Shown piece after piece: positions 1 to 64,000 of a stretch of DNA of 64,000 nucleotides. This stretch comes from Pirellulales bacterium (GTDB lineage: Bacteria; Planctomycetota; Planctomycetia; Pirellulales; Thermoguttaceae). A program made the translations under genes and the position numbers. Location of the stretch: positions 1-64,000 of the forward strand of contig JAFGRD010000009.1 in the NCBI GenBank assembly GCA_016935315.1, written 5' to 3'. Position 1 is the stretch's first letter; every line of letters begins with the position of its first letter. The notes beneath the pieces are model-generated. The model was not told the DNA's origin. It saw nothing but the letters and a program-made list of their open reading frames with translations, and made no database searches.

Positions 1-105
1 CATCCAGGATGAACGCCCTTTTTGTAACCGTACTCTGAAATTCAGCCCCCTTTGGTTGCGGCCGAGCGTAGCGAGGCCGCGCTAGGAAGAAAGGAACCTC
101 GATCC

Positions 106-324
106 ATGTCGCACTTCCCCTTTTATCTGCAGAATTGTCCGGTCTGTGGCCGGCCCCTGGAGATCCGAGTCGCCTACCTGGGCCGCCGCGTGGCGTGTCG
201 TCATTGCAGCGGGCAGTTCGTGGCGTCCGATCCGGCGTGCCGTTGCGATCCGGTGGTGGAAGGGGGAAGTTGCCTGCTGCGACGTGCCGATCAACTCCTG
301 GCCTTGGCGAACCAAACGCAGTGA
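106..324 (+). CDS. Small zinc-ribbon protein
   Basis: A 72-residue protein with two Cys pairs, CPVC near residue 9 and CRHC near residue 31, the spacing expected of a small zinc ribbon. Similar short proteins with a Cys-x-x-Cys pair before a GRRVxCxxC turn are common in planctomycetes; the role is unknown and could be nucleic-acid or protein binding. I chose the ATG at 106 because an AAGGAA Shine-Dalgarno-like stretch (91-96) precedes it; an in-frame upstream extension to 52 has no such support. It stands alone and is followed by a strong terminator at 368-416. Confidence 0.65.
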   Translation: MSHFPFYLQNCPVCGRPLEIRVAYLGRRVACRHCSGQFVASDPACRCDPVVEGGSCLLRRADQLLALANQTQ

Positions 325-367
325 GCGTACGTAGAATTACCCAGCAAGCATGACGTACCCCACGTAT

Positions 368-416
368 CGCCACCGGGCGGTTCCTGTTTCTCTCCGGCCG
401 CCCGGTGGCGTTTGTC
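368..416 (+). terminator. Rho-independent terminator after the zinc-ribbon gene
   Basis: A perfect 13-bp inverted repeat, CGCCACCGGGCGG at 368-380 and its complement at 398-410, with a 17-nt loop and followed by TTTGTC. It lies 44 nt after the stop of the zinc-ribbon gene and before the large gene starting at 448, so it should separate the two transcription units. Confidence 0.75.
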
Positions 417-447
417 ATGGGCAATCACGATCTGGTAGGATGGAAGG

Positions 448-3400
448 GTGACGGCAATTGAGCCGCATCCGCCGCATTTTCATCCCCCAGGTGTTCCCGC
501 CGTGACTGATACGCCCGTCGCGACTCACTCGAAGACCGTTCCATCTGCGAAGGTCTCGGCACGCTCGGCATGGACTGCGCGACGATCGCTGTCCACATCG
601 AAGGCCGTTGCCGATGCGGCCTGGTCAGCGTCGTTGGCCATACTGGGCGCGATCTTGTTTGCCGCATTGGCCCGGGCCGCCGACACGCCGCCCCCAGTCG
701 CCACGCCCCCAGTCGCCACGCCCCCGGCCGGGGAGGCGCCGCCGTTTGCCGAAGTGTGCTTCGACGATTTCGACGACGAACGGGGATACCCCGGACCCGA
801 TGAGTTGCGAGAGGTTTTCGAGCCGGCCTCCGGCGGGCAACTCGATCCGAAGAAGAGCGACCACGGCTCGCGACCGCTCTACCAGTTGCGGGGCCTGCTG
901 CGAATCCGGCCCGAGTGGCAGACCGACAGCGTGTTGCGGATGGCCGTCCACGAAGCCAAGTCGCTGAGGCTGCATTTCTTCAGCGGCCGCCAAGGCGTCA
1001 CACTCTGCTACTTTCCCGACATGCGGCGCGCCTGGGCGGCCTATGGAACCGTCCGCGGCGAAAACCGCCCGCAGCCGGAATCCTATGCCCTCTGGGCGGT
1101 CGACAACGGCCGCTATTACCGCAGCCGGGCCGGCACCTTTGAGCTGCGCTGCCAGGACGGAAACCTGGTGATGACCCGGGGTGATCTGGTGCTGCTCCGC
1201 GCCCCCTTGGGCGGACAGCCGACCGAGGTCTTCCTCGAATGCGAGATGCTGAAGCTGCGGGGAGTGGCCATGGTCCGCCGCGGGCCGGCGCCGCGGGCCG
1301 GCAAGTCGCGTCCGGTCGTGTTCCGGACCGACCGGCCGACCGAGCTGGATTGGAGGGTCGTCCGCGAGGAGGAGGAAGCGGCCGACCGCTGGCAGCTCGA
1401 CAAGCTGCCCGACGGACGCGTCGAGCTGGTGGTGGAGAAGAACGCCAAGTGGGCGCGGGCCAACGCCGCGATCTGCTCGCCTGGACTGTATGAATACGTC
1501 GTCGAGATCGAGGACGCCGCGCCCGGTACCGGGCTGTTCCTGGGCGACGCGGAGGGAAAACCCCTGCACCGCGTGGCCTTCTTGCGCGACCGGAGAACGG
1601 GCAGAACCACGTTTGCCCTGGCGCGTCCCGACGCCGGCGACATCGAGAAAGACTATGACTTCAAGCAGCGGCTCGTCCCCTACGCCGGCCACCGCCAGTG
1701 GCTGCGATTGATCCTGGGGGCGGGCATTCTCACCTGCGCCGTCAGCGGCGACGGGGTTCATTTCAGCGACGTGGCGACCGAGGCGGGCCACGTGCAGGGT
1801 GCCTGCGCGACGCTAGGGCTCGATTGCCTGCCCGGCCAGCAGCGCCGGACCATCAAGCTCCGCTCGATTGAGGTGCGGCGGCTGGCAGGGCTCGACGTCC
1901 TGGCGACGCCCGAAATCGAGCAGATCGCCCAGCACATCGGCCCGCTGACCGTGTGGAGCGTGGAAGAATGGCAGAAGCGGCTGGAGGAGCTTGAAGCGTT
2001 GAGACCCGACGGCATCGCGGACGACGTTTGGCAACACGCCTGCGACTGGCACGCCGTCCGCTACAACCTGACGCGCGCGGTGAGCCAGCCCGCCTTGCAC
2101 CGTCTGCTGCGGCGGGCCCTGGCCGAATCGGACGACTGGCAAGGGAAGCTGCGGCTTCTGGACGAAGCGGGCCTGCTGATTCTCTACCACGACTTCGGCG
2201 ACGATTGGAATGCTCCCAAACGCAGCGACTACTACCACCAGTTGGGCGAAACCTTGCTCCGCCGAGGGCATCCGACGCCGTTTACCACGGTCAACCGTGC
2301 CGTGTTGCGGATGCCGGGATGGCTCGCGCCGGAACGACCCTTCGATCAGGAGCTGTTGCGGTGCGAGATCCTGCTGCTGGCCCAGCACCAGCGCTGGCGC
2401 GAACTCGCCGAGCTCTGCCGGAGGATGCGGTATTGGTCGCGGATCTCGGAATACCGTCAGTACTGGATCCCCTGGGATCAGGACAAGGAGGCGACCATCC
2501 ACTTGCTCAACTGGGGCGCCGCCGCGGCCCTGCGGCAGATCGGACGCGACCGGCAGCCTCAGCTTCCCGCCGTCACGCCCGGGTTGCGCCATCCACTCGT
2601 GCCGAGCTTCGACAAGGAGAACTACAATCTGATGACCGAGTTCCGCGCGGCCCTCGAAGGCAAGGCCTTTCGGGCGGCGTGTCAGGTCATCACCACCGCG
2701 GGCGCTCCGAGGCAGTGCAGCTTGTTGCCCGAACGGGACGACCCGAGTCTGCTGGTGTCGCTGCCGGTTGCCGTCGATCTGGCCATGCGCCGCGTGCCCG
2801 GGCTGCGCGAGGCCATGGAGGAACACTTCGGGGCCCTATCGCGGTTGCGGGTCAACCAGGCCGTGGCGGACGGCGACCTGGCCGCGGTGGAAGCGGTGGC
2901 ACGACAATTCCGTGCAACGGGAGCCGCCGCGGAAGCCCACGGTTGGCTGGGCGATCGGATGCTTTCGGCGGGCCAGTGGGCCCAGGCGTGCGGGCAGTAT
3001 CGGCGGGCCTTGCTCGGCGCGCCGCCGGAGTCGCGACCGTCGTGGCAGGCCCGGCTTCGCCTGGCGGCGGCCATGGGCGGCCGCCAGACCGGGGCGCCGG
3101 CCTCGGAGCCCGTGGTGATCGGCTCGATGCGGTTTTCCGCGGCGGAGTTCGAGCAGATGGTCGATCAGGTCCGCCAGGCCGCCGACCAGCAAGGCCTGCC
3201 GAAGGCGCCGGATCTCCAGCCGACGGCCGATCCGGCCACGGCCGGCGACAAGGTCCTCGCGGCCGGGTTGCGGGGTTGCCCGCCGCCGGGACGCTACGAG
3301 CTGCAACCTTGGGCCAATCTCGGGTCGCACCAAGACGTGCGCGATCTGCCCAACGAGGACTTCGATTGGGAAGGCCGGCGAGTGAGTGTGGTCTTCTCCG

Positions 3401-4494
3401 ACGGGCAGATGCTCGTCAACAACCAGATTCAGTACGCGGCGTTCGATGTGGGCAACGGCCGTCAGCTTTGGCAGCAGCAGCGCGAGCCGCACCGCCAGGC
3501 GGCCTGGTCTACCGAGCCGATGTGGCCGGTCGTCGACGCCGAGAGGATCTTCGTCCGCTGGCCGACCGAACACGGACCCGTGCTGGGGTGTCTGCAGCGC
3601 AGCGACGGCACGACGCTCTGGCAGGCCAATCCCGAAAGCCCCGTCGTCTGTGACCCGATGCTCTTGGAGGAACAACTCTGGACGTTGGTTGTGCGCTGCG
3701 ACATGGGGTGGGAACTCTCCCTGGAGCTGGCCGCCTTCGATCCGGAGACGGGCCGGCGGCGGCAGCTTCTGCCGCTGACCGAGTTCCAGGATCATTGGTT
3801 CGAGGCCGTCTCCTGCCGCGCGGCGGCCATCGACGACCGGATCGTGGTGACCATCGGTGGAGTCGCGTTGTGCTGCGATTTGTCGGGGGCGGTCCACTGG
3901 ATTCGCCGACAGATTTGGACGCCCCCGCCCTCGGAAATCCGGCATGCCGCACCGTGGCTGCGACAGGTACACCACCAGCCGCTGTGCTTTGAAGACCGTG
4001 TCTACGCGACCCAGCCGGGCGTGTGGGCCGTCGAATGCCTGGAGCTGGAAACGGGGCAGCTTATCTGGCGAGCGGCCCTGCCTCGGTTGCTCTGCACGGT
4101 CGGCCGTATCGGGAATCGGCTGATCGTGGAAACCACCGACGGGCTGACAGCGTTGGACACCGAAACCGGCAAGGTTCTTTGGGAGCACGCAACGGAGGAT
4201 CGACTCGACACGCGGGCATGCGGTCGGGCGGACGCCCTTTGCTACGTCAAACTCGGGGACCAAGATACTCCGCAATCCGACCAGAAGCAGCCGCGGCGGC
4301 CGGTGTTGGTTTGGCTCGATCCGCGGACCGGCCGCACGATGGCCGAAACCGAGTTGCCGATCGATCTTGCCTCGGACAAAACCCCGGCGATCGGGCCGCT
4401 GGTCGGCGGCGCGGATCGCCACTGGGCGTTCTTCAGTCTTGAGCGGAAGCCGACCGAACGGGAGATCCGCGAACTGGTCCCCGTCAAGCCGTAG
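448..4494 (+). CDS. Large exported protein with C-terminal PQQ-like propeller (paralog 1)
   Basis: 1,348 residues. A basic N-terminus leads into a hydrophobic segment at about residues 58-76 and an Ala-rich cleavage-like site near 77, followed by a short VATPP repeat, so the protein is probably exported. The middle (about 100-900) is a conserved module without a motif I can assign; the last ~400 residues contain repeated GxxLW/TGxxLW blades typical of a PQQ-type beta-propeller (for example 'DTETGKVLWEH' near 1,230). It may belong to the planctomycete DUF1581/DUF1583 type families, but that is from memory. The GTG start at 448 is uncertain; a start nearer the signal segment is possible. It is 11 nt from its tandem paralog, so the two are probably co-transcribed. 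Confidence 0.7.
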   Translation: MTAIEPHPPHFHPPGVPAVTDTPVATHSKTVPSAKVSARSAWTARRSLSTSKAVADAAWSASLAILGAILFAALARAADTPPPVATPPVATPPAGEAPPFAEVCFDDFDDERGYPGPDELREVFEPASGGQLDPKKSDHGSRPLYQLRGLLRIRPEWQTDSVLRMAVHEAKSLRLHFFSGRQGVTLCYFPDMRRAWAAYGTVRGENRPQPESYALWAVDNGRYYRSRAGTFELRCQDGNLVMTRGDLVLLRAPLGGQPTEVFLECEMLKLRGVAMVRRGPAPRAGKSRPVVFRTDRPTELDWRVVREEEEAADRWQLDKLPDGRVELVVEKNAKWARANAAICSPGLYEYVVEIEDAAPGTGLFLGDAEGKPLHRVAFLRDRRTGRTTFALARPDAGDIEKDYDFKQRLVPYAGHRQWLRLILGAGILTCAVSGDGVHFSDVATEAGHVQGACATLGLDCLPGQQRRTIKLRSIEVRRLAGLDVLATPEIEQIAQHIGPLTVWSVEEWQKRLEELEALRPDGIADDVWQHACDWHAVRYNLTRAVSQPALHRLLRRALAESDDWQGKLRLLDEAGLLILYHDFGDDWNAPKRSDYYHQLGETLLRRGHPTPFTTVNRAVLRMPGWLAPERPFDQELLRCEILLLAQHQRWRELAELCRRMRYWSRISEYRQYWIPWDQDKEATIHLLNWGAAAALRQIGRDRQPQLPAVTPGLRHPLVPSFDKENYNLMTEFRAALEGKAFRAACQVITTAGAPRQCSLLPERDDPSLLVSLPVAVDLAMRRVPGLREAMEEHFGALSRLRVNQAVADGDLAAVEAVARQFRATGAAAEAHGWLGDRMLSAGQWAQACGQYRRALLGAPPESRPSWQARLRLAAAMGGRQTGAPASEPVVIGSMRFSAAEFEQMVDQVRQAADQQGLPKAPDLQPTADPATAGDKVLAAGLRGCPPPGRYELQPWANLGSHQDVRDLPNEDFDWEGRRVSVVFSDGQMLVNNQIQYAAFDVGNGRQLWQQQREPHRQAAWSTEPMWPVVDAERIFVRWPTEHGPVLGCLQRSDGTTLWQANPESPVVCDPMLLEEQLWTLVVRCDMGWELSLELAAFDPETGRRRQLLPLTEFQDHWFEAVSCRAAAIDDRIVVTIGGVALCCDLSGAVHWIRRQIWTPPPSEIRHAAPWLRQVHHQPLCFEDRVYATQPGVWAVECLELETGQLIWRAALPRLLCTVGRIGNRLIVETTDGLTALDTETGKVLWEHATEDRLDTRACGRADALCYVKLGDQDTPQSDQKQPRRPVLVWLDPRTGRTMAETELPIDLASDKTPAIGPLVGGADRHWAFFSLERKPTEREIRELVPVKP

Positions 4495-4505
4495 CCGAGA
4501 ACCGA

Positions 4506-7500
4506 GTGCCGGCGATGCCCCTGCACACATCCTACCGGCGGCAGCGTGTCGAGTCGGATCTCGGGCCGGCCTTCGACCATCGCCAGACGGTGTTCACGAA
4601 TTGCCTGCGAGATGGGCGGCGCGGTGCGTTGGTCGCTGTCGCGACGGTGGCCATCGTATTCTCGGGGTTCGTGGCGACTGCACAAGAGATGCCCCAGCCG
4701 CCGCCGTTCGAGGAGGTCTGTTTCGGCGAGTTCGACGATCGGCAGCCGTACCCCGCTCCGGCGGAGCTCGAACGGCTCTTGGCCCAGGTGGCGGGGCAAC
4801 CTTACGGCATCTCCCAAACGATCAGGCACCTGCAAACGGGCGATCGCCGCATCAGCTTCATCTCGGGCGTGTTCCGACTCCAGACGCCCTGGAACGCCCA
4901 GACGACGCTGCGGCTGTCGCTGATCGACCCCGGTCTGTTTCAATTGCACTTCTGGCGAGGCCGGCACGGAGTCACACTGCGATACTGCCCCGCGGCGGTG
5001 AACACCTGGGGGGCCTACGGCACGACACGGACCGACGCTCAGCCCCAGCCATCGACGTTCGCCGTCTGGGCGCTGGACGCCGGGCGCTACCGCCGGGCCG
5101 GGCTCGGCACAGTCGAGGTGCGTTATTGCCAGGGCCGTCTCGTGCTCACCCGGGGTGACCTGCCATTGTTGAGCGTTCCGTTGGACGGGCTTCCTACTGA
5201 GGTCTACCTCCAGGGCGAAGCCTTGGTTCGCGGCATCTCGGTCTATCCGTCGACCGGCGGGCCGCCACCGCCGGACCCGAACCCCGTGGTCCTGCAACTA
5301 CCCGCGCCCGCCGAGGCGGCTTGGGAGACAAAGCTCCCCGAAGGAACCCGGTTCGAAAAACTGCCCGACGGCGCCGTCCGGCTCTCGGCCGACGCCGACA
5401 CGGGCGCCGCCCAGGCGGGCCATCGCCTTGCCGAGCCGGGGGTGTACGAATACCGGTTCGAACTGGACAAGCCCGAGGTGGGCACCGGCGTCTTCTTGGG
5501 CGACCGCGACGGGCGACAGTTGGCCCGGTTGGCCTTCTACCGCGACACGACCACCGGCCGAACCACGTTTGCCTACTTGGGGCCCAATCAGCAGGCGACC
5601 GAGTTGGCGTTTGATTTCCAGCGGGCAATGGTTCCCTACGCCGGCGAGCGCCAGTGGCTGCGGCTGACGCTCGGCGGCGGCGTGATGAAGTGTTGGACTT
5701 CGGGCGACGGCCTGCATTATAGCCAGGCAATCTGGTCGCCGCTGGCCGTGAAAGGGGCAGTCGGCCAGGTCGGCCTCTACTGCATCGCCACCGATGCACA
5801 TCGCTCGATCGGGCTGCGGTCGCTTGAGGTTCGGCGGCTGGCCGCACTCGCGGCACTGGCCCCCGAGGCGATTCAGCGGCGCGTGGGGGCGCTGGCCGAT
5901 GCGGCGACCGTCGCGCAATGGGATGATCGAGTTGCCCAGTCGCAGCCGGCCGACGTGGCGGCGGACGTGTGGCGGCGGGCCTGCATCCTCCGCACGCTGG
6001 CGGGGAATCCGCACGGCTCGCTGGGCGCCGAGCTGATCCATGGCCTGCTGGACGACGTGCTGGCCGAAGGCAGCGCGACCAAAGCCAATCTGGTCGAAGG
6101 CGACCTGACCGACGACCGCGTCCTGCAGTCGCGACTGCAACTGCTCCGCGAAGCGGCCGTGCTGACGGACAGCCTCGACGCGCAGAGCGCCGTGCCGTTC
6201 CGGCGGCACTACGAGCAACTGGCCATGCGGTTGGCCGACGCCGGACACCCGGATCCTGTGGGGGTGATTGCCTCTGCCGTCATGCGGGCACCCCTCTGGA
6301 ACTTCGAGCGGCAGAACGCCTGGCCCGACCGGCTGCTTCGCCATGAGCTGTTGGCCTGCCTGGCCGAAGACCGCTTGGGCCGGGTGGCAGCCCTGCTGGA
6401 TTCGACCGCCTATTGGACCTTGCCCGAACGGCTGGAGGGAGGGCGCTTGCCGTGGGGCGAAGAGGTGCGGCACCTGATGGATTGGGCCGCGCTGCAGCTC
6501 GACCGGAAGGGGCCCGCCGCACCGCCCGGCGAAGCGTCGGCGCTGCCCCCAACCTGGCGCGATTCGCTGATCCGGCGCGTGGACAAGGAGGCGTACAACG
6601 TGCTGGTCGAGTTTCGGGCATCGCTGCAGGACGGCGCCTATCGGGAAGCGTGCCAGGCCATCTCCACCTCGGTCGACAGCCGGTTGCTCGGCGTGCTGCC
6701 CGACATGGACGATCGCCGGCTGTTGGTGTCGATGCCCACGGCCGTCACCTTGGCCATGCGGCGCACGCCGGCATTGCGCCGGGCGATGCAAGAGCACTTC
6801 GCCGAGTTGGGTGCGCTGCGGCTGAACAAGGCGTTGGGCGCCGGCGACGTGGCCGCCGCCGAAGCAGTGGCCGTGCAGTTCCCCGGGACGCCGGCCGCCG
6901 TCGAAGCCCACGCCTGGCTGGGCGACCGCCGTTTGTCCGCCGGCCGGATCGCCGAAGCGGCCGGGCGCTACCGCCAGGCGCTGCAAGACGCTCCCGAAAC
7001 GCGGCGCGAGGCCCTCAGCGCCCGGCTACGGCTGGCCGGCGCCATGCTCGGACAGCGCGTGGGCCGACCAGCCACCGCGGCCGTCGAGATCGGCGACCGG
7101 CAGGTGACGGCCGACGAGTTCGAACGCATCGTGGAGGAGCTTCGGCAAGCGAACTCCGCCGGTGGCCCGTCCGGCAACGCCGAGCCCGGCTCGACGGATT
7201 CCATGGGGCATGCGCCCCTCCTGGAGAACTGCCCGCCAGTCTGTAAGTTGCGATCTCTCGGTGAAATCGAAGGCAACGGCGTCCAACGCCCGGCAGACGC
7301 TTCCAGGCAGCACCGAGACTGGGGTGCCCGTCAGGTCGCCGCGGTCGTGGCCGGCCGGCAGATGATCGTTCACAACGGCGTCGAGCTGGCGGCCTTCGAC
7401 CTGACGGCCGGCCGGCGGCAATGGCTCCGGTGGCAGCCGGCCAGCGACGAGATTTCCCGCTGGCCCGCGGTGCCGATGCGACCGATCGTTACCAAAGACC

Positions 7501-8456
7501 GGATCTTCGTACGCCGATGGACCTTCGAGGGCCCGGGGCTGGCCTGCTTCGAGCGACGCGACGGCCGGCCGATCTGGTCGAAGAAGCCCGGTGATTACGT
7601 CGCCTGCGATCCGTTGCTGGTCGGGCGGGATCTGTTCGCGTTGACGGTCGCGGGCGACGAGGGGCTCAAGCTCTCGCTCTCGTTGGCCGAACTCGACGCG
7701 TGGACCGGACTGTTGCGGCGCGAGACGCTGTTGGCGGAGTTCGACGACGCTTGCGAGGGCCGACTCGCCTGCCAGGCGGCCGCGGCCGAGGGCAAGATTG
7801 TGGCGACCGCAGCCGGGTACCTCGTCTGCTGCGATCTCTCGGGCCGCGTGAGCTGGATCCGGCAGCAGATCCGCGTTCCGCCGCCTTCCACTCGCCGCGG
7901 CAAGACCTCGACGTGGACGCTGCGCCGCCACGAACCGCCGCGGATCCGCGAAGGACGCGTCTACGCCACGCAGCCGGACGTCTGGGGCATCGAGTGCCTC
8001 GACTTGCAGACCGGCGCGATCCTGTGGCGCAAGGCTGTCCCGGAAATGAGCGGACTCGTCCGGTGCGCCGCCAGCCGGCTGATCGTCGAGACCACCACCG
8101 GTGTGCTGGCAAAGGACCTCGCCTCGGGCGAGACGCTGTGGCGTCACCACGCCGGGCCAGAGCGATTGGAGGCCCTCCTGTGCGACGAAGGAGTGCCGAT
8201 TGTCTACGCTCGCGCGGATGGCGGCGGCCGAGGACAATCGGCGCGGATCGCGCTGGTCTGTCTTGATCCCGGCAGCGGCCGAGTTTGCGGGGAGTCGGTG
8301 GTGGACGCAGCCGAGCACCAGCGACCGGGCTTCGGTCCGCTGGTTGTCGGCGACGGCCGCATTTGGGGGCTGCTGGCCGCGGCCGACAACCCGGCGCATC
8401 GAGAGATCGTCGAGTTGATCCGGTCGACGGAAAAAACTGACATGCCTCGACCCTGA
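4506..8456 (+). CDS. Large exported protein with C-terminal PQQ-like propeller (paralog 2)
   Basis: 1,316 residues, collinear with the preceding protein over its whole length: both have the PPPFEEVCF/PPFAEVCF block after the signal region, a GRHGVTLRY / GRQGVTLCY block, a 'TGVFLGDRDG'-like block, a 'VDKEAYN'-like block and the same C-terminal propeller ending. A hydrophobic segment lies at about residues 38-59 (VAVATVAIVFSGFVATAQE region), consistent with export. The start may be GTG 4506 or ATG 4515. The function of neither copy is known; the tandem pair looks like a duplication with strong divergence. A short palindrome overlaps its stop codon and probably ends the transcript. Confidence 0.7.
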   Translation: MPAMPLHTSYRRQRVESDLGPAFDHRQTVFTNCLRDGRRGALVAVATVAIVFSGFVATAQEMPQPPPFEEVCFGEFDDRQPYPAPAELERLLAQVAGQPYGISQTIRHLQTGDRRISFISGVFRLQTPWNAQTTLRLSLIDPGLFQLHFWRGRHGVTLRYCPAAVNTWGAYGTTRTDAQPQPSTFAVWALDAGRYRRAGLGTVEVRYCQGRLVLTRGDLPLLSVPLDGLPTEVYLQGEALVRGISVYPSTGGPPPPDPNPVVLQLPAPAEAAWETKLPEGTRFEKLPDGAVRLSADADTGAAQAGHRLAEPGVYEYRFELDKPEVGTGVFLGDRDGRQLARLAFYRDTTTGRTTFAYLGPNQQATELAFDFQRAMVPYAGERQWLRLTLGGGVMKCWTSGDGLHYSQAIWSPLAVKGAVGQVGLYCIATDAHRSIGLRSLEVRRLAALAALAPEAIQRRVGALADAATVAQWDDRVAQSQPADVAADVWRRACILRTLAGNPHGSLGAELIHGLLDDVLAEGSATKANLVEGDLTDDRVLQSRLQLLREAAVLTDSLDAQSAVPFRRHYEQLAMRLADAGHPDPVGVIASAVMRAPLWNFERQNAWPDRLLRHELLACLAEDRLGRVAALLDSTAYWTLPERLEGGRLPWGEEVRHLMDWAALQLDRKGPAAPPGEASALPPTWRDSLIRRVDKEAYNVLVEFRASLQDGAYREACQAISTSVDSRLLGVLPDMDDRRLLVSMPTAVTLAMRRTPALRRAMQEHFAELGALRLNKALGAGDVAAAEAVAVQFPGTPAAVEAHAWLGDRRLSAGRIAEAAGRYRQALQDAPETRREALSARLRLAGAMLGQRVGRPATAAVEIGDRQVTADEFERIVEELRQANSAGGPSGNAEPGSTDSMGHAPLLENCPPVCKLRSLGEIEGNGVQRPADASRQHRDWGARQVAAVVAGRQMIVHNGVELAAFDLTAGRRQWLRWQPASDEISRWPAVPMRPIVTKDRIFVRRWTFEGPGLACFERRDGRPIWSKKPGDYVACDPLLVGRDLFALTVAGDEGLKLSLSLAELDAWTGLLRRETLLAEFDDACEGRLACQAAAAEGKIVATAAGYLVCCDLSGRVSWIRQQIRVPPPSTRRGKTSTWTLRRHEPPRIREGRVYATQPDVWGIECLDLQTGAILWRKAVPEMSGLVRCAASRLIVETTTGVLAKDLASGETLWRHHAGPERLEALLCDEGVPIVYARADGGGRGQSARIALVCLDPGSGRVCGESVVDAAEHQRPGFGPLVVGDGRIWGLLAAADNPAHREIVELIRSTEKTDMPRP

Positions 8457-8466
8457 GAAGGGTCGA
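8447..8466 (+). terminator. Hairpin overlapping the stop of paralog 2
   Basis: An 8-bp perfect stem, TCGACCCT at 8447-8454 and AGGGTCGA at 8459-8466, closes a GAGA tetraloop. The stop codon TGA (8454-8456) is inside it. There is no T-run, so it may be a processing or Rho-assisted end rather than a classic intrinsic terminator. Confidence 0.4.
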
Positions 8467-8562
8467 ATAGAATCGCCCCGTCGCCGCGAATACTGTCTTC
8501 GGCCGGCTGCCGGCACGGCGATCGTTCAGTCTCCAGCGCCTGCCCGAAAACTCTTGACAAAC

Positions 8563-8592
8563 TTGACAAGCGGGGGGCAGGCTGCCCACAAT
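8563..8592 (+). promoter_or_regulatory. Candidate sigma70-type promoter for the VWA/MoxR operon
   Basis: TTGACA at 8563-8568, an 18-nt spacer and CACAAT at 8587-8592. A second TTGACA lies 9 nt upstream (8554-8559), making a CTTGACAA direct repeat. It sits in the 306-nt gap before the gene at 8763; the remainder of that gap holds the inverted repeat at 8661-8741. Confidence 0.45.
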
Positions 8593-8660
8593 TGGAGAAC
8601 TGGCGATAACCGACCCACCTGCCCCGCCGCCCGACCGGACGAGACCGCGGGGCTTGCTCA

Positions 8661-8741
8661 GAAGCACGATGAAGCTCGAATGACGAAGAGATGCCGAACC
8701 GTTGCGAGGTTCGTCATCCGTCGTTGCCGGCTTGGTGCTTC
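8661..8741. repeat. Imperfect inverted repeat in the operon leader
   Basis: Two nested complementary segments: GAAGCAC (8661-8667) with GTGCTTC (8735-8741), and ATGACGAA (8680-8687) with TTCGTCAT (8710-8717). Sequences built from these words are, in my memory, common between genes in planctomycete genomes, so this may be a member of a dispersed intergenic repeat. It lies just upstream of the start at 8763. Confidence 0.45.
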
Positions 8742-8762
8742 TTCGATCGAGGACGAGACCTC

Positions 8763-9920
8763 ATGAAACGCGCGGCCCATGGTTGCCTCACGCTGTGCCT
8801 GACGGCCGTGCTCGCGCTGGCCGGGTCCTTGCCGGAGGGGCAGGCTCCCGTGGCCAAGGCGGAGAGCGAGTGGGAGATCACCCCGCAAAGCGAAGAGGCC
8901 CTGCAGCGCGGCATCGAGTGGCTGACCAGGAATCAAGGGCCCGAGGGCAACTGGACCTCCAACGACCTGGGGCTGGTGAGCATGGGAGCGTTGGCCTATC
9001 TGTCGGCCGGACACAGCCCGGGCCGGGGACGCCACGGCGAAGCGGCCGCCAGGGCGATCGACTACGTCACCCGCAACACCAAGCCCTCCGGACTGCTGAA
9101 CATCGCCGACGAGCGCCGCGGCATGTACAACCATGGGCTGTCGGCGTTCGTGCTGGGCCAAGCCTACGGGATGAGCAACGATGAGCGGATCGGTCCGCTG
9201 ATGGACCGGGCGCTGAAGTTGATCGCCCAGACGCAGTGCGACGACGGCGGCTGGGACTACGTGGCCAAGCCGCAACAACGGGGCCACGATCTGAGCCTGG
9301 CGGTGATGCAGGCCAAGGCGTTGCGCAGCGCGGTCGACAGCGGCCTGGAGGTCCCGCCCGAGGTCATCGAGCTGGCCATCCGCAGCGTCCGCGAGCACTA
9401 CACCCCCAACGGCTGTTCCCATACGGCCGACGAGGCGGAGCAGCAGCGGCACCCCGGCCAGTTCACCTACACCAAGGGTGGCGGCGGTCCCAGCGTGGCC
9501 ATGGCCGCGGCGGGGGTGGTGTGTTTGCAGGAGTTTGCCCAATACGACGACTGGCGGATCGAGAAGAACATGGAGGTCATCGGCAAGGAGATCCGCGAGA
9601 AGACCCGAGGCCGCTCGAGCAATGCGCCGTTCGACGCGTACACGCTGTACTACCTGGGCCAGGCGCTCTACCAGGTCGGCGGGAAACACTGGCGGGAGCA
9701 CTATCCCCCGCTGCGCGACGCCTTGATCGCCTGCCAGGTGCAATCGGACGATCCGTCGGAAGACGGCAAGTGGAGGGCCCACGGGCGCGTCGGCGGCAAG
9801 CCAGGGGATCTGTATATGACCGGGGCCGCCTGTTTCATCCTGGCGATGCCCAATCGCTATCTGCCGATCCTGCAAGAGGGCAAGATCGACAGCCTCCAGC
9901 AGCGGTTCCAGCAGAAGTGA
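8763..9920 (+). CDS. Exported prenyltransferase/squalene-oxidase repeat protein
   Basis: 385 residues with a signal peptide (about 1-30; basic MKR start, then an Ala/Leu-rich core). The rest is a run of alpha/alpha-barrel repeats of the prenyltransferase/squalene-cyclase fold, seen in blocks such as 'GIEWLTRNQGPEGNW' near residue 48 and 'QCDDGGWDYV' near 158, the QW-like signatures of this fold. No cyclase DxDD motif is visible, so a structural or binding role is more likely than terpene cyclization. ATG 8763 is chosen because the signal peptide starts there. It is 7 nt upstream of a BatA/VWA gene and appears to open that operon. Confidence 0.7.
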   Translation: MKRAAHGCLTLCLTAVLALAGSLPEGQAPVAKAESEWEITPQSEEALQRGIEWLTRNQGPEGNWTSNDLGLVSMGALAYLSAGHSPGRGRHGEAAARAIDYVTRNTKPSGLLNIADERRGMYNHGLSAFVLGQAYGMSNDERIGPLMDRALKLIAQTQCDDGGWDYVAKPQQRGHDLSLAVMQAKALRSAVDSGLEVPPEVIELAIRSVREHYTPNGCSHTADEAEQQRHPGQFTYTKGGGGPSVAMAAAGVVCLQEFAQYDDWRIEKNMEVIGKEIREKTRGRSSNAPFDAYTLYYLGQALYQVGGKHWREHYPPLRDALIACQVQSDDPSEDGKWRAHGRVGGKPGDLYMTGAACFILAMPNRYLPILQEGKIDSLQQRFQQK

Positions 9921-9927
9921 AGGTGAG

Positions 9928-12438
9928 ATGTTCCTCGCACCCTGGTTTGCCGTCGCAGGATTGATCGCCGCCGCCGGGCCGTTGGTGATCCATCTGTTGA
10001 ATCGCCGTCGCTATCAGGTGGTGCCGTGGGCGGCCATGGATTTTCTGCGCGAGGCGGTCTTTCGTAATCGCCGCATCATGCACCTGCGCGATCTGCTGCT
10101 GCTGGCCCTGCGGACGTTCTGCATCCTGGCGTTCGGCGCGGCCATGGCCCGGCCGTTCCTGGGCACGGCGATGGTCGGTGTCGATCCGGATCAGCCCGTC
10201 CACGCGGTGCTGCTGATCGACAACAGCCTCAGCATGGCGTATCGCAAGGGCCAAGGCACGCTGCTGGACGAAGCCAAGACGGAGGCCCAGCGCTTGATCG
10301 AGGGGCTTCCCCGCGGCAGCCGGATCTCCGTGCTGCCGATCTGTGGCTCGGCGGCCGGGGTCAGCTACACGGCCTACTACACCAAGGAAGACGCGGTCGA
10401 GCGGCTTCAGATGATCGAATCGGTCGATCGGGCGGCCCTGCCGCGCGAAGCGATCGACCTGGCCGTCGAGGCCTGCGGCCGCGTCCAGGACATGCCCCGC
10501 AAGGAAATCGTGCTGCTGACCGACCGGCAGGTGTCCGGTTGGCCGGCCGACTCGCTGGCCGACCAGCTGCAAAAGCTGCCCAGCCCGATCCAAGTCGTGC
10601 AGCTTCAGCCCGAGGAGGTCGCCAACGCCTGGATCGCCGATTTCCGGCTTCGCGATGGAGTGGCCGATCGGCAGACGGCGGCCGTGTTTGTGGCCACGGT
10701 TCGCTACGAGGGCACGTATTCGCAGCACGACGTGCTGGTGACGCTGGCCGTCGATGGCTTGACGTTTGACGTCAGGTCGCTCGAGCTACAGCCGGGACAA
10801 GCCCGCGAGGTGGAATTCGCCCCCTACCGGTTTGAAAACCTCCAGGAAGACGACCGGCTGGCGCTGGCCGCCGCCGAGGTCTCCGTGGCCATCCGGCGCG
10901 AGGGCGTCGTCGAGCCGGACGGGTTGCCGGCCGATGACCGTCGCTTCCTGGTGGTGCCGGTCGTGGAACAACTGCCGGTGGTGTTCGTGGATCAGTGGGG
11001 CGAGGATGAGCAGCCGCGGGTGAACCGCTACGGCGAGACGTTCCATCTGCGCCGACTGCTGGCTCCCATGGCCAGCGGCAGCCAGCGCCAGCGGCAACTG
11101 GTCGCCGAACGGCACGTCCGGATCGACCAGGTGGATCGCAGTCTGCTGGAGGACGCCCGGCTGGTGGTGATCGCGGGCGTGGCCAGCCCCGAGCCGGCCG
11201 TGCCGCTGTTGCGCGAGTACGTCGAGCAGGGCGGCAAGCTGGTGATCGCCGCGGGTGGGCAATTCGATCCGGCGCTTTGGACCGCGGCCGCGTGGCAAGA
11301 CGGCCTGGGAATCCTGCCGGCGCCGCTGAGCCCGGTAACCGTCGGGCGGCTGCCCGAGGAATCGAACGGCCCGGCCGAACCGTTCCAGCTCGACTACAAC
11401 AGCTTGAAACACCACGACTACTTCCTGCTCTCGGGAAGCTCCGAAGAGGAGATGCAGGATCTGTACCGGCTGCCCTACTTCTTCAAGACGGTGGCGGCCG
11501 AAGTCGGCGACGAGACCCGGGAAGCCCTGGTCGCCACGATGACCAAGCATCTGCGGCAGCGCCGCGCCGATCTGGCCGAGATGGATCGACGCCTGGCCGA
11601 ATGGGACCAGCGGGAGACGCAGCAGGAGCTCTCGGCGGCCGAGCGCGACCAGCGCGACAACCTGCAACGGCAGCGTGCCCGGCTTCGGCCGAGCTGGTTG
11701 CTCTGGGCCGCTGCCGAGGCGTCGGGTGGCGAAACACAGTTGCCGGAAGAGGAGGCGGTCGCCACGAAGTTCTCCGTACTGGCCCGATACACCAACCAGT
11801 TGCCCTATCTGATCGAGCGTCGCATCGGCCGGGGCAAGGTGCTGTTCGTTTCCAGCGGCGTGCACACGGGTTGGAACACGTTGTCGGTGACCAACACGAT
11901 CCTGGTTTTCGACCGTGTCCTGCGGGGCCTGCTCGAAGAAACGCTTCCCGACCGCACCCTGAGCACGCAGCGAACGCGCGAGCTGCCCATTGCGGCGGCG
12001 CAGCGCAACGCCCGCGTCACGCTCAGCGGGCCCGGCGAAACGGACCGGCCGCTCTCGATCGACGCCCTGGGGGCCGACCGCTACGGGGTCAGCATCGATC
12101 GGTTGCCGTGCCGCGGCCACTATCGCGTGACGGCCACCCGCGGCTCGGATTCCCGGGCAGAGGGGGCGGAAGACAAGCTGTGGGAAACCCTGCTGGCGGT
12201 CAACGGGCCTGCCGAAGAGTCGGAGGGGATTTTGTTGCCGGAGGGGGGGCCTCGGCCCGGGAGCGGCGCGGTCGACTCGCTGGAGACGGCCCAGGCGTTT
12301 GCCGCGGGTGGTCTGCAACGGGCACAACTGCAGGGCACAAACCTTTGGAAGTGGGTGATGCTCGGCGTGCTGGCCTGTTTGCTGCTGGAGTTGGCCGTCC
12401 TGGCGTGGCCTTCCACCCGTAGGGAGCCGACCGCATGA
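9928..12438 (+). CDS. BatA-domain membrane protein with von Willebrand A domain
   Basis: 836 residues. The N-terminus (1-80) has the two membrane segments and the 'LIHLLNRRR' turn of the BatA/aerotolerance-regulator domain. A VWA-like domain follows at about 85-260 with a metal-site motif DNSLS (near 91) and a later TD pair. The central part (about 330-640) resembles the glutamine-amidotransferase-like fold often found in these proteins, and a last membrane helix lies near residue 815. It probably sits in the cytoplasmic membrane with its bulk outside. It overlaps the next gene by ATGA, a sign of translational coupling. MoxR-associated VWA proteins are thought to assist assembly or metal insertion; the client here is unknown. 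Confidence 0.8.
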   Translation: MFLAPWFAVAGLIAAAGPLVIHLLNRRRYQVVPWAAMDFLREAVFRNRRIMHLRDLLLLALRTFCILAFGAAMARPFLGTAMVGVDPDQPVHAVLLIDNSLSMAYRKGQGTLLDEAKTEAQRLIEGLPRGSRISVLPICGSAAGVSYTAYYTKEDAVERLQMIESVDRAALPREAIDLAVEACGRVQDMPRKEIVLLTDRQVSGWPADSLADQLQKLPSPIQVVQLQPEEVANAWIADFRLRDGVADRQTAAVFVATVRYEGTYSQHDVLVTLAVDGLTFDVRSLELQPGQAREVEFAPYRFENLQEDDRLALAAAEVSVAIRREGVVEPDGLPADDRRFLVVPVVEQLPVVFVDQWGEDEQPRVNRYGETFHLRRLLAPMASGSQRQRQLVAERHVRIDQVDRSLLEDARLVVIAGVASPEPAVPLLREYVEQGGKLVIAAGGQFDPALWTAAAWQDGLGILPAPLSPVTVGRLPEESNGPAEPFQLDYNSLKHHDYFLLSGSSEEEMQDLYRLPYFFKTVAAEVGDETREALVATMTKHLRQRRADLAEMDRRLAEWDQRETQQELSAAERDQRDNLQRQRARLRPSWLLWAAAEASGGETQLPEEEAVATKFSVLARYTNQLPYLIERRIGRGKVLFVSSGVHTGWNTLSVTNTILVFDRVLRGLLEETLPDRTLSTQRTRELPIAAAQRNARVTLSGPGETDRPLSIDALGADRYGVSIDRLPCRGHYRVTATRGSDSRAEGAEDKLWETLLAVNGPAEESEGILLPEGGPRPGSGAVDSLETAQAFAAGGLQRAQLQGTNLWKWVMLGVLACLLLELAVLAWPSTRREPTA

Positions 12439-15008
12439 ACGTCGCCCAAATGTTCACCGATGCGTTCGGCCGCCTGTTGGGGCTGGAAGAGACCCAGACG
12501 ATCGAGGGCTTCGAGCCGGTGCTGGCGGCGCCTTGGGCCCACGACGCGCCGGCCTGGGTGCTGTTCGGCTGCATCGGCCTGATCGCCGCAGCCGTGGTGT
12601 TTTACGCCCGCTATCAACGCCACAAGCCGGCGGGAGCCCGGGTGGTGTTGGCGGCGTGTCGGGCGACCGTGCTGTGCCTGCTGCTGTTGCTGCTGGCCGA
12701 GCCGATCTTGACCGTTACCGTCACCAGCCAGAAGCGGCCAGCCTTGTGGTTTCTCTTCGACGGCACCGAGAGTATGTCGATCGCCGACGAGTTCTCCGAC
12801 CAGCAGCGGGCCAAGCTGGCCGAGGCCGTCGGACTCGATCAACACGATGGCGAAGCCCGGACAGCCAACGGCGAACCGGCCGCGTCCGACACCGAGGCTC
12901 TTCTTGCGCCGCTTTCGCCTCGCGCGTCCCTCGGCCGGATCGACTACCTCAAAGCGCTGCTTCAGCGAAGCGACGGCAATCTGCTGCAACGCCTTGCCGC
13001 GAAGTACCGCCTGAGGGCGTTTCTGTTCGATCAGCTCGATGGGGTCCGGACGTTGGAGCTGGCGCCGCCGGGCGAGGCTTCCCGCACGGATGCCGAGGAC
13101 GGCGACGAGATCGACGGCGACTACCTGGCCGAACAATTGACTGCCGACGGCGAGGTGACGGCGCTGGGCGAGGCCCTGGACGACCTGGCCCGGCGGCACG
13201 CCACCGCCAACCTGGCCGGGCTGGTGATCTTCAGCGACTTCGACCAGAACTCGGGCCAGCCGGCGCTGGCGGCGGCCAGCCGGCTGGGGACGACGATCTA
13301 CACGGTCGGCGTCGGCGCGGCGGCCGCGGTCGACATCGCCGTCAGCATCCAGTCGCCGCTGATCCTCAAGAAGAGCGAGCGGGCGACCATCACCGTGACC
13401 TTGCGCCAGCAGGGCCTCGAGGGCGAGGAGGTCCGCGTTTCGCTGGCCGCTTTGCCGCTGGACCCCTCGGGCGACGAGACCACGCTGGGCGCCGCCGAGC
13501 CCCTGCCCATCGACGAGAAGCCGGTGATGCTCTCCGGCGCCTCGGTCGACGTCGATTTCCAGTATGTTCCCGAGCAGACCGGGCGGTTTGCGCTGCTGGC
13601 CGACGTCGCGCCGGTAATGGGCGAGGTGATCGAGGAGAACAATCGGGCCCGGCGCGAGGTCACCGTCCGCGACGATTTCCTGCGGCTGCTGTACGTCGAG
13701 TACGAGCCCACCTGGGAATGGCGGTTCGTCAAGGAGGTTTTCCATCGCGACAAGCTGGTGGGCACTGAGGGTTTTCGCACGTTCCTGCGGTCTTCGGACC
13801 CCCGGGTGCGCGATACCAGCGCCATGTTCCTGCCGACGATGAGCCCGCCGCGCAGCGAGTTCTTTGCCCACGACGTGATCTTCCTCGGCGACCTGCCGGC
13901 GTCGGCCCTCAGCCCACGGTTCTGCCAGATGACCGAGGAGTTCGTACGGAACTTTGGCGGCGGGCTGGTGGTGGTTTCCGGCCCGCGGTTCGGCCCGGGG
14001 CAATTGGCCGATACGCCCCTGGCGAGACTGTTGCCCGTGAAGGTCGATCCGGCCGCCCGGGTCTTCGACCGCCAGCCGTTCCGCTTGAAGCTGACGGCCC
14101 ACGCCGCGCAATACGACTTCATGCAATTGGGTTCCGACGAACGGGAGAGCCGGAAGGCGTGGGACAACCTGGGGCTGTTGCCCTGGTATCAGCCGGTCGA
14201 GCGGCTGCACCCGCTGGCCACGGCCCTGGCCGAACACCCCACGCGGACCTGCGTCGACGGCAAGACCCGGCAGCCGCTGATCGCCGTGCGGCGCTACGGC
14301 CGTGGCGAGGTGATCTACCTGGGGTTCAACGAAACCTGGCGCCTGCGTCGTCAGTATGGTGAACTCTACTACCGCCAGTTCTGGGGCCAGATGATCCACC
14401 GGCTGGGACTGAGCCACGCCTTGGGCAGCCAGAAGCGGTTCGTCGTGCAGACCGACCGCCGGCGCTATCAGGCCGACGACCAGGTGCTGCTGACCGTCGA
14501 GGCCTGCAACGCCGACTTCGAGCCGCTCGGCGAAGAAGACTTGCCCGATCGCCGACTCCAGGGCGAGCTGGTGCTGCCCTCGGATTCCTCCGCGTCAGGT
14601 GGCCAGCCGGGCGGCGAGGCGCAGCGGCTGAGCATCTCCCAGTTGCGCAAGGGGGTGTTCGAAGCCCGATTCCCCGTGTTCGCCGCGGGCGAACACCGCG
14701 TGCGCGTCCGCGACCCGATTACCGGCAAGCCGGTGGAGACGACCTTCAAGGTGACCAGCGTGGCCGTCGAGCGACAGAACGCGGTCCGCAACGTGGCGCT
14801 GCAGCAGCAGATCGCCGACGTGCACGCCGGCGGCCGAAGCTGCGGGCTGGCCGACGTGAACGAACTGGCTGAGCGGATCCAATTGACGCCCAAGACCGAG
14901 ACGACCGTCGAGATCATCACCCTCTGGAACACCTGGCTCTGCTTCGCCTGCGTGGTGGGGTTGTTGCTGGTGGAGTGGCTGGTGCGGAAGTGGGTGAACT
15001 TGCCATGA
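12435..15008 (+). CDS. Membrane protein with VWA-like and amidotransferase-like domains
   Basis: 857 residues. Membrane helices lie at about 35-57 and 70-94, followed by a VWA-like segment whose metal-site motif is degenerate (DGTES near residue 109) and a second strand ending in FSDFD near 264. A region beginning near residue 415 (LLYVEYEPTWEWRFVKE) is typical of the glutamine-amidotransferase-like part of planctomycete VWA membrane proteins. A C-terminal helix lies near 830-850. The gene overlaps both neighbours by the 4-nt ATGA arrangement, so stoichiometric production with them is likely. The degenerate metal site suggests a scaffold partner of the preceding VWA protein. Confidence 0.7.
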   Translation: MNVAQMFTDAFGRLLGLEETQTIEGFEPVLAAPWAHDAPAWVLFGCIGLIAAAVVFYARYQRHKPAGARVVLAACRATVLCLLLLLLAEPILTVTVTSQKRPALWFLFDGTESMSIADEFSDQQRAKLAEAVGLDQHDGEARTANGEPAASDTEALLAPLSPRASLGRIDYLKALLQRSDGNLLQRLAAKYRLRAFLFDQLDGVRTLELAPPGEASRTDAEDGDEIDGDYLAEQLTADGEVTALGEALDDLARRHATANLAGLVIFSDFDQNSGQPALAAASRLGTTIYTVGVGAAAAVDIAVSIQSPLILKKSERATITVTLRQQGLEGEEVRVSLAALPLDPSGDETTLGAAEPLPIDEKPVMLSGASVDVDFQYVPEQTGRFALLADVAPVMGEVIEENNRARREVTVRDDFLRLLYVEYEPTWEWRFVKEVFHRDKLVGTEGFRTFLRSSDPRVRDTSAMFLPTMSPPRSEFFAHDVIFLGDLPASALSPRFCQMTEEFVRNFGGGLVVVSGPRFGPGQLADTPLARLLPVKVDPAARVFDRQPFRLKLTAHAAQYDFMQLGSDERESRKAWDNLGLLPWYQPVERLHPLATALAEHPTRTCVDGKTRQPLIAVRRYGRGEVIYLGFNETWRLRRQYGELYYRQFWGQMIHRLGLSHALGSQKRFVVQTDRRRYQADDQVLLTVEACNADFEPLGEEDLPDRRLQGELVLPSDSSASGGQPGGEAQRLSISQLRKGVFEARFPVFAAGEHRVRVRDPITGKPVETTFKVTSVAVERQNAVRNVALQQQIADVHAGGRSCGLADVNELAERIQLTPKTETTVEIITLWNTWLCFACVVGLLLVEWLVRKWVNLP

Positions 15009-16909
15009 CCCGACTCCAGGAATTGCGAAAACGCCTTGCCCGATTGCGGCGCCGCCGGCGGCGCGTGCGGTTGGAGACCGGGTTCAGCGCGCTGCTGCTG
15101 ACCGTGTTGTGGATCGTGGCGGCGGCCTTTCTCGCCGACTGGCTGTTGGAGATGAACCGGCTGCAGCGCCTGATCGGGCTTGCGGCGTGCGGGGCGGTGG
15201 CAATCTGGGCGTTCCGCCGCTACACGCTCCCGTGGCTGGGACATCGGGAAACCGACCTGGACATGGCCCTGCTGGTCCAGCGCCAGGAACAGATCGACAG
15301 CGACCTGATCGCCGCCGTGCAGTTCGAATCGCCCGAGGCGGCCCAATGGGGATCGGTGCAGCTCGAGCAGGCGGTGATCCACGGCGTGGCGCTGCGCGGA
15401 AAGCAGCTGAACGTGATGCGAGGCCTTTCCCAGCGGCAGCTCATGCGGCGCACGACGTTGCTGCTGTTGACGGCCGCCGCCTGGGTCGCCCTGGGCCTTG
15501 CGGCAACCGATCATCTTTCCGCGTTTCTGCAGCGGTTCTTCCTGCTCAGCACTAACCACTACCCAACCCGTACCGTCATCCAATCGATCGTCGTCAAGAG
15601 CCATGCTCCCCTGGGCCCCGCGGCCGACGCTCCCAGAAGGCCGCGCTCGGCAGACGCGCCCGTCGAATCCCAACCGGCAGACGCGCCCGTCGAGTCGCAA
15701 CCAACCGACGACTCAACGGATCCGCCGCCGCCGGTCGTCTCTTTGCCGCCGCCGCGACCTTCCGTCGACTGGAGCGCCGTCGCGGGGCAGCCGATCGATC
15801 CTTCGGCGCCCGGCCGGGCGCCCCTTCGTATCCTCTACGGGCATCAGGTCCGGTTCGAGGTGAGCTGCACGGGCGAGGTGCCCGAGTCGGGCCAGGCGGT
15901 CTTCTACGCCGGGCGCAGCGGCACCCGCACAACACTCGATCTGCAGCCGTCGGCCGAAGCCCCCGGCGTGTTCGTCGGGCAGCTGGACGAGTTCCGCGAA
16001 GAGATCCGCTATCAGCTCTTCCTGGGCGACGCCTGGACCGACCCCGGCGTGCTCACGGTCGCGCAACTGCCCGTGGTCGACGTCGAGCTGGAAGTCGAAC
16101 TCCCTTCCTACGCCGTCACGCAGGAAGGCGAGAAGACGATGGCCGTGCCGAAAGGTCTGCGGCAGATTTCGGTGGTCGAGGGATCTCGTGTGCTGGTCAA
16201 GGTCCGCTCGGCCTCGTCGCTCCGGGAAGTCACGCTCTCGGTCGTCGACCGTGCCAACGGCAGCCGACCGCATCCCTTCCGCAAGGCGGAATCGGAGGCC
16301 TGGGATGATCCTCGCGAGATCTGGATCCTCGACGCCGACGATTCCCCCTTGGCCGCAGTCACCGAGCTGACCCGCTTTGAGATCGACGTCACCGACGTCG
16401 ACGGCCAGCACCTTCAGCAGCCGATTCTTGGAGTGGTCCGAATCCAAACCGACGCGCCGCCGCGCATTGCGGCGGCGATCATCACGCAATGGGTTTTGCC
16501 GGCGGCCCGGCCGACGATCTACTTCCGCGCGATCGACGACTACGGGTTGCAGAGCGTTTCAATTGCATGCGAAGTGACCCGCGCCGACGGCGGAACCTCC
16601 CTGCAGGACTTCGACGTCTACCGGCTCTCGCCCGGCGACACGCCGCCGAAGAACCTCGAACCGGATGCCGGCTACGCCTTCGACCTGGGACGGCTGGGGC
16701 TGAGCAAGGGCGATCGCGTGGCGGCAACGCTGCGAGCGGTCGATTTCCGCGGCGGGCGGGAAGGCAAGACGGCCACCGCCGATCCGCTGCTGTTTCAGGT
16801 CACCGACGAACAGGGTATCCTGGCCAGCATGATGGAAACCGATCGGCAGTCGGCCCGGCAACTGAAAACCATGATCCAACGTCAACTCGGGATAGGAGAA
16901 TCCCCATGA
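15005..16909 (+). CDS. DUF4175-like membrane protein
   Basis: 634 residues, starting with a strongly basic stretch (KRLARLRRRRRRVR, residues 8-21) and two membrane helices (about 27-49 and 56-72), then a third near 155-172; the rest is probably outside the membrane. The layout resembles DUF4175-type proteins that accompany MoxR/VWA operons. A 27-nt direct repeat at 15650-15703 encodes two copies of ADAPVESQP in a Pro-rich linker. The start is ATG 15005, which overlaps the upstream stop (ATGA); the stop overlaps the next start in the same way. Confidence 0.7.
   Translation: MTRLQELRKRLARLRRRRRRVRLETGFSALLLTVLWIVAAAFLADWLLEMNRLQRLIGLAACGAVAIWAFRRYTLPWLGHRETDLDMALLVQRQEQIDSDLIAAVQFESPEAAQWGSVQLEQAVIHGVALRGKQLNVMRGLSQRQLMRRTTLLLLTAAAWVALGLAATDHLSAFLQRFFLLSTNHYPTRTVIQSIVVKSHAPLGPAADAPRRPRSADAPVESQPADAPVESQPTDDSTDPPPPVVSLPPPRPSVDWSAVAGQPIDPSAPGRAPLRILYGHQVRFEVSCTGEVPESGQAVFYAGRSGTRTTLDLQPSAEAPGVFVGQLDEFREEIRYQLFLGDAWTDPGVLTVAQLPVVDVELEVELPSYAVTQEGEKTMAVPKGLRQISVVEGSRVLVKVRSASSLREVTLSVVDRANGSRPHPFRKAESEAWDDPREIWILDADDSPLAAVTELTRFEIDVTDVDGQHLQQPILGVVRIQTDAPPRIAAAIITQWVLPAARPTIYFRAIDDYGLQSVSIACEVTRADGGTSLQDFDVYRLSPGDTPPKNLEPDAGYAFDLGRLGLSKGDRVAATLRAVDFRGGREGKTATADPLLFQVTDEQGILASMMETDRQSARQLKTMIQRQLGIGESP
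15650..15703 (+). repeat. Two-copy 27-nt in-frame repeat
   Basis: Units at 15650-15676 and 15677-15703 differ at three positions (15667/15694, 15670/15697 and the last base) and encode ADAPVESQP twice within a proline-rich linker. Confidence 0.75.
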
Positions 16910-19812
16910 GATCGACGAATCGTTCGTGGCGGTTGGGGATCGGCGGGTGCCTGTTGGCAACGGTCATTCTCTCGGCGGGCGTCTCGCGCTTGCGGGCACA
17001 AAGCCTGGAATCGGAGAGCGTGGTCCGTCAGCAGCAGGTGCAGCAGCAGGTCCGCGCCATGGCCCGGCAGTTGGTCAGCACGGCCCTGGACATCCAGCTC
17101 CAGCAACTTCGCGAGAACGGGCTGGGCTCGCACAAGTGGTACGCCGACATCCAGGCGATGCGCCACAACCTGGATACGTTGATCGACGCGGAAATGCCCG
17201 AAGTCATCGAGCTGCTGGGCCAGATCGAGACGTCCGATCCGGCCGCCCGCCAGAAGACGTTCGTGGCCGCCCGGAAAAAGAGCCGCGAGATCGTGGTCCG
17301 GCTGCTGGTCGAGCGTCAGAGTCTCTTGCGGCGGCTGAGGATCTCGGAAATGGCGGCCCAGGTCCGGCGTTTGATCACGGTGCAGACGACCGTGTTGACC
17401 ACGACCGAGCTGTTGCCCGAGCAGCCGGCCACCCGCCGCGAGACCCTGAACCTCTCCACGCTCGAAGACCAGCGCGACGTGAAGGCGCTCTACGGCGGGT
17501 TGAAGGACGTGCTCGGCGAGGTTTCCGGTTGGCCGGGACCGTTCGGCACCGAGGCCGCCGAAGGATTGCGACGGCTGAAGGCCGGCCGTGTCGACGAGGA
17601 GCTCGACGGCGCCGAAACCCATTTGCAGTCGGCCGAGTTTCCCGAAGCCGCCACCAGCCAGCGCGCGGTGATCCAAGGGCTGAAGGCCCTGTTGCTGCGG
17701 ATCGAGCGGGCCCAGGGGCTGGCCGAGGCCGATCGAAACGCCGCCAGCGAACAGATCCGCGAGATGATCCAGCGGCAAGAGCAGGTCCGCGAGGCCACGC
17801 GACAGGCGAATCTCGCCCTGCCCGAGGCCGACCAGTTAGTCGGCCGGCAGAGCGAAATCCGACAAGACATCACCCAGATGCGCGAAGCCGCACGGCAAGT
17901 GCCCGAGATGCAAAGCGCGCTGCAACAGGCTGAGCAGTCGGCCCAGGAGGCCACGGCCAGCCTCTTCGAACAGAACCAGGAAGAAGCCTTGGCCCAGCAA
18001 GACAACGTGCTCAACCAGCTTGAACAGGCCGCTGAACAGGCCGAGCAGCTCAGCACGGTCAACCCCGCCGGGCTGAACTCCGAGCAGTACGCCCAGCAGA
18101 TCGAGGACCTCGAAGCCGCGCGTGAGGATCTTCGCGCGGTCGAACAGGAGCAGGCCCAGGCGGCGGACACCGCGGAGCAATCGCCCGCCGAAGCCAAGCG
18201 ACACGAAGAAAACGTCGCTCGGCAACTGGACAAGATCCCCGAGAACCGCGATTTGCCCGAGGCGGTCGAATCGGCCATGCAGGCCGCGGAGCAATCCGCC
18301 ACGGAAGCCGCCGCCGCCATGGGCAGCCAGCCCGAGCAGCGAATGGAGTCCGTCCAAGAGACCACCGAGGCGGTGGAGCAGGCGGTTTCCACGACCGAAG
18401 CGGCCCTGGCCGATGCCAAGCGCGAGCAGATCTACACGACGATCGCCGAATTGGCCCACGCCGCCCGCTCGCTCGACGAAGCCGCCCAGGCCGAACGCGA
18501 AATCGCCGCCGAGGCCCAACAGGCCGCCGGCAACGAAGGACTCGAGGCGGAACAAGCCCAAGAGCTCGGCAACACGCAGGCAGACGTTCAGGCGATTGCC
18601 GAGAAGGTGGCCGAAGGCGTCCAGGGCTCGGTGCCGAAGGCCGCCGAGACGCTCGGCCAGGCCCGGCAGCCCATCGCCGAGGCCGGCAAGCAGTTGCAGT
18701 CGGCCCGGCAGAATCCGGGCGCGCCGTCGAAGCCGGCCGCGGAAGCGGTCGCCCAGCAGACCGGCACCGCCGCCGAGATGCTCGACCAGGCGGCCGAGCA
18801 GATCCGCGACGAACTGCGGCGCGCCGCCGAGCAGATGGCCCAGGTCGGCGGCCGGCAGTTCGAGCAAGTGCAGCAGGTGCGTGAGAACGTCGAGCAGAAC
18901 ATGGCCAACACGCTCGATTCGGGGGCACCGCCGATGACCCAACAGGCACAGCAGGCAAGCCAGCTTGCCCAACAGAGCGTTCCGGTCGATCCGTCGGCGA
19001 CCTCCGCGTTGCGCGACGCCCAGCATCACGCGGAGCAAGCCGCGGAGCAGGGCCCGCCCCCGCAGGCCGCTTCCGCCGAACAGGGCATCCAGGAGGCGAT
19101 GGGCGAAGCCGCCGGCAGCCTGGCCGACCGTGGAGAGCAGATTCTCCAGGACATGGCCAACGCGGCGGCGCTGGCCGCGGCAGGCCTGCAACCCGCTCCG
19201 GAACAGCAGGCGGCGGCTCCCTCCGGAGAGCAGCCCGGCGGCGAGTCGCCCCACGCGCAGTCGCAAGCCGCCATGCCCATGCCCGGTGGAGAGCTGCCCG
19301 GTGGAGAGCTGCCCGGTGGAGAGCTGCCCGGTGGCATGCCCATGCCCGCCGCCCGGCAACCCGGCGCCCTGCCGCTTCCCGGCGGGCAACCGCTGGCCAA
19401 TGAGCCGATCCGCGAGGCGTCCCAGTTGGCCGCCGCGATGGCCGGGATGCCGGCGGGAATGCCGATCCTTGGCATGCCCATGCCCGGCAGCATGCCCATA
19501 CCCGGCATGCCTATGCCCGGGCTGCCCAGTTCACAAAGTAGCCCCGGCGGCGTCTCGCTGGCCGGCTCGCAAGTCTTAAACGCCCCGCCGACGGAGATGG
19601 GAACCCAACCGGAGCCCGATCAGATACCCGACGGCCGGGCGACCCCCGACTCGCCTCGGGACGCCGAGCCGGCGGAGCGTGCGTTTCTCGACGACCCCTG
19701 GTTTGCCAGGTTGCCGCCCGAGCTGCGCAAGGCGATTCGCAACAACTCGCAGCGGCGGCCTCCGCGCGGATACGAGGAGCGTTTGAACCGATATTTTCAG
19801 AGCATCGACTGA
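16906..19812 (+). CDS. Exported Ala/Gln/Glu-rich coiled-coil protein
   Basis: 968 residues with a signal peptide (about 1-31, cleavage after LRAQ). Residues 40-770 are almost uninterrupted heptad-like sequence rich in Ala, Glu and Gln with few Pro or Gly, consistent with a very long alpha-helical coiled coil. About 780-900 is Pro/Met/Gly-rich with GELPG and MPMPG repeats, and the last ~60 residues are again charged. It resembles the C-terminal half of DUF4175-type proteins, so the 15005 and 16906 genes may together equal one such protein. ATG 16906 overlaps the upstream stop. No enzymatic motif is visible. Confidence 0.65.
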   Translation: MRSTNRSWRLGIGGCLLATVILSAGVSRLRAQSLESESVVRQQQVQQQVRAMARQLVSTALDIQLQQLRENGLGSHKWYADIQAMRHNLDTLIDAEMPEVIELLGQIETSDPAARQKTFVAARKKSREIVVRLLVERQSLLRRLRISEMAAQVRRLITVQTTVLTTTELLPEQPATRRETLNLSTLEDQRDVKALYGGLKDVLGEVSGWPGPFGTEAAEGLRRLKAGRVDEELDGAETHLQSAEFPEAATSQRAVIQGLKALLLRIERAQGLAEADRNAASEQIREMIQRQEQVREATRQANLALPEADQLVGRQSEIRQDITQMREAARQVPEMQSALQQAEQSAQEATASLFEQNQEEALAQQDNVLNQLEQAAEQAEQLSTVNPAGLNSEQYAQQIEDLEAAREDLRAVEQEQAQAADTAEQSPAEAKRHEENVARQLDKIPENRDLPEAVESAMQAAEQSATEAAAAMGSQPEQRMESVQETTEAVEQAVSTTEAALADAKREQIYTTIAELAHAARSLDEAAQAEREIAAEAQQAAGNEGLEAEQAQELGNTQADVQAIAEKVAEGVQGSVPKAAETLGQARQPIAEAGKQLQSARQNPGAPSKPAAEAVAQQTGTAAEMLDQAAEQIRDELRRAAEQMAQVGGRQFEQVQQVRENVEQNMANTLDSGAPPMTQQAQQASQLAQQSVPVDPSATSALRDAQHHAEQAAEQGPPPQAASAEQGIQEAMGEAAGSLADRGEQILQDMANAAALAAAGLQPAPEQQAAAPSGEQPGGESPHAQSQAAMPMPGGELPGGELPGGELPGGMPMPAARQPGALPLPGGQPLANEPIREASQLAAAMAGMPAGMPILGMPMPGSMPIPGMPMPGLPSSQSSPGGVSLAGSQVLNAPPTEMGTQPEPDQIPDGRATPDSPRDAEPAERAFLDDPWFARLPPELRKAIRNNSQRRPPRGYEERLNRYFQSID
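19285..19329 (+). repeat. Three-copy 15-nt in-frame tandem repeat
   Basis: GGTGGAGAGCTGCCC occurs three times in a row (19285-19299, 19300-19314, 19315-19329), encoding GELPG units. Further degenerate MPMPG units follow to about 19530. Confidence 0.8.
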
Positions 19813-19832
19813 CCCCAAGAAGAGACAGACCC

Positions 19833-20864
<1,032 letters not shown>

Positions 20865-20893
20865 GCACGCTGCTCCAGACGAAAGCACCCGCC

Positions 20894-21802
20894 ATGGCCA
20901 AGTCCATCCTTTCGCGATACCTCAACCCGGAAGTGCTCAGCCGCATTTCCGGCCGGCGGATCGAGCCGCGCGGCCTGGTGATCGGCAACCTGGCGGGGGC
21001 CCACAAGTCGCCGCTGTCGGGGTTCGCCGTGGAGTTCGCCGGCCACCGCGAGTACGTCTGGGGCGACGACCCGAAGCATATCGATTGGCGGGTTTACTTC
21101 ACGCGCGAGCGCTACTTCGTCAAACAGTACGAGATGGAGACCAACCTGGTCTGCCATTTCGTTCTCGACACCAGCGCCTCGATGCGCTACGGCCGGCAGC
21201 AGCAACAGAAGCTCCGCTACGCGTCGCAGATGATCGCGGCGCTGGGCTATGCGATCATCCACCAGAGCGACAAGGTCTCGCTGGCCACCTTCGACGAGAA
21301 GATCCGGGGCGTGGTGCCGCCGAGCAACTCCATGGCCCAAATCCTCCGCATGACCGAGCTGCTGGACCAGTGCGAGCCGGTCCACAAGACGGCGATGTCC
21401 GATTGTCTGACCGAGCTGGCCGGGCGGATGAAGCGCCGCGAGGTGGTGATGATCTTCAGCGACCTCTTCACCGACCTGGACCTGCTGGAAACCGCCTTGC
21501 AGCAGATGCGCTATCAGCGCCACGAAGTGGTTTTGTTTCAGATCATGCACCGCGACGAACTGCATTTCGAGTTCGACCAGATGACCAAGTTCGTCGGTCT
21601 GGAGATGCCCGACGAGCTGCTGGCCCAGCCCGATCAGATCCGCCAGGCCTATCTCCGGGCCGTGCAGCGCCACAACGACGAGCTGGAAACGCTCTGCCAG
21701 CGGAACCGGATCGAGCGCGTGCTGGTCGACACAAGCCTCGACATGGGCACGGTGCTGGTCGACTACCTCAACCAGCGGAGCCGGCTGAATCGCGGGCGGT
21801 AA
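20894..21802 (+). CDS. DUF58 protein with VWA-like fold
   Basis: 302 residues. The DUF58 hallmark is present near residues 54-75 ('GDDPKHIDWRVYFTRERYF'), followed by a VWA metal-site motif DTSAS near 95. Such proteins are partners of MoxR ATPases and are probably cytosolic or membrane-associated through the BatA proteins of the same operon. Its TAA stop (21800-21802) coincides with the first bases of the MITE-like element, so the 3' end of this operon has been touched by that repeat. Confidence 0.9.
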   Translation: MAKSILSRYLNPEVLSRISGRRIEPRGLVIGNLAGAHKSPLSGFAVEFAGHREYVWGDDPKHIDWRVYFTRERYFVKQYEMETNLVCHFVLDTSASMRYGRQQQQKLRYASQMIAALGYAIIHQSDKVSLATFDEKIRGVVPPSNSMAQILRMTELLDQCEPVHKTAMSDCLTELAGRMKRREVVMIFSDLFTDLDLLETALQQMRYQRHEVVLFQIMHRDELHFEFDQMTKFVGLEMPDELLAQPDQIRQAYLRAVQRHNDELETLCQRNRIERVLVDTSLDMGTVLVDYLNQRSRLNRGR

Positions 21803-22028
21803 GGACTCGCAGAAGAACAAGTTGGGCATTCTCATGGTGGGAAAGGCGGCGCAGACGCCTCTCCAGCCATAACGCTCGCCCTGGGTGAGACGTCGTTTCC
21901 CGTGACTGCTGATCGGGAAAGAACCGCGAAACTCAAAGGCACCTTCGGTCAGCGTGTGATGAAAGAGCAAGCCCGCTGCGCGTCCTTGCACTTTCATGTA
22001 TGTCCAACTTGTTGTTCTGCGAGTCCTA
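21800..22028. mobile_element. MITE-like element with ~28-bp terminal inverted repeats
   Basis: Left end from 21802 and right end, read on the minus strand from 22027, are inverted copies: both begin AGGACTCGCAGAA and end in a GG-CAT block, matching at 26 of 28 positions. The ~226-bp element contains no gene. Each end is followed inward by a partly conserved ATG-containing stretch. Related single copies lie at 43138-43197 and 61548-61597. No transposase is present in the window and I cannot define a target-site duplication. Confidence 0.6.
21896..21920 (+). terminator. Weak hairpin inside the MITE-like element
   Basis: TTTCCCG at 21896-21902 pairs with CGGGAAA at 21914-21920 around an 11-nt loop. 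It has no T-run. It may help end the operon on the plus strand, but the evidence is structural only. Confidence 0.25.
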
Positions 22029-22045
22029 CGGACTCGCAGAACAAC
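22011..22045 (-). terminator. Perfect 16-bp hairpin beyond the histidine kinase stop
   Basis: GTTGTTCTGCGAGTCC (22011-22026) and its exact complement (22030-22045) are separated by only 3 nt. The minus-strand histidine kinase gene ends at 22056, so its transcript runs straight into this hairpin. The stem is built from the end of the MITE-like repeat plus an extra inverted copy of that end. Confidence 0.55.
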
Positions 22046-22055
22046 GGGGCCCGGC

Positions 22056-25000
22056 CTATATTCGGGCCGTCTCGCCGCACGACGCGGCGTCGGGCGGGAC
22101 GCGGACCGCGGAGCCTTCGCCGGAGGGAAGCGTGAAACAGAAAGTCGAGCCTTGCCCCGCGCCGGCCGATTCGACCCAGATCCTCCCGCCGTGAACCTCG
22201 ACGATGCGCTTCACCAACGCCAGACCGACTCCGGAACCGCCGGCGCTCGGGTCGAGCTGATCGAACAGCCCGAAGATCTTCTCCTGGTAGCAGGGGTCAA
22301 CGCCCAGGCCGTTGTCGCGCACAAAGCAGACCGTTTGCCCGTCCTCGAGCCGGGCTCCAATCGTGATGCGCGGCTCCGCCTGGTCGCCCATGTATTTGGC
22401 AGCGTTGTCTACCAGGTTCTGGAGCACTTCCGACAGCCGCGCCCGGTCGCCGCAAACGACGGGCAGTTCGGGAGCGATTTCCACGCGGGCTCCCGCTTTG
22501 GCGATCTGCCCGCCGACAAGCTCCACCGCCTCGTGAGCCAAATCGGCCAGCGACACGTCTTCCGGTGGATTGACCAGGCGTCCGATCCGCGACAGTTCCA
22601 GCAACTCGTCGAGCAATCGGGCCATTTTGTCCGCGGCGTTGGACATCCGGGAGAGGTCGTCGTCGATCGCCTGGACGTCGTTTTCCTGCAGGTCTTCTTC
22701 CAACAGCCCCAGGTAGCCTTTGAGCGTGATCAGAGGGGACTTCAAATCATGGGAGACGGTATAGGTGAACCGCTCCAGTTCGGCGTTCTGGGCCTCCAGA
22801 TTGGCGATCAACTCCTCGCGGAGCCGTTCCGCCTGCTTCATCCCCGTGATGTCCTCGAAGGCGACACCCAGACGGTCGCCGGGCATGCGAAATGCGCGGA
22901 TCCGATACGTCCCGACAAGCCTAGAATCGCCGTACTCAAAATCGTCGCTCTGAAAGGGCTTTCCGGTTCGCATCACTTCCAGATAGCTTCCCGTGAGCCC
23001 CAGTGGTCGCGCCTGGGGCCACAGCTCGTCGTACTGCCGGCCGCGACACTCCTGCGCCGTCACGCCCGTTAGCTTCTCCGCCTGGGGATTGGTTTCCAGC
23101 AGCGTCAACCGGTCGGGCCGTTCGTATTGGAAGATGAGCAGGCCGGAGGGAATCGACCGCACAATGTCTGCCGATGCCTCCAGCGATTCACGCAGAGCCT
23201 GTTCGGCTTGTTTCCGCTCGGTAATGTCGGACAAGACCGCGACGCCGGCGACGATCTTCCCCGCTCCGTCGCGGACCGGAGCCGCGTTGGCCAGCACCCA
23301 GCGATCCTGCCCGTCGGCGTGCCGAATGATAACCTCCACGTTCTTGGACGTCTTGCCCCGCAGAATCGCCTGCGACAGGGGGAGGTCCTCCGGGGCATAA
23401 GGAGATCCGTCGGGGTAAAAGACCCGCCAGCTTCTGACGTGCAGTTCGACGGGGATCCCCGTCAGCCGTTGCGATGTCTTGCCGCGGATTCCCAGGGCGG
23501 CCGCATTGGCCACCCGGATGTTCACGTCGGGGGCGTCGGCAATGAGAATTCCGGACGGCGATTGCTCGATGGCCGCCTGGAGCAAGGCCTGGAGCTGCAC
23601 CAATTCCTCCTCGGCGCGGACTCGTTGCAGCTCCGCGGTGGCCCGGGCGGCGAATACCTTCAACAAGGACCGTGCATGCGGGAGCAGATCCGTCGGCAAG
23701 GATCCGTCGTCCAGCACGGCCAGCAGTCCCAGCGGGCACCCCGAGGCGTCGAACAAGGGCATGCCCAGAAAGCTCTCGGCTCCCAGCTTCTTCAGCAACG
23801 GATCTTCCGGAAACCGCGCCCCCACGCCCTCTTCGTACAGGCAGGTTGTTCGCCCGACGGCCTTTTCCCAGACGGTGTCGGTCAGGTCGAACTCGGTATC
23901 CGCTTCCGGGTCGCTTTCCCCGAAGATGCTGAGCGTCTTGAGCTTTCTCGGCGGCTTGCCGCTGACCTCTCCGAAAACGGCGCAGCGGACGTCCAACGCC
24001 GTGGCGAGGTGCTGCACCATCGAGTGGAAGTAGTCTTTCCCGGTTGTGGCCGCGGTCCCCTCCACCATGTGGCGAATCATCCCTTGGATCCGTTTGCGTT
24101 CGGTGATGTCCTGGATCACCGCGATGAAATACTTCGGCTCGCCCGTCGGCTCGCGGATCAGCGAAGCGGTCAAGTTGATCCATACGGCCGACCCATCCGA
24201 TCGCAGGTACCTTTTCTCCATCGAGTAATTGGGAATCTCGCCGGCCAGCAATTGCTGGACGTTTTCCAGGTCCGCTTCCAGGTCGTCCGGATGGGTGATC
24301 TCCTGAAAGGTTCGCGTGAGCAGATCCTCCGTCGGATAGCCGGCGATGTCGCAGAACTTGCGGTTGATTCGGATGAACCGGCCGTCGAGGGCCACGTGCG
24401 CAAGCCCCACCGCCGCCTGTTCGAACGTGCTGCGGAATCGCTGCTCGCTCTCCTGCAATCGTCGGGCCAAGGGATCGGTGACCAGCAGGCTGGTCGCCCC
24501 CAGCAGCACCAGCAGGACCGTCGTGCCGGCGGCCAGACTCGCCGCCTTCACCAGCGGCGCGCGCACCTCCTTCAGATCGCACTTGGCCACCAGCCCCACG
24601 CCCAAGGCGTCGATCGGCTCGTACGCGGCCAAGACGGTTTCGCCGCGATAATCGGGCGCGACGGTCCAGCCTTGGCGCCCGGAAAGCGCTCGACGCATCG
24701 GCTCGGCCCACTCCGCGTCGATCGGAATCGACATCGGCGCGTCGTCACTGGGGAACCGGCGTTCGCACAAGAAGACGATTGAGTCTCCCTCGCGCTGGCC
24801 AATCACGATCTCGCCGGTCTGCCCGAATTCACCGAACTTCTCGTGCCCAGCCACGATTCGCCGCAGCGTCGCCCGGTTGACCTCTTGCGGCGGTCTTCCG
24901 TCTCGGTAAGTCGATTCGGACCCGGCAACGGCTTCGATCAGGCGTGCCTGGCCCCGAACCATCATCTGAAGCCAGTCCACTTTCTCCCGAAACGCCGCGC

Positions 25001-25094
25001 GATACAGGGCCCATGTGGTAATCCATCCGACCAACAACGCCACCACCGTCACGATGATGATCGAGACCGAGAGAATCTTCTGGCGTTCTTGCAT
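22056..25094 (-). CDS. Membrane-bound multi-PAS/GAF sensor histidine kinase
   Basis: 1,012 residues. Order: membrane helix 1 (about 7-28), an extracytoplasmic sensor loop (about 30-180), helix 2 (about 187-207), PAS/PAC (215-330), GAF (345-490), PAS/PAC (498-620), PAS (630-750), HisKA with the H-box 'TVSHDLKSP' (phospho-acceptor His near 782), and HATPase with the N-box NLVDNAAKY, DNGLG and GSGVGLAL. All catalytic motifs are intact, and no receiver domain is attached. The start at 25094 puts helix 1 at the N-terminus; an in-frame extension to 25169 would add an unlikely Pro/Lys-rich tail. No response regulator gene is adjacent, so this is an orphan kinase. Confidence 0.85.
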   Translation of the reverse strand: MQERQKILSVSIIIVTVVALLVGWITTWALYRAAFREKVDWLQMMVRGQARLIEAVAGSESTYRDGRPPQEVNRATLRRIVAGHEKFGEFGQTGEIVIGQREGDSIVFLCERRFPSDDAPMSIPIDAEWAEPMRRALSGRQGWTVAPDYRGETVLAAYEPIDALGVGLVAKCDLKEVRAPLVKAASLAAGTTVLLVLLGATSLLVTDPLARRLQESEQRFRSTFEQAAVGLAHVALDGRFIRINRKFCDIAGYPTEDLLTRTFQEITHPDDLEADLENVQQLLAGEIPNYSMEKRYLRSDGSAVWINLTASLIREPTGEPKYFIAVIQDITERKRIQGMIRHMVEGTAATTGKDYFHSMVQHLATALDVRCAVFGEVSGKPPRKLKTLSIFGESDPEADTEFDLTDTVWEKAVGRTTCLYEEGVGARFPEDPLLKKLGAESFLGMPLFDASGCPLGLLAVLDDGSLPTDLLPHARSLLKVFAARATAELQRVRAEEELVQLQALLQAAIEQSPSGILIADAPDVNIRVANAAALGIRGKTSQRLTGIPVELHVRSWRVFYPDGSPYAPEDLPLSQAILRGKTSKNVEVIIRHADGQDRWVLANAAPVRDGAGKIVAGVAVLSDITERKQAEQALRESLEASADIVRSIPSGLLIFQYERPDRLTLLETNPQAEKLTGVTAQECRGRQYDELWPQARPLGLTGSYLEVMRTGKPFQSDDFEYGDSRLVGTYRIRAFRMPGDRLGVAFEDITGMKQAERLREELIANLEAQNAELERFTYTVSHDLKSPLITLKGYLGLLEEDLQENDVQAIDDDLSRMSNAADKMARLLDELLELSRIGRLVNPPEDVSLADLAHEAVELVGGQIAKAGARVEIAPELPVVCGDRARLSEVLQNLVDNAAKYMGDQAEPRITIGARLEDGQTVCFVRDNGLGVDPCYQEKIFGLFDQLDPSAGGSGVGLALVKRIVEVHGGRIWVESAGAGQGSTFCFTLPSGEGSAVRVPPDAASCGETARI

Positions 25095-25255
25095 GCGTTT
25101 CGTTCTCTGCCTCCACTTCGGCGGGCTTGTCCGGGCGTCCGCTCCCGGTGGTGGCTTCGCACACCCCACCTCATCGAGCGGTCGAGAGACTTGAGTCCCG
25201 AATCAAGTCATCATCTCCGGCGGTCTCCGTCGCTGAAGAATCCCTCAATCTCTTC

Positions 25256-25284
25256 ATTATACGACGCCCGCATAGCGTCGATTC
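25256..25284 (-). promoter_or_regulatory. Candidate promoter of the histidine kinase gene
   Basis: On the minus strand a perfect TATAAT occupies 25261-25256. The region 16-19 nt upstream offers no good TTGACA match, so only the -10 is convincing. It would leave a leader of roughly 155 nt. On the plus strand of the same 371-nt gap (25095-25465) a TAGAAT at 25402-25407 could serve trpD but also lacks a clear -35. Confidence 0.4.
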
Positions 25285-25465
25285 CGAATAGGCCGGATTC
25301 CCCACCTTTACAGCCTGGCGGACTGACGAGATCCGCGTGGGTCGAACAGGCCTGTCGGTGGAACTTGCATTTGTGCGCTACCGCATGCGGTTGCGGGACG
25401 ATAGAATAGACTGCTCGCTGCGCCTTGACCTCGGAGGAAATCGCACCCCCCTGCAAGAACCCACC

Positions 25466-26479
25466 GTGATAGAAGAAGCCCTAAAACTCGTCGAATCGGG
25501 CCGGAGTCTCTCGATGGATCTGATGTCGGAGACGATGGGCCGTATCATGCAGGGGCGCTGTGGCGAGGCCGAAATTGCCCGGCTTCTGGTCGCCCTGCAC
25601 GAAAAGGGTGAAACCGTCTCCGAAGTTGCCGGCGCGGCAGCCGCCATGCGGGAGCGGATGACACCCATCCGCAGTGGTCACACGGGCTTGATCGACACTT
25701 GTGGCACCGGCGGCGATGCCTCGCACACATTCAACATCAGCACCACGGCGGCCCTGGTCACCGCGGCGGCCGGCGTGCCCGTGGCCAAGCACGGCAATCG
25801 CGGCATCACCAGCCGCAGCGGTTCGGCCGACGTGCTGGCCGCCTTGGGCGTGAACATCGAGGCCGACGTGCACCGGGTCGAGGCCTGCCTGGAAGAGCTG
25901 GGAATCTGCTTCTGCTTCGCTCCCTTGCTGCACGGGGCCATGCGCCACGTCGGACCGGTCCGCAAGAGGCTCGGCCACCCGACAATCTTCAACGTCCTCG
26001 GCCCGTTGGTCAATCCGGCCGCGGCGCCGTTCCAGCTGCTGGGCGTGGGCCGGGCCGAGTTGCAGCCGCTGCTGGCCGAGGCGTTGGCCCTGCTGGGAAC
26101 CCGGCGGACACTGGTCGTCCACGGCGCCGACGGCCTGGACGAGGTCTCGCTGGCGGGCATCACGCACGTCATCGAGGCGGCCCGTCGCAAGCTGCGCCAG
26201 TTCGATTGGACGCCGTCCGACTTCGGTCTGCCGGCGGCCGGCCGGGAGACGATGCTGGTCGAGGGGCCCGAGCAGAGCGCGGAGATGATCCGCGAGATTC
26301 TCGCGGGGCAGCCCGGCCCGCCGCGCGACATCGTCGTGGCCAACGCCGCGGCCGCCTTGTGGACCGCCGGTGCCGAGGATTCGTTGCCGGCGTGTGTCCG
26401 GCGAGCGGCGGAAGCCGTCGACAGCGGCGCCGCCCGAGACCTCTTGACCCGGCTGGCGGAGCGATCATGGGCAAAATGA
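25466..26479 (+). CDS. trpD: Anthranilate phosphoribosyltransferase
   Basis: 337 residues, the normal TrpD size. TrpD transfers the phosphoribosyl group of PRPP to anthranilate, the second step of tryptophan synthesis in the cytosol. The glycine-rich PRPP loop CGTGGD is at 79-84, NIST at 90-93 and the KHGNRG anthranilate-binding motif at 108-113. I place the start at GTG 25466 because family homology begins there; an in-frame extension to ATG 25337 would add 43 residues that do not look like protein. It overlaps the downstream MFS gene by 13 nt. trpBA lies about 20 kb away, so trp genes are scattered. Confidence 0.93.
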   Translation: MIEEALKLVESGRSLSMDLMSETMGRIMQGRCGEAEIARLLVALHEKGETVSEVAGAAAAMRERMTPIRSGHTGLIDTCGTGGDASHTFNISTTAALVTAAAGVPVAKHGNRGITSRSGSADVLAALGVNIEADVHRVEACLEELGICFCFAPLLHGAMRHVGPVRKRLGHPTIFNVLGPLVNPAAAPFQLLGVGRAELQPLLAEALALLGTRRTLVVHGADGLDEVSLAGITHVIEAARRKLRQFDWTPSDFGLPAAGRETMLVEGPEQSAEMIREILAGQPGPPRDIVVANAAAALWTAGAEDSLPACVRRAAEAVDSGAARDLLTRLAERSWAK

Positions 26480-27705
26480 GTTCCGCCACGTTGCGGCTGG
26501 TGTTGTTGGTCTCCTGCTGCCACGCCTTGGTCCACGTCTACGAACATTCGCTGGCCAGCGTCGAGCAGTGGATCGTGACCGATTCGGCCTTCGGCATCGC
26601 GCCGGAGCAGCAGAAAGAGGTTTCCGGCGAGTTGGGCAATTGGCTGCGGCTGCCCTTCGGCCTCTGCGCCCTGGCGGCCGGCTGGCTGGCCGATCGTTTC
26701 GGCGCCAAGCGGCTGCTGCTGGCGTACCTGCTCGGGTGTAGCGGCGCGGCGGTGCTGGCCTGGTTTTCGCCGAGCCTGCTGGTCGTCGTTGCCTCGATGT
26801 TCCTGCTGGGCCTGTTCGCCAGTATTTACCACCCGGCCGGCGTCGGCTTGATTACCCATCACACGAATCCCGAGAATCGCCCCATGGCTTTGGGGTACCA
26901 CGGGATTTTCGGGTCGGCGGGGATCGCCATGGGTCCGTTCCTGGCCGGGGCCGTGCTGATGACCGGTGCCAGTTGGCGGCAGTACTACCTGGTGTTGGCC
27001 GTGCCCGGCACGCTGCTGGCGATCTTGCTGCTGATGCGGCTTTCCGGCGACGACCAGCGGTCGCAGCCGGTCGAGCCCACGGACGGCACGCGTCATCCCG
27101 AGGACAACGCCTACTGGTCCTCCTACTTCACGCTGATGACGCTCACCTGCCTGGCGGGATTCGTCTATGCGGCGATTCTCCACTTTCTGCCCCGTTACCT
27201 GATGGAGTCCGGGCTGCACTTCCGGGGGGTCCCCGAGAAAAGCCTCTGCAACTTCTTGGCCGCAGGCGTGTTGCTGCTGGGGGTGGTCGGGCAGTACACG
27301 GCCGGACGGCTGGCCAAGCCGAGCACGCTGGAGCCGCTGATGGCGACCGCGTTCTTCTGTACGGTCCCGTGCGTGTTGTGGATGGGGCTGGCCCAAGGAA
27401 CGGCGCGACTCTGGGCGGCCGCCCTCTTCTCCCCGTTGTTCTTCATGCACCAACCGCTGTTCAACAGCCTGGTGGCCAAGTATGTCCCGCGGCGGCGGCG
27501 CAGCCTGTGTTACGGACTCAGCTTCACGCTCGGCTTCGGCGTCGGCAGCATCGGCCCCAACGTGGCGGGGCGTATCGAGAGTTCCGCACTGCTGCATGCG
27601 ATCCTGGCCGGCGTGCTGGCCGTCAACGGCGTGCTGGCCCTGATCCTCTGGCGCTGGCACGGCCCGCTAACCGAATCGGAAGAAACGGATGAGGCGCTGT
27701 TGTAG
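26467..27705 (+). CDS. MFS transporter
   Basis: 412 residues with about 12 hydrophobic segments in two halves separated by a polar loop near residues 190-210 (GDDQRSQP...RHPEDNAY). The loop after helix 2 carries the MFS motif-A-like 'GWLADRFGAKRLLLAYLLG' near residue 75. Substrate unknown. The ATG at 26467 lies inside the end of trpD (13-nt overlap), which suggests translational coupling; a link with tryptophan or aromatic metabolites is only inference from position. Confidence 0.8.
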   Translation: MGKMSSATLRLVLLVSCCHALVHVYEHSLASVEQWIVTDSAFGIAPEQQKEVSGELGNWLRLPFGLCALAAGWLADRFGAKRLLLAYLLGCSGAAVLAWFSPSLLVVVASMFLLGLFASIYHPAGVGLITHHTNPENRPMALGYHGIFGSAGIAMGPFLAGAVLMTGASWRQYYLVLAVPGTLLAILLLMRLSGDDQRSQPVEPTDGTRHPEDNAYWSSYFTLMTLTCLAGFVYAAILHFLPRYLMESGLHFRGVPEKSLCNFLAAGVLLLGVVGQYTAGRLAKPSTLEPLMATAFFCTVPCVLWMGLAQGTARLWAAALFSPLFFMHQPLFNSLVAKYVPRRRRSLCYGLSFTLGFGVGSIGPNVAGRIESSALLHAILAGVLAVNGVLALILWRWHGPLTESEETDEALL

Positions 27706-27748
27706 AGTAATCTCCCTCGACCATTCTCGACCAGAAAAGGAGTATCTC

Positions 27749-28447
27749 ATGATTCGGCACCTGCTACCGATTGTCGCATGGCTCCTCGTTGCTGCCTCCC
27801 TGGCGGCTGCCGGCGACGAGATCGAGAAGGGCTTCGTCTCGATGTTCAACGGCAAGGACCTCGCCGGTTGGGAGGGGAAACCCGGCGGATGGTGGGTCGA
27901 AGACGGGGCCATCACCAGCCGCAGCACGCCGGAGAAGCCCTGCACGAAGCACCACTACCTGATGTGGCGCGGCGGCAAGCCGGGTGATTTCGAGCTGCGG
28001 CTCTCCTACCGCGTGGTGGGTGGCAACTCCGGTATCCAGTTCCGCAGCCGCGAGCTGCCCGATTGGGACACCAACGGCTATCAGGCCGATCTGGAGGCCG
28101 GCCCGCAATGGTCCGGCGCCCTGTTCGAGCACACCCGCGGCGGCGTGGCCATGCGAGGAACCCGCGTGGTGATCGATCCCGACGGCACAAGACACGTGAC
28201 CACCTTCGCCGAATCGTCGCAGCTGCAAAAGAAGATCAAGCCGGACGACTGGAACCGGTACGTGGTGCTCGCCCGGGGCAACAAGATCACGCTGACGATC
28301 AACGGCGTGCTGATGTCTCAGGTCGTCGACAACGACAAGCAGCACGCCGCCCGCAGCGGTGTGTTGGCACTGCAGATGCACCCGGGGCCGCCGATGACCG
28401 TGCAGTTTCGGGACCTGCAGATCAAGATGCTCGATGAGGGTTCGTAG
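27749..28447 (+). CDS. Exported DUF1080 (3-keto-disaccharide hydrolase-type) protein
   Basis: 232 residues with a signal peptide (1-21, ending AAAGD). The rest is a single concanavalin-like DUF1080 domain: 'FNGKDLAGWEGK' near 33, 'NSGIQFRSRE' near 94, 'GYQADLEAG' near 110 and a C-terminal 'VQFRDLQIK'. Planctomycetes carry many such proteins; some characterised relatives hydrolyse 3-keto-glycosides, but the substrate here is unknown. ATG 27749 has a strong AAGGAG site 7 nt upstream (27737-27742). Confidence 0.88.
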   Translation: MIRHLLPIVAWLLVAASLAAAGDEIEKGFVSMFNGKDLAGWEGKPGGWWVEDGAITSRSTPEKPCTKHHYLMWRGGKPGDFELRLSYRVVGGNSGIQFRSRELPDWDTNGYQADLEAGPQWSGALFEHTRGGVAMRGTRVVIDPDGTRHVTTFAESSQLQKKIKPDDWNRYVVLARGNKITLTINGVLMSQVVDNDKQHAARSGVLALQMHPGPPMTVQFRDLQIKMLDEGS

Positions 28448-28536
28448 CTGAATTCGCATCGCACCGCCCGTCGGTCGAAGCGCGCAACCGTTTACAGAAG
28501 TACAACTTGCGTCATTCGCATCGCCAGAAATCCGCC

Positions 28537-28565
28537 TTGCCATCCCCGGCGGTCTCCGATAGAAT
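28537..28565 (+). promoter_or_regulatory. Promoter candidate for the MMPL transporter gene
   Basis: TTGCCA at 28537-28542, exactly 17 nt, then TAGAAT at 28560-28565. It implies a leader of about 150 nt before the start at 28722. Confidence 0.5.
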
Positions 28566-28721
28566 TCGGGCCTTCGTCGGCCGTGCCTGGACACTACGCC
28601 GACAGGCAACTCTCGGGAGGCGGAGTGGGCCCTGCCCGCCACCACCCGTATTGGCGATCGCAAGGGTGCTCTTGGTGGGCGGTGCCCACCCTACCGTTGA
28701 ATCTCACCTGGGAAGGGCCGC

Positions 28722-31538
28722 ATGTCCGCGGAACGGATGCCGCAGGCCGAGCCGTCGCTCTTGGCACGGCCGCTGGAATGGACCACACGGCTGGTGCTGC
28801 GTTTTCCCATCCCCACTGTGGCGCTGGGGTTGGCCGCCGCGCTGATTGCCCTGGCGCTGAGCGGCAGTCGCCTGGGTTTTCGCACCAGCCGGTTGGATCT
28901 GCTCAATTCCGAGTGCGGCTATAACCGCCTCTGGATCGACTACATCGACGAGTTCGGCGACAAGGACGACGTGGTGGTGGTGGTCGAAGGGGCCGACCGT
29001 GCCGAGGTAGTCCCGGTTCTGGAAGAGATCTCCGCCTCGCTGGGACGCGAAACGCGGCTGTTCGACGCCGTGCTGCACGGCGTCGATCTCTCGAAAATCC
29101 GCCGCAAGGTCCTGTACTTCCTCAACTGGGACCAACTGGTGGACATCGAGCGTTTCCTGCAGAAGGTCGAGCCGATCGTCCACGGCGACTGGTCGCGACT
29201 GAAGCTGGGCACCATGGCCGAGGGAATGTGCGCGCGGCTCCAAAACGCCGGCTCGCCGCAAGCGGTCGGAACCCAAGAAGAGTACGCGCGCCTCTCGGAA
29301 AGCCTTCAGGCGGCCGTCAGCCAAGAGGGCCGCTACCGGTCGCCCTGGCCGGAAATGCCGGGGCTGGTGGCCACCATCAGCGAGTTGCACGACCGCTATC
29401 TCTTGACTCCCGACGGGCGGCTCGGCTTCGTGCTGTTGCGCCTGGCCGACGACGACAAGGACCAGGACAGCTTCGTCCAGGGGACCCAGGCCATCGATGC
29501 CCTGCGGGAACTGATTGCCCGAGTCGAAGCCCAGCACCCGGAAACCAAGATCGGCCTGACCGGGTTGCCGGTGATGGAAAACGACGAGATGCGCGTCAGC
29601 CAGGTCTCGATGATGGAGGCCAGCCTGCTGTCGCTGGTCGGCGTGGCCTGCCTCTTCGTGGCCGGTTTCGGCGGTCTGCGCCATCCGCTGATGACCGTCG
29701 GCGCCCTGCTGCTGGGCATGGCCTGGTCGCTGGGGTACATCACCCTGGCCGTGGGCCATCTGAACATCCTGAGCATCTCCTTCGGCGTGATCCTGATCGG
29801 GTTGGGAATCGACTTCGGCATCCACTACCTCGCCCGATACCTGCAACTGTGCCGGGTGAGCCACCGCTGCGACGAATCGCTGGTGCGGACCGCGTCGCGT
29901 GTGGGGCCCGGTATCCTCACCGGCGCGGCCACGACGGCCATCGCCTTCTTCACCGCGGGGCTGACGGACTTCACCGGCGTGGCCGAGTTGGGTACGATCG
30001 CCGGCGGCGGCGTGCTCTTGTGTTGCCTGGCCGCGATCACCGTGCTGCCCGCGATGATCCACCTCTCCGACGCCAGGCACAGCCACCGAATCCTCCCCGC
30101 ACCCTTGGATATCCACGGCTGGATGGGGCCGCTGTTTCGCGCTCCCAGGGCGCTGCTGGCGGTGACGCTGGCCGCCACGGTGCTGCTCTCCCTGGGAATG
30201 AGCCGGCTCTGGTACGACCACAACCTGCTGAATCTCCAGCCGGAGGGGCTGGAAAGCGTCGAGCTGGAGAAGAAGCTGTTGGACGAGGGCGACCGAAGCG
30301 TGTGGTTCGCCCTGTCGATCGCCGAAAACCGCCAGGAGTTGCTCCAGCGCAAACAGCAATTCGTACGGCTTGCCTCGGTGGAGCGGGTGGAAGAAATCGC
30401 CTCGCTGTTGCCCGACGACCCGCAACGACGCCCGATCATCCAGCGGATCCAGCAACGCCTGGCCAATCTGCCCGAGCGGCCGCCGCGCATCCCGGTCGAT
30501 CCCCCCGACGAACTCGGCCGCGTCCTTGCCCGGGGACAAACGCTCCTGGCCGGCTATCCCCAAACGCTGCAAACCCAACACCGCCTGGCCCAGGTCCGCG
30601 ATCTGTTGCGCCGCATGCCGCTGGCCGAGTGCTACAGCCGGGTCGACCGCTATCAACAAGACATCGCCGGCGATCTTCTCAGCCGCCTGCACAACTTGCG
30701 GACGATGGCCGACCCCGAGCCGCCCACGCTCAGCGATCTGCCCGAAGAACTGGTCACCCGGTTCGTCGGCCAGGACGGCCGCTACCTGCTGAAAATCTTC
30801 GCCAAGGGCGACATCTGGGACATGGACGCGATGAAGCGGTTCGTCGACAACGTCCGCAGCATCGACCCCAAGGCAACCGGCAATCCGCTGCAAACCTACG
30901 AAGCCTCGTGGCAAATGAAACGCAGCTACGAGCAGGCCGCCTGGTACGCCCTGGCCGCCGTGCTGTTCGTGCTCTATCTCGACTTCCGCAGCCTGCGCTA
31001 CACGCTGCTGGCCATGGTGCCCTTGGGCCTGGGAGTCGTGCAGATGTTCGGGCTGCTCGGGCTGTTGAACATCCCGCTGAATCCGGCCAACATGATCGTG
31101 CTGCCGCTGATCCTGGGCATCGGCATCGACGACGGCGTCCACGTGACCCACGACTTCCGCTGCCAACGCGGACGCTACCGGATGAGCCCCTCGACGGCCA
31201 GCGCCGTGTTGATCACGTCGCTGACCACCATGGTCGGATTCGGCAGCCTGATGATCGCCAGCCACCGGGGGCTGCAAAGCCTGGGAAGGGTGTTGACGAT
31301 CGGTGTGAGTTGCTGCCTGTTCGCTTCGCTGATCATGTTGCCGGCCCTGTTGGCCTGGCTCACCCGACACCGCGCGGAGCCCGCCGACGAATCGGGGCTC
31401 GATCAGGACGAGTCGCCGACCGCCGAAGCGCCCCGGCGAAAAACGTACCGCCGCGATCCGGCCCACCCCCCAGGCACCAGCACCCACGCCATGCCGAAAA
31501 CCGATCATTCGCGTTTGTTCAGCGACAAAGGCCGCTAG
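28722..31538 (+). CDS. MMPL/RND-family exporter (HpnN-like)
   Basis: 938 residues in the two-fold MMPL layout: one helix (about 30-50), a large outer loop (50-300), five helices (about 305-440), a further helix (about 480-500), a second outer loop to about 740 and five final helices. The helix-borne acidic motifs 'GLGIDFGIH' (near 363) and 'GIGIDDGVH' (near 803) are the proton-relay signature of RND/MMPL pumps. The arrangement resembles the hopanoid transporter HpnN, so lipid export is a reasonable guess; no hopanoid genes are nearby. The C-terminus ends in a basic tail. Confidence 0.8.
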   Translation: MSAERMPQAEPSLLARPLEWTTRLVLRFPIPTVALGLAAALIALALSGSRLGFRTSRLDLLNSECGYNRLWIDYIDEFGDKDDVVVVVEGADRAEVVPVLEEISASLGRETRLFDAVLHGVDLSKIRRKVLYFLNWDQLVDIERFLQKVEPIVHGDWSRLKLGTMAEGMCARLQNAGSPQAVGTQEEYARLSESLQAAVSQEGRYRSPWPEMPGLVATISELHDRYLLTPDGRLGFVLLRLADDDKDQDSFVQGTQAIDALRELIARVEAQHPETKIGLTGLPVMENDEMRVSQVSMMEASLLSLVGVACLFVAGFGGLRHPLMTVGALLLGMAWSLGYITLAVGHLNILSISFGVILIGLGIDFGIHYLARYLQLCRVSHRCDESLVRTASRVGPGILTGAATTAIAFFTAGLTDFTGVAELGTIAGGGVLLCCLAAITVLPAMIHLSDARHSHRILPAPLDIHGWMGPLFRAPRALLAVTLAATVLLSLGMSRLWYDHNLLNLQPEGLESVELEKKLLDEGDRSVWFALSIAENRQELLQRKQQFVRLASVERVEEIASLLPDDPQRRPIIQRIQQRLANLPERPPRIPVDPPDELGRVLARGQTLLAGYPQTLQTQHRLAQVRDLLRRMPLAECYSRVDRYQQDIAGDLLSRLHNLRTMADPEPPTLSDLPEELVTRFVGQDGRYLLKIFAKGDIWDMDAMKRFVDNVRSIDPKATGNPLQTYEASWQMKRSYEQAAWYALAAVLFVLYLDFRSLRYTLLAMVPLGLGVVQMFGLLGLLNIPLNPANMIVLPLILGIGIDDGVHVTHDFRCQRGRYRMSPSTASAVLITSLTTMVGFGSLMIASHRGLQSLGRVLTIGVSCCLFASLIMLPALLAWLTRHRAEPADESGLDQDESPTAEAPRRKTYRRDPAHPPGTSTHAMPKTDHSRLFSDKGR

Positions 31539-31553
31539 CGCCCCGTCGCGATC

Positions 31554-31582
31554 TTGCGTGCGTGCTGCCGGCCGCTTAGAAT
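31554..31582 (+). promoter_or_regulatory. Promoter candidate for the secretin-like gene
   Basis: TTGCGT at 31554-31559, 17 nt, TAGAAT at 31577-31582. It lies just after the MMPL stop and about 70 nt before the next start, so the secretin-like gene probably has its own promoter. Confidence 0.45.
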
Positions 31583-31652
31583 GGCGGTCGAATCGGTTCG
31601 TCTCGTCGCGGATTGTGTGCCGCAATGGTCCAAACAGGGGAGGATCGTCAAT

Positions 31653-32786
31653 ATGTGGAAAACGGTGTTCGGCCTGACGTTCGTGTTGTGTATCGGACTC
31701 GCCCTGGCGCTCGCCCAGGACGCCGAAAGACCAAAGCGAGACCCCGTGCGTAGGCCTGACGTGGCGCCCGCCAGGGCCGCCGCTGAATCGCGCGTCCCGG
31801 CGCCTGCTGGCGTCCCGCGCTCAAGGCCCGCTGAACGCGGGGACTATGCGCCCCCCTACCCCGCACAACGCCCGCAGCGTGTTGTTGCCGCGAAACCGCC
31901 CCAGCGGAAGGTCTTTCGCCTGAACAACGCCCCCGCCGCCGACCTGGCCGCGACGATCACCAGGCTGCTGGCTGCCGAACCGACTCCGCAGTCTGCAATC
32001 GTCCTGCCGGAAGTGGTCAGCAACAGTCTGGTCGTCAGCGCACCGCCGGAGGCGCTCGAAAAAATCGAGCGGCTTGTCGAGAACCTTGACCGGCGGCCAG
32101 CAATGGTCCGTGTCGAGATTCTGATTGCCCGGCTCACCCTTGCCGACGACGAAGATCCGGACGACAAGGATCCGGACGACGACGGGGACGACGACGGGGA
32201 CGACGAAGCCGTCGAGGAAGACGCGGATGGGGACGACAAGGATTCCGACGACGCCGACGACGACGGGGGGAAGGACTCCGACGACGACGGACCGGCGCCG
32301 CCGTTCTCCAGCGAGGACGTTCAGGCCCGGATTCGCGCCTTCAGCACCGCACCCGGAGGCCGAGTCTTTGTCCGCCGCCTGCACCTGGTCGCGCTGGACA
32401 ACCAGCCGGCGTCGCTGCAGATCAACGACGGCGTGCCCACGGTCCGCTCCGTCCGGAGCACCAATGCCGGCTCCGCGCGTAGCGTGACTTACGAAGAGGT
32501 CGGCCTGGTCGTCGGCCTGACGCCGCGAGTCAGCCCCGACGGACAGGTGACCATGGAAATCGACCTGGCGAGCTCGCAACTCGGGCCGGCCGACGAAGGC
32601 GTGCCCGTAGTGGCCTCCGGCTCCGAGGTGGTTCGCGCGCCACGAAAGCAGACCACCACGCTGGAGACCACCGTCAGTGCGGCCGACGGAAAGTCCACCG
32701 TCCTCGGCGGGCTGATCACCGAATCGGAGGGCAAGCGCAGCGAGCTGCTGATCGTCCTCACGCCGCACATCGTCCACGACGATTGA
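31653..32786 (+). CDS. Secretin-like protein with long acidic insert
   Basis: 377 residues with a signal peptide (1-22). Residues 85-150 form an N1/NolW-like domain ('KVFRLNNAPAADLAATI'); residues 165-213 are an insert in which well over half of residues are Asp or Glu; residues 225-375 match the secretin C-terminal domain, including 'VGLVVGLTPRVSPDGQVTM' and a closing 'LLIVLTPHIV'. It is shorter than type II secretins (about 600-700) and lacks other secretion genes nearby, so it may form a small outer-membrane ring or act as a non-pore relative. ATG 31653 has GGGGAGGA upstream (31637-31644). Confidence 0.72.
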   Translation: MWKTVFGLTFVLCIGLALALAQDAERPKRDPVRRPDVAPARAAAESRVPAPAGVPRSRPAERGDYAPPYPAQRPQRVVAAKPPQRKVFRLNNAPAADLAATITRLLAAEPTPQSAIVLPEVVSNSLVVSAPPEALEKIERLVENLDRRPAMVRVEILIARLTLADDEDPDDKDPDDDGDDDGDDEAVEEDADGDDKDSDDADDDGGKDSDDDGPAPPFSSEDVQARIRAFSTAPGGRVFVRRLHLVALDNQPASLQINDGVPTVRSVRSTNAGSARSVTYEEVGLVVGLTPRVSPDGQVTMEIDLASSQLGPADEGVPVVASGSEVVRAPRKQTTTLETTVSAADGKSTVLGGLITESEGKRSELLIVLTPHIVHDD

Positions 32787-32816
32787 TCTCTGCATTCTGA
32801 ATGCTCCAGGCCGACC

Positions 32817-34205
32817 ATGCCTTGCACCATTCGACCGTTGGCGGCCGGGCTGCGATCGATCTTGGCGGCGGTGCTCGTCTGCGCCGCCGCTGCGGCCGCC
32901 GACCAGCCCCAGCCCCAGCGCGATGCCGACCAGCGCCGGGCCCTGCGCCGCACGCCGGTGGTCGAGGTCTTCCAGCAGTGGCGAAACTCGGTCGTCTATC
33001 TGACCGGCCCGACGGTTCCCGACGGCGGACCCGCGATCGATGAGTTCTTCCAAGTGCCGCGGAAGACGCCCAACGTCGTCAGCGCCGGCAGCGGGTTCGT
33101 GATCCATCCGGCCGGCTATATCCTGGCCACCGCCCACAGCGTCGACAAGGTGGCGGCCCATCTGGCGACCTTCAGTAACCAGACGGTCTATCGGGCCGAG
33201 CTGATCGACGTCGCCCGCCAGCACGACCTGGCGCTGCTGAAGATCGAGCCGACCCATCGGCTGACGGCCGTGCGGCTGGCCACCAGCGGCGATTTGATGA
33301 TCGGCGAGACGGTGATCGTCATCAGCAACCCCCATGGCCTGATGCACACTTGCACCGCCGGCATCCTCAGCGCCACCCACCGCGCCACCCGCCTGGAAGG
33401 CCAGCCGGGCGTGACCCTCGGCCCGCTGATCCAGACCGACGCCGGGCTCCACCCGGGCAGCTCGGGCGGGCCCTGGTTCAACGTGCTCGGCGAGGTGATC
33501 GGCATCACCACCGGCGGCCGCCGCGACACCGAAGGCATCGGCTTCGCGGTGACCGTTGACGCCATCCGCCGCATGCTCCCGGCCATGCTCGACGTCGAGC
33601 GACGCTACGGCATCGCCACCGGCCTGGACGTCCACGCCGGCGACTCGTGCAAGGTGATGGGCGTCGGTGGCCTCTCGTCGGCCGCGGCCGCGGGGCTGCG
33701 ACCCGGCGACCTGATCGTCCGGCTCGACGGCGCCCCGGTCGCCAGCGGCACCGATTTCCACCTGGCCTTGATCGGCCGCACCCCGGGCGAGAAGCTTCCC
33801 TTCGAGGTGCTCCGCCAGGGCAAGCGGTATCGGGGCTCGCTCACGCTGGGCCAACGCCCCAAGCCCGACGGCGCCGCACTGCTGAAAGCCCGGCTCGGAC
33901 TGACCGCCGCACCGCTTCAGCAGTCAAACATCCCGGCCACGTCGCTGCGCGTCGCCGGCGGCGTGGTGCTCACGGCCGTGGCCGACGGCCTCTACGACCA
34001 ACTGAGCAATCCGCCCCGGCCGGGCGACGTGCTGGCGCGGATCAACCGGTTGCGTCCCCGCGACCTGGACCACATCGGGCTGTTGCTCGAGCGTCTCGAG
34101 CCGGGCCGACCGGTCCAGCTCGTGCTCCTGCGGCTCGACGGCGACATGGCCACCCGGATCGATCTGACGGTCACCCCCCGGCCCCCGACGACGGCTTCCC
34201 AGTAG
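32817..34205 (+). CDS. Exported trypsin-like serine protease with two PDZ-like domains
   Basis: 462 residues, signal peptide 1-28. The HtrA/Deg-type trypsin fold has a visible triad: His107 (ATAHS), Asp137 (HDLAL) and Ser216 in 'HPGSSGGPW'. PDZ-like domains follow at about 265-350 ('GLSSAAAAGLRPGDLIVRLDG') and 365-455 ('GLYDQLSNPPRPGDVLARIN'). It probably acts outside the cytoplasm in protein quality control or processing. It follows the secretin-like gene by 30 nt and is likely co-transcribed; a functional link is plausible but unproven. Confidence 0.88.
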   Translation: MPCTIRPLAAGLRSILAAVLVCAAAAAADQPQPQRDADQRRALRRTPVVEVFQQWRNSVVYLTGPTVPDGGPAIDEFFQVPRKTPNVVSAGSGFVIHPAGYILATAHSVDKVAAHLATFSNQTVYRAELIDVARQHDLALLKIEPTHRLTAVRLATSGDLMIGETVIVISNPHGLMHTCTAGILSATHRATRLEGQPGVTLGPLIQTDAGLHPGSSGGPWFNVLGEVIGITTGGRRDTEGIGFAVTVDAIRRMLPAMLDVERRYGIATGLDVHAGDSCKVMGVGGLSSAAAAGLRPGDLIVRLDGAPVASGTDFHLALIGRTPGEKLPFEVLRQGKRYRGSLTLGQRPKPDGAALLKARLGLTAAPLQQSNIPATSLRVAGGVVLTAVADGLYDQLSNPPRPGDVLARINRLRPRDLDHIGLLLERLEPGRPVQLVLLRLDGDMATRIDLTVTPRPPTTASQ

Positions 34206-34290
34206 CAAAGACCTCTCTCGCCGCCGCTCTCATCCCCCGTGACCAAAACGAAACCATCCGACCGACGTAGTAATTATGGTCTATCAGGAG

Positions 34291-34319
34291 TTGACAGCCG
34301 GGTGGAAACCGGGTAGGCT
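34291..34319 (+). promoter_or_regulatory. Promoter candidate before the 126-residue gene
   Basis: Consensus TTGACA at 34291-34296, 17 nt, then TAGGCT at 34314-34319. The -10 is a poor match. It would give a leader of about 65 nt to the start at 34390. Confidence 0.4.
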
Positions 34320-34389
34320 CAGTGCCGTGTAGTCGCCAACCTCGGAGGCGGCTGAGCTACGGCCCTCTGCCGGCACCAAGGAGACGGAA

Positions 34390-34770
34390 ATGGCCAACGC
34401 ACTGAACGTGATTCACCCATACAAGTGGGAGGGGCTGTGGGTGTTCGACGATGCCCGCGTCGGGCTCGACAAGGAACCGTTCGTCGAGGGCGCCGACGCG
34501 ATCATCGAGAAAGCGCTGGCGGTCAAAGGCATCGAGGAACCGGAGAAGGGGTTCCGCCTGCTCTTCAGCGCGGGCCCTTTTCCCAACTACGATCTGAAGC
34601 TCCGGTGGCTGCGCGAAAGTGAAGGGGGCAATTGGTACCGGGCCGAGGAGTTCGCCATGGAGGGCTGGCTCTGTCCGGCGCTGCTGAAATACTTCGACGA
34701 GCCGCCGACGGAGATCTACGCCCGCCTCGAGGCAAAAGGCGCGCACAGTGATCATCCACGGACCTCGTAG
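34390..34770 (+). CDS. Uncharacterised small protein (DUF6717-like)
   Basis: 126 residues, no signal peptide or membrane segment, rich in Trp, Glu and Leu. The opening 'NVIHPYKWEGLWVFDD' and the later 'YRAEEFAMEGWLCPALLKYF' resemble a family I remember as DUF6717, with no known function. A clear AAGGAGACGG ribosome site (34378-34387) precedes the ATG. It is the first of several short accessory genes between the protease and the M23 peptidase genes. Confidence 0.65.
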   Translation: MANALNVIHPYKWEGLWVFDDARVGLDKEPFVEGADAIIEKALAVKGIEEPEKGFRLLFSAGPFPNYDLKLRWLRESEGGNWYRAEEFAMEGWLCPALLKYFDEPPTEIYARLEAKGAHSDHPRTS

Positions 34771-34821
34771 TCAGAAGAACGGTCGACCAACCAGGGCCCG
34801 CCGGGCAACTGGAGGACGAGC

Positions 34822-35280
34822 ATGGACCCAAGCATCGTGGATCGAGAGGCGTTTCTGGCGGCCGGCGTGGTGGCGCCAGTCCGGCGCGGCGCCGAAAGCC
34901 CGGAGCTGTTCGCTCGGATTTGGAGTGATTTCGAGTCCCGTCGCGGGGAGCTGGCCGCGCGGGCCGTCGAGAGCTCGTACTTCGGCGTGAGCTTTCCGAC
35001 GGGCGACGCGGACGTGTTCGACTACTTGGCAGGCGTGGCGGTCGCCGACCGGAGTCCGCCGCCGGCCGGCTGCGAGATCCGCACGGTCGCCGGCGGCCGG
35101 TTTGCCGTCTTTGCGTGCCCGGTCGACGGCATCGGCGCGACTTACCAGCAGATCTTCGGCACCTGGCTGCCGGGCGCGGCGTTCGATTTCGACGGCGCCC
35201 GGGCGTCTTTCGAGCAGTACCCGAAAGACACGGCGAAAGACCCCGTGCGGATTCACATTCCCGTCCGCGGGCAACCTTGA
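34822..35280 (+). CDS. GyrI-like effector-binding domain protein
   Basis: 152 residues forming one GyrI-like/AraC effector-binding (SOUL-type) fold: 'SSYFGVSFPTGDADVFDYLAGV' region near 52-73 followed by 'AGGRFAVFACPVDGIGATYQ' near 92 and a C-terminal 'DPVRIHIPV', the typical ending. There is no helix-turn-helix, so it is a stand-alone ligand-binding protein. GGAGGACGAG precedes the ATG. It lies 51 nt after the preceding small gene; ligand unknown. Confidence 0.75.
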   Translation: MDPSIVDREAFLAAGVVAPVRRGAESPELFARIWSDFESRRGELAARAVESSYFGVSFPTGDADVFDYLAGVAVADRSPPPAGCEIRTVAGGRFAVFACPVDGIGATYQQIFGTWLPGAAFDFDGARASFEQYPKDTAKDPVRIHIPVRGQP

Positions 35281-35418
35281 ACACACACGAGACGTGTGAG
35301 TTTCCGGAAGACATCGACACGGTGGGCGGCGAGTGTCTGATTCCTGCTACGTAGTAGCCGCCCGACGGCGATGCCCAGGCCAACCGGCCGAGGCGTGAAG
35401 CCAGCAAGACGCAGGTGC

Positions 35419-35448
35419 TGGACACTGCGTCGCACAGAGTGGTACACT
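35419..35448 (+). promoter_or_regulatory. Promoter candidate for the restriction-modification pair
   Basis: TGGACA at 35419-35424, 18 nt, TACACT at 35443-35448, in the 268-nt gap upstream of the endonuclease start at 35549. No controller-protein gene or C-box-like palindrome is evident there. Confidence 0.35.
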
Positions 35449-35548
35449 GGCGGTCGGATCGGGCCGCGGGAAGGCCGCGGAATACGTCGAGCGAGCCGGC
35501 CCCATGCGCGGAAGAGGGGGGAGGTCGGCAGGAGAAAGGGTATGATGC

Positions 35549-36199
35549 ATGCGTGAATTGACGGTGGAACTCCTGAAGAAGGAAGCGAAGGCGTTCGCCG
35601 ATATCGAATCCAGCCATGACGAACCGGCGCTGTTCGGTGTCACCGACGGAAAGGCTGTGGGCACGTACTTCGAGCACAAGTTTCAGGCGTATCTCCGTGT
35701 GCGGTACCACTACGAGGAGGGATCCTCTGCAAAGGGCATTGATTTCCCATCTCTTGGCGTGGATATGAAGGTCACCAGCATCAAACAGCCCCAGTCTTCC
35801 TGTCCGTACAAGTCGGCACGCCAAAAGATGTATGGTCTGGGTTATTCCCTCCTCGTGTTCGTCTACGAAAAGACCGACAACCTGGAAAACTCCACCGGCC
35901 GGCTGAGTATTCTGCATGTGGTCTTCGTGGAGGCAGAGCGCACTGCCGATTATCAGATGACCACGGGGCTCGTCAGTATACTCGACAACCAGGGCAACAA
36001 GGATGATCTCATCGCGTTCATGTCGGACAAGATGCTCCCCGTGGAAGAGATCGAAGCGTCAAGCATCGCGGGTGAACTCCTGGAGAAACGTCCTCAAATC
36101 GGATACCTCACGATCTCCAATGCGCTACAATGGCGGTTGCAGTACCGCCGAGTCATCGAGAAGGCAGGCGAAGTCCAAGGAGTGGTTCGCGTCAAATGA
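35549..36199 (+). CDS. Restriction endonuclease-like protein (PD-(D/E)xK type)
   Basis: 216 residues. The pattern 'GTYFEHKFQAYL' (Glu42) then 'GIDFPSLGVDMKVTS' (Asp65, Asp72-Met-Lys74) and a following 'GYSLLVFVYE' strand fit a PD-(D/E)xK nuclease core. It overlaps the adenine methyltransferase gene by ATGA, so it is best read as the endonuclease of a type II restriction-modification pair. Recognition sequence unknown. A purine-rich GGAGAAAGGG lies upstream of the ATG. Its base composition is clearly less GC-rich than the flanking housekeeping genes, suggesting recent transfer. Confidence 0.7.
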   Translation: MRELTVELLKKEAKAFADIESSHDEPALFGVTDGKAVGTYFEHKFQAYLRVRYHYEEGSSAKGIDFPSLGVDMKVTSIKQPQSSCPYKSARQKMYGLGYSLLVFVYEKTDNLENSTGRLSILHVVFVEAERTADYQMTTGLVSILDNQGNKDDLIAFMSDKMLPVEEIEASSIAGELLEKRPQIGYLTISNALQWRLQYRRVIEKAGEVQGVVRVK

Positions 36200-37737
36200 G
36201 CACGAAGCAGGCGAAGCAGAAGGTCGAGTTTGGGGATTTTCAGACCCCGCGTGGTCTCGCGCGCGAAGTCTGCTCGCTCTTGGCGCACACAGGACCCCCG
36301 CCTGCTTCCATATTGGAGCCCACATGCGGCAGAGGCGCGTTTCTCGAGGCTGCCCTGGAGGCTTTTCCCGGCGTCACGGCCGTGCGAGGTTTCGACTGCA
36401 ACGCCAGCCACGTTCAGGCGTCGCTGGCGGTTGTTGGTAATTATCCCGGCGCACGGGTCGAGTGCCAGAACTTCTTCAAGGTGGATTGGGGCTCACGGCT
36501 ATCCGAACTGCCTGATCCGATCCTTGTGGTCGGCAACCCTCCTTGGGTCACCAATGCCGCGGTGGGATCGCTGGGAGGCGCCAACCTCCCGCAAAAGTCC
36601 AACATTGACGGGCTGCGGGGAATCGATGCTCTCACGGGGCGCTCGAACTTCGATATCTCGGAGTGGATGCTTCGCGAGACGATGGAGTGGCTGGAAGACC
36701 GCGTCGGCACCATGGCCGTTCTCTGCAAGACCGCCGTCGCCAGAAAGGTCCTTGTCTTCTGCTGGTCGAAGCGCGCTCAGATTCAATCGGCCGCGATCTA
36801 TCGGATCAACGCCCTGGAACATTTCGGCGCTTCGGTGGATGCGTGTCTGCTCTTGGTGCGCCTGAAGCCGGGCTCGCACTCGATGGAATGCGATCTCCAC
36901 GAGAGCCTATTCTCCAATAGGCCATCGTCGCGAATCGGCATGCGCGACGGTCGCCTGGTGGCCGACCTCGAAGCATACGACCGTCTTTCATTCCTCTGCT
37001 GCGACGGACTTGTGGGATGGCGTTCCGGCGTCAAGCACGACTGCAGCCGCGTGTTCGAGCTAGCAGGAGAACAGGGCGCTTTCGTCAACGGTCTTGATGA
37101 ACATGTCTCTATCGAAGCCGACGTAGTGTATCCTCTCCTCAAGAGTTCGGACCTTGTTCGTGGGCGCGAACCGCGCAGGTCGCTGTTGATTCCTCACCGC
37201 TCGATGGACGAGTCGCCGTTTGACCTTGAGAGGCGCGCTCCCGCAGCCTGGGAATACCTCCTCTCCCATGCCGACATCCTCGGCAGGCGGCGAAGTTCCA
37301 TCTATAAGAGAAGGCCGCCGTTTTCCATATTCGGGATTGGCTCCTATTCGCTCACACCTTGGAAGGTGGCAGTATCCGGACTCTATAAGCAGCTCAAGTT
37401 CTCCAAGATCGGTCCTTATCTGGGACGCCCCGTTGTACTCGACGATACGTGCTATCTGTTTCCTTGTGACACGGAAGAGGAATGCAATACTCTCCACGAG
37501 TTGGTTTCCTCTTCGGCCGCGACGGAGTTTTGGTCGTCGCTTGTTTTCTGGGACGCAAAGCGTCCCATAACGGCCAGACTGCTGAACGTTCTTGATCTAG
37601 CTGCTCTCGCACGGAAACTCGACCGTTGGACACCCGTCGCAAGGCGATTGGCTGAACGGCAGATGACACGCTACTCGGAGCAGGTTCATCAGAAGATGCT
37701 CTTTCAAGAGTCGTCGGCTGAGTGTCGCGGAACATGA
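36196..37737 (+). CDS. N6-adenine DNA methyltransferase
   Basis: 513 residues. N-terminal motif X-like 'GDFQTPRGLAREV' (13-25), AdoMet motif I 'ILEPTCGRGAFLEAAL' (39-54) and catalytic motif IV NPPW (114-117) occur in the order of gamma-type N6-adenine methyltransferases. The C-terminal ~250 residues should hold the target-recognition part. It would methylate the same site cut by the overlapping upstream endonuclease and so protect host DNA. Start ATG 36196 overlaps the upstream stop; codon use is less GC-biased than in neighbours. A type IIG-like fusion is excluded because the nuclease is a separate chain. Confidence 0.85.
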   Translation: MSTKQAKQKVEFGDFQTPRGLAREVCSLLAHTGPPPASILEPTCGRGAFLEAALEAFPGVTAVRGFDCNASHVQASLAVVGNYPGARVECQNFFKVDWGSRLSELPDPILVVGNPPWVTNAAVGSLGGANLPQKSNIDGLRGIDALTGRSNFDISEWMLRETMEWLEDRVGTMAVLCKTAVARKVLVFCWSKRAQIQSAAIYRINALEHFGASVDACLLLVRLKPGSHSMECDLHESLFSNRPSSRIGMRDGRLVADLEAYDRLSFLCCDGLVGWRSGVKHDCSRVFELAGEQGAFVNGLDEHVSIEADVVYPLLKSSDLVRGREPRRSLLIPHRSMDESPFDLERRAPAAWEYLLSHADILGRRRSSIYKRRPPFSIFGIGSYSLTPWKVAVSGLYKQLKFSKIGPYLGRPVVLDDTCYLFPCDTEEECNTLHELVSSSAATEFWSSLVFWDAKRPITARLLNVLDLAALARKLDRWTPVARRLAERQMTRYSEQVHQKMLFQESSAECRGT

Positions 37738-37815
37738 GATATCCGACAGAACACACGCCCACCTTGCGGGTTGGCACCAACAATCCGTGACGTCCGGCAA
37801 TGAAGACGAAGTAGC

Positions 37816-38202
37816 ATGGATACTATCACGTTGATTGTCTGCGAATTGGCATCGTACAGCGTGCTGTCGTGGCTGGTTTTCGCCTGCGTCGTCTATGGTG
37901 CAGCGAGGTATGGGGGCGCGGGCTTCGTTCCGTTCGCCCATTTTGCCGTGGTCGTGGTGGTCGTGTTCCTTGATCTTCGCTCGATTGACGCGGAAATGAG
38001 CAAGCCTGGCTGGAACGGCATCCCCGACAGGGACTTCCTTTTCTGCATCGGCATGGCGATGCGAATCGTGGTCATCAATGTCGTTCTGCTGCCGGTGACG
38101 GGCATTGGTCTTTGGCGCCGACAGCATAAGCACGTGCAGGACTGCCCAGCTCTTGCTGCAGACCCAGCAGGGGACAATCCCAACCCGCTGCACGAGACTT
38201 AG
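37816..38202 (+). CDS. Small membrane protein of unknown function
   Basis: 128 residues with three hydrophobic segments (about 12-32, 39-53, 76-94) and a polar His/Asp-containing tail. No family recognised. It lies 78 nt after the methyltransferase gene and shares its lower GC, so it may belong to the same transferred segment. No strong ribosome-binding site is visible before ATG 37816. Confidence 0.5.
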   Translation: MDTITLIVCELASYSVLSWLVFACVVYGAARYGGAGFVPFAHFAVVVVVVFLDLRSIDAEMSKPGWNGIPDRDFLFCIGMAMRIVVINVVLLPVTGIGLWRRQHKHVQDCPALAADPAGDNPNPLHET

Positions 38203-38314
38203 GACAATCCCCCGCAACGCCGGGATTTCGAAGGCGAACAGCCCCGTTTTCTCTCCGCTATGCCGTGCGAAAATCGGGATAGCCACCAAGTTGCTCCTGT
38301 ACGAGTTCTCAGCC

Positions 38315-38343
38315 TTCAACCGGTCCGAACGGCGTGGTACAAT
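38315..38343 (+). promoter_or_regulatory. Promoter candidate for the M23 peptidase gene
   Basis: TTCAAC at 38315-38320, 17 nt, TACAAT at 38338-38343, with the gene starting at 38377. Spacing and both boxes fit a sigma70-type promoter with a short leader of about 27 nt. Confidence 0.55.
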
Positions 38344-38376
38344 GACCACTTGCCACGAAAACTGGGGGAGATGATC

Positions 38377-39927
38377 ATGAAACGACTTGTTTTGCAGGGG
38401 CGACTGCGGCCCGGTCCGTGTGCACGGTGGTACCGCGCGTTTGTCGCTGTGGCGATCGCGATCGGTTTCGGCGGAAGCGTTCCGGCGGCGGAGACGGCGG
38501 GCGAGCGGATCGAGCCGCTGGTGCGCGTGGTCGATCTGGACGTCGGCCAGGCGTGCCAGGTCGAGCTGTGCGACGGCCGCAAGGTCGCGGTGAAGCTGTT
38601 GGACTTGCAGGAGACGGCCGACTCGGTGCGCGAAGCGGTCCGCGAGGCCCGCGTCCACGTCGAGATCGACGGCCGCCGAGTCTGGCTCACGTCGGCTACC
38701 TACCGGCTGCCCGAAACGGTCGGCACGGTGCGCGTCGATTGCCCGGTGACCAAGGGCTACGTCCGCAACAGCAGCAAGACGAACGCCTGGGCCTTGGAGA
38801 AAGACGCCCGGTTGCGGTTCTGGCCGGCCGGGTCGCCGGCAATCCGGCCCGGCACGTTCGTCTACCCCGTGAAGCAACGCTGGTTCGCCAGCGCCACGCA
38901 GATGGCCAACGAGCCCTGCTACGTCGACGCTGGCGAACGACCGGACGTCCGCACCATTTACTATCACTACGGGTTGGACTTCGGCGGGGCCGAGGGGCTG
39001 GTCGAGGTGGTGGCGGCCACCGACGGGCTGGTCGTCTCGGCGCGAACCCAACGGCTGTCGGGCTACGACGACACGCCGGTGCAACCGCGCTACGACGTGG
39101 TCTACGTGCTCGACCGACGCGGCTGGTACTACCGCTACAGCCATTTTCAGTCGATCGATGAGTCGATCCAGCCCGGCGTAACGGTCCGCGCCGGGCAGCG
39201 GCTGGGGCTGCTCGGCAAGGAAGGCGGCAGCGGCGGCTGGACGCACCTGCACTTCGGCGTCTGGGCGCCCCAGCCGTCGGGCAAGTGGGGCTCGCAGGAG
39301 GCCTACGTGTTCGCCTGGGAGGCCTACCTGCGGCAATTCGGGCCGAAGCTGGTCGCGCTGGCACGACCGCACCACCTGGTCTACACGGGCGAGCCGGTCA
39401 CGCTGGACGGCAGCCGGTCGTACAGCGCTGAAGGCCCCATCGCCCGGTTCCACTGGACCTTCACCGACGGCACCACGGCCGAAGGGCCGAAGGTGCGGCG
39501 GACCTACGCCAGGCCCGGCTACTACAGCGAGATCCTCAAGGTGACCGACGCGGCGGGTCGCATCGATTACGACTTCGCCATCGTCCATGTGCACGACCGC
39601 GAGAAGCCCGACGCGTATCCCCACACGATCCACTCGGTCTACTGGCCCACGTTCGGCATCGACCCGGGCGATGAGGTGACGTTCAAGGTCCGCACGTTTG
39701 CCACCACCGACGGCGAGGAGACTTGGGACTTCGGCGACGGCAGCCCGCCGGTCCGCAGCAAGTCGGACGGCAACGTCGAGATGCACGCGAAAGACGGCTA
39801 CGCCGTGGTCAAGCACCGCTTCGAGAAGTCGGGCCATTACCTGGTTCGGGTCGAGCGGACCAGCCGGCATGGATACCAGGCGATCGCGTACGTTGAAGTT
39901 CGCGTCGGCCGACAGCAACAGCAGTAG
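38377..39927 (+). CDS. Exported M23 (LytM-type) metallopeptidase with PKD domains
   Basis: 516 residues with a signal peptide (about 1-38). The LytM zinc ligands are present: 'HYGLDFGG' (His197, Asp201) and 'THLHFGVW' (His290, His292). PKD-like beta-sandwich domains follow at about 335-415 ('LDGSRSYSAEGPIARFHWTF') and 430-515 ('ETWDFGDGSPPV'). M23 enzymes usually cut peptidoglycan cross-links; the PKD parts suggest surface attachment. I prefer ATG 38377 to ATG 38371 because the CTGGGGGAG site ends at 38370, leaving 6 nt. Confidence 0.85.
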   Translation: MKRLVLQGRLRPGPCARWYRAFVAVAIAIGFGGSVPAAETAGERIEPLVRVVDLDVGQACQVELCDGRKVAVKLLDLQETADSVREAVREARVHVEIDGRRVWLTSATYRLPETVGTVRVDCPVTKGYVRNSSKTNAWALEKDARLRFWPAGSPAIRPGTFVYPVKQRWFASATQMANEPCYVDAGERPDVRTIYYHYGLDFGGAEGLVEVVAATDGLVVSARTQRLSGYDDTPVQPRYDVVYVLDRRGWYYRYSHFQSIDESIQPGVTVRAGQRLGLLGKEGGSGGWTHLHFGVWAPQPSGKWGSQEAYVFAWEAYLRQFGPKLVALARPHHLVYTGEPVTLDGSRSYSAEGPIARFHWTFTDGTTAEGPKVRRTYARPGYYSEILKVTDAAGRIDYDFAIVHVHDREKPDAYPHTIHSVYWPTFGIDPGDEVTFKVRTFATTDGEETWDFGDGSPPVRSKSDGNVEMHAKDGYAVVKHRFEKSGHYLVRVERTSRHGYQAIAYVEVRVGRQQQQ

Positions 39928-39936
39928 GACTGTGAC

Positions 39937-40797
39937 GTGCGATTGCCCCGGATGAAGCGGCGACGATTCCTGAAGCTGGCCGGCGGCTCGACGCTGGTGG
40001 CCGGCGCGGCCCTGTTCGGCTATACCTGGCGAATCGAACCGCATTGGATCGAAGTGGTGCGGCGCAAGCTGCCCATCGCCGGGCTGCCCGATTCGCTGCT
40101 GGGCCGAACGCTCGTGCAGATCAGCGACCTGCACGTCGGCCCGATCGTCGACGAGGACTACATCATCGGGGCGGTCGAGCAGGTCTCGTCGCTGGACGCC
40201 GATCTGCTGGTGCTCAGCGGCGACCTGATTACCTATCGCGGCCCGCGGCAGATCGATCAAACCGTGCGCGTGCTCGGGCGTCTTCAGCCCGGGCGGCTGG
40301 CCACGCTGGCCGTACTGGGCAACCACGACTACGGCCATGGCTGGTCGCAGGCGGGCGTGGCCGACGAGCTGGCGGGCCGGCTGGAAGCGTTGGGGATGAC
40401 GATCCTACGCAACCGGCTACAGGACGTGCAGGGGCTGCAAGTCTTGGGCATGGACGACCTCTGGGCGGGACGCTTTGAGGCGGAAACCGTGTTGGGGCAG
40501 CTCGATCGGCAGCGGGCCGCGATCGCCGTGTGTCACAATCCCGACGCCGTCGACCGGCCCGAGTGGTCGGGCTATCGGGGCTGGATTCTCAGCGGCCACA
40601 CGCACGGCGGCCAGTGCAAGCCGCCCTGGCTGGCTCCCCCGCGTCTGCCGGTCCGCAACAAGCGATACAGCGCCGGCGAGATCGATTTGTACGACGGCAG
40701 GCGCCTTTACATCAATCGCGGCCTGGGATATGTCCGCCGCGTGCGTTTCAACGCCCGTCCGGAGATCACCGTATTCACGCTCACCCGCCCGGCGTAG
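39937..40797 (+). CDS. Tat-exported calcineurin-like metallophosphoesterase
   Basis: 286 residues. The N-terminus has a twin-arginine-like 'KRRRFLKLAGG' followed by a hydrophobic stretch, as in YkuE-type enzymes. All five metallophosphoesterase blocks are visible: DLH (near 66), GDLI (near 94), GNHDYGH (near 128) and GHTHGGQ (near 221). The substrate is unknown; relatives act on UDP-diacylglucosamine or other phosphoesters. Starts at GTG 39937 or ATG 39952 are both possible. Its TAG stop lies inside the first unit of a 15-nt tandem repeat. It begins 9 nt after the M23 gene, so the two form an operon. Confidence 0.85.
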   Translation: MRLPRMKRRRFLKLAGGSTLVAGAALFGYTWRIEPHWIEVVRRKLPIAGLPDSLLGRTLVQISDLHVGPIVDEDYIIGAVEQVSSLDADLLVLSGDLITYRGPRQIDQTVRVLGRLQPGRLATLAVLGNHDYGHGWSQAGVADELAGRLEALGMTILRNRLQDVQGLQVLGMDDLWAGRFEAETVLGQLDRQRAAIAVCHNPDAVDRPEWSGYRGWILSGHTHGGQCKPPWLAPPRLPVRNKRYSAGEIDLYDGRRLYINRGLGYVRRVRFNARPEITVFTLTRPA

Positions 40798-40865
40798 TCT
40801 TAGCCGGCGTGTAGTCTGAACTGGCGTTGTCTGAACCGGCGTAGCCCGGACCGGCGTAGCCCGGA
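40789..40865 (+). repeat. Five-copy ~15-nt tandem repeat across the stop codon
   Basis: Units begin at 40789, 40804, 40821, 40836 and 40851. The last two are identical CCGGCGTAGCCCGGA; the others are variants, unit 2 being 17 nt. The stop codon of the phosphoesterase (40795-40797) is in unit 1. Confidence 0.75.
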
Positions 40866-40931
40866 CGGACGACGGATGCTGTTGCCCCCTGTTTGTGCTG
40901 GTCGGGAATGGCCTTCGCCGGCAACCACGCC

Positions 40932-40960
40932 TTTACAGGGCCGGCCCGATCGGACAGAAT
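40932..40960 (+). promoter_or_regulatory. Promoter candidate for greA
   Basis: TTTACA at 40932-40937, 17 nt, CAGAAT at 40955-40960. Transcription would start near 40967, only a few bases before the large terminator hairpin at 40973-41035. Confidence 0.5.
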
Positions 40961-40972
40961 GGGGGACGTTCA

Positions 40973-41035
40973 CCACGACCGTTCGCCACGGCCATGCCAG
41001 CGGCATGGGGCCGGGTGAAGGTCGCGGTTTTTTTT
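40973..41035 (+). terminator. Intrinsic terminator/attenuator in the greA leader
   Basis: A near-perfect long hairpin: CCACGACC (40973-40980) with GGTCGCGG (41020-41027), TTCGCC (40982-40987) with GGTGAA (41014-41019), CGGCC (40989-40993) with GGCCG (41009-41013), ATGCC (40994-40998) with GGCAT (41002-41006), loop AGC. About 23 of 24 pairs form. Eight T residues follow at once (41028-41035). It ends 22 nt before the greA start. Confidence 0.8.
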
Positions 41036-41057
41036 CGCCCTCGTTGGAGAACCCGAC

Positions 41058-41537
41058 ATGTCCGAACGGATTCCCATGACCCGCACCGGCTACGACAAGC
41101 TCAAGGCCGATCTCGACCACCTGCACACCGTCGAGCTGCCCAAGATCCTCGAGCGTCTGGCCAAGGCCCGGGCGGAAGGCGATCTGAGTGAGAACGCCGA
41201 GTATCACGGTGCCCAGGAGAGCCGCGGGCTGATGGAGGCGCGGATCAATGTGCTGCGGGACAAGCTGGCCAGGGCCGTGCTGATCGACGCCTCGAAGCTG
41301 CCGAAGGACGAAGCGGGCTTCGGCAGCACCGTGACCGTCAAGGACCTCGAATTCGACGACGAGGAACAGTTCACGCTGGTCGGGGCGGGCGAGGAGGACT
41401 ACGACGCGGGCAAGATCCTCTTCACCAGCCCGCTGGCGCAAGGGCTGGTCGGCAAGAAGGTGGGCGATCGCGTGGAAATCGATGTGCCGCGAGGGACACT
41501 GAGATTCGAGATCCTCGCGATTGACTTTCCGGAATGA
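41058..41537 (+). CDS. greA: Transcription elongation factor GreA
   Basis: 159 residues, the normal GreA length. GreA enters the RNA polymerase secondary channel and stimulates cleavage of backtracked RNA. The N-terminal coiled coil carries the acidic tip signature '[16 protein letters not shown]' (residues 39-54) with the catalytic acidic pair, and the C-terminal FKBP-like domain ends in 'RFEILAIDF'. TTGGAGAA at 41044-41051 is a good ribosome site. The gene sits directly behind a promoter and a strong terminator, suggesting control by attenuation. Confidence 0.96.
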
Positions 41538-41732
41538 ACGGCCGGCCTCTTTTTCCACCTTGCCAGGGGGCGGCGGACGGTCTCTGCGCGTCGATTCTCC
41601 GCTTCTCGTCGCTTCTTTCCTGGGGCGACTGCGGTGCGTACCGAAACCTGCGGGGGCGATCCGGGTTAAATAGGGTGAGTTTTTCTGGAGTTCACCTTCG
41701 CAAGACGCAGCAGATTACACAGGAGAAGAACG

Positions 41733-42464
41733 ATGAGACAGCGGTTCGTTTGCCTTGCTGGTTGCGCGGCCGTGTTCTGGGCCATCGTGTCGAGTCTACC
41801 GGCGCAAGAGAGGGGGCCACAGCCTCCTCCTGAGGGCGGAAGGAGGATGCGCGGTGGGCCGCCGGGCGCCGGCCAGGCCGCCCCGTTCCAGGCCGCCACG
41901 GTCCCTAAGGACGACGCCGAGAAGAAGATCCTCGACTGCCTGGAGGAAATCAACCGGACGCAGGGCCGGATGATGAACGTGCCTGCGGCAGACGGCCGCT
42001 TGCTGAGGCTGCTGGCCGAGACGACCGGTGCCAAGACGGTGGTCGAAATCGGGACTTCCAACGGGATTTCGGCAATCTGGATTTCCATGGGATTGCGCAA
42101 GACAGGTGGGAAGCTGATCACCCACGAGCTCGACCAGGGACGGGCCGCCCTGGCACGGGAGAACTTCGTCAAAGCTGGTGTCGCCGACATCGTCACGGTG
42201 GTCGAGGGCAACGCCCACGAGACGCTCTCCCGTCTGAAAGGCCCCGTAGACATGGTCTTCATCGACGCCGAAAAGGAAGGCTACCTGGACTATCTCGAGC
42301 AGGTCCTGCCCCTGGTCCGCCCCGGCGGGCTCGTGCTGGCGCACAATATGACAGCCCGCATGGCCCGAGCGGACTTCGCCGAGGCGATCCGAACCGACCC
42401 CAATCTGGAGACGATCCTGTACATGCAGGGCGGCGGGATGAGCGTTTCGCTGAAGAAGATGTGA
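41733..42464 (+). CDS. O-methyltransferase-like protein with signal peptide
   Basis: 243 residues. A signal peptide (1-25, ending LPAQE) and a Pro/Gly-rich linker (26-50) precede a class I SAM-methyltransferase domain of the catechol-O-methyltransferase type: motif I 'VVEIGTSNGISAIW' near 102, acidic 'HELDQGRAA' near 129 and 'VDMVFIDAEKEGYLDY' near 172. Cytosolic relatives methylate catechols with Mg2+. Export of an AdoMet-dependent enzyme would be odd because AdoMet is not known outside the cytosol. ACAGGAGAAG precedes ATG 41733. The next gene has its own promoter. Confidence 0.82.
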   Translation: MRQRFVCLAGCAAVFWAIVSSLPAQERGPQPPPEGGRRMRGGPPGAGQAAPFQAATVPKDDAEKKILDCLEEINRTQGRMMNVPAADGRLLRLLAETTGAKTVVEIGTSNGISAIWISMGLRKTGGKLITHELDQGRAALARENFVKAGVADIVTVVEGNAHETLSRLKGPVDMVFIDAEKEGYLDYLEQVLPLVRPGGLVLAHNMTARMARADFAEAIRTDPNLETILYMQGGGMSVSLKKM

Positions 42465-42469
42465 TTCGC

Positions 42470-42499
42470 TTGCCACGGCTCCTCGCGAGGACTATACTC
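42470..42499 (+). promoter_or_regulatory. Promoter candidate for the cytochrome genes
   Basis: TTGCCA at 42470-42475, 18 nt, TATACT at 42494-42499, about 110 nt before the 4-heme cytochrome start at 42616. Confidence 0.55.
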
Positions 42500-42615
42500 G
42501 TTCGGGCAGTGGCGGCCGGCTGCAAGCGCGCGGGCCGCTTCTGCTCGGATGAGTAATTGTAGCAAAGGCGAGTCGGAGCGAGGTTCAATCTGGCTGCAGC
42601 AAGGGAGAAGAGACG

Positions 42616-43140
42616 ATGCTTAGCGCGACGCGAATGGTAATGCTTGGGACGTTGATCGCCGTGGTGTGTGTGGCCCTGGTCGGCACACTGTCGGCCGTTC
42701 CCTCTGAATCGCAGAAGACTACTCCGCCGGAGGACCAGACCTACGTCGGCGTGAAGGAGTGCGCCTCGTGCCATTTCAAGGCGTTTGCGGCCTGGCAGAA
42801 GACCGGGCACTCCCGCGCGTTCCGCCCACTTACGGAAAAGTACCAAAAGGACCCGAAGTGTCTCAAGTGCCATACCACCGGTTACGGAGAGCCCACCGGC
42901 TACCAGGACGCCTCCGGCACCGATCTGCAAGGGATCACCTGCGAATCGTGCCACGGGCCGGGAAGCAAGCACACGGAGATCTGCAAGGCGTTCGGCGAGA
43001 AGAAGCTCAGCGAAGAAGAGAAGCGGATCGCCAAGCAGTCGATCTGGGAGATCCTGCCGAAGAACGTCTGCATCGAGTGCCACACCGTCCTGGCGCACAA
43101 GGAATCCGAGACGCCGGAGGAGCTCCGACGCAGGCACTAA
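42616..43140 (+). CDS. Exported 4-heme c-type cytochrome (cytochrome c554-like)
   Basis: 174 residues with a signal peptide (about 1-28). Four heme-binding motifs are visible: CASCH near 51, CLKCH near 81, CESCH near 109 and CIECH near 153, in the spacing of cytochrome c554-family proteins. It should be a periplasmic electron carrier. Its TAA stop (43138-43140) is the first codon of a dispersed repeat copy that leads into the next cytochrome gene. AGGGAGAAG precedes the ATG. Confidence 0.88.
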   Translation: MLSATRMVMLGTLIAVVCVALVGTLSAVPSESQKTTPPEDQTYVGVKECASCHFKAFAAWQKTGHSRAFRPLTEKYQKDPKCLKCHTTGYGEPTGYQDASGTDLQGITCESCHGPGSKHTEICKAFGEKKLSEEEKRIAKQSIWEILPKNVCIECHTVLAHKESETPEELRRRH

Positions 43141-43197
43141 GGACTCGCAAAAGAGTAAGTTGGACATACATGAAAGCGCAAGGACGCGCAGCGGTCT
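43138..43197 (+). repeat. Solo copy of the dispersed repeat between the cytochrome genes
   Basis: Begins at the TAA stop of the 4-heme cytochrome (TAAGGACTCGCA) and runs through the ATG of the 11-heme cytochrome (43170). From AAGTTGG onward it matches the right end of the MITE-like element (minus strand, 22028 to 21971) at all but about one position for nearly 40 nt. Confidence 0.7.
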
Positions 43198-45305
43198 TGC
43201 CGGGTCTTCTGGCAGTGGCGATCGCCTGGACAGGCCCGGTCGGAGACCTCGCGGCGCAACCGCCGACCGGCCCCCCACCGTCGCCGGAGGAAAATGCCTG
43301 CGCCATGTGCCACGGCACGGCGGCGATGTGGAAGCAGGAGTCGCTCCACCTCTATGTCCCCTGGCAACCGCTTGTCGAGGACGTCCATTGGCAGAACGGC
43401 GTCGCGTGTCACGACTGCCATGGAGGCAATCCCGAGACGTTCGAGCCCGGCGAGCTCCACGCTCGCGAAGACGGCTACCGCAAGCTCGAAGACGTCCGGC
43501 GCGGCTGCGGCGACTGCCATCAGGAACAGGCAGGCGGAGTGTTGGCGGGAGTGCACGCCGAAGCCGGCCGCAGCGACCGGGGCGGTGAGGCCGCAGCGCT
43601 GGACTGCCTGACCTGCCATGGCGAGGACCAGCATCATATCCTCCCGGTGCACGACAGCCGCTCGCCCGTCTTCTTGAACCACCAGGTGGAGACCTGCAGC
43701 CGGTGCCACCCGGGGACAACGAGAACCTTCCGAGCCGGCGCACATGGCCACGGGCTCTACAAGTCCGGGCTGGTATCGGCTGCCGTGTGTGCCGACTGCC
43801 ACGGCGGCCATACGGTGCTCCCTGCGGACGATCCGCGATCGACGCTGCACCGTGCCAACGTCGGCGGCACTTGCGGCCGGTGCCACCGTTTCGTCGCCGA
43901 GGAGATGGCACGGACCGTGCACGGGCGCGGGGAGCCTCGGGCCGATCAGTCGGCGCCCGACGAGGACGCCACGCACAGTCCGACGTGCACCGATTGCCAT
44001 CCGGGACACGATGTCCCGCACGCCGATCGGCTGGGGCTTCGGATGGCGCTTCCCCATCGCTGCGGCAAGTGTCACGTCGACCTGTCCGATCGCTATGCGC
44101 TAAGCGTGCACGGCGAACTCACGGAGCTCGGCTACGGCCCGGCGGCTTCCTGTTCCGATTGCCACGGCGCCCACACGATCCTGCCGACTTCGGATGCCGG
44201 CTCCCGCGTCTCGTCGGAGAATCGCTGGAAGACCTGCCAGGGCTGCCATGCCGGGCTGCGAGCCGGCAGCAGCTTTCTGGACTACGACCCGCATGCCGAT
44301 CACCGCAACGCCGAGGAGTATCCCCTGCTCCACGCCGTGTACGTCGGCTTGCTGAGCCTGCTGATTGCCGTGTTCGGGTTCTTCGGTCTGCACTCTCTGT
44401 TCTGGTTCGTGCGAGGTCTGGTGCACGTGCTCGGGCACGGACGCCCGCGGGGATTGGTGCCCGGCACCACGGCATACCGGCGATTCCCCTTCTCCCAGCG
44501 CATCGCCCACCTGGTGCTGCTGGCTTCCTTCCTGGGGCTGGCGGCGACGGGGCTGCCACTGAAGTTCAGTCAGCACGGCTGGGCGAAGTGGCTGGCACGG
44601 GAGTTGGGCGGCTTCGAAACGACCGGGCGCTGGCACCGGGTCTTCGGCGTGCTGCTGCTGGCCGTCTTCTTGGCATCTCTGGCGGGCATGCTGCGTGCCT
44701 GTCTGGTCCGCCGCAGGCGGGGAGACTCCTGGCGGCAAGTGGTTTTTGGGCCGGATTCCCCGGTGCCCAACCGGCGCGATCTGCGTGATTTCGGCCGGAT
44801 GGGCCTGTGGCTGGTCGGGCTGCGGGCCAAGCCGACGTTCGAGCGTTGGAGCTACTGGGAGAAGTTCGACTTCTGGGGCGCGATGGCCGACGTGGTGATC
44901 ATCGGGCTCAGCGGCCTGGTGCTTTGGTTTCCCGCCCCGTTCTGCGCCCTGCTGCCCGGCAGCGCCATCAACATCGCCAAGGTGATCCATTCCACCCAGG
45001 CGCTGCTGGCAACCGGCTTCGTGTTCGCGATTCACTTCTTCACGGCGCATCTGCGGGCGGAGAAGTTCCCCGCCGATCTGTCGATGATTACGGGGTTGGT
45101 CAGCCAGGAGGAGTTCGCCGAAGAGCGGCCCGAGTTTCTGCGGCGCATGGCTGGCGAAGGCGGGCTGGAGCGTCTGCGGGCCGTGGTGCCTTCGGCCGGC
45201 AGTCTCTGGCTCAGCCGGCTGGTCGCGGTGATCGCCCTTGTGATCGGCCTGGGCCTGCTTGCGGCGATGATCTGGGCCGGCCTGGGGACGTTGCGAGGAA
45301 TTTGA
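43170..45305 (+). CDS. 11-heme c-type cytochrome fused to b-type membrane domain
   Basis: 711 residues. After a signal peptide (about 1-28) the first ~370 residues contain eleven CxxCH motifs (CAMCH, CHDCH, CGDCH, CLTCH, CSRCH, CADCH, CGRCH, CTDCH, CGKCH, CSDCH, CQGCH). The C-terminal part has about five membrane helices and well-placed histidines ('RIAHLVLL', 'RWHRVFGVLL', 'KVIHSTQALL', 'FAIHFFTAHL') resembling a di-heme cytochrome b561 type. It could pass electrons between the quinone pool and periplasmic carriers such as the upstream 4-heme protein. The ATG (43170) and first residues MKAQGRAA come from the repeat copy, so an internal start is conceivable. Confidence 0.85.
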   Translation: MKAQGRAAVLPGLLAVAIAWTGPVGDLAAQPPTGPPPSPEENACAMCHGTAAMWKQESLHLYVPWQPLVEDVHWQNGVACHDCHGGNPETFEPGELHAREDGYRKLEDVRRGCGDCHQEQAGGVLAGVHAEAGRSDRGGEAAALDCLTCHGEDQHHILPVHDSRSPVFLNHQVETCSRCHPGTTRTFRAGAHGHGLYKSGLVSAAVCADCHGGHTVLPADDPRSTLHRANVGGTCGRCHRFVAEEMARTVHGRGEPRADQSAPDEDATHSPTCTDCHPGHDVPHADRLGLRMALPHRCGKCHVDLSDRYALSVHGELTELGYGPAASCSDCHGAHTILPTSDAGSRVSSENRWKTCQGCHAGLRAGSSFLDYDPHADHRNAEEYPLLHAVYVGLLSLLIAVFGFFGLHSLFWFVRGLVHVLGHGRPRGLVPGTTAYRRFPFSQRIAHLVLLASFLGLAATGLPLKFSQHGWAKWLARELGGFETTGRWHRVFGVLLLAVFLASLAGMLRACLVRRRRGDSWRQVVFGPDSPVPNRRDLRDFGRMGLWLVGLRAKPTFERWSYWEKFDFWGAMADVVIIGLSGLVLWFPAPFCALLPGSAINIAKVIHSTQALLATGFVFAIHFFTAHLRAEKFPADLSMITGLVSQEEFAEERPEFLRRMAGEGGLERLRAVVPSAGSLWLSRLVAVIALVIGLGLLAAMIWAGLGTLRGI

Positions 45306-45307
45306 TC

Positions 45308-45343
45308 GAGCGACCCGGCACGCTGGGAAGCCGGTCGTTGCTC
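45308..45343. terminator. Hairpin between convergent cytochrome and trpA genes
   Basis: CGACCCGGC (45311-45319) pairs with GCCGGTCG (45330-45337) with one bulged C, and the flanking GAG/CTC can extend the stem. No T-run; it could act in both directions between the convergent genes. Confidence 0.35.
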
Positions 45344-45384
45344 GTCACCCCCTGCCCCGGTGGCCCGTCGTCGGCCACACGTCG

Positions 45385-46185
45385 CTACTGCATCGCCGCC
45401 AGCAACTCGGCCACGTAGTCGCCGATCTCGTCCAGGACTTGCTCGCGGGGCCGCGTTTCGGCCTGGGCGATGCGACGCACAATCGCCGAGCCGACGATCA
45501 GCCCGTCGGCCACCGGCGAGAGCATCCGCACGTGGTCCGGGCGGCTGATGCCAAACCCGATGCAGACCGGCAGCGGCGTCTGTTGGCGAAGCCAGGTCAC
45601 GCTCCGGAGAATCTCCGGCGGCAGCTCGGTCCGCTCGCCCGTGATGCCGGTGACCGAAACGTAGTAGATGAATCCCGTCGTCCGTTCGGCGATGCGCAGG
45701 GCCCGGTCGCGCGGCGTGATCGGCGTGATCAGTTGGATCAGGCTGACATCCTCGCGGCGGCAGATCTCGTCCAGCGGGCCGGCCTCTTCAGCCGGCAGGT
45801 CGGGAACGATCAGGCCGGCGACCCCGGCTCGCTTCGCGTCGGCGACATACTGCCCAAGCCCGTGGCGATAAACGATCGCGTAGCTGACCATGGTCACGAT
45901 CGGGGCCGCCAGTTCGGGCGTCAGCCGGCCGAGTGTATCAAGAATCTCCGCGAGCTTGACCCGCTTGGCCAGCGATCGGGTGTACGAGGCCTGGATCACC
46001 GGGCCGTCGGCGATCGGATCGCTATAGGGGATGCCCAGCTCGCAGAGGCTGCTGCCGTGGGCGACGAGCCGGCGGATCACTTCCGCCGTGAACTCCAGGT
46101 CCGGGTCGCCGGCGGTCACAAAGGGCATCAGCGCCTTGCGCCCCGCGCGGCGGAGCTGGTCGAAAAGCTGGTCGATCTTGCTCAT
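45385..46185 (-). CDS. trpA: Tryptophan synthase alpha chain
   Basis: 266 residues, normal for TrpA. It cleaves indole-3-glycerol phosphate to indole and glyceraldehyde-3-phosphate. The catalytic region 'CELGIPYSDPIADGP' near residue 48 holds the conserved Glu and Asp, and a phosphate-binding 'GFGISRPDH' is near 210. The start at 46185 is 8 nt after the trpB stop, a standard trpBA operon. A purine-poor gap makes the ribosome site weak, so coupling to trpB translation is likely. Confidence 0.95.
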   Translation of the reverse strand: MSKIDQLFDQLRRAGRKALMPFVTAGDPDLEFTAEVIRRLVAHGSSLCELGIPYSDPIADGPVIQASYTRSLAKRVKLAEILDTLGRLTPELAAPIVTMVSYAIVYRHGLGQYVADAKRAGVAGLIVPDLPAEEAGPLDEICRREDVSLIQLITPITPRDRALRIAERTTGFIYYVSVTGITGERTELPPEILRSVTWLRQQTPLPVCIGFGISRPDHVRMLSPVADGLIVGSAIVRRIAQAETRPREQVLDEIGDYVAELLAAMQ

Positions 46186-46193
46186 GGTGTTGC

Positions 46194-47399
46194 CTACTCG
46201 AACTTTTCGCCGCGCAATCGGGCTATTTCGGCGGCGTCTTTGTCGCCGCGGCCGGAGAGACACACGACGATGGCCTCTTCGGGCTTTCGCGCTGCGGCGA
46301 GCTGCATGGCCTTGGCCACCGCGTGGGAGCTTTCCAGGGCCGGCAGAATGCCTTCGCTCTTGGCCAGGGCGTCGAAGGCGGCCAGGATCTCGTCGTCGCG
46401 GGCGTTGGTGTAATCGACCCGGCCGGTGTCTTTCCAGTAGCTGTGCTCCGGCCCGGTGCCCGGATAGTCGAGCCCGGCGGAAATGCTGTGGACGTCGCAA
46501 GTCTGGCCGTCCTCGTCCTGCATCACGTAGCTGAAGCTGCCGTGCAGCACACCGGGCTGGCCGAAGCAGAGCGGCGCGGCGTGGTCGCCCATCTTCTCGC
46601 CGCGCCCGCCGGCTTCGACGCCCACCAGCGCCACGTCGTCGTCCTTGATGAACGGATAGAACATGCCGCCGGCGTTGCTGCCGCCGCCGACGCACGCCAC
46701 GATCAGGTCGGGCAGGCGGCCGAGCTGATCGAGACACTGCCGGCGGGTTTCGCGGCCGATGACCGACTGGAAGTCGCGAACGATTTGCGGGAAAGGATGC
46801 GGCCCGACGACCGAGCCGAGGCAGTAGTGGGTCGTCTCGACGGAGCTCATCCAGTCGCGCATGGCCTCGTTGATCGCGTCGCGCAGCGTCCGCGATCCGC
46901 TGGCGACCGGCCGGACCTCGGCACCCAGCAGCCGCATGCTGAAAACGTTGGGCTTCTGGCGGCGGATGTCCTCCTCGCCCATGTAGACCACGCACTCCAG
47001 GCCGAAGCGGGCACAGGCCGTCGCCGTGGCCACGCCGTGCTGGCCGGCGCCCGTTTCGGCGATCACCCGCGGCTTGCCCATCCGCCGGGTCAAGAGGGCT
47101 TGGCCCAGCGTGTTGTTGATTTTGTGGGCCCCGGTGTGATTCAGGTCCTCGCGCTTCAGGTAGATCTGCGCGCCGCCGCAGCGGCGGCTGAGACGCTCGG
47201 CATGGTACAGCGGCGAGGGCCGGCCGACGTAGTGCCGGTACAGCTCGGCAAGCTCCGCCTGGAACGACTCATCGCCGGCCGCCCGCTGGTACTCGGCGGC
47301 CAATTGCTCCAGCGCCCGGGTCAGCGTTTCGGGCACGTAGCGGCCGCCGAACGGCCCGAAACGGCCGGTGGCGTCGGGAACCTGGGTGGTTGCTGGCAT
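46194..47399 (-). CDS. trpB: Tryptophan synthase beta chain
   Basis: 401 residues, normal for TrpB. It condenses indole with serine using pyridoxal phosphate. The PLP lysine lies in '[15 protein letters not shown]' near residue 82 and the phosphate loop '[13 protein letters not shown]' near 229. I place the start at ATG 47399, where homology begins ([20 protein letters not shown]); an upstream in-frame start would add 41 unlikely residues and overlap the promoter at 47448-47476. Confidence 0.95.
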
Positions 47400-47447
47400 C
47401 GTTGTCTTCTCACTTCGGCGCGGTCGCAGGCGGCGGACAAACCCTTT

Positions 47448-47476
47448 ATTATCCCCGCCCCCAAGATGTCGGTCAA
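47448..47476 (-). promoter_or_regulatory. trpBA promoter
   Basis: On the minus strand TTGACC (47476-47471), 17 nt, GATAAT (47453-47448): each box has five of six consensus bases. Transcription would begin near 47441, about 42 nt before trpB. The remainder of the 463-nt gap (47400-47862) has no gene that I can support; it holds an 18-bp palindrome. Confidence 0.65.
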
Positions 47477-47757
47477 GGGGCGCCGCGAGGGGGTGTCCGG
47501 GGGCGACTTCTTCCCTGGGCATTCAAATCATACGAGACGCGAGTGCCGGCAGAGGTTCACTTACGCACGGAAGGCGCAGACCGCTCGCCTGGTGACTCTT
47601 CCCGCAAGCGGGCCCGCGGAGAACGTTTTGGAATTGCCACCGAGCTGGCTTGTCGGCCGGGCTTCCGGGCCGCCAAAACCCTTGCCTTCGCTACAACCGT
47701 GCGGCCACCGACGGATTCCGCTTGCCCGATCGGCGGGTGTGCCCTATGAGTAAGTGG

Positions 47758-47775
47758 GGCCGCGGCGCCGCGGCC
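47758..47775. repeat. Perfect 18-bp GC palindrome
   Basis: GGCCGCGGCGCCGCGGCC is self-complementary with no spacer. It lies about 90 nt upstream of the PilZ gene. It could be a protein-binding site or a chance product of high GC. Confidence 0.4.
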
Positions 47776-47862
47776 GCCGATCTTCCGGTTTGCAGCCCTG
47801 TTGGACACGTCGGGCGGAGGTCGTCGAACCGGAGGCCGGCGGCGAAGAAAGGAACGGCAAAC

Positions 47863-48348
47863 ATGACACGCACCAACCAGGAAATCGACGCCAACTTCTT
47901 CAATCTGATTCACCAACTAGTCGATTCACCCCAGGAAGACGCCGAGCGGCGCAAGCGCACGCGGCGGTCGTATCCGGCGCAGCAGTGGATTGCCGTGCGT
48001 CGCGGGCCGGAGATTCCGAACGATTCGGAGTTCATCGAGGTGTCGTGCTACGACCTGACTCGCAACGGCTTCTCGTTCTTTCTGCCGAGCCAGCCCGATT
48101 TCAACGCGCTCGTCGCCGCCTTGCGCACCGACGAGGAGGTGATTTACGCGGGGGCCGAGGTCGTCCACTGCGACGACGTGTTGGTCGATTCGTGGGGACG
48201 GGTGGAGCACGTCGTGGATCAGGCTCTGCGAGGCGGTGCGGAAGACCACAGCAGCCGGACGGCCACGCCGATGGTTCTGGTGGGCTGCCGTTTCACCGAA
48301 CGACTGGACACACGGCCGGCCGGATCCGGACCTTCGCGGCCGTGTTGA
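47863..48348 (+). CDS. PilZ-domain-like protein
   Basis: 161 residues, cytosolic. The cyclic-di-GMP binding features of PilZ domains are recognisable: an Arg-rich 'RRKRTRRSYP' near residues 29-38 (RxxxR) and 'DLTRNGFSFF' near 64 (the D/N-x-S/T-x-x-G box), followed by the expected beta strands. The C-terminal ~25 residues look disordered. AAAGGAACGG precedes ATG 47863. No c-di-GMP synthase is adjacent, so the output pathway is unknown. Confidence 0.7.
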   Translation: MTRTNQEIDANFFNLIHQLVDSPQEDAERRKRTRRSYPAQQWIAVRRGPEIPNDSEFIEVSCYDLTRNGFSFFLPSQPDFNALVAALRTDEEVIYAGAEVVHCDDVLVDSWGRVEHVVDQALRGGAEDHSSRTATPMVLVGCRFTERLDTRPAGSGPSRPC

Positions 48349-48500
48349 GAGAGTCCAGTCAGGCCGACAGGAGAAGCGGCCGGACCGCAGCGCGGCTGTC
48401 GTTCACCGCCGCGCGTGTTCGCGCGACTGCGAAAAGAGTCTCCGTCCAGGGCCGTTCGCGACGTCCGGTTTCCTCTGCTTCCTTCTGTGGCAGCAGACGC

Positions 48501-48506
48501 TACAAT
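48501..48506 (+). promoter_or_regulatory. Candidate -10 box for the DUF1570 gene
   Basis: TACAAT at 48501-48506, about 55 nt before the start at 48561. The -35 region is weak (TTCCTT at 16 nt). Confidence 0.3.
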
Positions 48507-48560
48507 ACAGTTTGGGGCTGTGGCGGTGCGATGCGGGCTTAGGAGCGACCCGAGCGGAAG

Positions 48561-49952
48561 ATGAATCGCGTACTGGCTTTGGTTGTCATTTCTTGGGGGA
48601 GTTCGTGGCCGCTTTCCGGTGCGGTGGCCGCCCCCCCCGCGCCGAACCAGGTCGCCCACTGGCCGACCGAGTCCGTCCAATTGCAGGGCGGCCGGGAGGT
48701 GCGGGGGCTGATCGAGTCGGAAGATGACGTCTGGGTGCGCGTGATCGAAATCCGCCGCCTTCCCGGCCGGCCGATGTATCTGCTGATCCGCAGCATCGAT
48801 CGGGCGTCGATCGCCGGCGTGACCCGCCTGGAGCCCGACGCGCGGGCCGAGCTGCGGCAGCGGATCGACCGGTTTCGCAACCGCTCGCGGATTGAGCGCG
48901 GGCGGGAGGAAGCGGTTCGGCTAAGCCTGGTGACCCTGGGGGATACGCACTTCCAGCAGTACCGCGGCAAGTGGTTCACGTTTCAGAGCACGGTCGAGGA
49001 GGCCATGACGCGGCGCTTGATCGTGCGCGTCGAGCAGGTCTTCACCGCGTATCGGCAGGTTCTTCCGCCACGGGTGACGCCATCGCGGCCGTTGCGGCTG
49101 GTCGTGTACGGCTCCAAGGATGAGTACCGGGGGCACCTCGGTCGTTTGGGCGTCGATCTCCACAACCCGGCCTGTTTCGTCTGCGAAGATAATCTGGTGC
49201 TGGCCGGGAGTGAGCTGTCGCGGCATGCGGCCCAGTTGGCCGCGGTGACCGCACACCACGATCAGCTTCGCGACGAGTTGAAGCGGCTTGAAGAGGAGTT
49301 CGCGGCGCGGCTGTCGGCGCTGGCCCGGCAGCTCCAGCAGGAGGGCAAGCCCAAGGACCAGATCCGCGATCTGCTGACCGCCGAGAAGGCCGGTTTCGAG
49401 CGTCGCATCCTGGCGAAGCAGCGGGAGCTCGACTCCTGCGATCGGCGGAACGAGCAATTGTTCGACGAGGCGACGGGCCGGATGCTCGCCCGGCTTTACC
49501 ACGAAGCGTTCCACGCCTATCTCGAAAACTACGTCTATCCCCATGGAGACTATCGCGTGCCGCACTGGCTCCACGAAGGGTTGGCAATGATCTTCGAGGG
49601 AGGGTTGCTGGAATCGGAGACGCTGCGGGTCGACGCCCCCCACCGCGAAGCGCTGAGACAATTGCAGACCGAGTTGCGGGGCGACGACCCGCTACCGCTT
49701 GACGAGCTGCTGACGGCCGGCCCGCAAGCCTTCTTGGGCCCGGAACCAGTCAACCGCTACTACCTCTACTCCTGGGGCCTGGTCTATTACCTGGCGTTCG
49801 AGAAGCAGTTGCTGGGAAACCCGGCGTTGGACCAATACGTCCGGCCGCCGTCGCCGGAACTGTCCGCGCCGCGGCGCTTCGAGGCGTTGATCCAAATGCC
49901 CTTGCCGGCGTTCGAGGCATCCTGGCGCCGGTCGATCCTGGAGCTGCAGTGA
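48561..49952 (+). CDS. Exported DUF1570-type putative metallopeptidase
   Basis: 463 residues with a signal peptide (1-23). A zinc-peptidase motif HEAFH (His314, Glu315, His318) is followed 21 residues later by Glu339 in 'WLHEGLAMIFE', the gluzincin arrangement seen in planctomycete DUF1570 proteins. A charged coiled coil (about 225-300) lies just before the active site. The N-terminal ~70 residues form a small beta domain. The substrate is unknown. The gene is convergent with the DEAD-box helicase gene, 30 nt apart. Confidence 0.75.
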   Translation: MNRVLALVVISWGSSWPLSGAVAAPPAPNQVAHWPTESVQLQGGREVRGLIESEDDVWVRVIEIRRLPGRPMYLLIRSIDRASIAGVTRLEPDARAELRQRIDRFRNRSRIERGREEAVRLSLVTLGDTHFQQYRGKWFTFQSTVEEAMTRRLIVRVEQVFTAYRQVLPPRVTPSRPLRLVVYGSKDEYRGHLGRLGVDLHNPACFVCEDNLVLAGSELSRHAAQLAAVTAHHDQLRDELKRLEEEFAARLSALARQLQQEGKPKDQIRDLLTAEKAGFERRILAKQRELDSCDRRNEQLFDEATGRMLARLYHEAFHAYLENYVYPHGDYRVPHWLHEGLAMIFEGGLLESETLRVDAPHREALRQLQTELRGDDPLPLDELLTAGPQAFLGPEPVNRYYLYSWGLVYYLAFEKQLLGNPALDQYVRPPSPELSAPRRFEALIQMPLPAFEASWRRSILELQ

Positions 49953-49982
49953 GAACGTGTTCCGAAGCCCTGAGCCGGGGGG

Positions 49983-51515
49983 TCAGAGCGCCCGGCGATG
50001 GCGGCGGCTGCGGGTGCCGAAGACCGGCTTCGGCTTGGGGGTCTCAAGGGGCTTGGCGACGGCTTCTTCCAGGTCGATCTCTTCGGTCGCTTGGGGCTTG
50101 CCGAAGGCGACGCAGCCGGGAATCTCATCACGGTGCAACAGCCGGTTGATGCGCATTTCGATCCGCGTCAACTCGTTGCCTTCCTCGGGCGTGACGAAGG
50201 TGAAGGCGACGCCCTCGCGGCCCATCCGCCCGGTGCGGCCAACACGGTGGACGTAGTCGTCGCAGAACTGGGGCACGTCGTAGTTGATGATGTGGGAGAT
50301 CCGCGTCACGTCGATCCCCCGGCCCACCACGTCGGTGGCCACCAGAATCTGCGCCTTGCCCTCGCGAAACTGCCGCATCACGCGGTCGCGGGCACTCTGG
50401 GCCAGATCACCGTGGATCGTGTCGACCGACTCGAACCTGCGGCTCAGCCGCCGCTGGAGCTTGTCGGTTCCGCGTTTGGTGCGGCAGAAGACGATCGCCT
50501 GGGTGGGGTTCTCCCGTTTGAGCAGCTCGACCAACAGATCGTATTTCTTTTCCGCGTCGACCGTGAAGTAGAACTGTTCGATGGTCTCGACCGAGAGATC
50601 CTGGGGCGAGAAATCGAGCATTTCCGGATCGCGCATGTAGCGCTTGGCCAGCCGCATCACCGGCGGGGGGATCGTGGCGCTGAGCAACAGGGTCTGGCGC
50701 GACTGGGGGCAGCGGCGGAGGATCTTCTCGATATCGGGACGGAAGCCGATGTCGAGCATCCGGTCGGCCTCGTCGAGCACCATGAAGCGGATCTCGCCCA
50801 ACATCAGGGCCGCCCGATCCATCAAGTCCATGACCCGGCCCGGGGTACCCACGACGACTTCAGCCCCGCGTTTGAGTTGCTCGATCTGCCTACGGATCGG
50901 CTTGCCGCCGTAGACGGCCACCACGTGGGCCTTGCGGCCGAGGGCCAGCTTGGCCCATTCGTCGCGAACCTGGACCGCCAATTCTCTGGTGGGGACCAGG
51001 GCCAATGCCTGCGGATGACCCCCTTTCCTACTGCGCTGGAGCATTTCGAGAATCGGGATGGCGAAGGCGGCCGTTTTTCCGGTGCCCGTGCGGGCCTGGC
51101 CCATCAGATCGGTGCCCTCGAGCGCCCGGGGGATCAGGCCGGCTTGAATGGGAGTCGGCTCGAGATAGTCGGCCGCTTGCAGGGCGTCGAGCATCACCTC
51201 CGAGAGGCCCAACTTGCCGAACGGCGTGTCTGCCCGGGGACTCGGTTCGGCGCTGGTCGGCTCCGCTGTTTCCACCGCCGCGTCGGCGTCCGTTTCGACT
51301 GCCGCGTCGACTGCCAAATCGTCTGTCGTTTCCGCCGCGGTCTCCGCCGCAATCGTCTCCGGCTTGGGTTTGCGGCGCCGGCGGGATCTCCGTCGTTTGG
51401 GTGGGCCGGATCCTTTCTCCGGCGGCGACTGGGGCCGCGATTGCGACGTCTCGTCCGGCGCGGAATCGGACGGGCGATCAGATTTCGGTTCTGAGCGGGG
51501 TTTTCGTTTGGCCAT
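49983..51515 (-). CDS. DEAD-box RNA helicase
   Basis: 510 residues with the full motif set: Q-motif region 'EPTPIQAGLIPRAL', Walker A ARTGTGKT, PTREL, TPGR, DEAD, SAT and 'HRVGRTGR'. The first ~95 residues are a low-complexity tail, basic (RRRSRRRRKP) then acidic (Ala/Glu/Asp/Thr), and the C-terminus is short and basic, as in RhlE/CsdA-like enzymes. It probably remodels structured RNA or ribosome precursors. The ATG at 51515 has AAGGAATT directly upstream. Confidence 0.92.
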   Translation of the reverse strand: MAKRKPRSEPKSDRPSDSAPDETSQSRPQSPPEKGSGPPKRRRSRRRRKPKPETIAAETAAETTDDLAVDAAVETDADAAVETAEPTSAEPSPRADTPFGKLGLSEVMLDALQAADYLEPTPIQAGLIPRALEGTDLMGQARTGTGKTAAFAIPILEMLQRSRKGGHPQALALVPTRELAVQVRDEWAKLALGRKAHVVAVYGGKPIRRQIEQLKRGAEVVVGTPGRVMDLMDRAALMLGEIRFMVLDEADRMLDIGFRPDIEKILRRCPQSRQTLLLSATIPPPVMRLAKRYMRDPEMLDFSPQDLSVETIEQFYFTVDAEKKYDLLVELLKRENPTQAIVFCRTKRGTDKLQRRLSRRFESVDTIHGDLAQSARDRVMRQFREGKAQILVATDVVGRGIDVTRISHIINYDVPQFCDDYVHRVGRTGRMGREGVAFTFVTPEEGNELTRIEMRINRLLHRDEIPGCVAFGKPQATEEIDLEEAVAKPLETPKPKPVFGTRSRRHRRAL

Positions 51516-51630
51516 AATTCCTTTTGCCTTGTGCAAACGTGCAACCTATTGATGTTTGCATTGTGAATGGGCGGGCGGCCGGACAAGTCGGACTCCCGTT
51601 AGTCGCCCTCGCGCATCGAGAGTGCAAGCG

Positions 51631-52827
51631 TCAATGGTCTCTTGCCCAATCCTCCAGCATCTGGTATTGCCGGTCGAAGCGGTGCTCCTCGACACCGTAG
51701 GGGCTCTTGAAGAAGCTGGCCAGGAAGGTCAGGCGCCCCGTCTGGCCGCGCCGGCGGGCCAGGTCGGCAAAACGCACCAAGTCCAAGACCAGCGGCGCCG
51801 CCAGCACCGAATCGCAGCCCTGCCAAATGAACTGCATCGTCATGGGCGTGCCGAGGAAACCCGTAAAGTGGATGTGGTCCCAGGCCGTCTTCCAATCGCC
51901 CAGACTCTTGATGTACTCGATCGACACGTGCGTCTGCGGCTGGCAGTCGAGGATCTTGCCCAGCAGACGGTCCTTGCTGGCGACCTTTGCCTGCTTGTTC
52001 AACGGATCGGCGAGCACCTTGCCGTCGAGATTGCCGAAAATGTTGTGCCCGACCCAGCTCATCACCGGAAGGTTCCGCCGGGCGAACATCGGCGCCAACA
52101 CACTCTTCAGCAGTGTTTCGCCCGTCTTGCCGTCGCAGCCCATGTGCCGGGTGTTGCGGAGCCGGGCCAATTGGTCGATGGCTGCCGGGGCCGAACCGAG
52201 CGACGGCGTGAAGTTGATGTACGAGCAGCCCTCCTCCAAGGCCGCCACGGCGTACAACGAGCTGGCCGGCAAGGGGCACTTTCGGGGCTTCTGAAGAAGC
52301 GGTCGCAGCTCGGCCCAAGTCTCGGGCAGCGAAGCGGCGTCGGCCGGCGGTTCGGTCGAGGCCACGTTGACCACCACGACGTGCTCGATTCGCTCTGCCC
52401 GGGCGAACTCGGCCAGGTCGCCACGGAGCCGCTCGACCGCCTCCCCGGGCGATTCCTGCCGCGGAACACCCTTGTCGGCGAGTCCGGCAATCGTGCTCCC
52501 GGTGTTGTGGAGGGTGCCGAGGCAGATCCGCGGATCGATGCGGGCCAGCTCGCTCTTGCACCGGTTGATGACGCTGGGATCGAGGATGCGGTTGTTGGTC
52601 GCCAGGCGCATCGCTTCGTCGGCCAGGGCGACTTGGCGGATTTCGTGTCCCCCGACGACGAAGTCGGCCCAGGCGGTCGGCTGAAGCCGCTGGAACTGGG
52701 GCAGCTCACTGACCAGACCGGCCTCGCCGATCAAGCCCTTCTTGAGGGCAACAAGCCCCACTGTGGTGGTTGTTGCCACTCCGCCTCTTGCTCCGATGAG
52801 CCAGATTCCGATACGCCTTTTTGCCAT
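51631..52827 (-). CDS. myo-Inositol-1-phosphate synthase family protein
   Basis: 398 residues. An N-terminal NAD-binding loop 'WLIGARGGVATTTTVG' (9-24), the block 'SSLYAVAALEEGCSYINFTP' near 195, 'GHNIFGNLDGKVL' near 265 and 'DHIHFTGFLGTPM' near 320 are those of inositol-3-phosphate synthases. The enzyme converts glucose-6-phosphate to inositol-phosphate, a precursor of inositol lipids or solutes. It is a single gene, transcribed away from the aminotransferase gene. Assignment to a close functional variant cannot be excluded. Confidence 0.88.
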   Translation of the reverse strand: MAKRRIGIWLIGARGGVATTTTVGLVALKKGLIGEAGLVSELPQFQRLQPTAWADFVVGGHEIRQVALADEAMRLATNNRILDPSVINRCKSELARIDPRICLGTLHNTGSTIAGLADKGVPRQESPGEAVERLRGDLAEFARAERIEHVVVVNVASTEPPADAASLPETWAELRPLLQKPRKCPLPASSLYAVAALEEGCSYINFTPSLGSAPAAIDQLARLRNTRHMGCDGKTGETLLKSVLAPMFARRNLPVMSWVGHNIFGNLDGKVLADPLNKQAKVASKDRLLGKILDCQPQTHVSIEYIKSLGDWKTAWDHIHFTGFLGTPMTMQFIWQGCDSVLAAPLVLDLVRFADLARRRGQTGRLTFLASFFKSPYGVEEHRFDRQYQMLEDWARDH

Positions 52828-52863
52828 AGTCGCGGGAGTTTGTGAACGGATGACTGGGGGTAC

Positions 52864-52892
52864 TTGGAAGCGAACCGTCGAGCTACTATGAT
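52864..52892 (+). promoter_or_regulatory. Promoter candidate for the aminotransferase gene
   Basis: TTGGAA at 52864-52869, 17 nt, TATGAT at 52887-52892, in the divergent 137-nt gap. The leader to 52965 would be about 65 nt. Confidence 0.55.
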
Positions 52893-52964
52893 TGTCCCGA
52901 CCTCTTCAATTGTCCGAAGTAGTATCCGGCGCGTCAACCGCCCAAGGTTTTCCGGAGTGTTGCC

Positions 52965-54158
52965 ATGACCCCCGTTATTTCGCGTATTGTGCAAGCCCTC
53001 GAACCCTCGGCGACCATGGCCATGGCGGCCAAGGCGAAGGAGCTGAAGGCCGCCGGCAGGACGGTCTACGATCTCAGTCTTGGCGAGCCCGACTTCACCA
53101 CCCCCCAGCACATCTGCCAGGCGGCCCTGGAGGCAATGGAGGCGGGGCATACCCACTACACGGTCGCCAGCGGGATCCCCGAGTTGAAGCAGGCCGTGGT
53201 CGATCAGTATCAGGCCAGGCACGGGCTGCAGTTCGATCCGGCACAGGTCGTCGTCGCCAACGGGGCGAAGCACGCGTTGCACAACGTGTTCACGGTGCTC
53301 TTGAACCCCGGCGACGAGGTGGTCATTCCCGCGCCGTATTGGGTCAGCTATGCGGAGTTGGTCAAGCTCACCGGAGCTGTGCCCGCCATCGTCCAAACGC
53401 GCCAGGAAGATGATTTCAAGCTCACGCCCGAACAGTTCCGCGCGGCCGTGACCGACAAGACGAAGATGCTGCTGTTGTGCAGCCCCTCGAATCCCACCGG
53501 CAGCATGTACTCGCCGGAAGAGTTGGGCGCGCTGGCCGATCTGGCCGTCGAACACGACCTGCTCGTGGTGTCCGACGAGATCTACGAGCGGCTGGTCTAT
53601 CCGGGCCACACGTTCGCCAGCTTCGCCACGGTGCGCCCCGGGCTGGCCGAGCGGACGATTCTGGTCCACGGGGTGAGCAAGACCTACGCGATGACCGGCT
53701 GGCGGATCGGTTGGACGATCTCCCCGGCGAACGTGGCCAAGGCGATGGGCGGCCTGCAGAGCCAAGAGACGTCGAATCCGTGCAGCATCAGCCAGTTTGC
53801 CGCCGTGGCCGCGCTGACCGGCCCGCAAGATTGCGTCGATCTGATGCTGGCGGAGTTCACCAAGCGGCGCGATCTCGTCACGCGGCGGATTGCCGAGATT
53901 CCGGGTTTGAGTTGTGCGGAGATGGGCGGCGCGTTCTACGCGTTTATCAATATCAGCGAGCACCTGGGACGCTCGTACAACGGCGTGCGGATCGACAATT
54001 CCACGCAGTGGTGTCTGGAGCTTCTGGACCGCCAGAACGTGGCCACCGTAATGGGCTCGGCGTTCGGCGCCGAAGGCTACGCCCGCGTGTCGTTCGCCAC
54101 CAGCATGGAGAACCTGGAGGTGTCGTTTGCGCGCATCGAGCAGTTCGTCGCCCAGTAA
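52965..54158 (+). CDS. PLP-dependent aminotransferase (aspartate/aromatic type I)
   Basis: 397 residues, fold type I. The motifs 'LSLGEPDFTTP' near 42, 'SNPTG' near 175 and 'HGVSKTYAMTGWRIGW' with the PLP lysine at 239 are those of class-Ib aspartate aminotransferases. It would exchange amino groups between aspartate or related amino acids and 2-oxoglutarate in the cytosol; specificity cannot be read from sequence alone. A BNR protein and a NanA-like lyase follow on the same strand, possibly in one operon. Confidence 0.9.
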   Translation: MTPVISRIVQALEPSATMAMAAKAKELKAAGRTVYDLSLGEPDFTTPQHICQAALEAMEAGHTHYTVASGIPELKQAVVDQYQARHGLQFDPAQVVVANGAKHALHNVFTVLLNPGDEVVIPAPYWVSYAELVKLTGAVPAIVQTRQEDDFKLTPEQFRAAVTDKTKMLLLCSPSNPTGSMYSPEELGALADLAVEHDLLVVSDEIYERLVYPGHTFASFATVRPGLAERTILVHGVSKTYAMTGWRIGWTISPANVAKAMGGLQSQETSNPCSISQFAAVAALTGPQDCVDLMLAEFTKRRDLVTRRIAEIPGLSCAEMGGAFYAFINISEHLGRSYNGVRIDNSTQWCLELLDRQNVATVMGSAFGAEGYARVSFATSMENLEVSFARIEQFVAQ

Positions 54159-54182
54159 CCGGACCCCGCGGGGACCCTTCGC

Positions 54183-54887
54183 ATGAGCACCCATCCGATC
54201 TTTTGCTCCGCCTTGGCGATGGCCGTAGCCGTGACGTGCCGCGCGGTAGCGGCCGAAGACTCCCCGCCGCGCGGATACAGCATCCCCACCATCGATCTGG
54301 CCGCCGAGACGCATCGCCAGGTGATCGTCGATCGCGAGCCGGGACAATATCTCGGCCATCCCACGACCGTGCTGCTGGAAGACAACCGGACAATCATCGC
54401 CGTGTACCCCAAGGGCCACGGCCGCGGCGCGATCGTGATGAAGCGCAGCCGCGACGCGGGCCTGACCTGGAGCCGGCGGCTGCCGACGCCGAAGAGTTGG
54501 GCCACTTCGCTGGAAGTACCCACGCTCTATCGCACGATCGATCCGCGGGGCGCGAAGCGGCTGATCATGTTTTCCGGGCTGTATCCGATCCGCATGGCCC
54601 ATAGCGAAGACGACGGCCACACGTGGTCGGAACTGGAGCCGATCGGCGACTGGGTCGCGTGGATTGGCACGTACGACGATCTGGTCCGGGGCCGCGAAGG
54701 CCAGTACCGCGTGCGGCTGATGGACAACACCAAAGGCCGCGACTGTGCCTATCCGGGTCTGGTGGTGTTGCCCGACGGGACGTTCGTCGCCACGACCTAC
54801 GGCCATTGGACCGAAGGCGAATCACCCTACATTGCCAGCGTGCGTTTCAAGCTGGAAGAGATCGACGCCCTGGCGCGGCGGCAGTAG
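54183..54887 (+). CDS. Exported BNR-repeat sialidase-like protein, probably internally shortened
   Basis: 234 residues with a signal peptide (1-24). Two Asp-box/BNR repeats are visible: SRDAGLTWS near 85 and SEDDGHTWS near 140. As I remember the planctomycete sialidase-like family, a central ~100-150 residues separate 'DGHTWSELEPIG' from 'GDWVAWIGTYDD'; here they adjoin directly, so the gene appears to have lost its middle in frame. The C-terminal part (NTKGRDCAYPGL, YGHWTEGESPYI) is intact. Activity is therefore doubtful. It lies 24 nt after the aminotransferase gene and 63 nt before a NanA-like lyase gene. Confidence 0.65.
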   Translation: MSTHPIFCSALAMAVAVTCRAVAAEDSPPRGYSIPTIDLAAETHRQVIVDREPGQYLGHPTTVLLEDNRTIIAVYPKGHGRGAIVMKRSRDAGLTWSRRLPTPKSWATSLEVPTLYRTIDPRGAKRLIMFSGLYPIRMAHSEDDGHTWSELEPIGDWVAWIGTYDDLVRGREGQYRVRLMDNTKGRDCAYPGLVVLPDGTFVATTYGHWTEGESPYIASVRFKLEEIDALARRQ

Positions 54888-54950
54888 GAACGCGCTGTCG
54901 AGAGACTGATTGGCACGCCGGAGCCCGCCACAAAGATGGAGACGGCACGC

Positions 54951-55859
54951 ATGGAGTTTCGCCTGACCGGCCTGGTTGCCGCCACGTTCACGCCGATGCG
55001 CGACGACGGCTCGCTGCACCTCGATCGGGTCGGCCCGATGGTCGATCGGCTGATCGCCGACGGAATCGCCGCGTTCTACGTATGCGGCAGCACGGGCGAG
55101 GGGCCGTTGATGACGGTCGAGGAGCGGGAAGCGACCGCCGCGGCGTTTGTCGGTGCGGCCGCCGGGCGAATCCCCGTGGTCGTTCAGGTGGGACACAGCA
55201 GCCTGGCCGACGCCCGCCGACTGGCCGGCCATGCCCAGACGATCGGGGCCGATGCGATTTCCGCGGTGGCGCCGTACTATTTCAAGCCCGATTCGGTCGC
55301 CGTGTTGGTCGATTGCCTGGCCGAGATTGCCGCCGCCGCGCCCGAGTTGCCCTTTTACTACTACCACATACCGAGCATCACGGGCGTGGACCTCGATTTG
55401 GGCGAGCTGCTGCGCCGCGGGGCCGAGAAGCTGCCGACGTTGGTAGGCATCAAGCATACCTCGGCGCTGATGAACGAAGCCCAGGCGCTCAGGCACATCG
55501 CCGGCGGCCGGTACGACGTGCTGCACGGCCGCGACGAAATGCTGCTGGCCGGCATGGCGACCGGGGCCTCCGGCGCGGTTGGCAGCACCTACAACTTCGC
55601 CGCGCCGCTGTACCACCGCTTGATCATCGCCATGGATAGCGGCGACGTCGAAGAAGCCCGGCGATGCCAGGGGCTCTCGGTCGCGATGATCCACGGAATC
55701 CTCAAAGGCTGGGGGCAGGCCGGCTTGAAGGCGACCATGAGTCTGGTCGGACCCGACTGCGGTCCCACCCGGCTGCCGCTGGTGTCCTTGAGCCCGGAGC
55801 AAACGACCGAGCTGCGCCGATCGCTGGAATCGATCGGTTTCTTCGATTGGGGGCGGTGA
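54951..55859 (+). CDS. N-acetylneuraminate lyase / dihydrodipicolinate synthase family aldolase
   Basis: 302 residues, a TIM-barrel class I aldolase. The GSTGE motif is near residue 45, the catalytic Tyr in 'FYYYHIPSITG' near 140 and the Schiff-base Lys168 in 'GIKHTSAL'. The YYHIPxxTGV context favours the N-acetylneuraminate lyase branch over DapA, and the sialidase-like neighbour agrees. ATG 54951 is chosen because GGAG lies 9 nt upstream (54938-54941); an upstream in-frame ATG at 54936 overlaps that site. Substrate remains to be proven. Confidence 0.82.
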   Translation: MEFRLTGLVAATFTPMRDDGSLHLDRVGPMVDRLIADGIAAFYVCGSTGEGPLMTVEEREATAAAFVGAAAGRIPVVVQVGHSSLADARRLAGHAQTIGADAISAVAPYYFKPDSVAVLVDCLAEIAAAAPELPFYYYHIPSITGVDLDLGELLRRGAEKLPTLVGIKHTSALMNEAQALRHIAGGRYDVLHGRDEMLLAGMATGASGAVGSTYNFAAPLYHRLIIAMDSGDVEEARRCQGLSVAMIHGILKGWGQAGLKATMSLVGPDCGPTRLPLVSLSPEQTTELRRSLESIGFFDWGR

Positions 55860-55900
55860 AGAGCCGCGGGGCGACGCTGCCGCGCGGAGGCGGGAGATAG

Positions 55901-55927
55901 CCTGCCGCACTTCGGCAAGACGGCAGG
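55901..55927. terminator. Hairpin between convergent genes
   Basis: CCTGCCG (55901-55907) and CGGCAGG (55921-55927) with a 13-nt loop, between the NanA-like gene and the minus-strand beta-barrel gene. It could terminate both. Confidence 0.4.
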
Positions 55928-55930
55928 GGC

Positions 55931-56827
55931 CTACCACCGGACGGAGCAGCCCGCGCCGGTGAAGAAGTCGCCAGCCGACTTCGTCAGGCCGACGCCGGCC
56001 CGCCAGTCGAGCTGCAAGTTCGGGCTGAGCAGGAAAGTCAGGCCACCGTTGTAGTAGTGCTCGGGTCGTGAATCGTCCGCTCCGCGATGCATCAGGCCGA
56101 TCCACTCATGATACATGCCCAGCCGATCGGTCAGGACCACGCCCGCAGCGATCGATTGCAGGAATGTCGACCGGTAAACGCCTTCGGGCGCGCCGAAGCC
56201 TGCACCGGTGTTCGCTCCCACCGATAGCCAGTCGTTGATCTCCCAGCCGTACGCCAGACGCAGCTCCGTATCGGCCTGGGGGCTGCCGAAATCGTCGTGG
56301 CCGCAGGGGAGGGAAACGGAAGCGATCGCCGCCGCCTCCGGAGTCCATCCATCTTGCGACAACAAGTCTCTTTTGAAGCCGAAGGCGACGTCGGAGCTGC
56401 CCTGTCGGCTCGACCGGGTAGCGGCGTCTCGCTCTTTTTCAAAGGCGTAGCCTGCCCAGAAGACGCGCAGCTCGAAGTCGTCGCTGACCCCGTAGCGCAA
56501 CAGCAACTCGGGCAGCAGATGGCCGTCGGTGGTGACTCCCGCCGAGGCGTCGCGAAGGTAGGTGTAGCCTGATTCGATCTGGAGTCGCCGGAGGCCGACC
56601 GTGCTGCTCGACTCGGTGAAGTCGGGCCGGTCGGTTACCAGCGGTTCCTCGCCCGCCTGGCCGCGAATGAGCCACGAGGGCCACGGCCGATCAGTTGCGT
56701 GTGGGATGCCGGTGGCGCGCGCGGCGGTCGGCGCGAACCGAGTCGAGGCGGACTGCTCGGCGCAGCTCGCATGGCGGCAACCGAAGATCAACAGTCCGAA
56801 CGTGGCGATGGCGAGCGTGCGTGGCAT
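55931..56827 (-). CDS. Outer-membrane beta-barrel protein (MetA/phenol-degradation-type transporter family)
   Basis: 298 residues with an N-terminal signal (about 1-22). After an opening 'VTDRPDFTESSSTVGLRRLQ' typical of this barrel family, the chain alternates short amphipathic strands (RRLQIESGYTY, ELLLRYGVSDDFELRVFW, ...) and ends with a terminal Trp preceded by a Cys-containing strand, consistent with an outer-membrane barrel. The gene is alone and on the opposite strand to its left neighbours. ATG 56827 places the signal peptide at the N-terminus. The ligand is unknown. Confidence 0.72.
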   Translation of the reverse strand: MPRTLAIATFGLLIFGCRHASCAEQSASTRFAPTAARATGIPHATDRPWPSWLIRGQAGEEPLVTDRPDFTESSSTVGLRRLQIESGYTYLRDASAGVTTDGHLLPELLLRYGVSDDFELRVFWAGYAFEKERDAATRSSRQGSSDVAFGFKRDLLSQDGWTPEAAAIASVSLPCGHDDFGSPQADTELRLAYGWEINDWLSVGANTGAGFGAPEGVYRSTFLQSIAAGVVLTDRLGMYHEWIGLMHRGADDSRPEHYYNGGLTFLLSPNLQLDWRAGVGLTKSAGDFFTGAGCSVRW

Positions 56828-57018
56828 GGCGGACAACTTTCCGGCAGGTGAGCCACGCGAATGGGGGGCCATGTCCCGGCGGGACCGACCTGTTATGATC
56901 ATCGGCCGGTAGCGGACCGCAGCATAAACCGATCGACGCCGGCGGCCCGGATGATGGGGCACAATCTGCCCGAGGGAACCGGGCCATGGCGGCGTCGCGC
57001 GCCGCCCCGGAGCATGGC

Positions 57019-57687
57019 TCAGGCGGGGTGTCGGTGCCGGATGTCGGCCCCTTCGACCATGTAGACGATCTGCTCGCAGACGTTGCAGGCCTGATCGCCG
57101 ATCCGCTCCAGGGATTGCGAGATCATGATCTGGGCCACGGCGCCGGCGACCTCGCGCCGCCCGGCGCCGTTGGAGCGGTCGCCGCCGAGCAACTCGCGGA
57201 TGATCTCGTCGTTAAGCACGTCGACCAGCTCGTCGTTGGCCATGGTCGACTTGGCCTTGCGGCTGTCTTCCAGGCGGAAGGCCTTCAGCGTGTCGTGGAG
57301 CATTGCCCGCACCAGGCGGGCCATGCCCTGGAACTGCGGCAGCAGGGTCTCGTCGGATTTGGAGACCATCAGTTGGATGTGGTTGCACATGCTGACGGTC
57401 TGGTCGCCGATCCGTTCCAGCTCCGAGTTGATCCGCGAGACGGAGAGGATCATGCGGAGATTCGCGGCCACCGGCCCGTAGACGGTCAGCAGGCGGATGG
57501 CCTCCTTGTCGATATCGAGCTGGAGCTGGTCGAGCCGGTCTTCTTCGGCCTGGATTCGCTGGAAGTGGCTGTCGTCGAGAGGTTCCCCCAGCGCGACGAT
57601 GGCCTCGACGACCATCGCCTCGGCCAGGTCGCCCATTTTGGCGACGCGCTCCCGCAATTGCTCCAATTCCTGTTCGAGTTTTTTCAT
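57019..57687 (-). CDS. phoU: Phosphate-signalling regulator PhoU
   Basis: 222 residues, two PhoU three-helix repeats: the paired 'EAMVVEAIVALGE' and 'ARLVRAMLHDTLKAF' helices with acidic metal sites, and the repeat signature 'ELERIGDQTVSM' near 110 and 'LERIGDQACNV' near 200. PhoU restrains PstSCAB and the PhoR kinase when phosphate is sufficient. It is the last gene of the minus-strand pst cluster, 89 nt after the second pstB. No phoR or phoB gene is in the window. Confidence 0.93.
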   Translation of the reverse strand: MKKLEQELEQLRERVAKMGDLAEAMVVEAIVALGEPLDDSHFQRIQAEEDRLDQLQLDIDKEAIRLLTVYGPVAANLRMILSVSRINSELERIGDQTVSMCNHIQLMVSKSDETLLPQFQGMARLVRAMLHDTLKAFRLEDSRKAKSTMANDELVDVLNDEIIRELLGGDRSNGAGRREVAGAVAQIMISQSLERIGDQACNVCEQIVYMVEGADIRHRHPA

Positions 57688-57776
57688 GAGCCCTTCACAA
57701 TTACTTCCCGGGGACTTGCCTTGGCCACAAGAGGGCGGCAGCCGGCGACGCCCGCGCCGCTTCCTTCGACGGGCGG

Positions 57777-58571
57777 CTAGCCGTAGCGGCCCTCGATGTA
57801 CATTTCGGTCTGTTCTTTATGGGGATTGAGGAACAGTTGCACGGTATCGTCGTGTTCGATGATCTCGCCCAAGAGCATGAAGATGCACTCGTCGCTGACG
57901 CGTCGCGCCTGGGCCATGTTGTGGGTCACGATCACGATGGTGTATTGCCGTTTCAAATCGCCGATCAGCGCTTCCACCCGCTCCGTCCCCTCGGCGTCCA
58001 GTGCCGAGCAGGGCTCGTCCATCAAGATCACCCGCGGCTTCAGCGGCAAGAGCCGGGCAATGCAGAGCTTCTGCTGCTGTTCGAGCGTCAGGTGGGTCGC
58101 CCGCCGCCTCAACCGATCCTTGACCTCGTCCCAGAGCTGCACGTCGCGCAACGCCGATTCGACCATTTCGTCGCGCTGATGTCGGGGGAAGGCGCCGCGG
58201 CGGGTGTGCGTGCGGATGCCAAACAGCACGTTCTTGTAGATCGAGATCGGCAACGGGTTGGGCCGCTGGAAGACCATGCCCACCGATTTGCGCAACTCGC
58301 TCAGCGAGATGTCCTCGTCGTACACGTTCCTGCCCAAGATCGTCACCTCGCCGGTCGTGGTCACATTCCCGTACCGCTCGTTGATCCGGTTGAAGCAGCG
58401 CAGCAAGGTCGTTTTGCCGCAGCCCGAAGGGCCGATCAGCGAGGTGATCAGACGCGGGCGGATGTCGACGGTTACGTTCTTCAGCGCCTGGAACTTGCCG
58501 TACCAGAGGTTCAAGTCCCTGGTCTGAATGCTGTAGTGTGTTCGCGTGGAAGAGTCCGTTGCGACGGTCAT
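57777..58571 (-). CDS. pstB: Phosphate ABC transporter ATPase with degenerate signature (PstB-like 2)
   Basis: 264 residues. Canonical in Walker A GPSGCGKTT (47-55), Q-loop Gln102 (FQRPNP), Walker B ILMDEP (182-187) and H-loop His217 (IVTHN), and it ends TEMYIEGRYG like E. coli PstB. However the ABC signature expected as LSGGQ is LTLEQ (161-165) followed by QQKL. Its partner gene upstream has the intact signature but lacks the Q-loop Gln and H-loop His. Together they would form a heterodimer with one good and one bad ATP site. The gene abuts the upstream gene (stop and start share one base at 58571). Confidence 0.92.
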   Translation of the reverse strand: MTVATDSSTRTHYSIQTRDLNLWYGKFQALKNVTVDIRPRLITSLIGPSGCGKTTLLRCFNRINERYGNVTTTGEVTILGRNVYDEDISLSELRKSVGMVFQRPNPLPISIYKNVLFGIRTHTRRGAFPRHQRDEMVESALRDVQLWDEVKDRLRRRATHLTLEQQQKLCIARLLPLKPRVILMDEPCSALDAEGTERVEALIGDLKRQYTIVIVTHNMAQARRVSDECIFMLLGEIIEHDDTVQLFLNPHKEQTEMYIEGRYG

Positions 58572-59338
58572 TATCCGAAGCCTCCTGTCACGTATCCGCG
58601 GGTCAGCTCGTTGTCCGCTTCGGTGAAGATCTTCTCCGTCGCTCCCACTTCGACCAGCCGCGAGGCGTTGAAGAACGCCGTGTGGTCGGCCAGCCGGTGG
58701 GCCTGCTGGACCAGGTTGGTCACCAGGATGATCGTCATCTCGTTCTTCAACTCCAACAGCACGTCCTCGATCTTCATCGTGGTCACCGGATCGATGGCGA
58801 TGGAGAATTCGTCGAGGCAGAGGATCTCGGGGCGGTGGGAAAGGGCCCGGGCCAGCGTCAGCCGTTGCTGCTGCCCCCCGGAAAGCTTCGTGCCGAGCTG
58901 GTCCAGGCGGTCTTTCACCTCGTCCCAGAGCACGGCCTGCCGCAGGCACTTCTCGACCAGGGCGTCGAGCTGGTCGCGATCGTGCAGCCCGGCCCGGCGC
59001 GGGGCGTACGCCACGTTGTCGTACACGGTCAGCGGCAGCCCCACCGGCAAGGGAAACACCATGCCGATCCGCCGCCGCAGCCCGTAGACGTTGCGGATGC
59101 GGAAGACGTCCTGCCCGTCGACGGACACCTCGCCGCGGACCCTCGCCGCCGGAACGAAGTCGATGGTCCGGTTGATGCACTTCAGCAGCGTCGTCTTTCC
59201 GGAGTTCGCCGGGCCGATGATCCCGAAGATCTGGTTGCGGGGGATCTCCAGCGAGACTTCCTGCAAGGCCACCTTGTCCCCGTACGACACGTGGACGTCT
59301 TGGAAGCGAACGTGTGCAACCATCGGGCGGCCTACCAT
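58571..59338 (-). CDS. Phosphate ABC transporter ATPase with degenerate Q- and H-loops (PstB-like 1)
   Basis: 255 residues. The signature LSGGQ (152-156) is intact and Walker A GPANSGKTT (42-50) is usable, but the Q-loop glutamine is Pro96 (VFPLP), the residue after the Walker B acid is Phe178 (LDEF instead of LDEP), the D-loop reads SIAID, and the H-loop histidine is Asn208 (VTNLV). These sites together define one composite ATP pocket whose opposite face would be the degenerate signature of the downstream PstB. ATG 59338 or ATG 59323 could be the start; the former overlaps the end of pstA by 7 nt. Confidence 0.9.
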   Translation of the reverse strand: MVGRPMVAHVRFQDVHVSYGDKVALQEVSLEIPRNQIFGIIGPANSGKTTLLKCINRTIDFVPAARVRGEVSVDGQDVFRIRNVYGLRRRIGMVFPLPVGLPLTVYDNVAYAPRRAGLHDRDQLDALVEKCLRQAVLWDEVKDRLDQLGTKLSGGQQQRLTLARALSHRPEILCLDEFSIAIDPVTTMKIEDVLLELKNEMTIILVTNLVQQAHRLADHTAFFNASRLVEVGATEKIFTEADNELTRGYVTGGFG

Positions 59339-60624
59339 TTCTTCCGCGAGCGGAGATAGCTCCGCACGCCGATCGAGACGCTGTTGACGATCAGTACCAG
59401 GCCGATCAGCACGACCGCCGTGCCGTACTGGGTTTCCTCGGAAACGCCGCGGACCTGAGTGGCCAGAGTGAACAAGTGCATCGACAGGGCCATGCAGCGA
59501 TCGCCCAGGCCGTAGGGGAAAAAGGACGTCCAGCCGTGGTCGGGCACCGGCACGTAGAACACGGCGCCGGTAAAGAGGATCGGAGCGGTCTCACCCGCCG
59601 CTCGCGATACCTGGAGAATCACGCCCGTGAGGATCCCGCTGATCGAATTGGGCAGGACAATGGTGCGGATGGTCTGCCAGCGGGTGGCCCCCATGTTCCA
59701 GCAGGCCTCGCGAAACGCCATCGGCACCGATGCCAGGGCCTCGCGCGTGCTGGTGATGATCACCGGCAGCGTCATCACGGCCAACGTGCAGGAAGCGGCC
59801 AGCACCGAACGCCCCATGCCGGCGAACAGCACAAAGGCCCCCACGCCGAAAAGGGCATGAACAATGCTCGGCACGCCCGCCAGGTTGACCACCGCCAGGT
59901 TGATCAGGCGCGTGAGCCAGTTATCGCGGGCGTACTCGTTCAGATACACCCCGGAGAGCACGCCGATGGGGGCGGCCACCAGCAGCGAGATGGCCACCAG
60001 AAAGAACGTGCCCACCAGCGGAGCCCAAATGCCGCCGCTGGTCATGTAGTTCTTCGGATTCTCCAGAAAGAAGGCGGGAGTCAGCACCGGCCAGGCCCGA
60101 ATCAACAAGTATCCGAGAATGGCGACCACGGGAAGCACCAGGCTCATCGTCATGGCCAGGAAGATGTACTTGGCGATGGTCTCCTTGGTCTCCCTCCAGT
60201 TCTCCAGGCGGGACGGTGCAAAAACTCGATGCGGGGAAAGGCGGATGCGATCACCCGGGCGAAGCTCCAATCGACCTGAATGCCGCAGTTGCGCGATGCC
60301 CTCGATGGCCGAGTGCACGTCGCGAAACGGCTGCAGCTCGGTTCCGTCTCCTCCGGAACCCTCGCCCGCCAGGTCCACGAAGAAATGATAGCGGGGCCGG
60401 CGGCGCGAACGCCCACCAGCGCCGGGCTGGCCGCAGACGATCTCCACGTCGGAATCCGCCCGGGCGGTTTGCCTGCCGTTGGCCGCCCGGGCGCGACGAC
60501 CGACTGCCGCCAAAGCCTCCTCCAGCGTGCCCAACGGCCGGGCCGGTTGAACGCCGTTGGTGGCGCCCGGCTCGGGCGAAACGAAATACGCCAGCCGCTG
60601 GTCGTCGTGATCAGGCCTTTTCAC
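59332..60624 (-). CDS. pstA: Phosphate ABC transporter permease PstA with unusual N-terminal extension
   Basis: 430 residues; ordinary PstA is about 280-300. Residues ~152-430 are the permease: about six helices and the coupling loop 'EALASVPMAFREACWNMGAT' near 305-324. Residues 1-145 are extra and contain no membrane segment. Within them two motifs resemble the opening of parallel beta-helix (DUF1565-type) proteins: 'AYFVSPEPGATNG...PLGTLEEALAAV' (12-41) and 'HFFVDLAGEGSGGDGTELQP' with a following PGDRIRL (80-129). The start (60624) overlaps pstC by 14 nt, so the extension is part of the coupled frame. Confidence 0.9.
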   Translation of the reverse strand: MKRPDHDDQRLAYFVSPEPGATNGVQPARPLGTLEEALAAVGRRARAANGRQTARADSDVEIVCGQPGAGGRSRRRPRYHFFVDLAGEGSGGDGTELQPFRDVHSAIEGIAQLRHSGRLELRPGDRIRLSPHRVFAPSRLENWRETKETIAKYIFLAMTMSLVLPVVAILGYLLIRAWPVLTPAFFLENPKNYMTSGGIWAPLVGTFFLVAISLLVAAPIGVLSGVYLNEYARDNWLTRLINLAVVNLAGVPSIVHALFGVGAFVLFAGMGRSVLAASCTLAVMTLPVIITSTREALASVPMAFREACWNMGATRWQTIRTIVLPNSISGILTGVILQVSRAAGETAPILFTGAVFYVPVPDHGWTSFFPYGLGDRCMALSMHLFTLATQVRGVSEETQYGTAVVLIGLVLIVNSVSIGVRSYLRSRKKW

Positions 60625-61564
60625 TGCGAATCCCTTTCACCACGAGATCGGCGATCAGATTGACGACGAACGTCACCGCAAACAGCACCACGCCGATCAC
60701 GAACAGCACCCGGTAGTGGTCGTCCCCTTCCACGGTCTCGCCCAGCTCGGCGGCGATCGTGGCCGTCAGCGTGCGGATGGGATCGAACAGGCTGTGGGGA
60801 ATCTGCACGGCGTGTCCGGTGGCCATCAACACGGCCATGGTTTCTCCGATGGCGCGGCCCACGCCCAGCAGCACGGCGGCCAGCAGCCCATTCTTGGCGG
60901 CCGGAAACAGCACTCGGCAGACGATTTCCCAGCGGCTGGCGCCCAGCGAAAGGGCCGCTTCGCGGTACGAGTCGGGGACGGCCTTCAGCGCGTCTTCGCC
61001 GACCGACACGATGATCGGCACGCTCATCAACGCCAGGATGATTCCGCCGTTGAGCACATTGACGCCGACGGGGGCTCCGCTGAGCTGCATGATGAGCGGA
61101 CCCAGGACCATGTAGCCGACAAATCCCCAAACGACCGAAGGAATGGCGGAAAGCAACTCGATGACGACCTTCAGCACCTCCTTGAGCTTGCCGCCGCAGA
61201 ACTCGGAAACGTAGATCGCCGCCCCCAGCCCGAACGGCACGGCCAAGACCATCGCCAAGGCCGTGACCGACAACGAGCCGACCAGTAACGCCAGCACGCC
61301 GTACTGCGGCTGGATTTCCGACGCCGGCCGCCAATTGGGGCTGGTGAAGAACTCGACCAGGTTCAGGTCCCCGAACAGCATGGGCGCCGCTTCGCGAAAG
61401 ACGAAATAGAAGATCGCGAAGACGAAGAGGATCGAACTCCAACCGCACAACATGATCGTCAACTCGATGAGCCGTTCGATCATCCGGTAAACCCATTGGA
61501 TCCCCGGGCGGGAAACGGGGCGAATCTCGCTGGACATCGCTGTGGACCGTCCTTCCTCTTTCAT
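60611..61564 (-). CDS. pstC: Phosphate ABC transporter permease PstC
   Basis: 317 residues, normal for PstC, with about six helices and the ABC coupling loop 'EDALKAVPDSYREAALSLGA' near 205. It pairs with PstA to form the membrane channel. The first nine residues (MKEEGRSTA) derive from a dispersed-repeat copy whose ATG (61564) is preceded by GGGGGA; an internal ATG at 61537 (MSSEIRP) is an alternative start. The gene starts 30 nt after the pstS stop. Confidence 0.93.
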   Translation of the reverse strand: MKEEGRSTAMSSEIRPVSRPGIQWVYRMIERLIELTIMLCGWSSILFVFAIFYFVFREAAPMLFGDLNLVEFFTSPNWRPASEIQPQYGVLALLVGSLSVTALAMVLAVPFGLGAAIYVSEFCGGKLKEVLKVVIELLSAIPSVVWGFVGYMVLGPLIMQLSGAPVGVNVLNGGIILALMSVPIIVSVGEDALKAVPDSYREAALSLGASRWEIVCRVLFPAAKNGLLAAVLLGVGRAIGETMAVLMATGHAVQIPHSLFDPIRTLTATIAAELGETVEGDDHYRVLFVIGVVLFAVTFVVNLIADLVVKGIRSEKA

Positions 61565-61597
61565 GTATCCCCCGACTTGCTCTTCTGCGCGTCCTTA
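61548..61597 (-). repeat. Diverged dispersed-repeat copy between pstS and pstC
   Basis: Read on the minus strand it begins at the TAA stop of pstS (61597-61595: TAAGGACGCGCAGAAGAGC) and includes ATACATGAAAG with the pstC start. It matches the 43138 copy and the MITE-like ends at most positions up to the ATG, then decays. Confidence 0.55.
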
Positions 61598-62557
61598 GGT
61601 GTCAGTGTCCGTGCTGGTGTCAGTGTCCGTGCTGGCGTCGGATGCCGCGCCGCCCCCGCCGGCATCCTCTTCCGGGCTGTGCGCCGGAACGTAGCCCAGG
61701 TGCAAAACCACTTTCTGGCCCGCCGGCGAATTGATCCAGTCGAGAAACTCCTTCAGCAGCCCCGTCGCCTCGCCGGCCGTGTAGATGTACAGCGGCCGGG
61801 TAATCGGATAGGAGCCGTCCTTGGCGTTCTCGACGGTTGGCGGCACGCCCGGCTCCCCCTTGGCCGACGAGATGTTCAGCATCTTCACCTCCGGCGTGGC
61901 GTAGCCCATGCCGCTGTAGCCGATGGCGCCCGGCGTCTTGGAAACCAGGGCGACCACGTCCTTCGACCCGCTCTGATCGATGGAGCCGAGCTTGTACTCT
62001 CGCTTCGGCCCCAGCACGGCTTCGCGGAAATAGACATAGGTTCCCGAATTGTTCTGGCGGCTGACGCGAGTGATCTCCAGATCGGCGCCGCCGGGTATCT
62101 GGGACCAGTTGGTGATCGTGCCGCCCTCGCCGTAGATCTCGGCCAACTGATCGATAGTAATCGTATCAACCGGGTTGTTCTTGTGGACGTAGACTGCCAG
62201 GGCGTCGTAGCCGACGATGTGCTCGACCGGTTCGACCCCCCGTTTGTCCTTGACCCGTTCGATCTCCTTCGGCTTCATCTGGCGGCTGGCGTTGGCCATG
62301 TCGCAATTGCCGTCAGTCAGGCTGGCAATGCCCACGCCGGAGCCGCCGCCGAGCACTTGGACGCTGATACCGGGGAATTTCTTGTTGTAGTCTTCCGCCC
62401 AGGCCTGGGCCAGGTTGACCATTGTGTCGGAGCCTTCGATGCGAATGGTCCGCTGGTCGCCGCCGGCCGGTCCCGACGCGTCCCTTCGGCCACAGCCGGC
62501 CGCGAAGATTGCCAGCGCGGCAATGATTAGCACAGCGCAAAAAGATCGGTAAAACAC
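61595..62557 (-). CDS. pstS: Phosphate-binding lipoprotein PstS
   Basis: 320 residues. A lipoprotein signal ends in AIFAAGC (Cys near residue 19), then the PstS fold with 'GSDTMVNLAQAWAEDY' (phosphate-binding loop), 'GGGSGVGIASLTDG' and 'SRQNNSGTYVYF'. It captures phosphate outside the membrane and delivers it to PstCA. I prefer GTG 62557 because GGGAGGG lies 8 nt upstream; the in-frame ATG at 62572 would put that site inside the gene. The C-terminus ends in STDTDTSTDTDT, from an 18-nt duplication. Confidence 0.93.
   Translation of the reverse strand: MFYRSFCAVLIIAALAIFAAGCGRRDASGPAGGDQRTIRIEGSDTMVNLAQAWAEDYNKKFPGISVQVLGGGSGVGIASLTDGNCDMANASRQMKPKEIERVKDKRGVEPVEHIVGYDALAVYVHKNNPVDTITIDQLAEIYGEGGTITNWSQIPGGADLEITRVSRQNNSGTYVYFREAVLGPKREYKLGSIDQSGSKDVVALVSKTPGAIGYSGMGYATPEVKMLNISSAKGEPGVPPTVENAKDGSYPITRPLYIYTAGEATGLLKEFLDWINSPAGQKVVLHLGYVPAHSPEEDAGGGGAASDASTDTDTSTDTDT
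61599..61634 (-). repeat. 18-nt tandem duplication at the pstS 3' end
   Basis: Two identical 18-nt units (61599-61616 and 61617-61634) encode TDTDTS-type residues at the C-terminus of PstS. Confidence 0.8.
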
Positions 62558-62572
62558 CTGAATCCCTCCCAT

Positions 62573-62932
62573 ACAAAGTCCTAACAGAACCGACAAACCG
62601 TTTGAGCCCTCCAACGGTTGCATTGGAGCGACAAAACCAACCGCAGGCAACCCTTGGGCGACCCTTCGGCTGCGTTGAATTATCGAAGGCGTCTGTTGGA
62701 GCATGATAAGCGGAGTGTTAGAAACCGGTTAGTACCCAACCCGACCTTTTCGACCAACGGCTGGCGTATCCGAGGCGCAGCGGTGTGTCCACGCAGGCGC
62801 GCGACCGCTCCGTTTGCAGGCCACCCTGGAGGGGGGCCATGTGGATGGCACATTCGGGGGCCTGTCAGAGACTGGGTGCTCCGGCAGAGTTCGCGGCTGG
62901 GTCCGGAAAAGGGCAGGTGTGGCCCAAGGCGG
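62573..62932. other. Gap between pstS and the cotransporter gene
   Basis: About 360 nt with no gene I can support. A short hairpin (CTCCAA 62609-62614 with TTGGAG 62623-62628) lies in what should be the pstS leader. A minus-strand GATAAT (62684-62679) could be a -10, but no convincing -35 or Pho-box pair of direct repeats was found. Confidence 0.4.
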
Positions 62933-64000
62933 CTATTTCTCGCCGGCCAACGCCTCGGCAATGTTCAGCACATGCTCGCGCACGCGCCGGTAGGCGTTCA
63001 GTTGGGCGGTGTACGCCACGATCAACTGGGCGTCCAGCCTCTCTTCCGACATCTTGCGGAGGAATCGTTCGCGCAGTTCCTTCACCCGCAGGGTGATGGC
63101 GTGGCCTTGCGAATGCGCCTTGGTAATGATCTCGGGCACGCGCTGCCGGCAGGCGGTGCCGATCATATCCAGGTATTCCGCCACCATGTCGTGCAACTGA
63201 AGCAGCTTGTCCATGTCGTCCTGGGAGAAACGCAATCCCGCCTGCTCCAGCTTCAGGTGCGATTTCAGCACGTTGGCCAGGTAATCGCTCACCGATTCGT
63301 ACTCGTCGGCCATCCGCACCTGGCGGCGGGCCTCTTCGCTCACTTCCAGCGAGATATTGCCGGAAAGCAGATGGGCCATGAACGCCACGATCTCGTCCTG
63401 AACCGCGTCGAGCACCTCCTCGCGATGGAACGTCTTCTGCACGATCTTCTGGTCGGGCACGTCCTGGGTCAGGATCTCCCGGAGCCATCCGGCCATCTTG
63501 TTGCAACCGTTGGCCATCCGCAGCACCTCGACCCGCGACTGCTCGATGGCGATCGCGGAGGTCTCCAGCATACGGATGTCGAGACTCGTCAGGTGCGGCT
63601 TCTCCTCTTTGGCCCGCTGTGGCACCACGCGCTGCAGAAGCCGGGCAAACACCTGAACGAAGGGCAAGAACAGGATCGTGTTGGCGATATTGAAGATCGA
63701 GTGCGTCATGGCGATTGTGGCCTCCGGGCCGTCGCCGATGCCCGGCAGGACGTCCACCGAGTTTTCCACGAACCACTGGATGAAAGGGAAGTAGAAGGGA
63801 ACAAAGATGGCCGTGATCCAGGCCACGCCCATGATGTTGAAGACCATGTGGTAGTAGGCGGCCCGCTTGGCGTTGACGGTGGCCCCGAACGAGGCCAGGA
63901 AGGCGGTGATCGTGGTGCCGATGTTCTCGCCCAGCACCAGTGCGCCGGCCGTCTGGACGGAAATCACGCCGGTGACCGCCAGCGAGATCGTGATCCCCAG
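62933..64000 (-). CDS. Na+/phosphate cotransporter with C-terminal PhoU-like domain (5' end beyond window)
   Basis: 355 residues are visible; the frame stays open to the right edge, so the N-terminus is missing. The visible part starts in the second Na/Pi repeat with 'QTAGALVLGENIGTTITAFL', the QSS/GxNIGTT-type signature of NptA/YjbB proteins, then membrane helices to about residue 135 and a long helical PhoU-like region to the end. Such proteins move phosphate with sodium at low affinity, often as exporters. Its place beside the pst cluster suggests both respond to phosphate. A GTG at 63967 is only an internal codon. Confidence 0.9.
   Translation of the reverse strand: MGITISLAVTGVISVQTAGALVLGENIGTTITAFLASFGATVNAKRAAYYHMVFNIMGVAWITAIFVPFYFPFIQWFVENSVDVLPGIGDGPEATIAMTHSIFNIANTILFLPFVQVFARLLQRVVPQRAKEEKPHLTSLDIRMLETSAIAIEQSRVEVLRMANGCNKMAGWLREILTQDVPDQKIVQKTFHREEVLDAVQDEIVAFMAHLLSGNISLEVSEEARRQVRMADEYESVSDYLANVLKSHLKLEQAGLRFSQDDMDKLLQLHDMVAEYLDMIGTACRQRVPEIITKAHSQGHAITLRVKELRERFLRKMSEERLDAQLIVAYTAQLNAYRRVREHVLNIAEALAGEK

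Follow-up and report, generated by a model that had tools for sequence, protein, structure and literature searches.

In the Pirellulales bacterium considered here, greA, encoding a transcription elongation factor that rescues RNA polymerase, is very probably attenuated by a promoter-proximal intrinsic terminator. In the window (the whole stretch of 64,000 nucleotides that was analysed, from contig JAFGRD010000009.1), a promoter-like site, a strong hairpin and a run of Ts stand in this order directly before the greA start codon. Sequence and comparison with relatives show elements that resemble a promoter and a terminator, the order in which they stand, their conservation at greA and the pairing of the stem; many transcripts would probably stop early and yield a short RNA, and expression of greA would thereby be kept low.

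Architecture of the greA leader

The greA reading frame occupies positions 41058–41537 of the forward strand, and its product carries the acidic tip GDLSENAEY and both Pfam Gre domains (E 1e-26 and 4e-25). Upstream on the same strand, a promoter assigned by consensus only consists of a −35 hexamer TTTACA (40932–40937), a 17-nt spacer and a −10 hexamer CAGAAT (40955–40960). An intrinsic terminator lies between it and the start codon: a hairpin of 57 nt and 24 pairs with a few bulges or mismatches (40972–41028), followed by eight Ts (41028–41035), which 22 nt separate from the ATG (41058). Folded alone, the hairpin reaches −37.6 kcal/mol, and the segment 40961–41057 folds at −51.3 against −36.9 ± 3.5 for its shuffles (z −4.1; 0/200). 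A probable Shine-Dalgarno sequence, GGAG, follows the terminator at 41046–41049. From the positions of the −10 hexamer and the T-run, RNA is predicted to start near 40967, and a terminated leader of about 67 nt would span 40967–41033. The hexamers with their spacing, the eight Ts and the distance to greA agree with the first-pass annotation, which had also rightly placed a strong hairpin before the T-run, although at a slightly different size (55 nt, with about 23 of 24 pairs).

Our built-in terminator scan omitted this hairpin. It was recovered by a custom scan, in which the stretch 5′ of each T-run is folded and which also recovers the GraL terminator of E. coli, 131–102 nt 5′ of greA and with the divergent dacB upstream. 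No Rfam family matched anywhere in the window at gathering scores.

The nearest upstream gene in the window encodes a calcineurin-like phosphoesterase (39937–40797, forward strand) and ends 260 nt 5′ of greA. The custom scan found no intrinsic terminator in this gap besides the greA hairpin, and since the gene is co-directional, the hairpin may act as its terminator as well. At 40789–40866, between this gene and the greA promoter, lie short tandem repeats with a unit of about 15 bp (ACCGGCGTAGCCCGG); their exact 16-mer is absent elsewhere in the genome, and we rejected them as part of the element.

Within the 7.1-Mb genome, the pattern TTTACA-N16-18-NANAAT occurs four times and its reversed control once. 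When six Ts are required 40–70 nt further 3′ (a range reset once, the initial 30–60 having excluded the greA site itself), only the greA copy is left, and the reversed pattern gives none. Nor is the hairpin a dispersed repeat, its next match in the genome being just 20 nt long.

Conservation at greA across the order

A pattern that holds no information on greA or on a hairpin, TTTACA-N16-18-NANAAT-N30-60-T6, was used to search 196 genomes of the order. Among GC-rich genomes, 38 of the 43 distinct matches that were fetched sit 18–128 nt 5′ of a greA reading frame; the AT-rich genomes of the family, where matches arise by chance according to the control, were left out of this count. The other five matches lie away from greA (loci L185, L188, L191, L192 and L246).

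Eighty greA loci from named genomes were joined by further ones from the same order, giving 125 distinct loci. TTTACA, a gap of 16–18 nt, a CANAAT-like hexamer, a GC hairpin and a T-run precede greA in many of these relatives. The hexamers and spacing of the window recur in a set of 76 greA leaders, which includes loci picked by the pattern, with TTTACA in 68 and a 17-nt spacer in 60. The arrangement is more conserved at greA than elsewhere in the related genomes: promoter-terminator pairs were called in 59 of the 125 greA leaders, including weak calls (e.g., L018, L023, L034, L103 and L121), as against 24 in 1.29 Mb (both strands) of other sequence from the same loci, where their density per 300 nt is about 85 times lower.

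A GreA tree with SH-aLRT support covers 124 loci, of which 60 have a promoter followed by a terminator, 14 a terminator alone and 50 neither element. Within it, one clade of 34 (SH-aLRT 99) is devoid of such pairs, all 60 falling within the other 90 rows. In many loci of this clade (e.g., L024, L031, L040 and L051), greA is immediately preceded by a conserved ORF with a terminal CRSCGRLLY zinc ribbon, and there is no leader terminator. Since this ORF mostly lies a short distance from greA, the latter probably belongs to an operon. The nearest relatives of the window are mixed, two lacking the terminator (L001 and L002) and three (L003, L005 and L007) having a tRNA-Ala (CGC) gene 5′ of the terminator and greA; in these three, promoter, tRNA, terminator and greA may lie on one shared transcript. 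Beyond the order, a hairpin with a T-run occurs 5′ of greA in another order of the same class (L208, L209 and L215–L217) and is mostly absent in other classes of the phylum. Five records titled Nealsonbacteria or Kuenenia (L006, L025, L052, L058 and L063) hold GreA of this planctomycete group and are probably mislabelled or contaminated bins.

The first-pass annotation had proposed to compare planctomycete greA leaders for covarying stems, and this comparison found the pairing kept while the letters differ. The stem resembles GCGGYCTCC...GGAGGCCGC. Across nine pairs in 41 leaders, 88.6% of cells are standard pairs, and sliding the stem by 1–3 columns lowers pairing to 41–54%; as the 41 sequences were selected by hairpin calls, some pairing is to be expected from that choice. 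In 34 cells both sides are changed, against 11.4 in shuffles, which shows that the position of the stem is kept while its letters change. The hairpin of the window exceeds those of its relatives in both length and stability.

Alternative roles of the hairpin

That the hairpin is a mere 3′ terminator of the phosphoesterase gene, with greA transcribed from elsewhere, would fit the shared strand and the 260-nt gap that holds no other intrinsic terminator, but we consider it unlikely. Such a terminator would follow a co-directional gene with no promoter between, whereas in the window a promoter-like site intervenes 5′ of the hairpin, and the 22 nt 3′ of the T-run are too short for a second promoter. 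The same order is kept at greA beside unrelated and even divergent neighbours. In three loci, where the nearest upstream genes encode a 4Fe-4S ferredoxin (L077), CheX (L150) and an ABC ATPase (L084) by Pfam, a promoter-like site and then the terminator stand between the two divergent genes, so the hairpin cannot be the terminator of that neighbour; the promoter of L084 is of a different sequence, TTGACG-17-TACGAT. It is because the promoter-then-terminator layout persists beside divergent genes that a plain 3′ terminator is inadequate as an explanation. Terminators in general also have other stems in these loci, GGYCY being found in the 5′ arm of 42 of 61 greA leader terminators and of 10 of 132 others. 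Further arrangements were seen as well: in L112, a divergent enolase gene adjoins the terminator and no promoter was called, and L041 has separate terminators, one before the promoter and one after. In L103, a gene for a DksA/TraR-type zinc-finger protein adjoins greA divergently; in E. coli, DksA and GreA compete for the same RNA polymerase channel (PMC6829880).

The position of the hairpin at the very 5′ end of the greA mRNA would also suit a stabilising structure that does not terminate at all. The run of mostly 6–9 Ts directly after the stem in most greA leaders makes this highly improbable. Attenuation by early termination, as the first-pass annotation had read the arrangement, is instead supported by the order conserved at greA, including next to divergent genes, and by the match with GraL and with the greA leaders predicted in other bacteria.

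Within attenuation, a further question is whether the terminator responds to anything. It could be a fixed, unregulated partial terminator that just sets greA low, or one whose small RNA product acts in trans, in either case without GreA feedback. This has somewhat less than an even chance in our judgement, and is in keeping with the leaders themselves, in which no sensor, antiterminator or leader peptide was found: pairing of a sought antiterminator was no better than in shuffles, and just 1 of 76 leaders contained a complete ORF that begins with ATG and has at least four codons, there being no room for a leader peptide because usually only a few nucleotides come before the hairpin (predicted median, 7 nt). 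Against it stand the conservation of the element specifically at greA across the order and the precedent of GreA-dependent termination in E. coli.

A proposed model for greA attenuation

In the model that we propose for attenuation, RNA polymerase would start near 40967 and make the hairpin and U-run within about 70 nt. Part of the transcripts would stop at the U-run, yielding the short leader RNA (38–56 nt in greA leaders, predicted interquartile range), and the remainder would continue into greA, the ribosome site of which is located 3′ of the terminator. As so little RNA precedes the hairpin that neither a leader peptide nor an antiterminator fits, it is probably the state of RNA polymerase itself that determines the readthrough fraction. 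GreA would be the likeliest regulator, abundant GreA leading to more termination as at GraL; by this analogy, GreA-dependent feedback on the planctomycete leader is a plausible hypothesis, held with rather less than even confidence. Equally tentative is the broader idea that planctomycetes, independently of E. coli, evolved a minimal, sensor-free greA attenuator in which GreA raises termination in its own leader, early greA terminators being a recurrent solution, read by RNA polymerase, that would keep GreA constant.

Comparison with known systems

Attenuation in the greA leader is already known in E. coli and has been predicted for Proteobacteria and Firmicutes; the planctomycetes are a new lineage, without a visible antiterminator. 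Our findings suggest that early termination at greA is common beyond those two phyla. The self-control of GreA in E. coli is puzzling, as it requires the leader and active GreA and yet fails in vitro. Unrelated leaders of the same layout, with many natural variants and one clade lacking them, offer a means of finding out which features are indispensable to such a leader.

For Enterobacteria and Bacilli, Naville and Gautheret (2010) predicted greA-leaders that are alike in having a 5′ terminator before greA as a recurrent attenuator. They differ by the clear antiterminators reported for them, of which none is detectable in the planctomycete leaders, where there is little room for one; the main text of that study does not mention planctomycetes. 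In the rimP-leader, a conserved short terminator stem without an antiterminator likewise precedes transcription-machinery genes (Naville and Gautheret, 2010), although the gene is a different one and the 5′ arm is G-rich there and pyrimidine-rich in planctomycete greA leaders.

The closest counterpart is GraL of E. coli, where about two-thirds of transcripts stop at the leader terminator, termination rises with GreA and needs its residue D41, and the feedback is seen in vivo only and not in vitro (PMC6829880). The RNA and the feedback have been measured there; for the planctomycete leader they are a prediction and a hypothesis, respectively. The promoter is different, no sequence kinship is seen, and the distance from hairpin to ATG is 29 nt here as against about 100 nt in E. 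coli. The 5′ segment before the hairpin is 19 nt in GraL against a predicted median of 7 nt in the planctomycete leaders. As the first-pass annotation had supposed in invoking E. coli, the layout and the predicted RNA length nevertheless match: before the same gene stand a promoter, a short 5′ segment, a GC hairpin and a T-run, the short RNAs measure 37–59 nt in E. coli and a predicted 38–56 nt in the planctomycete leaders, and the divergent dacB upstream of the E. coli gene has its parallel in the divergent neighbours of several planctomycete loci.
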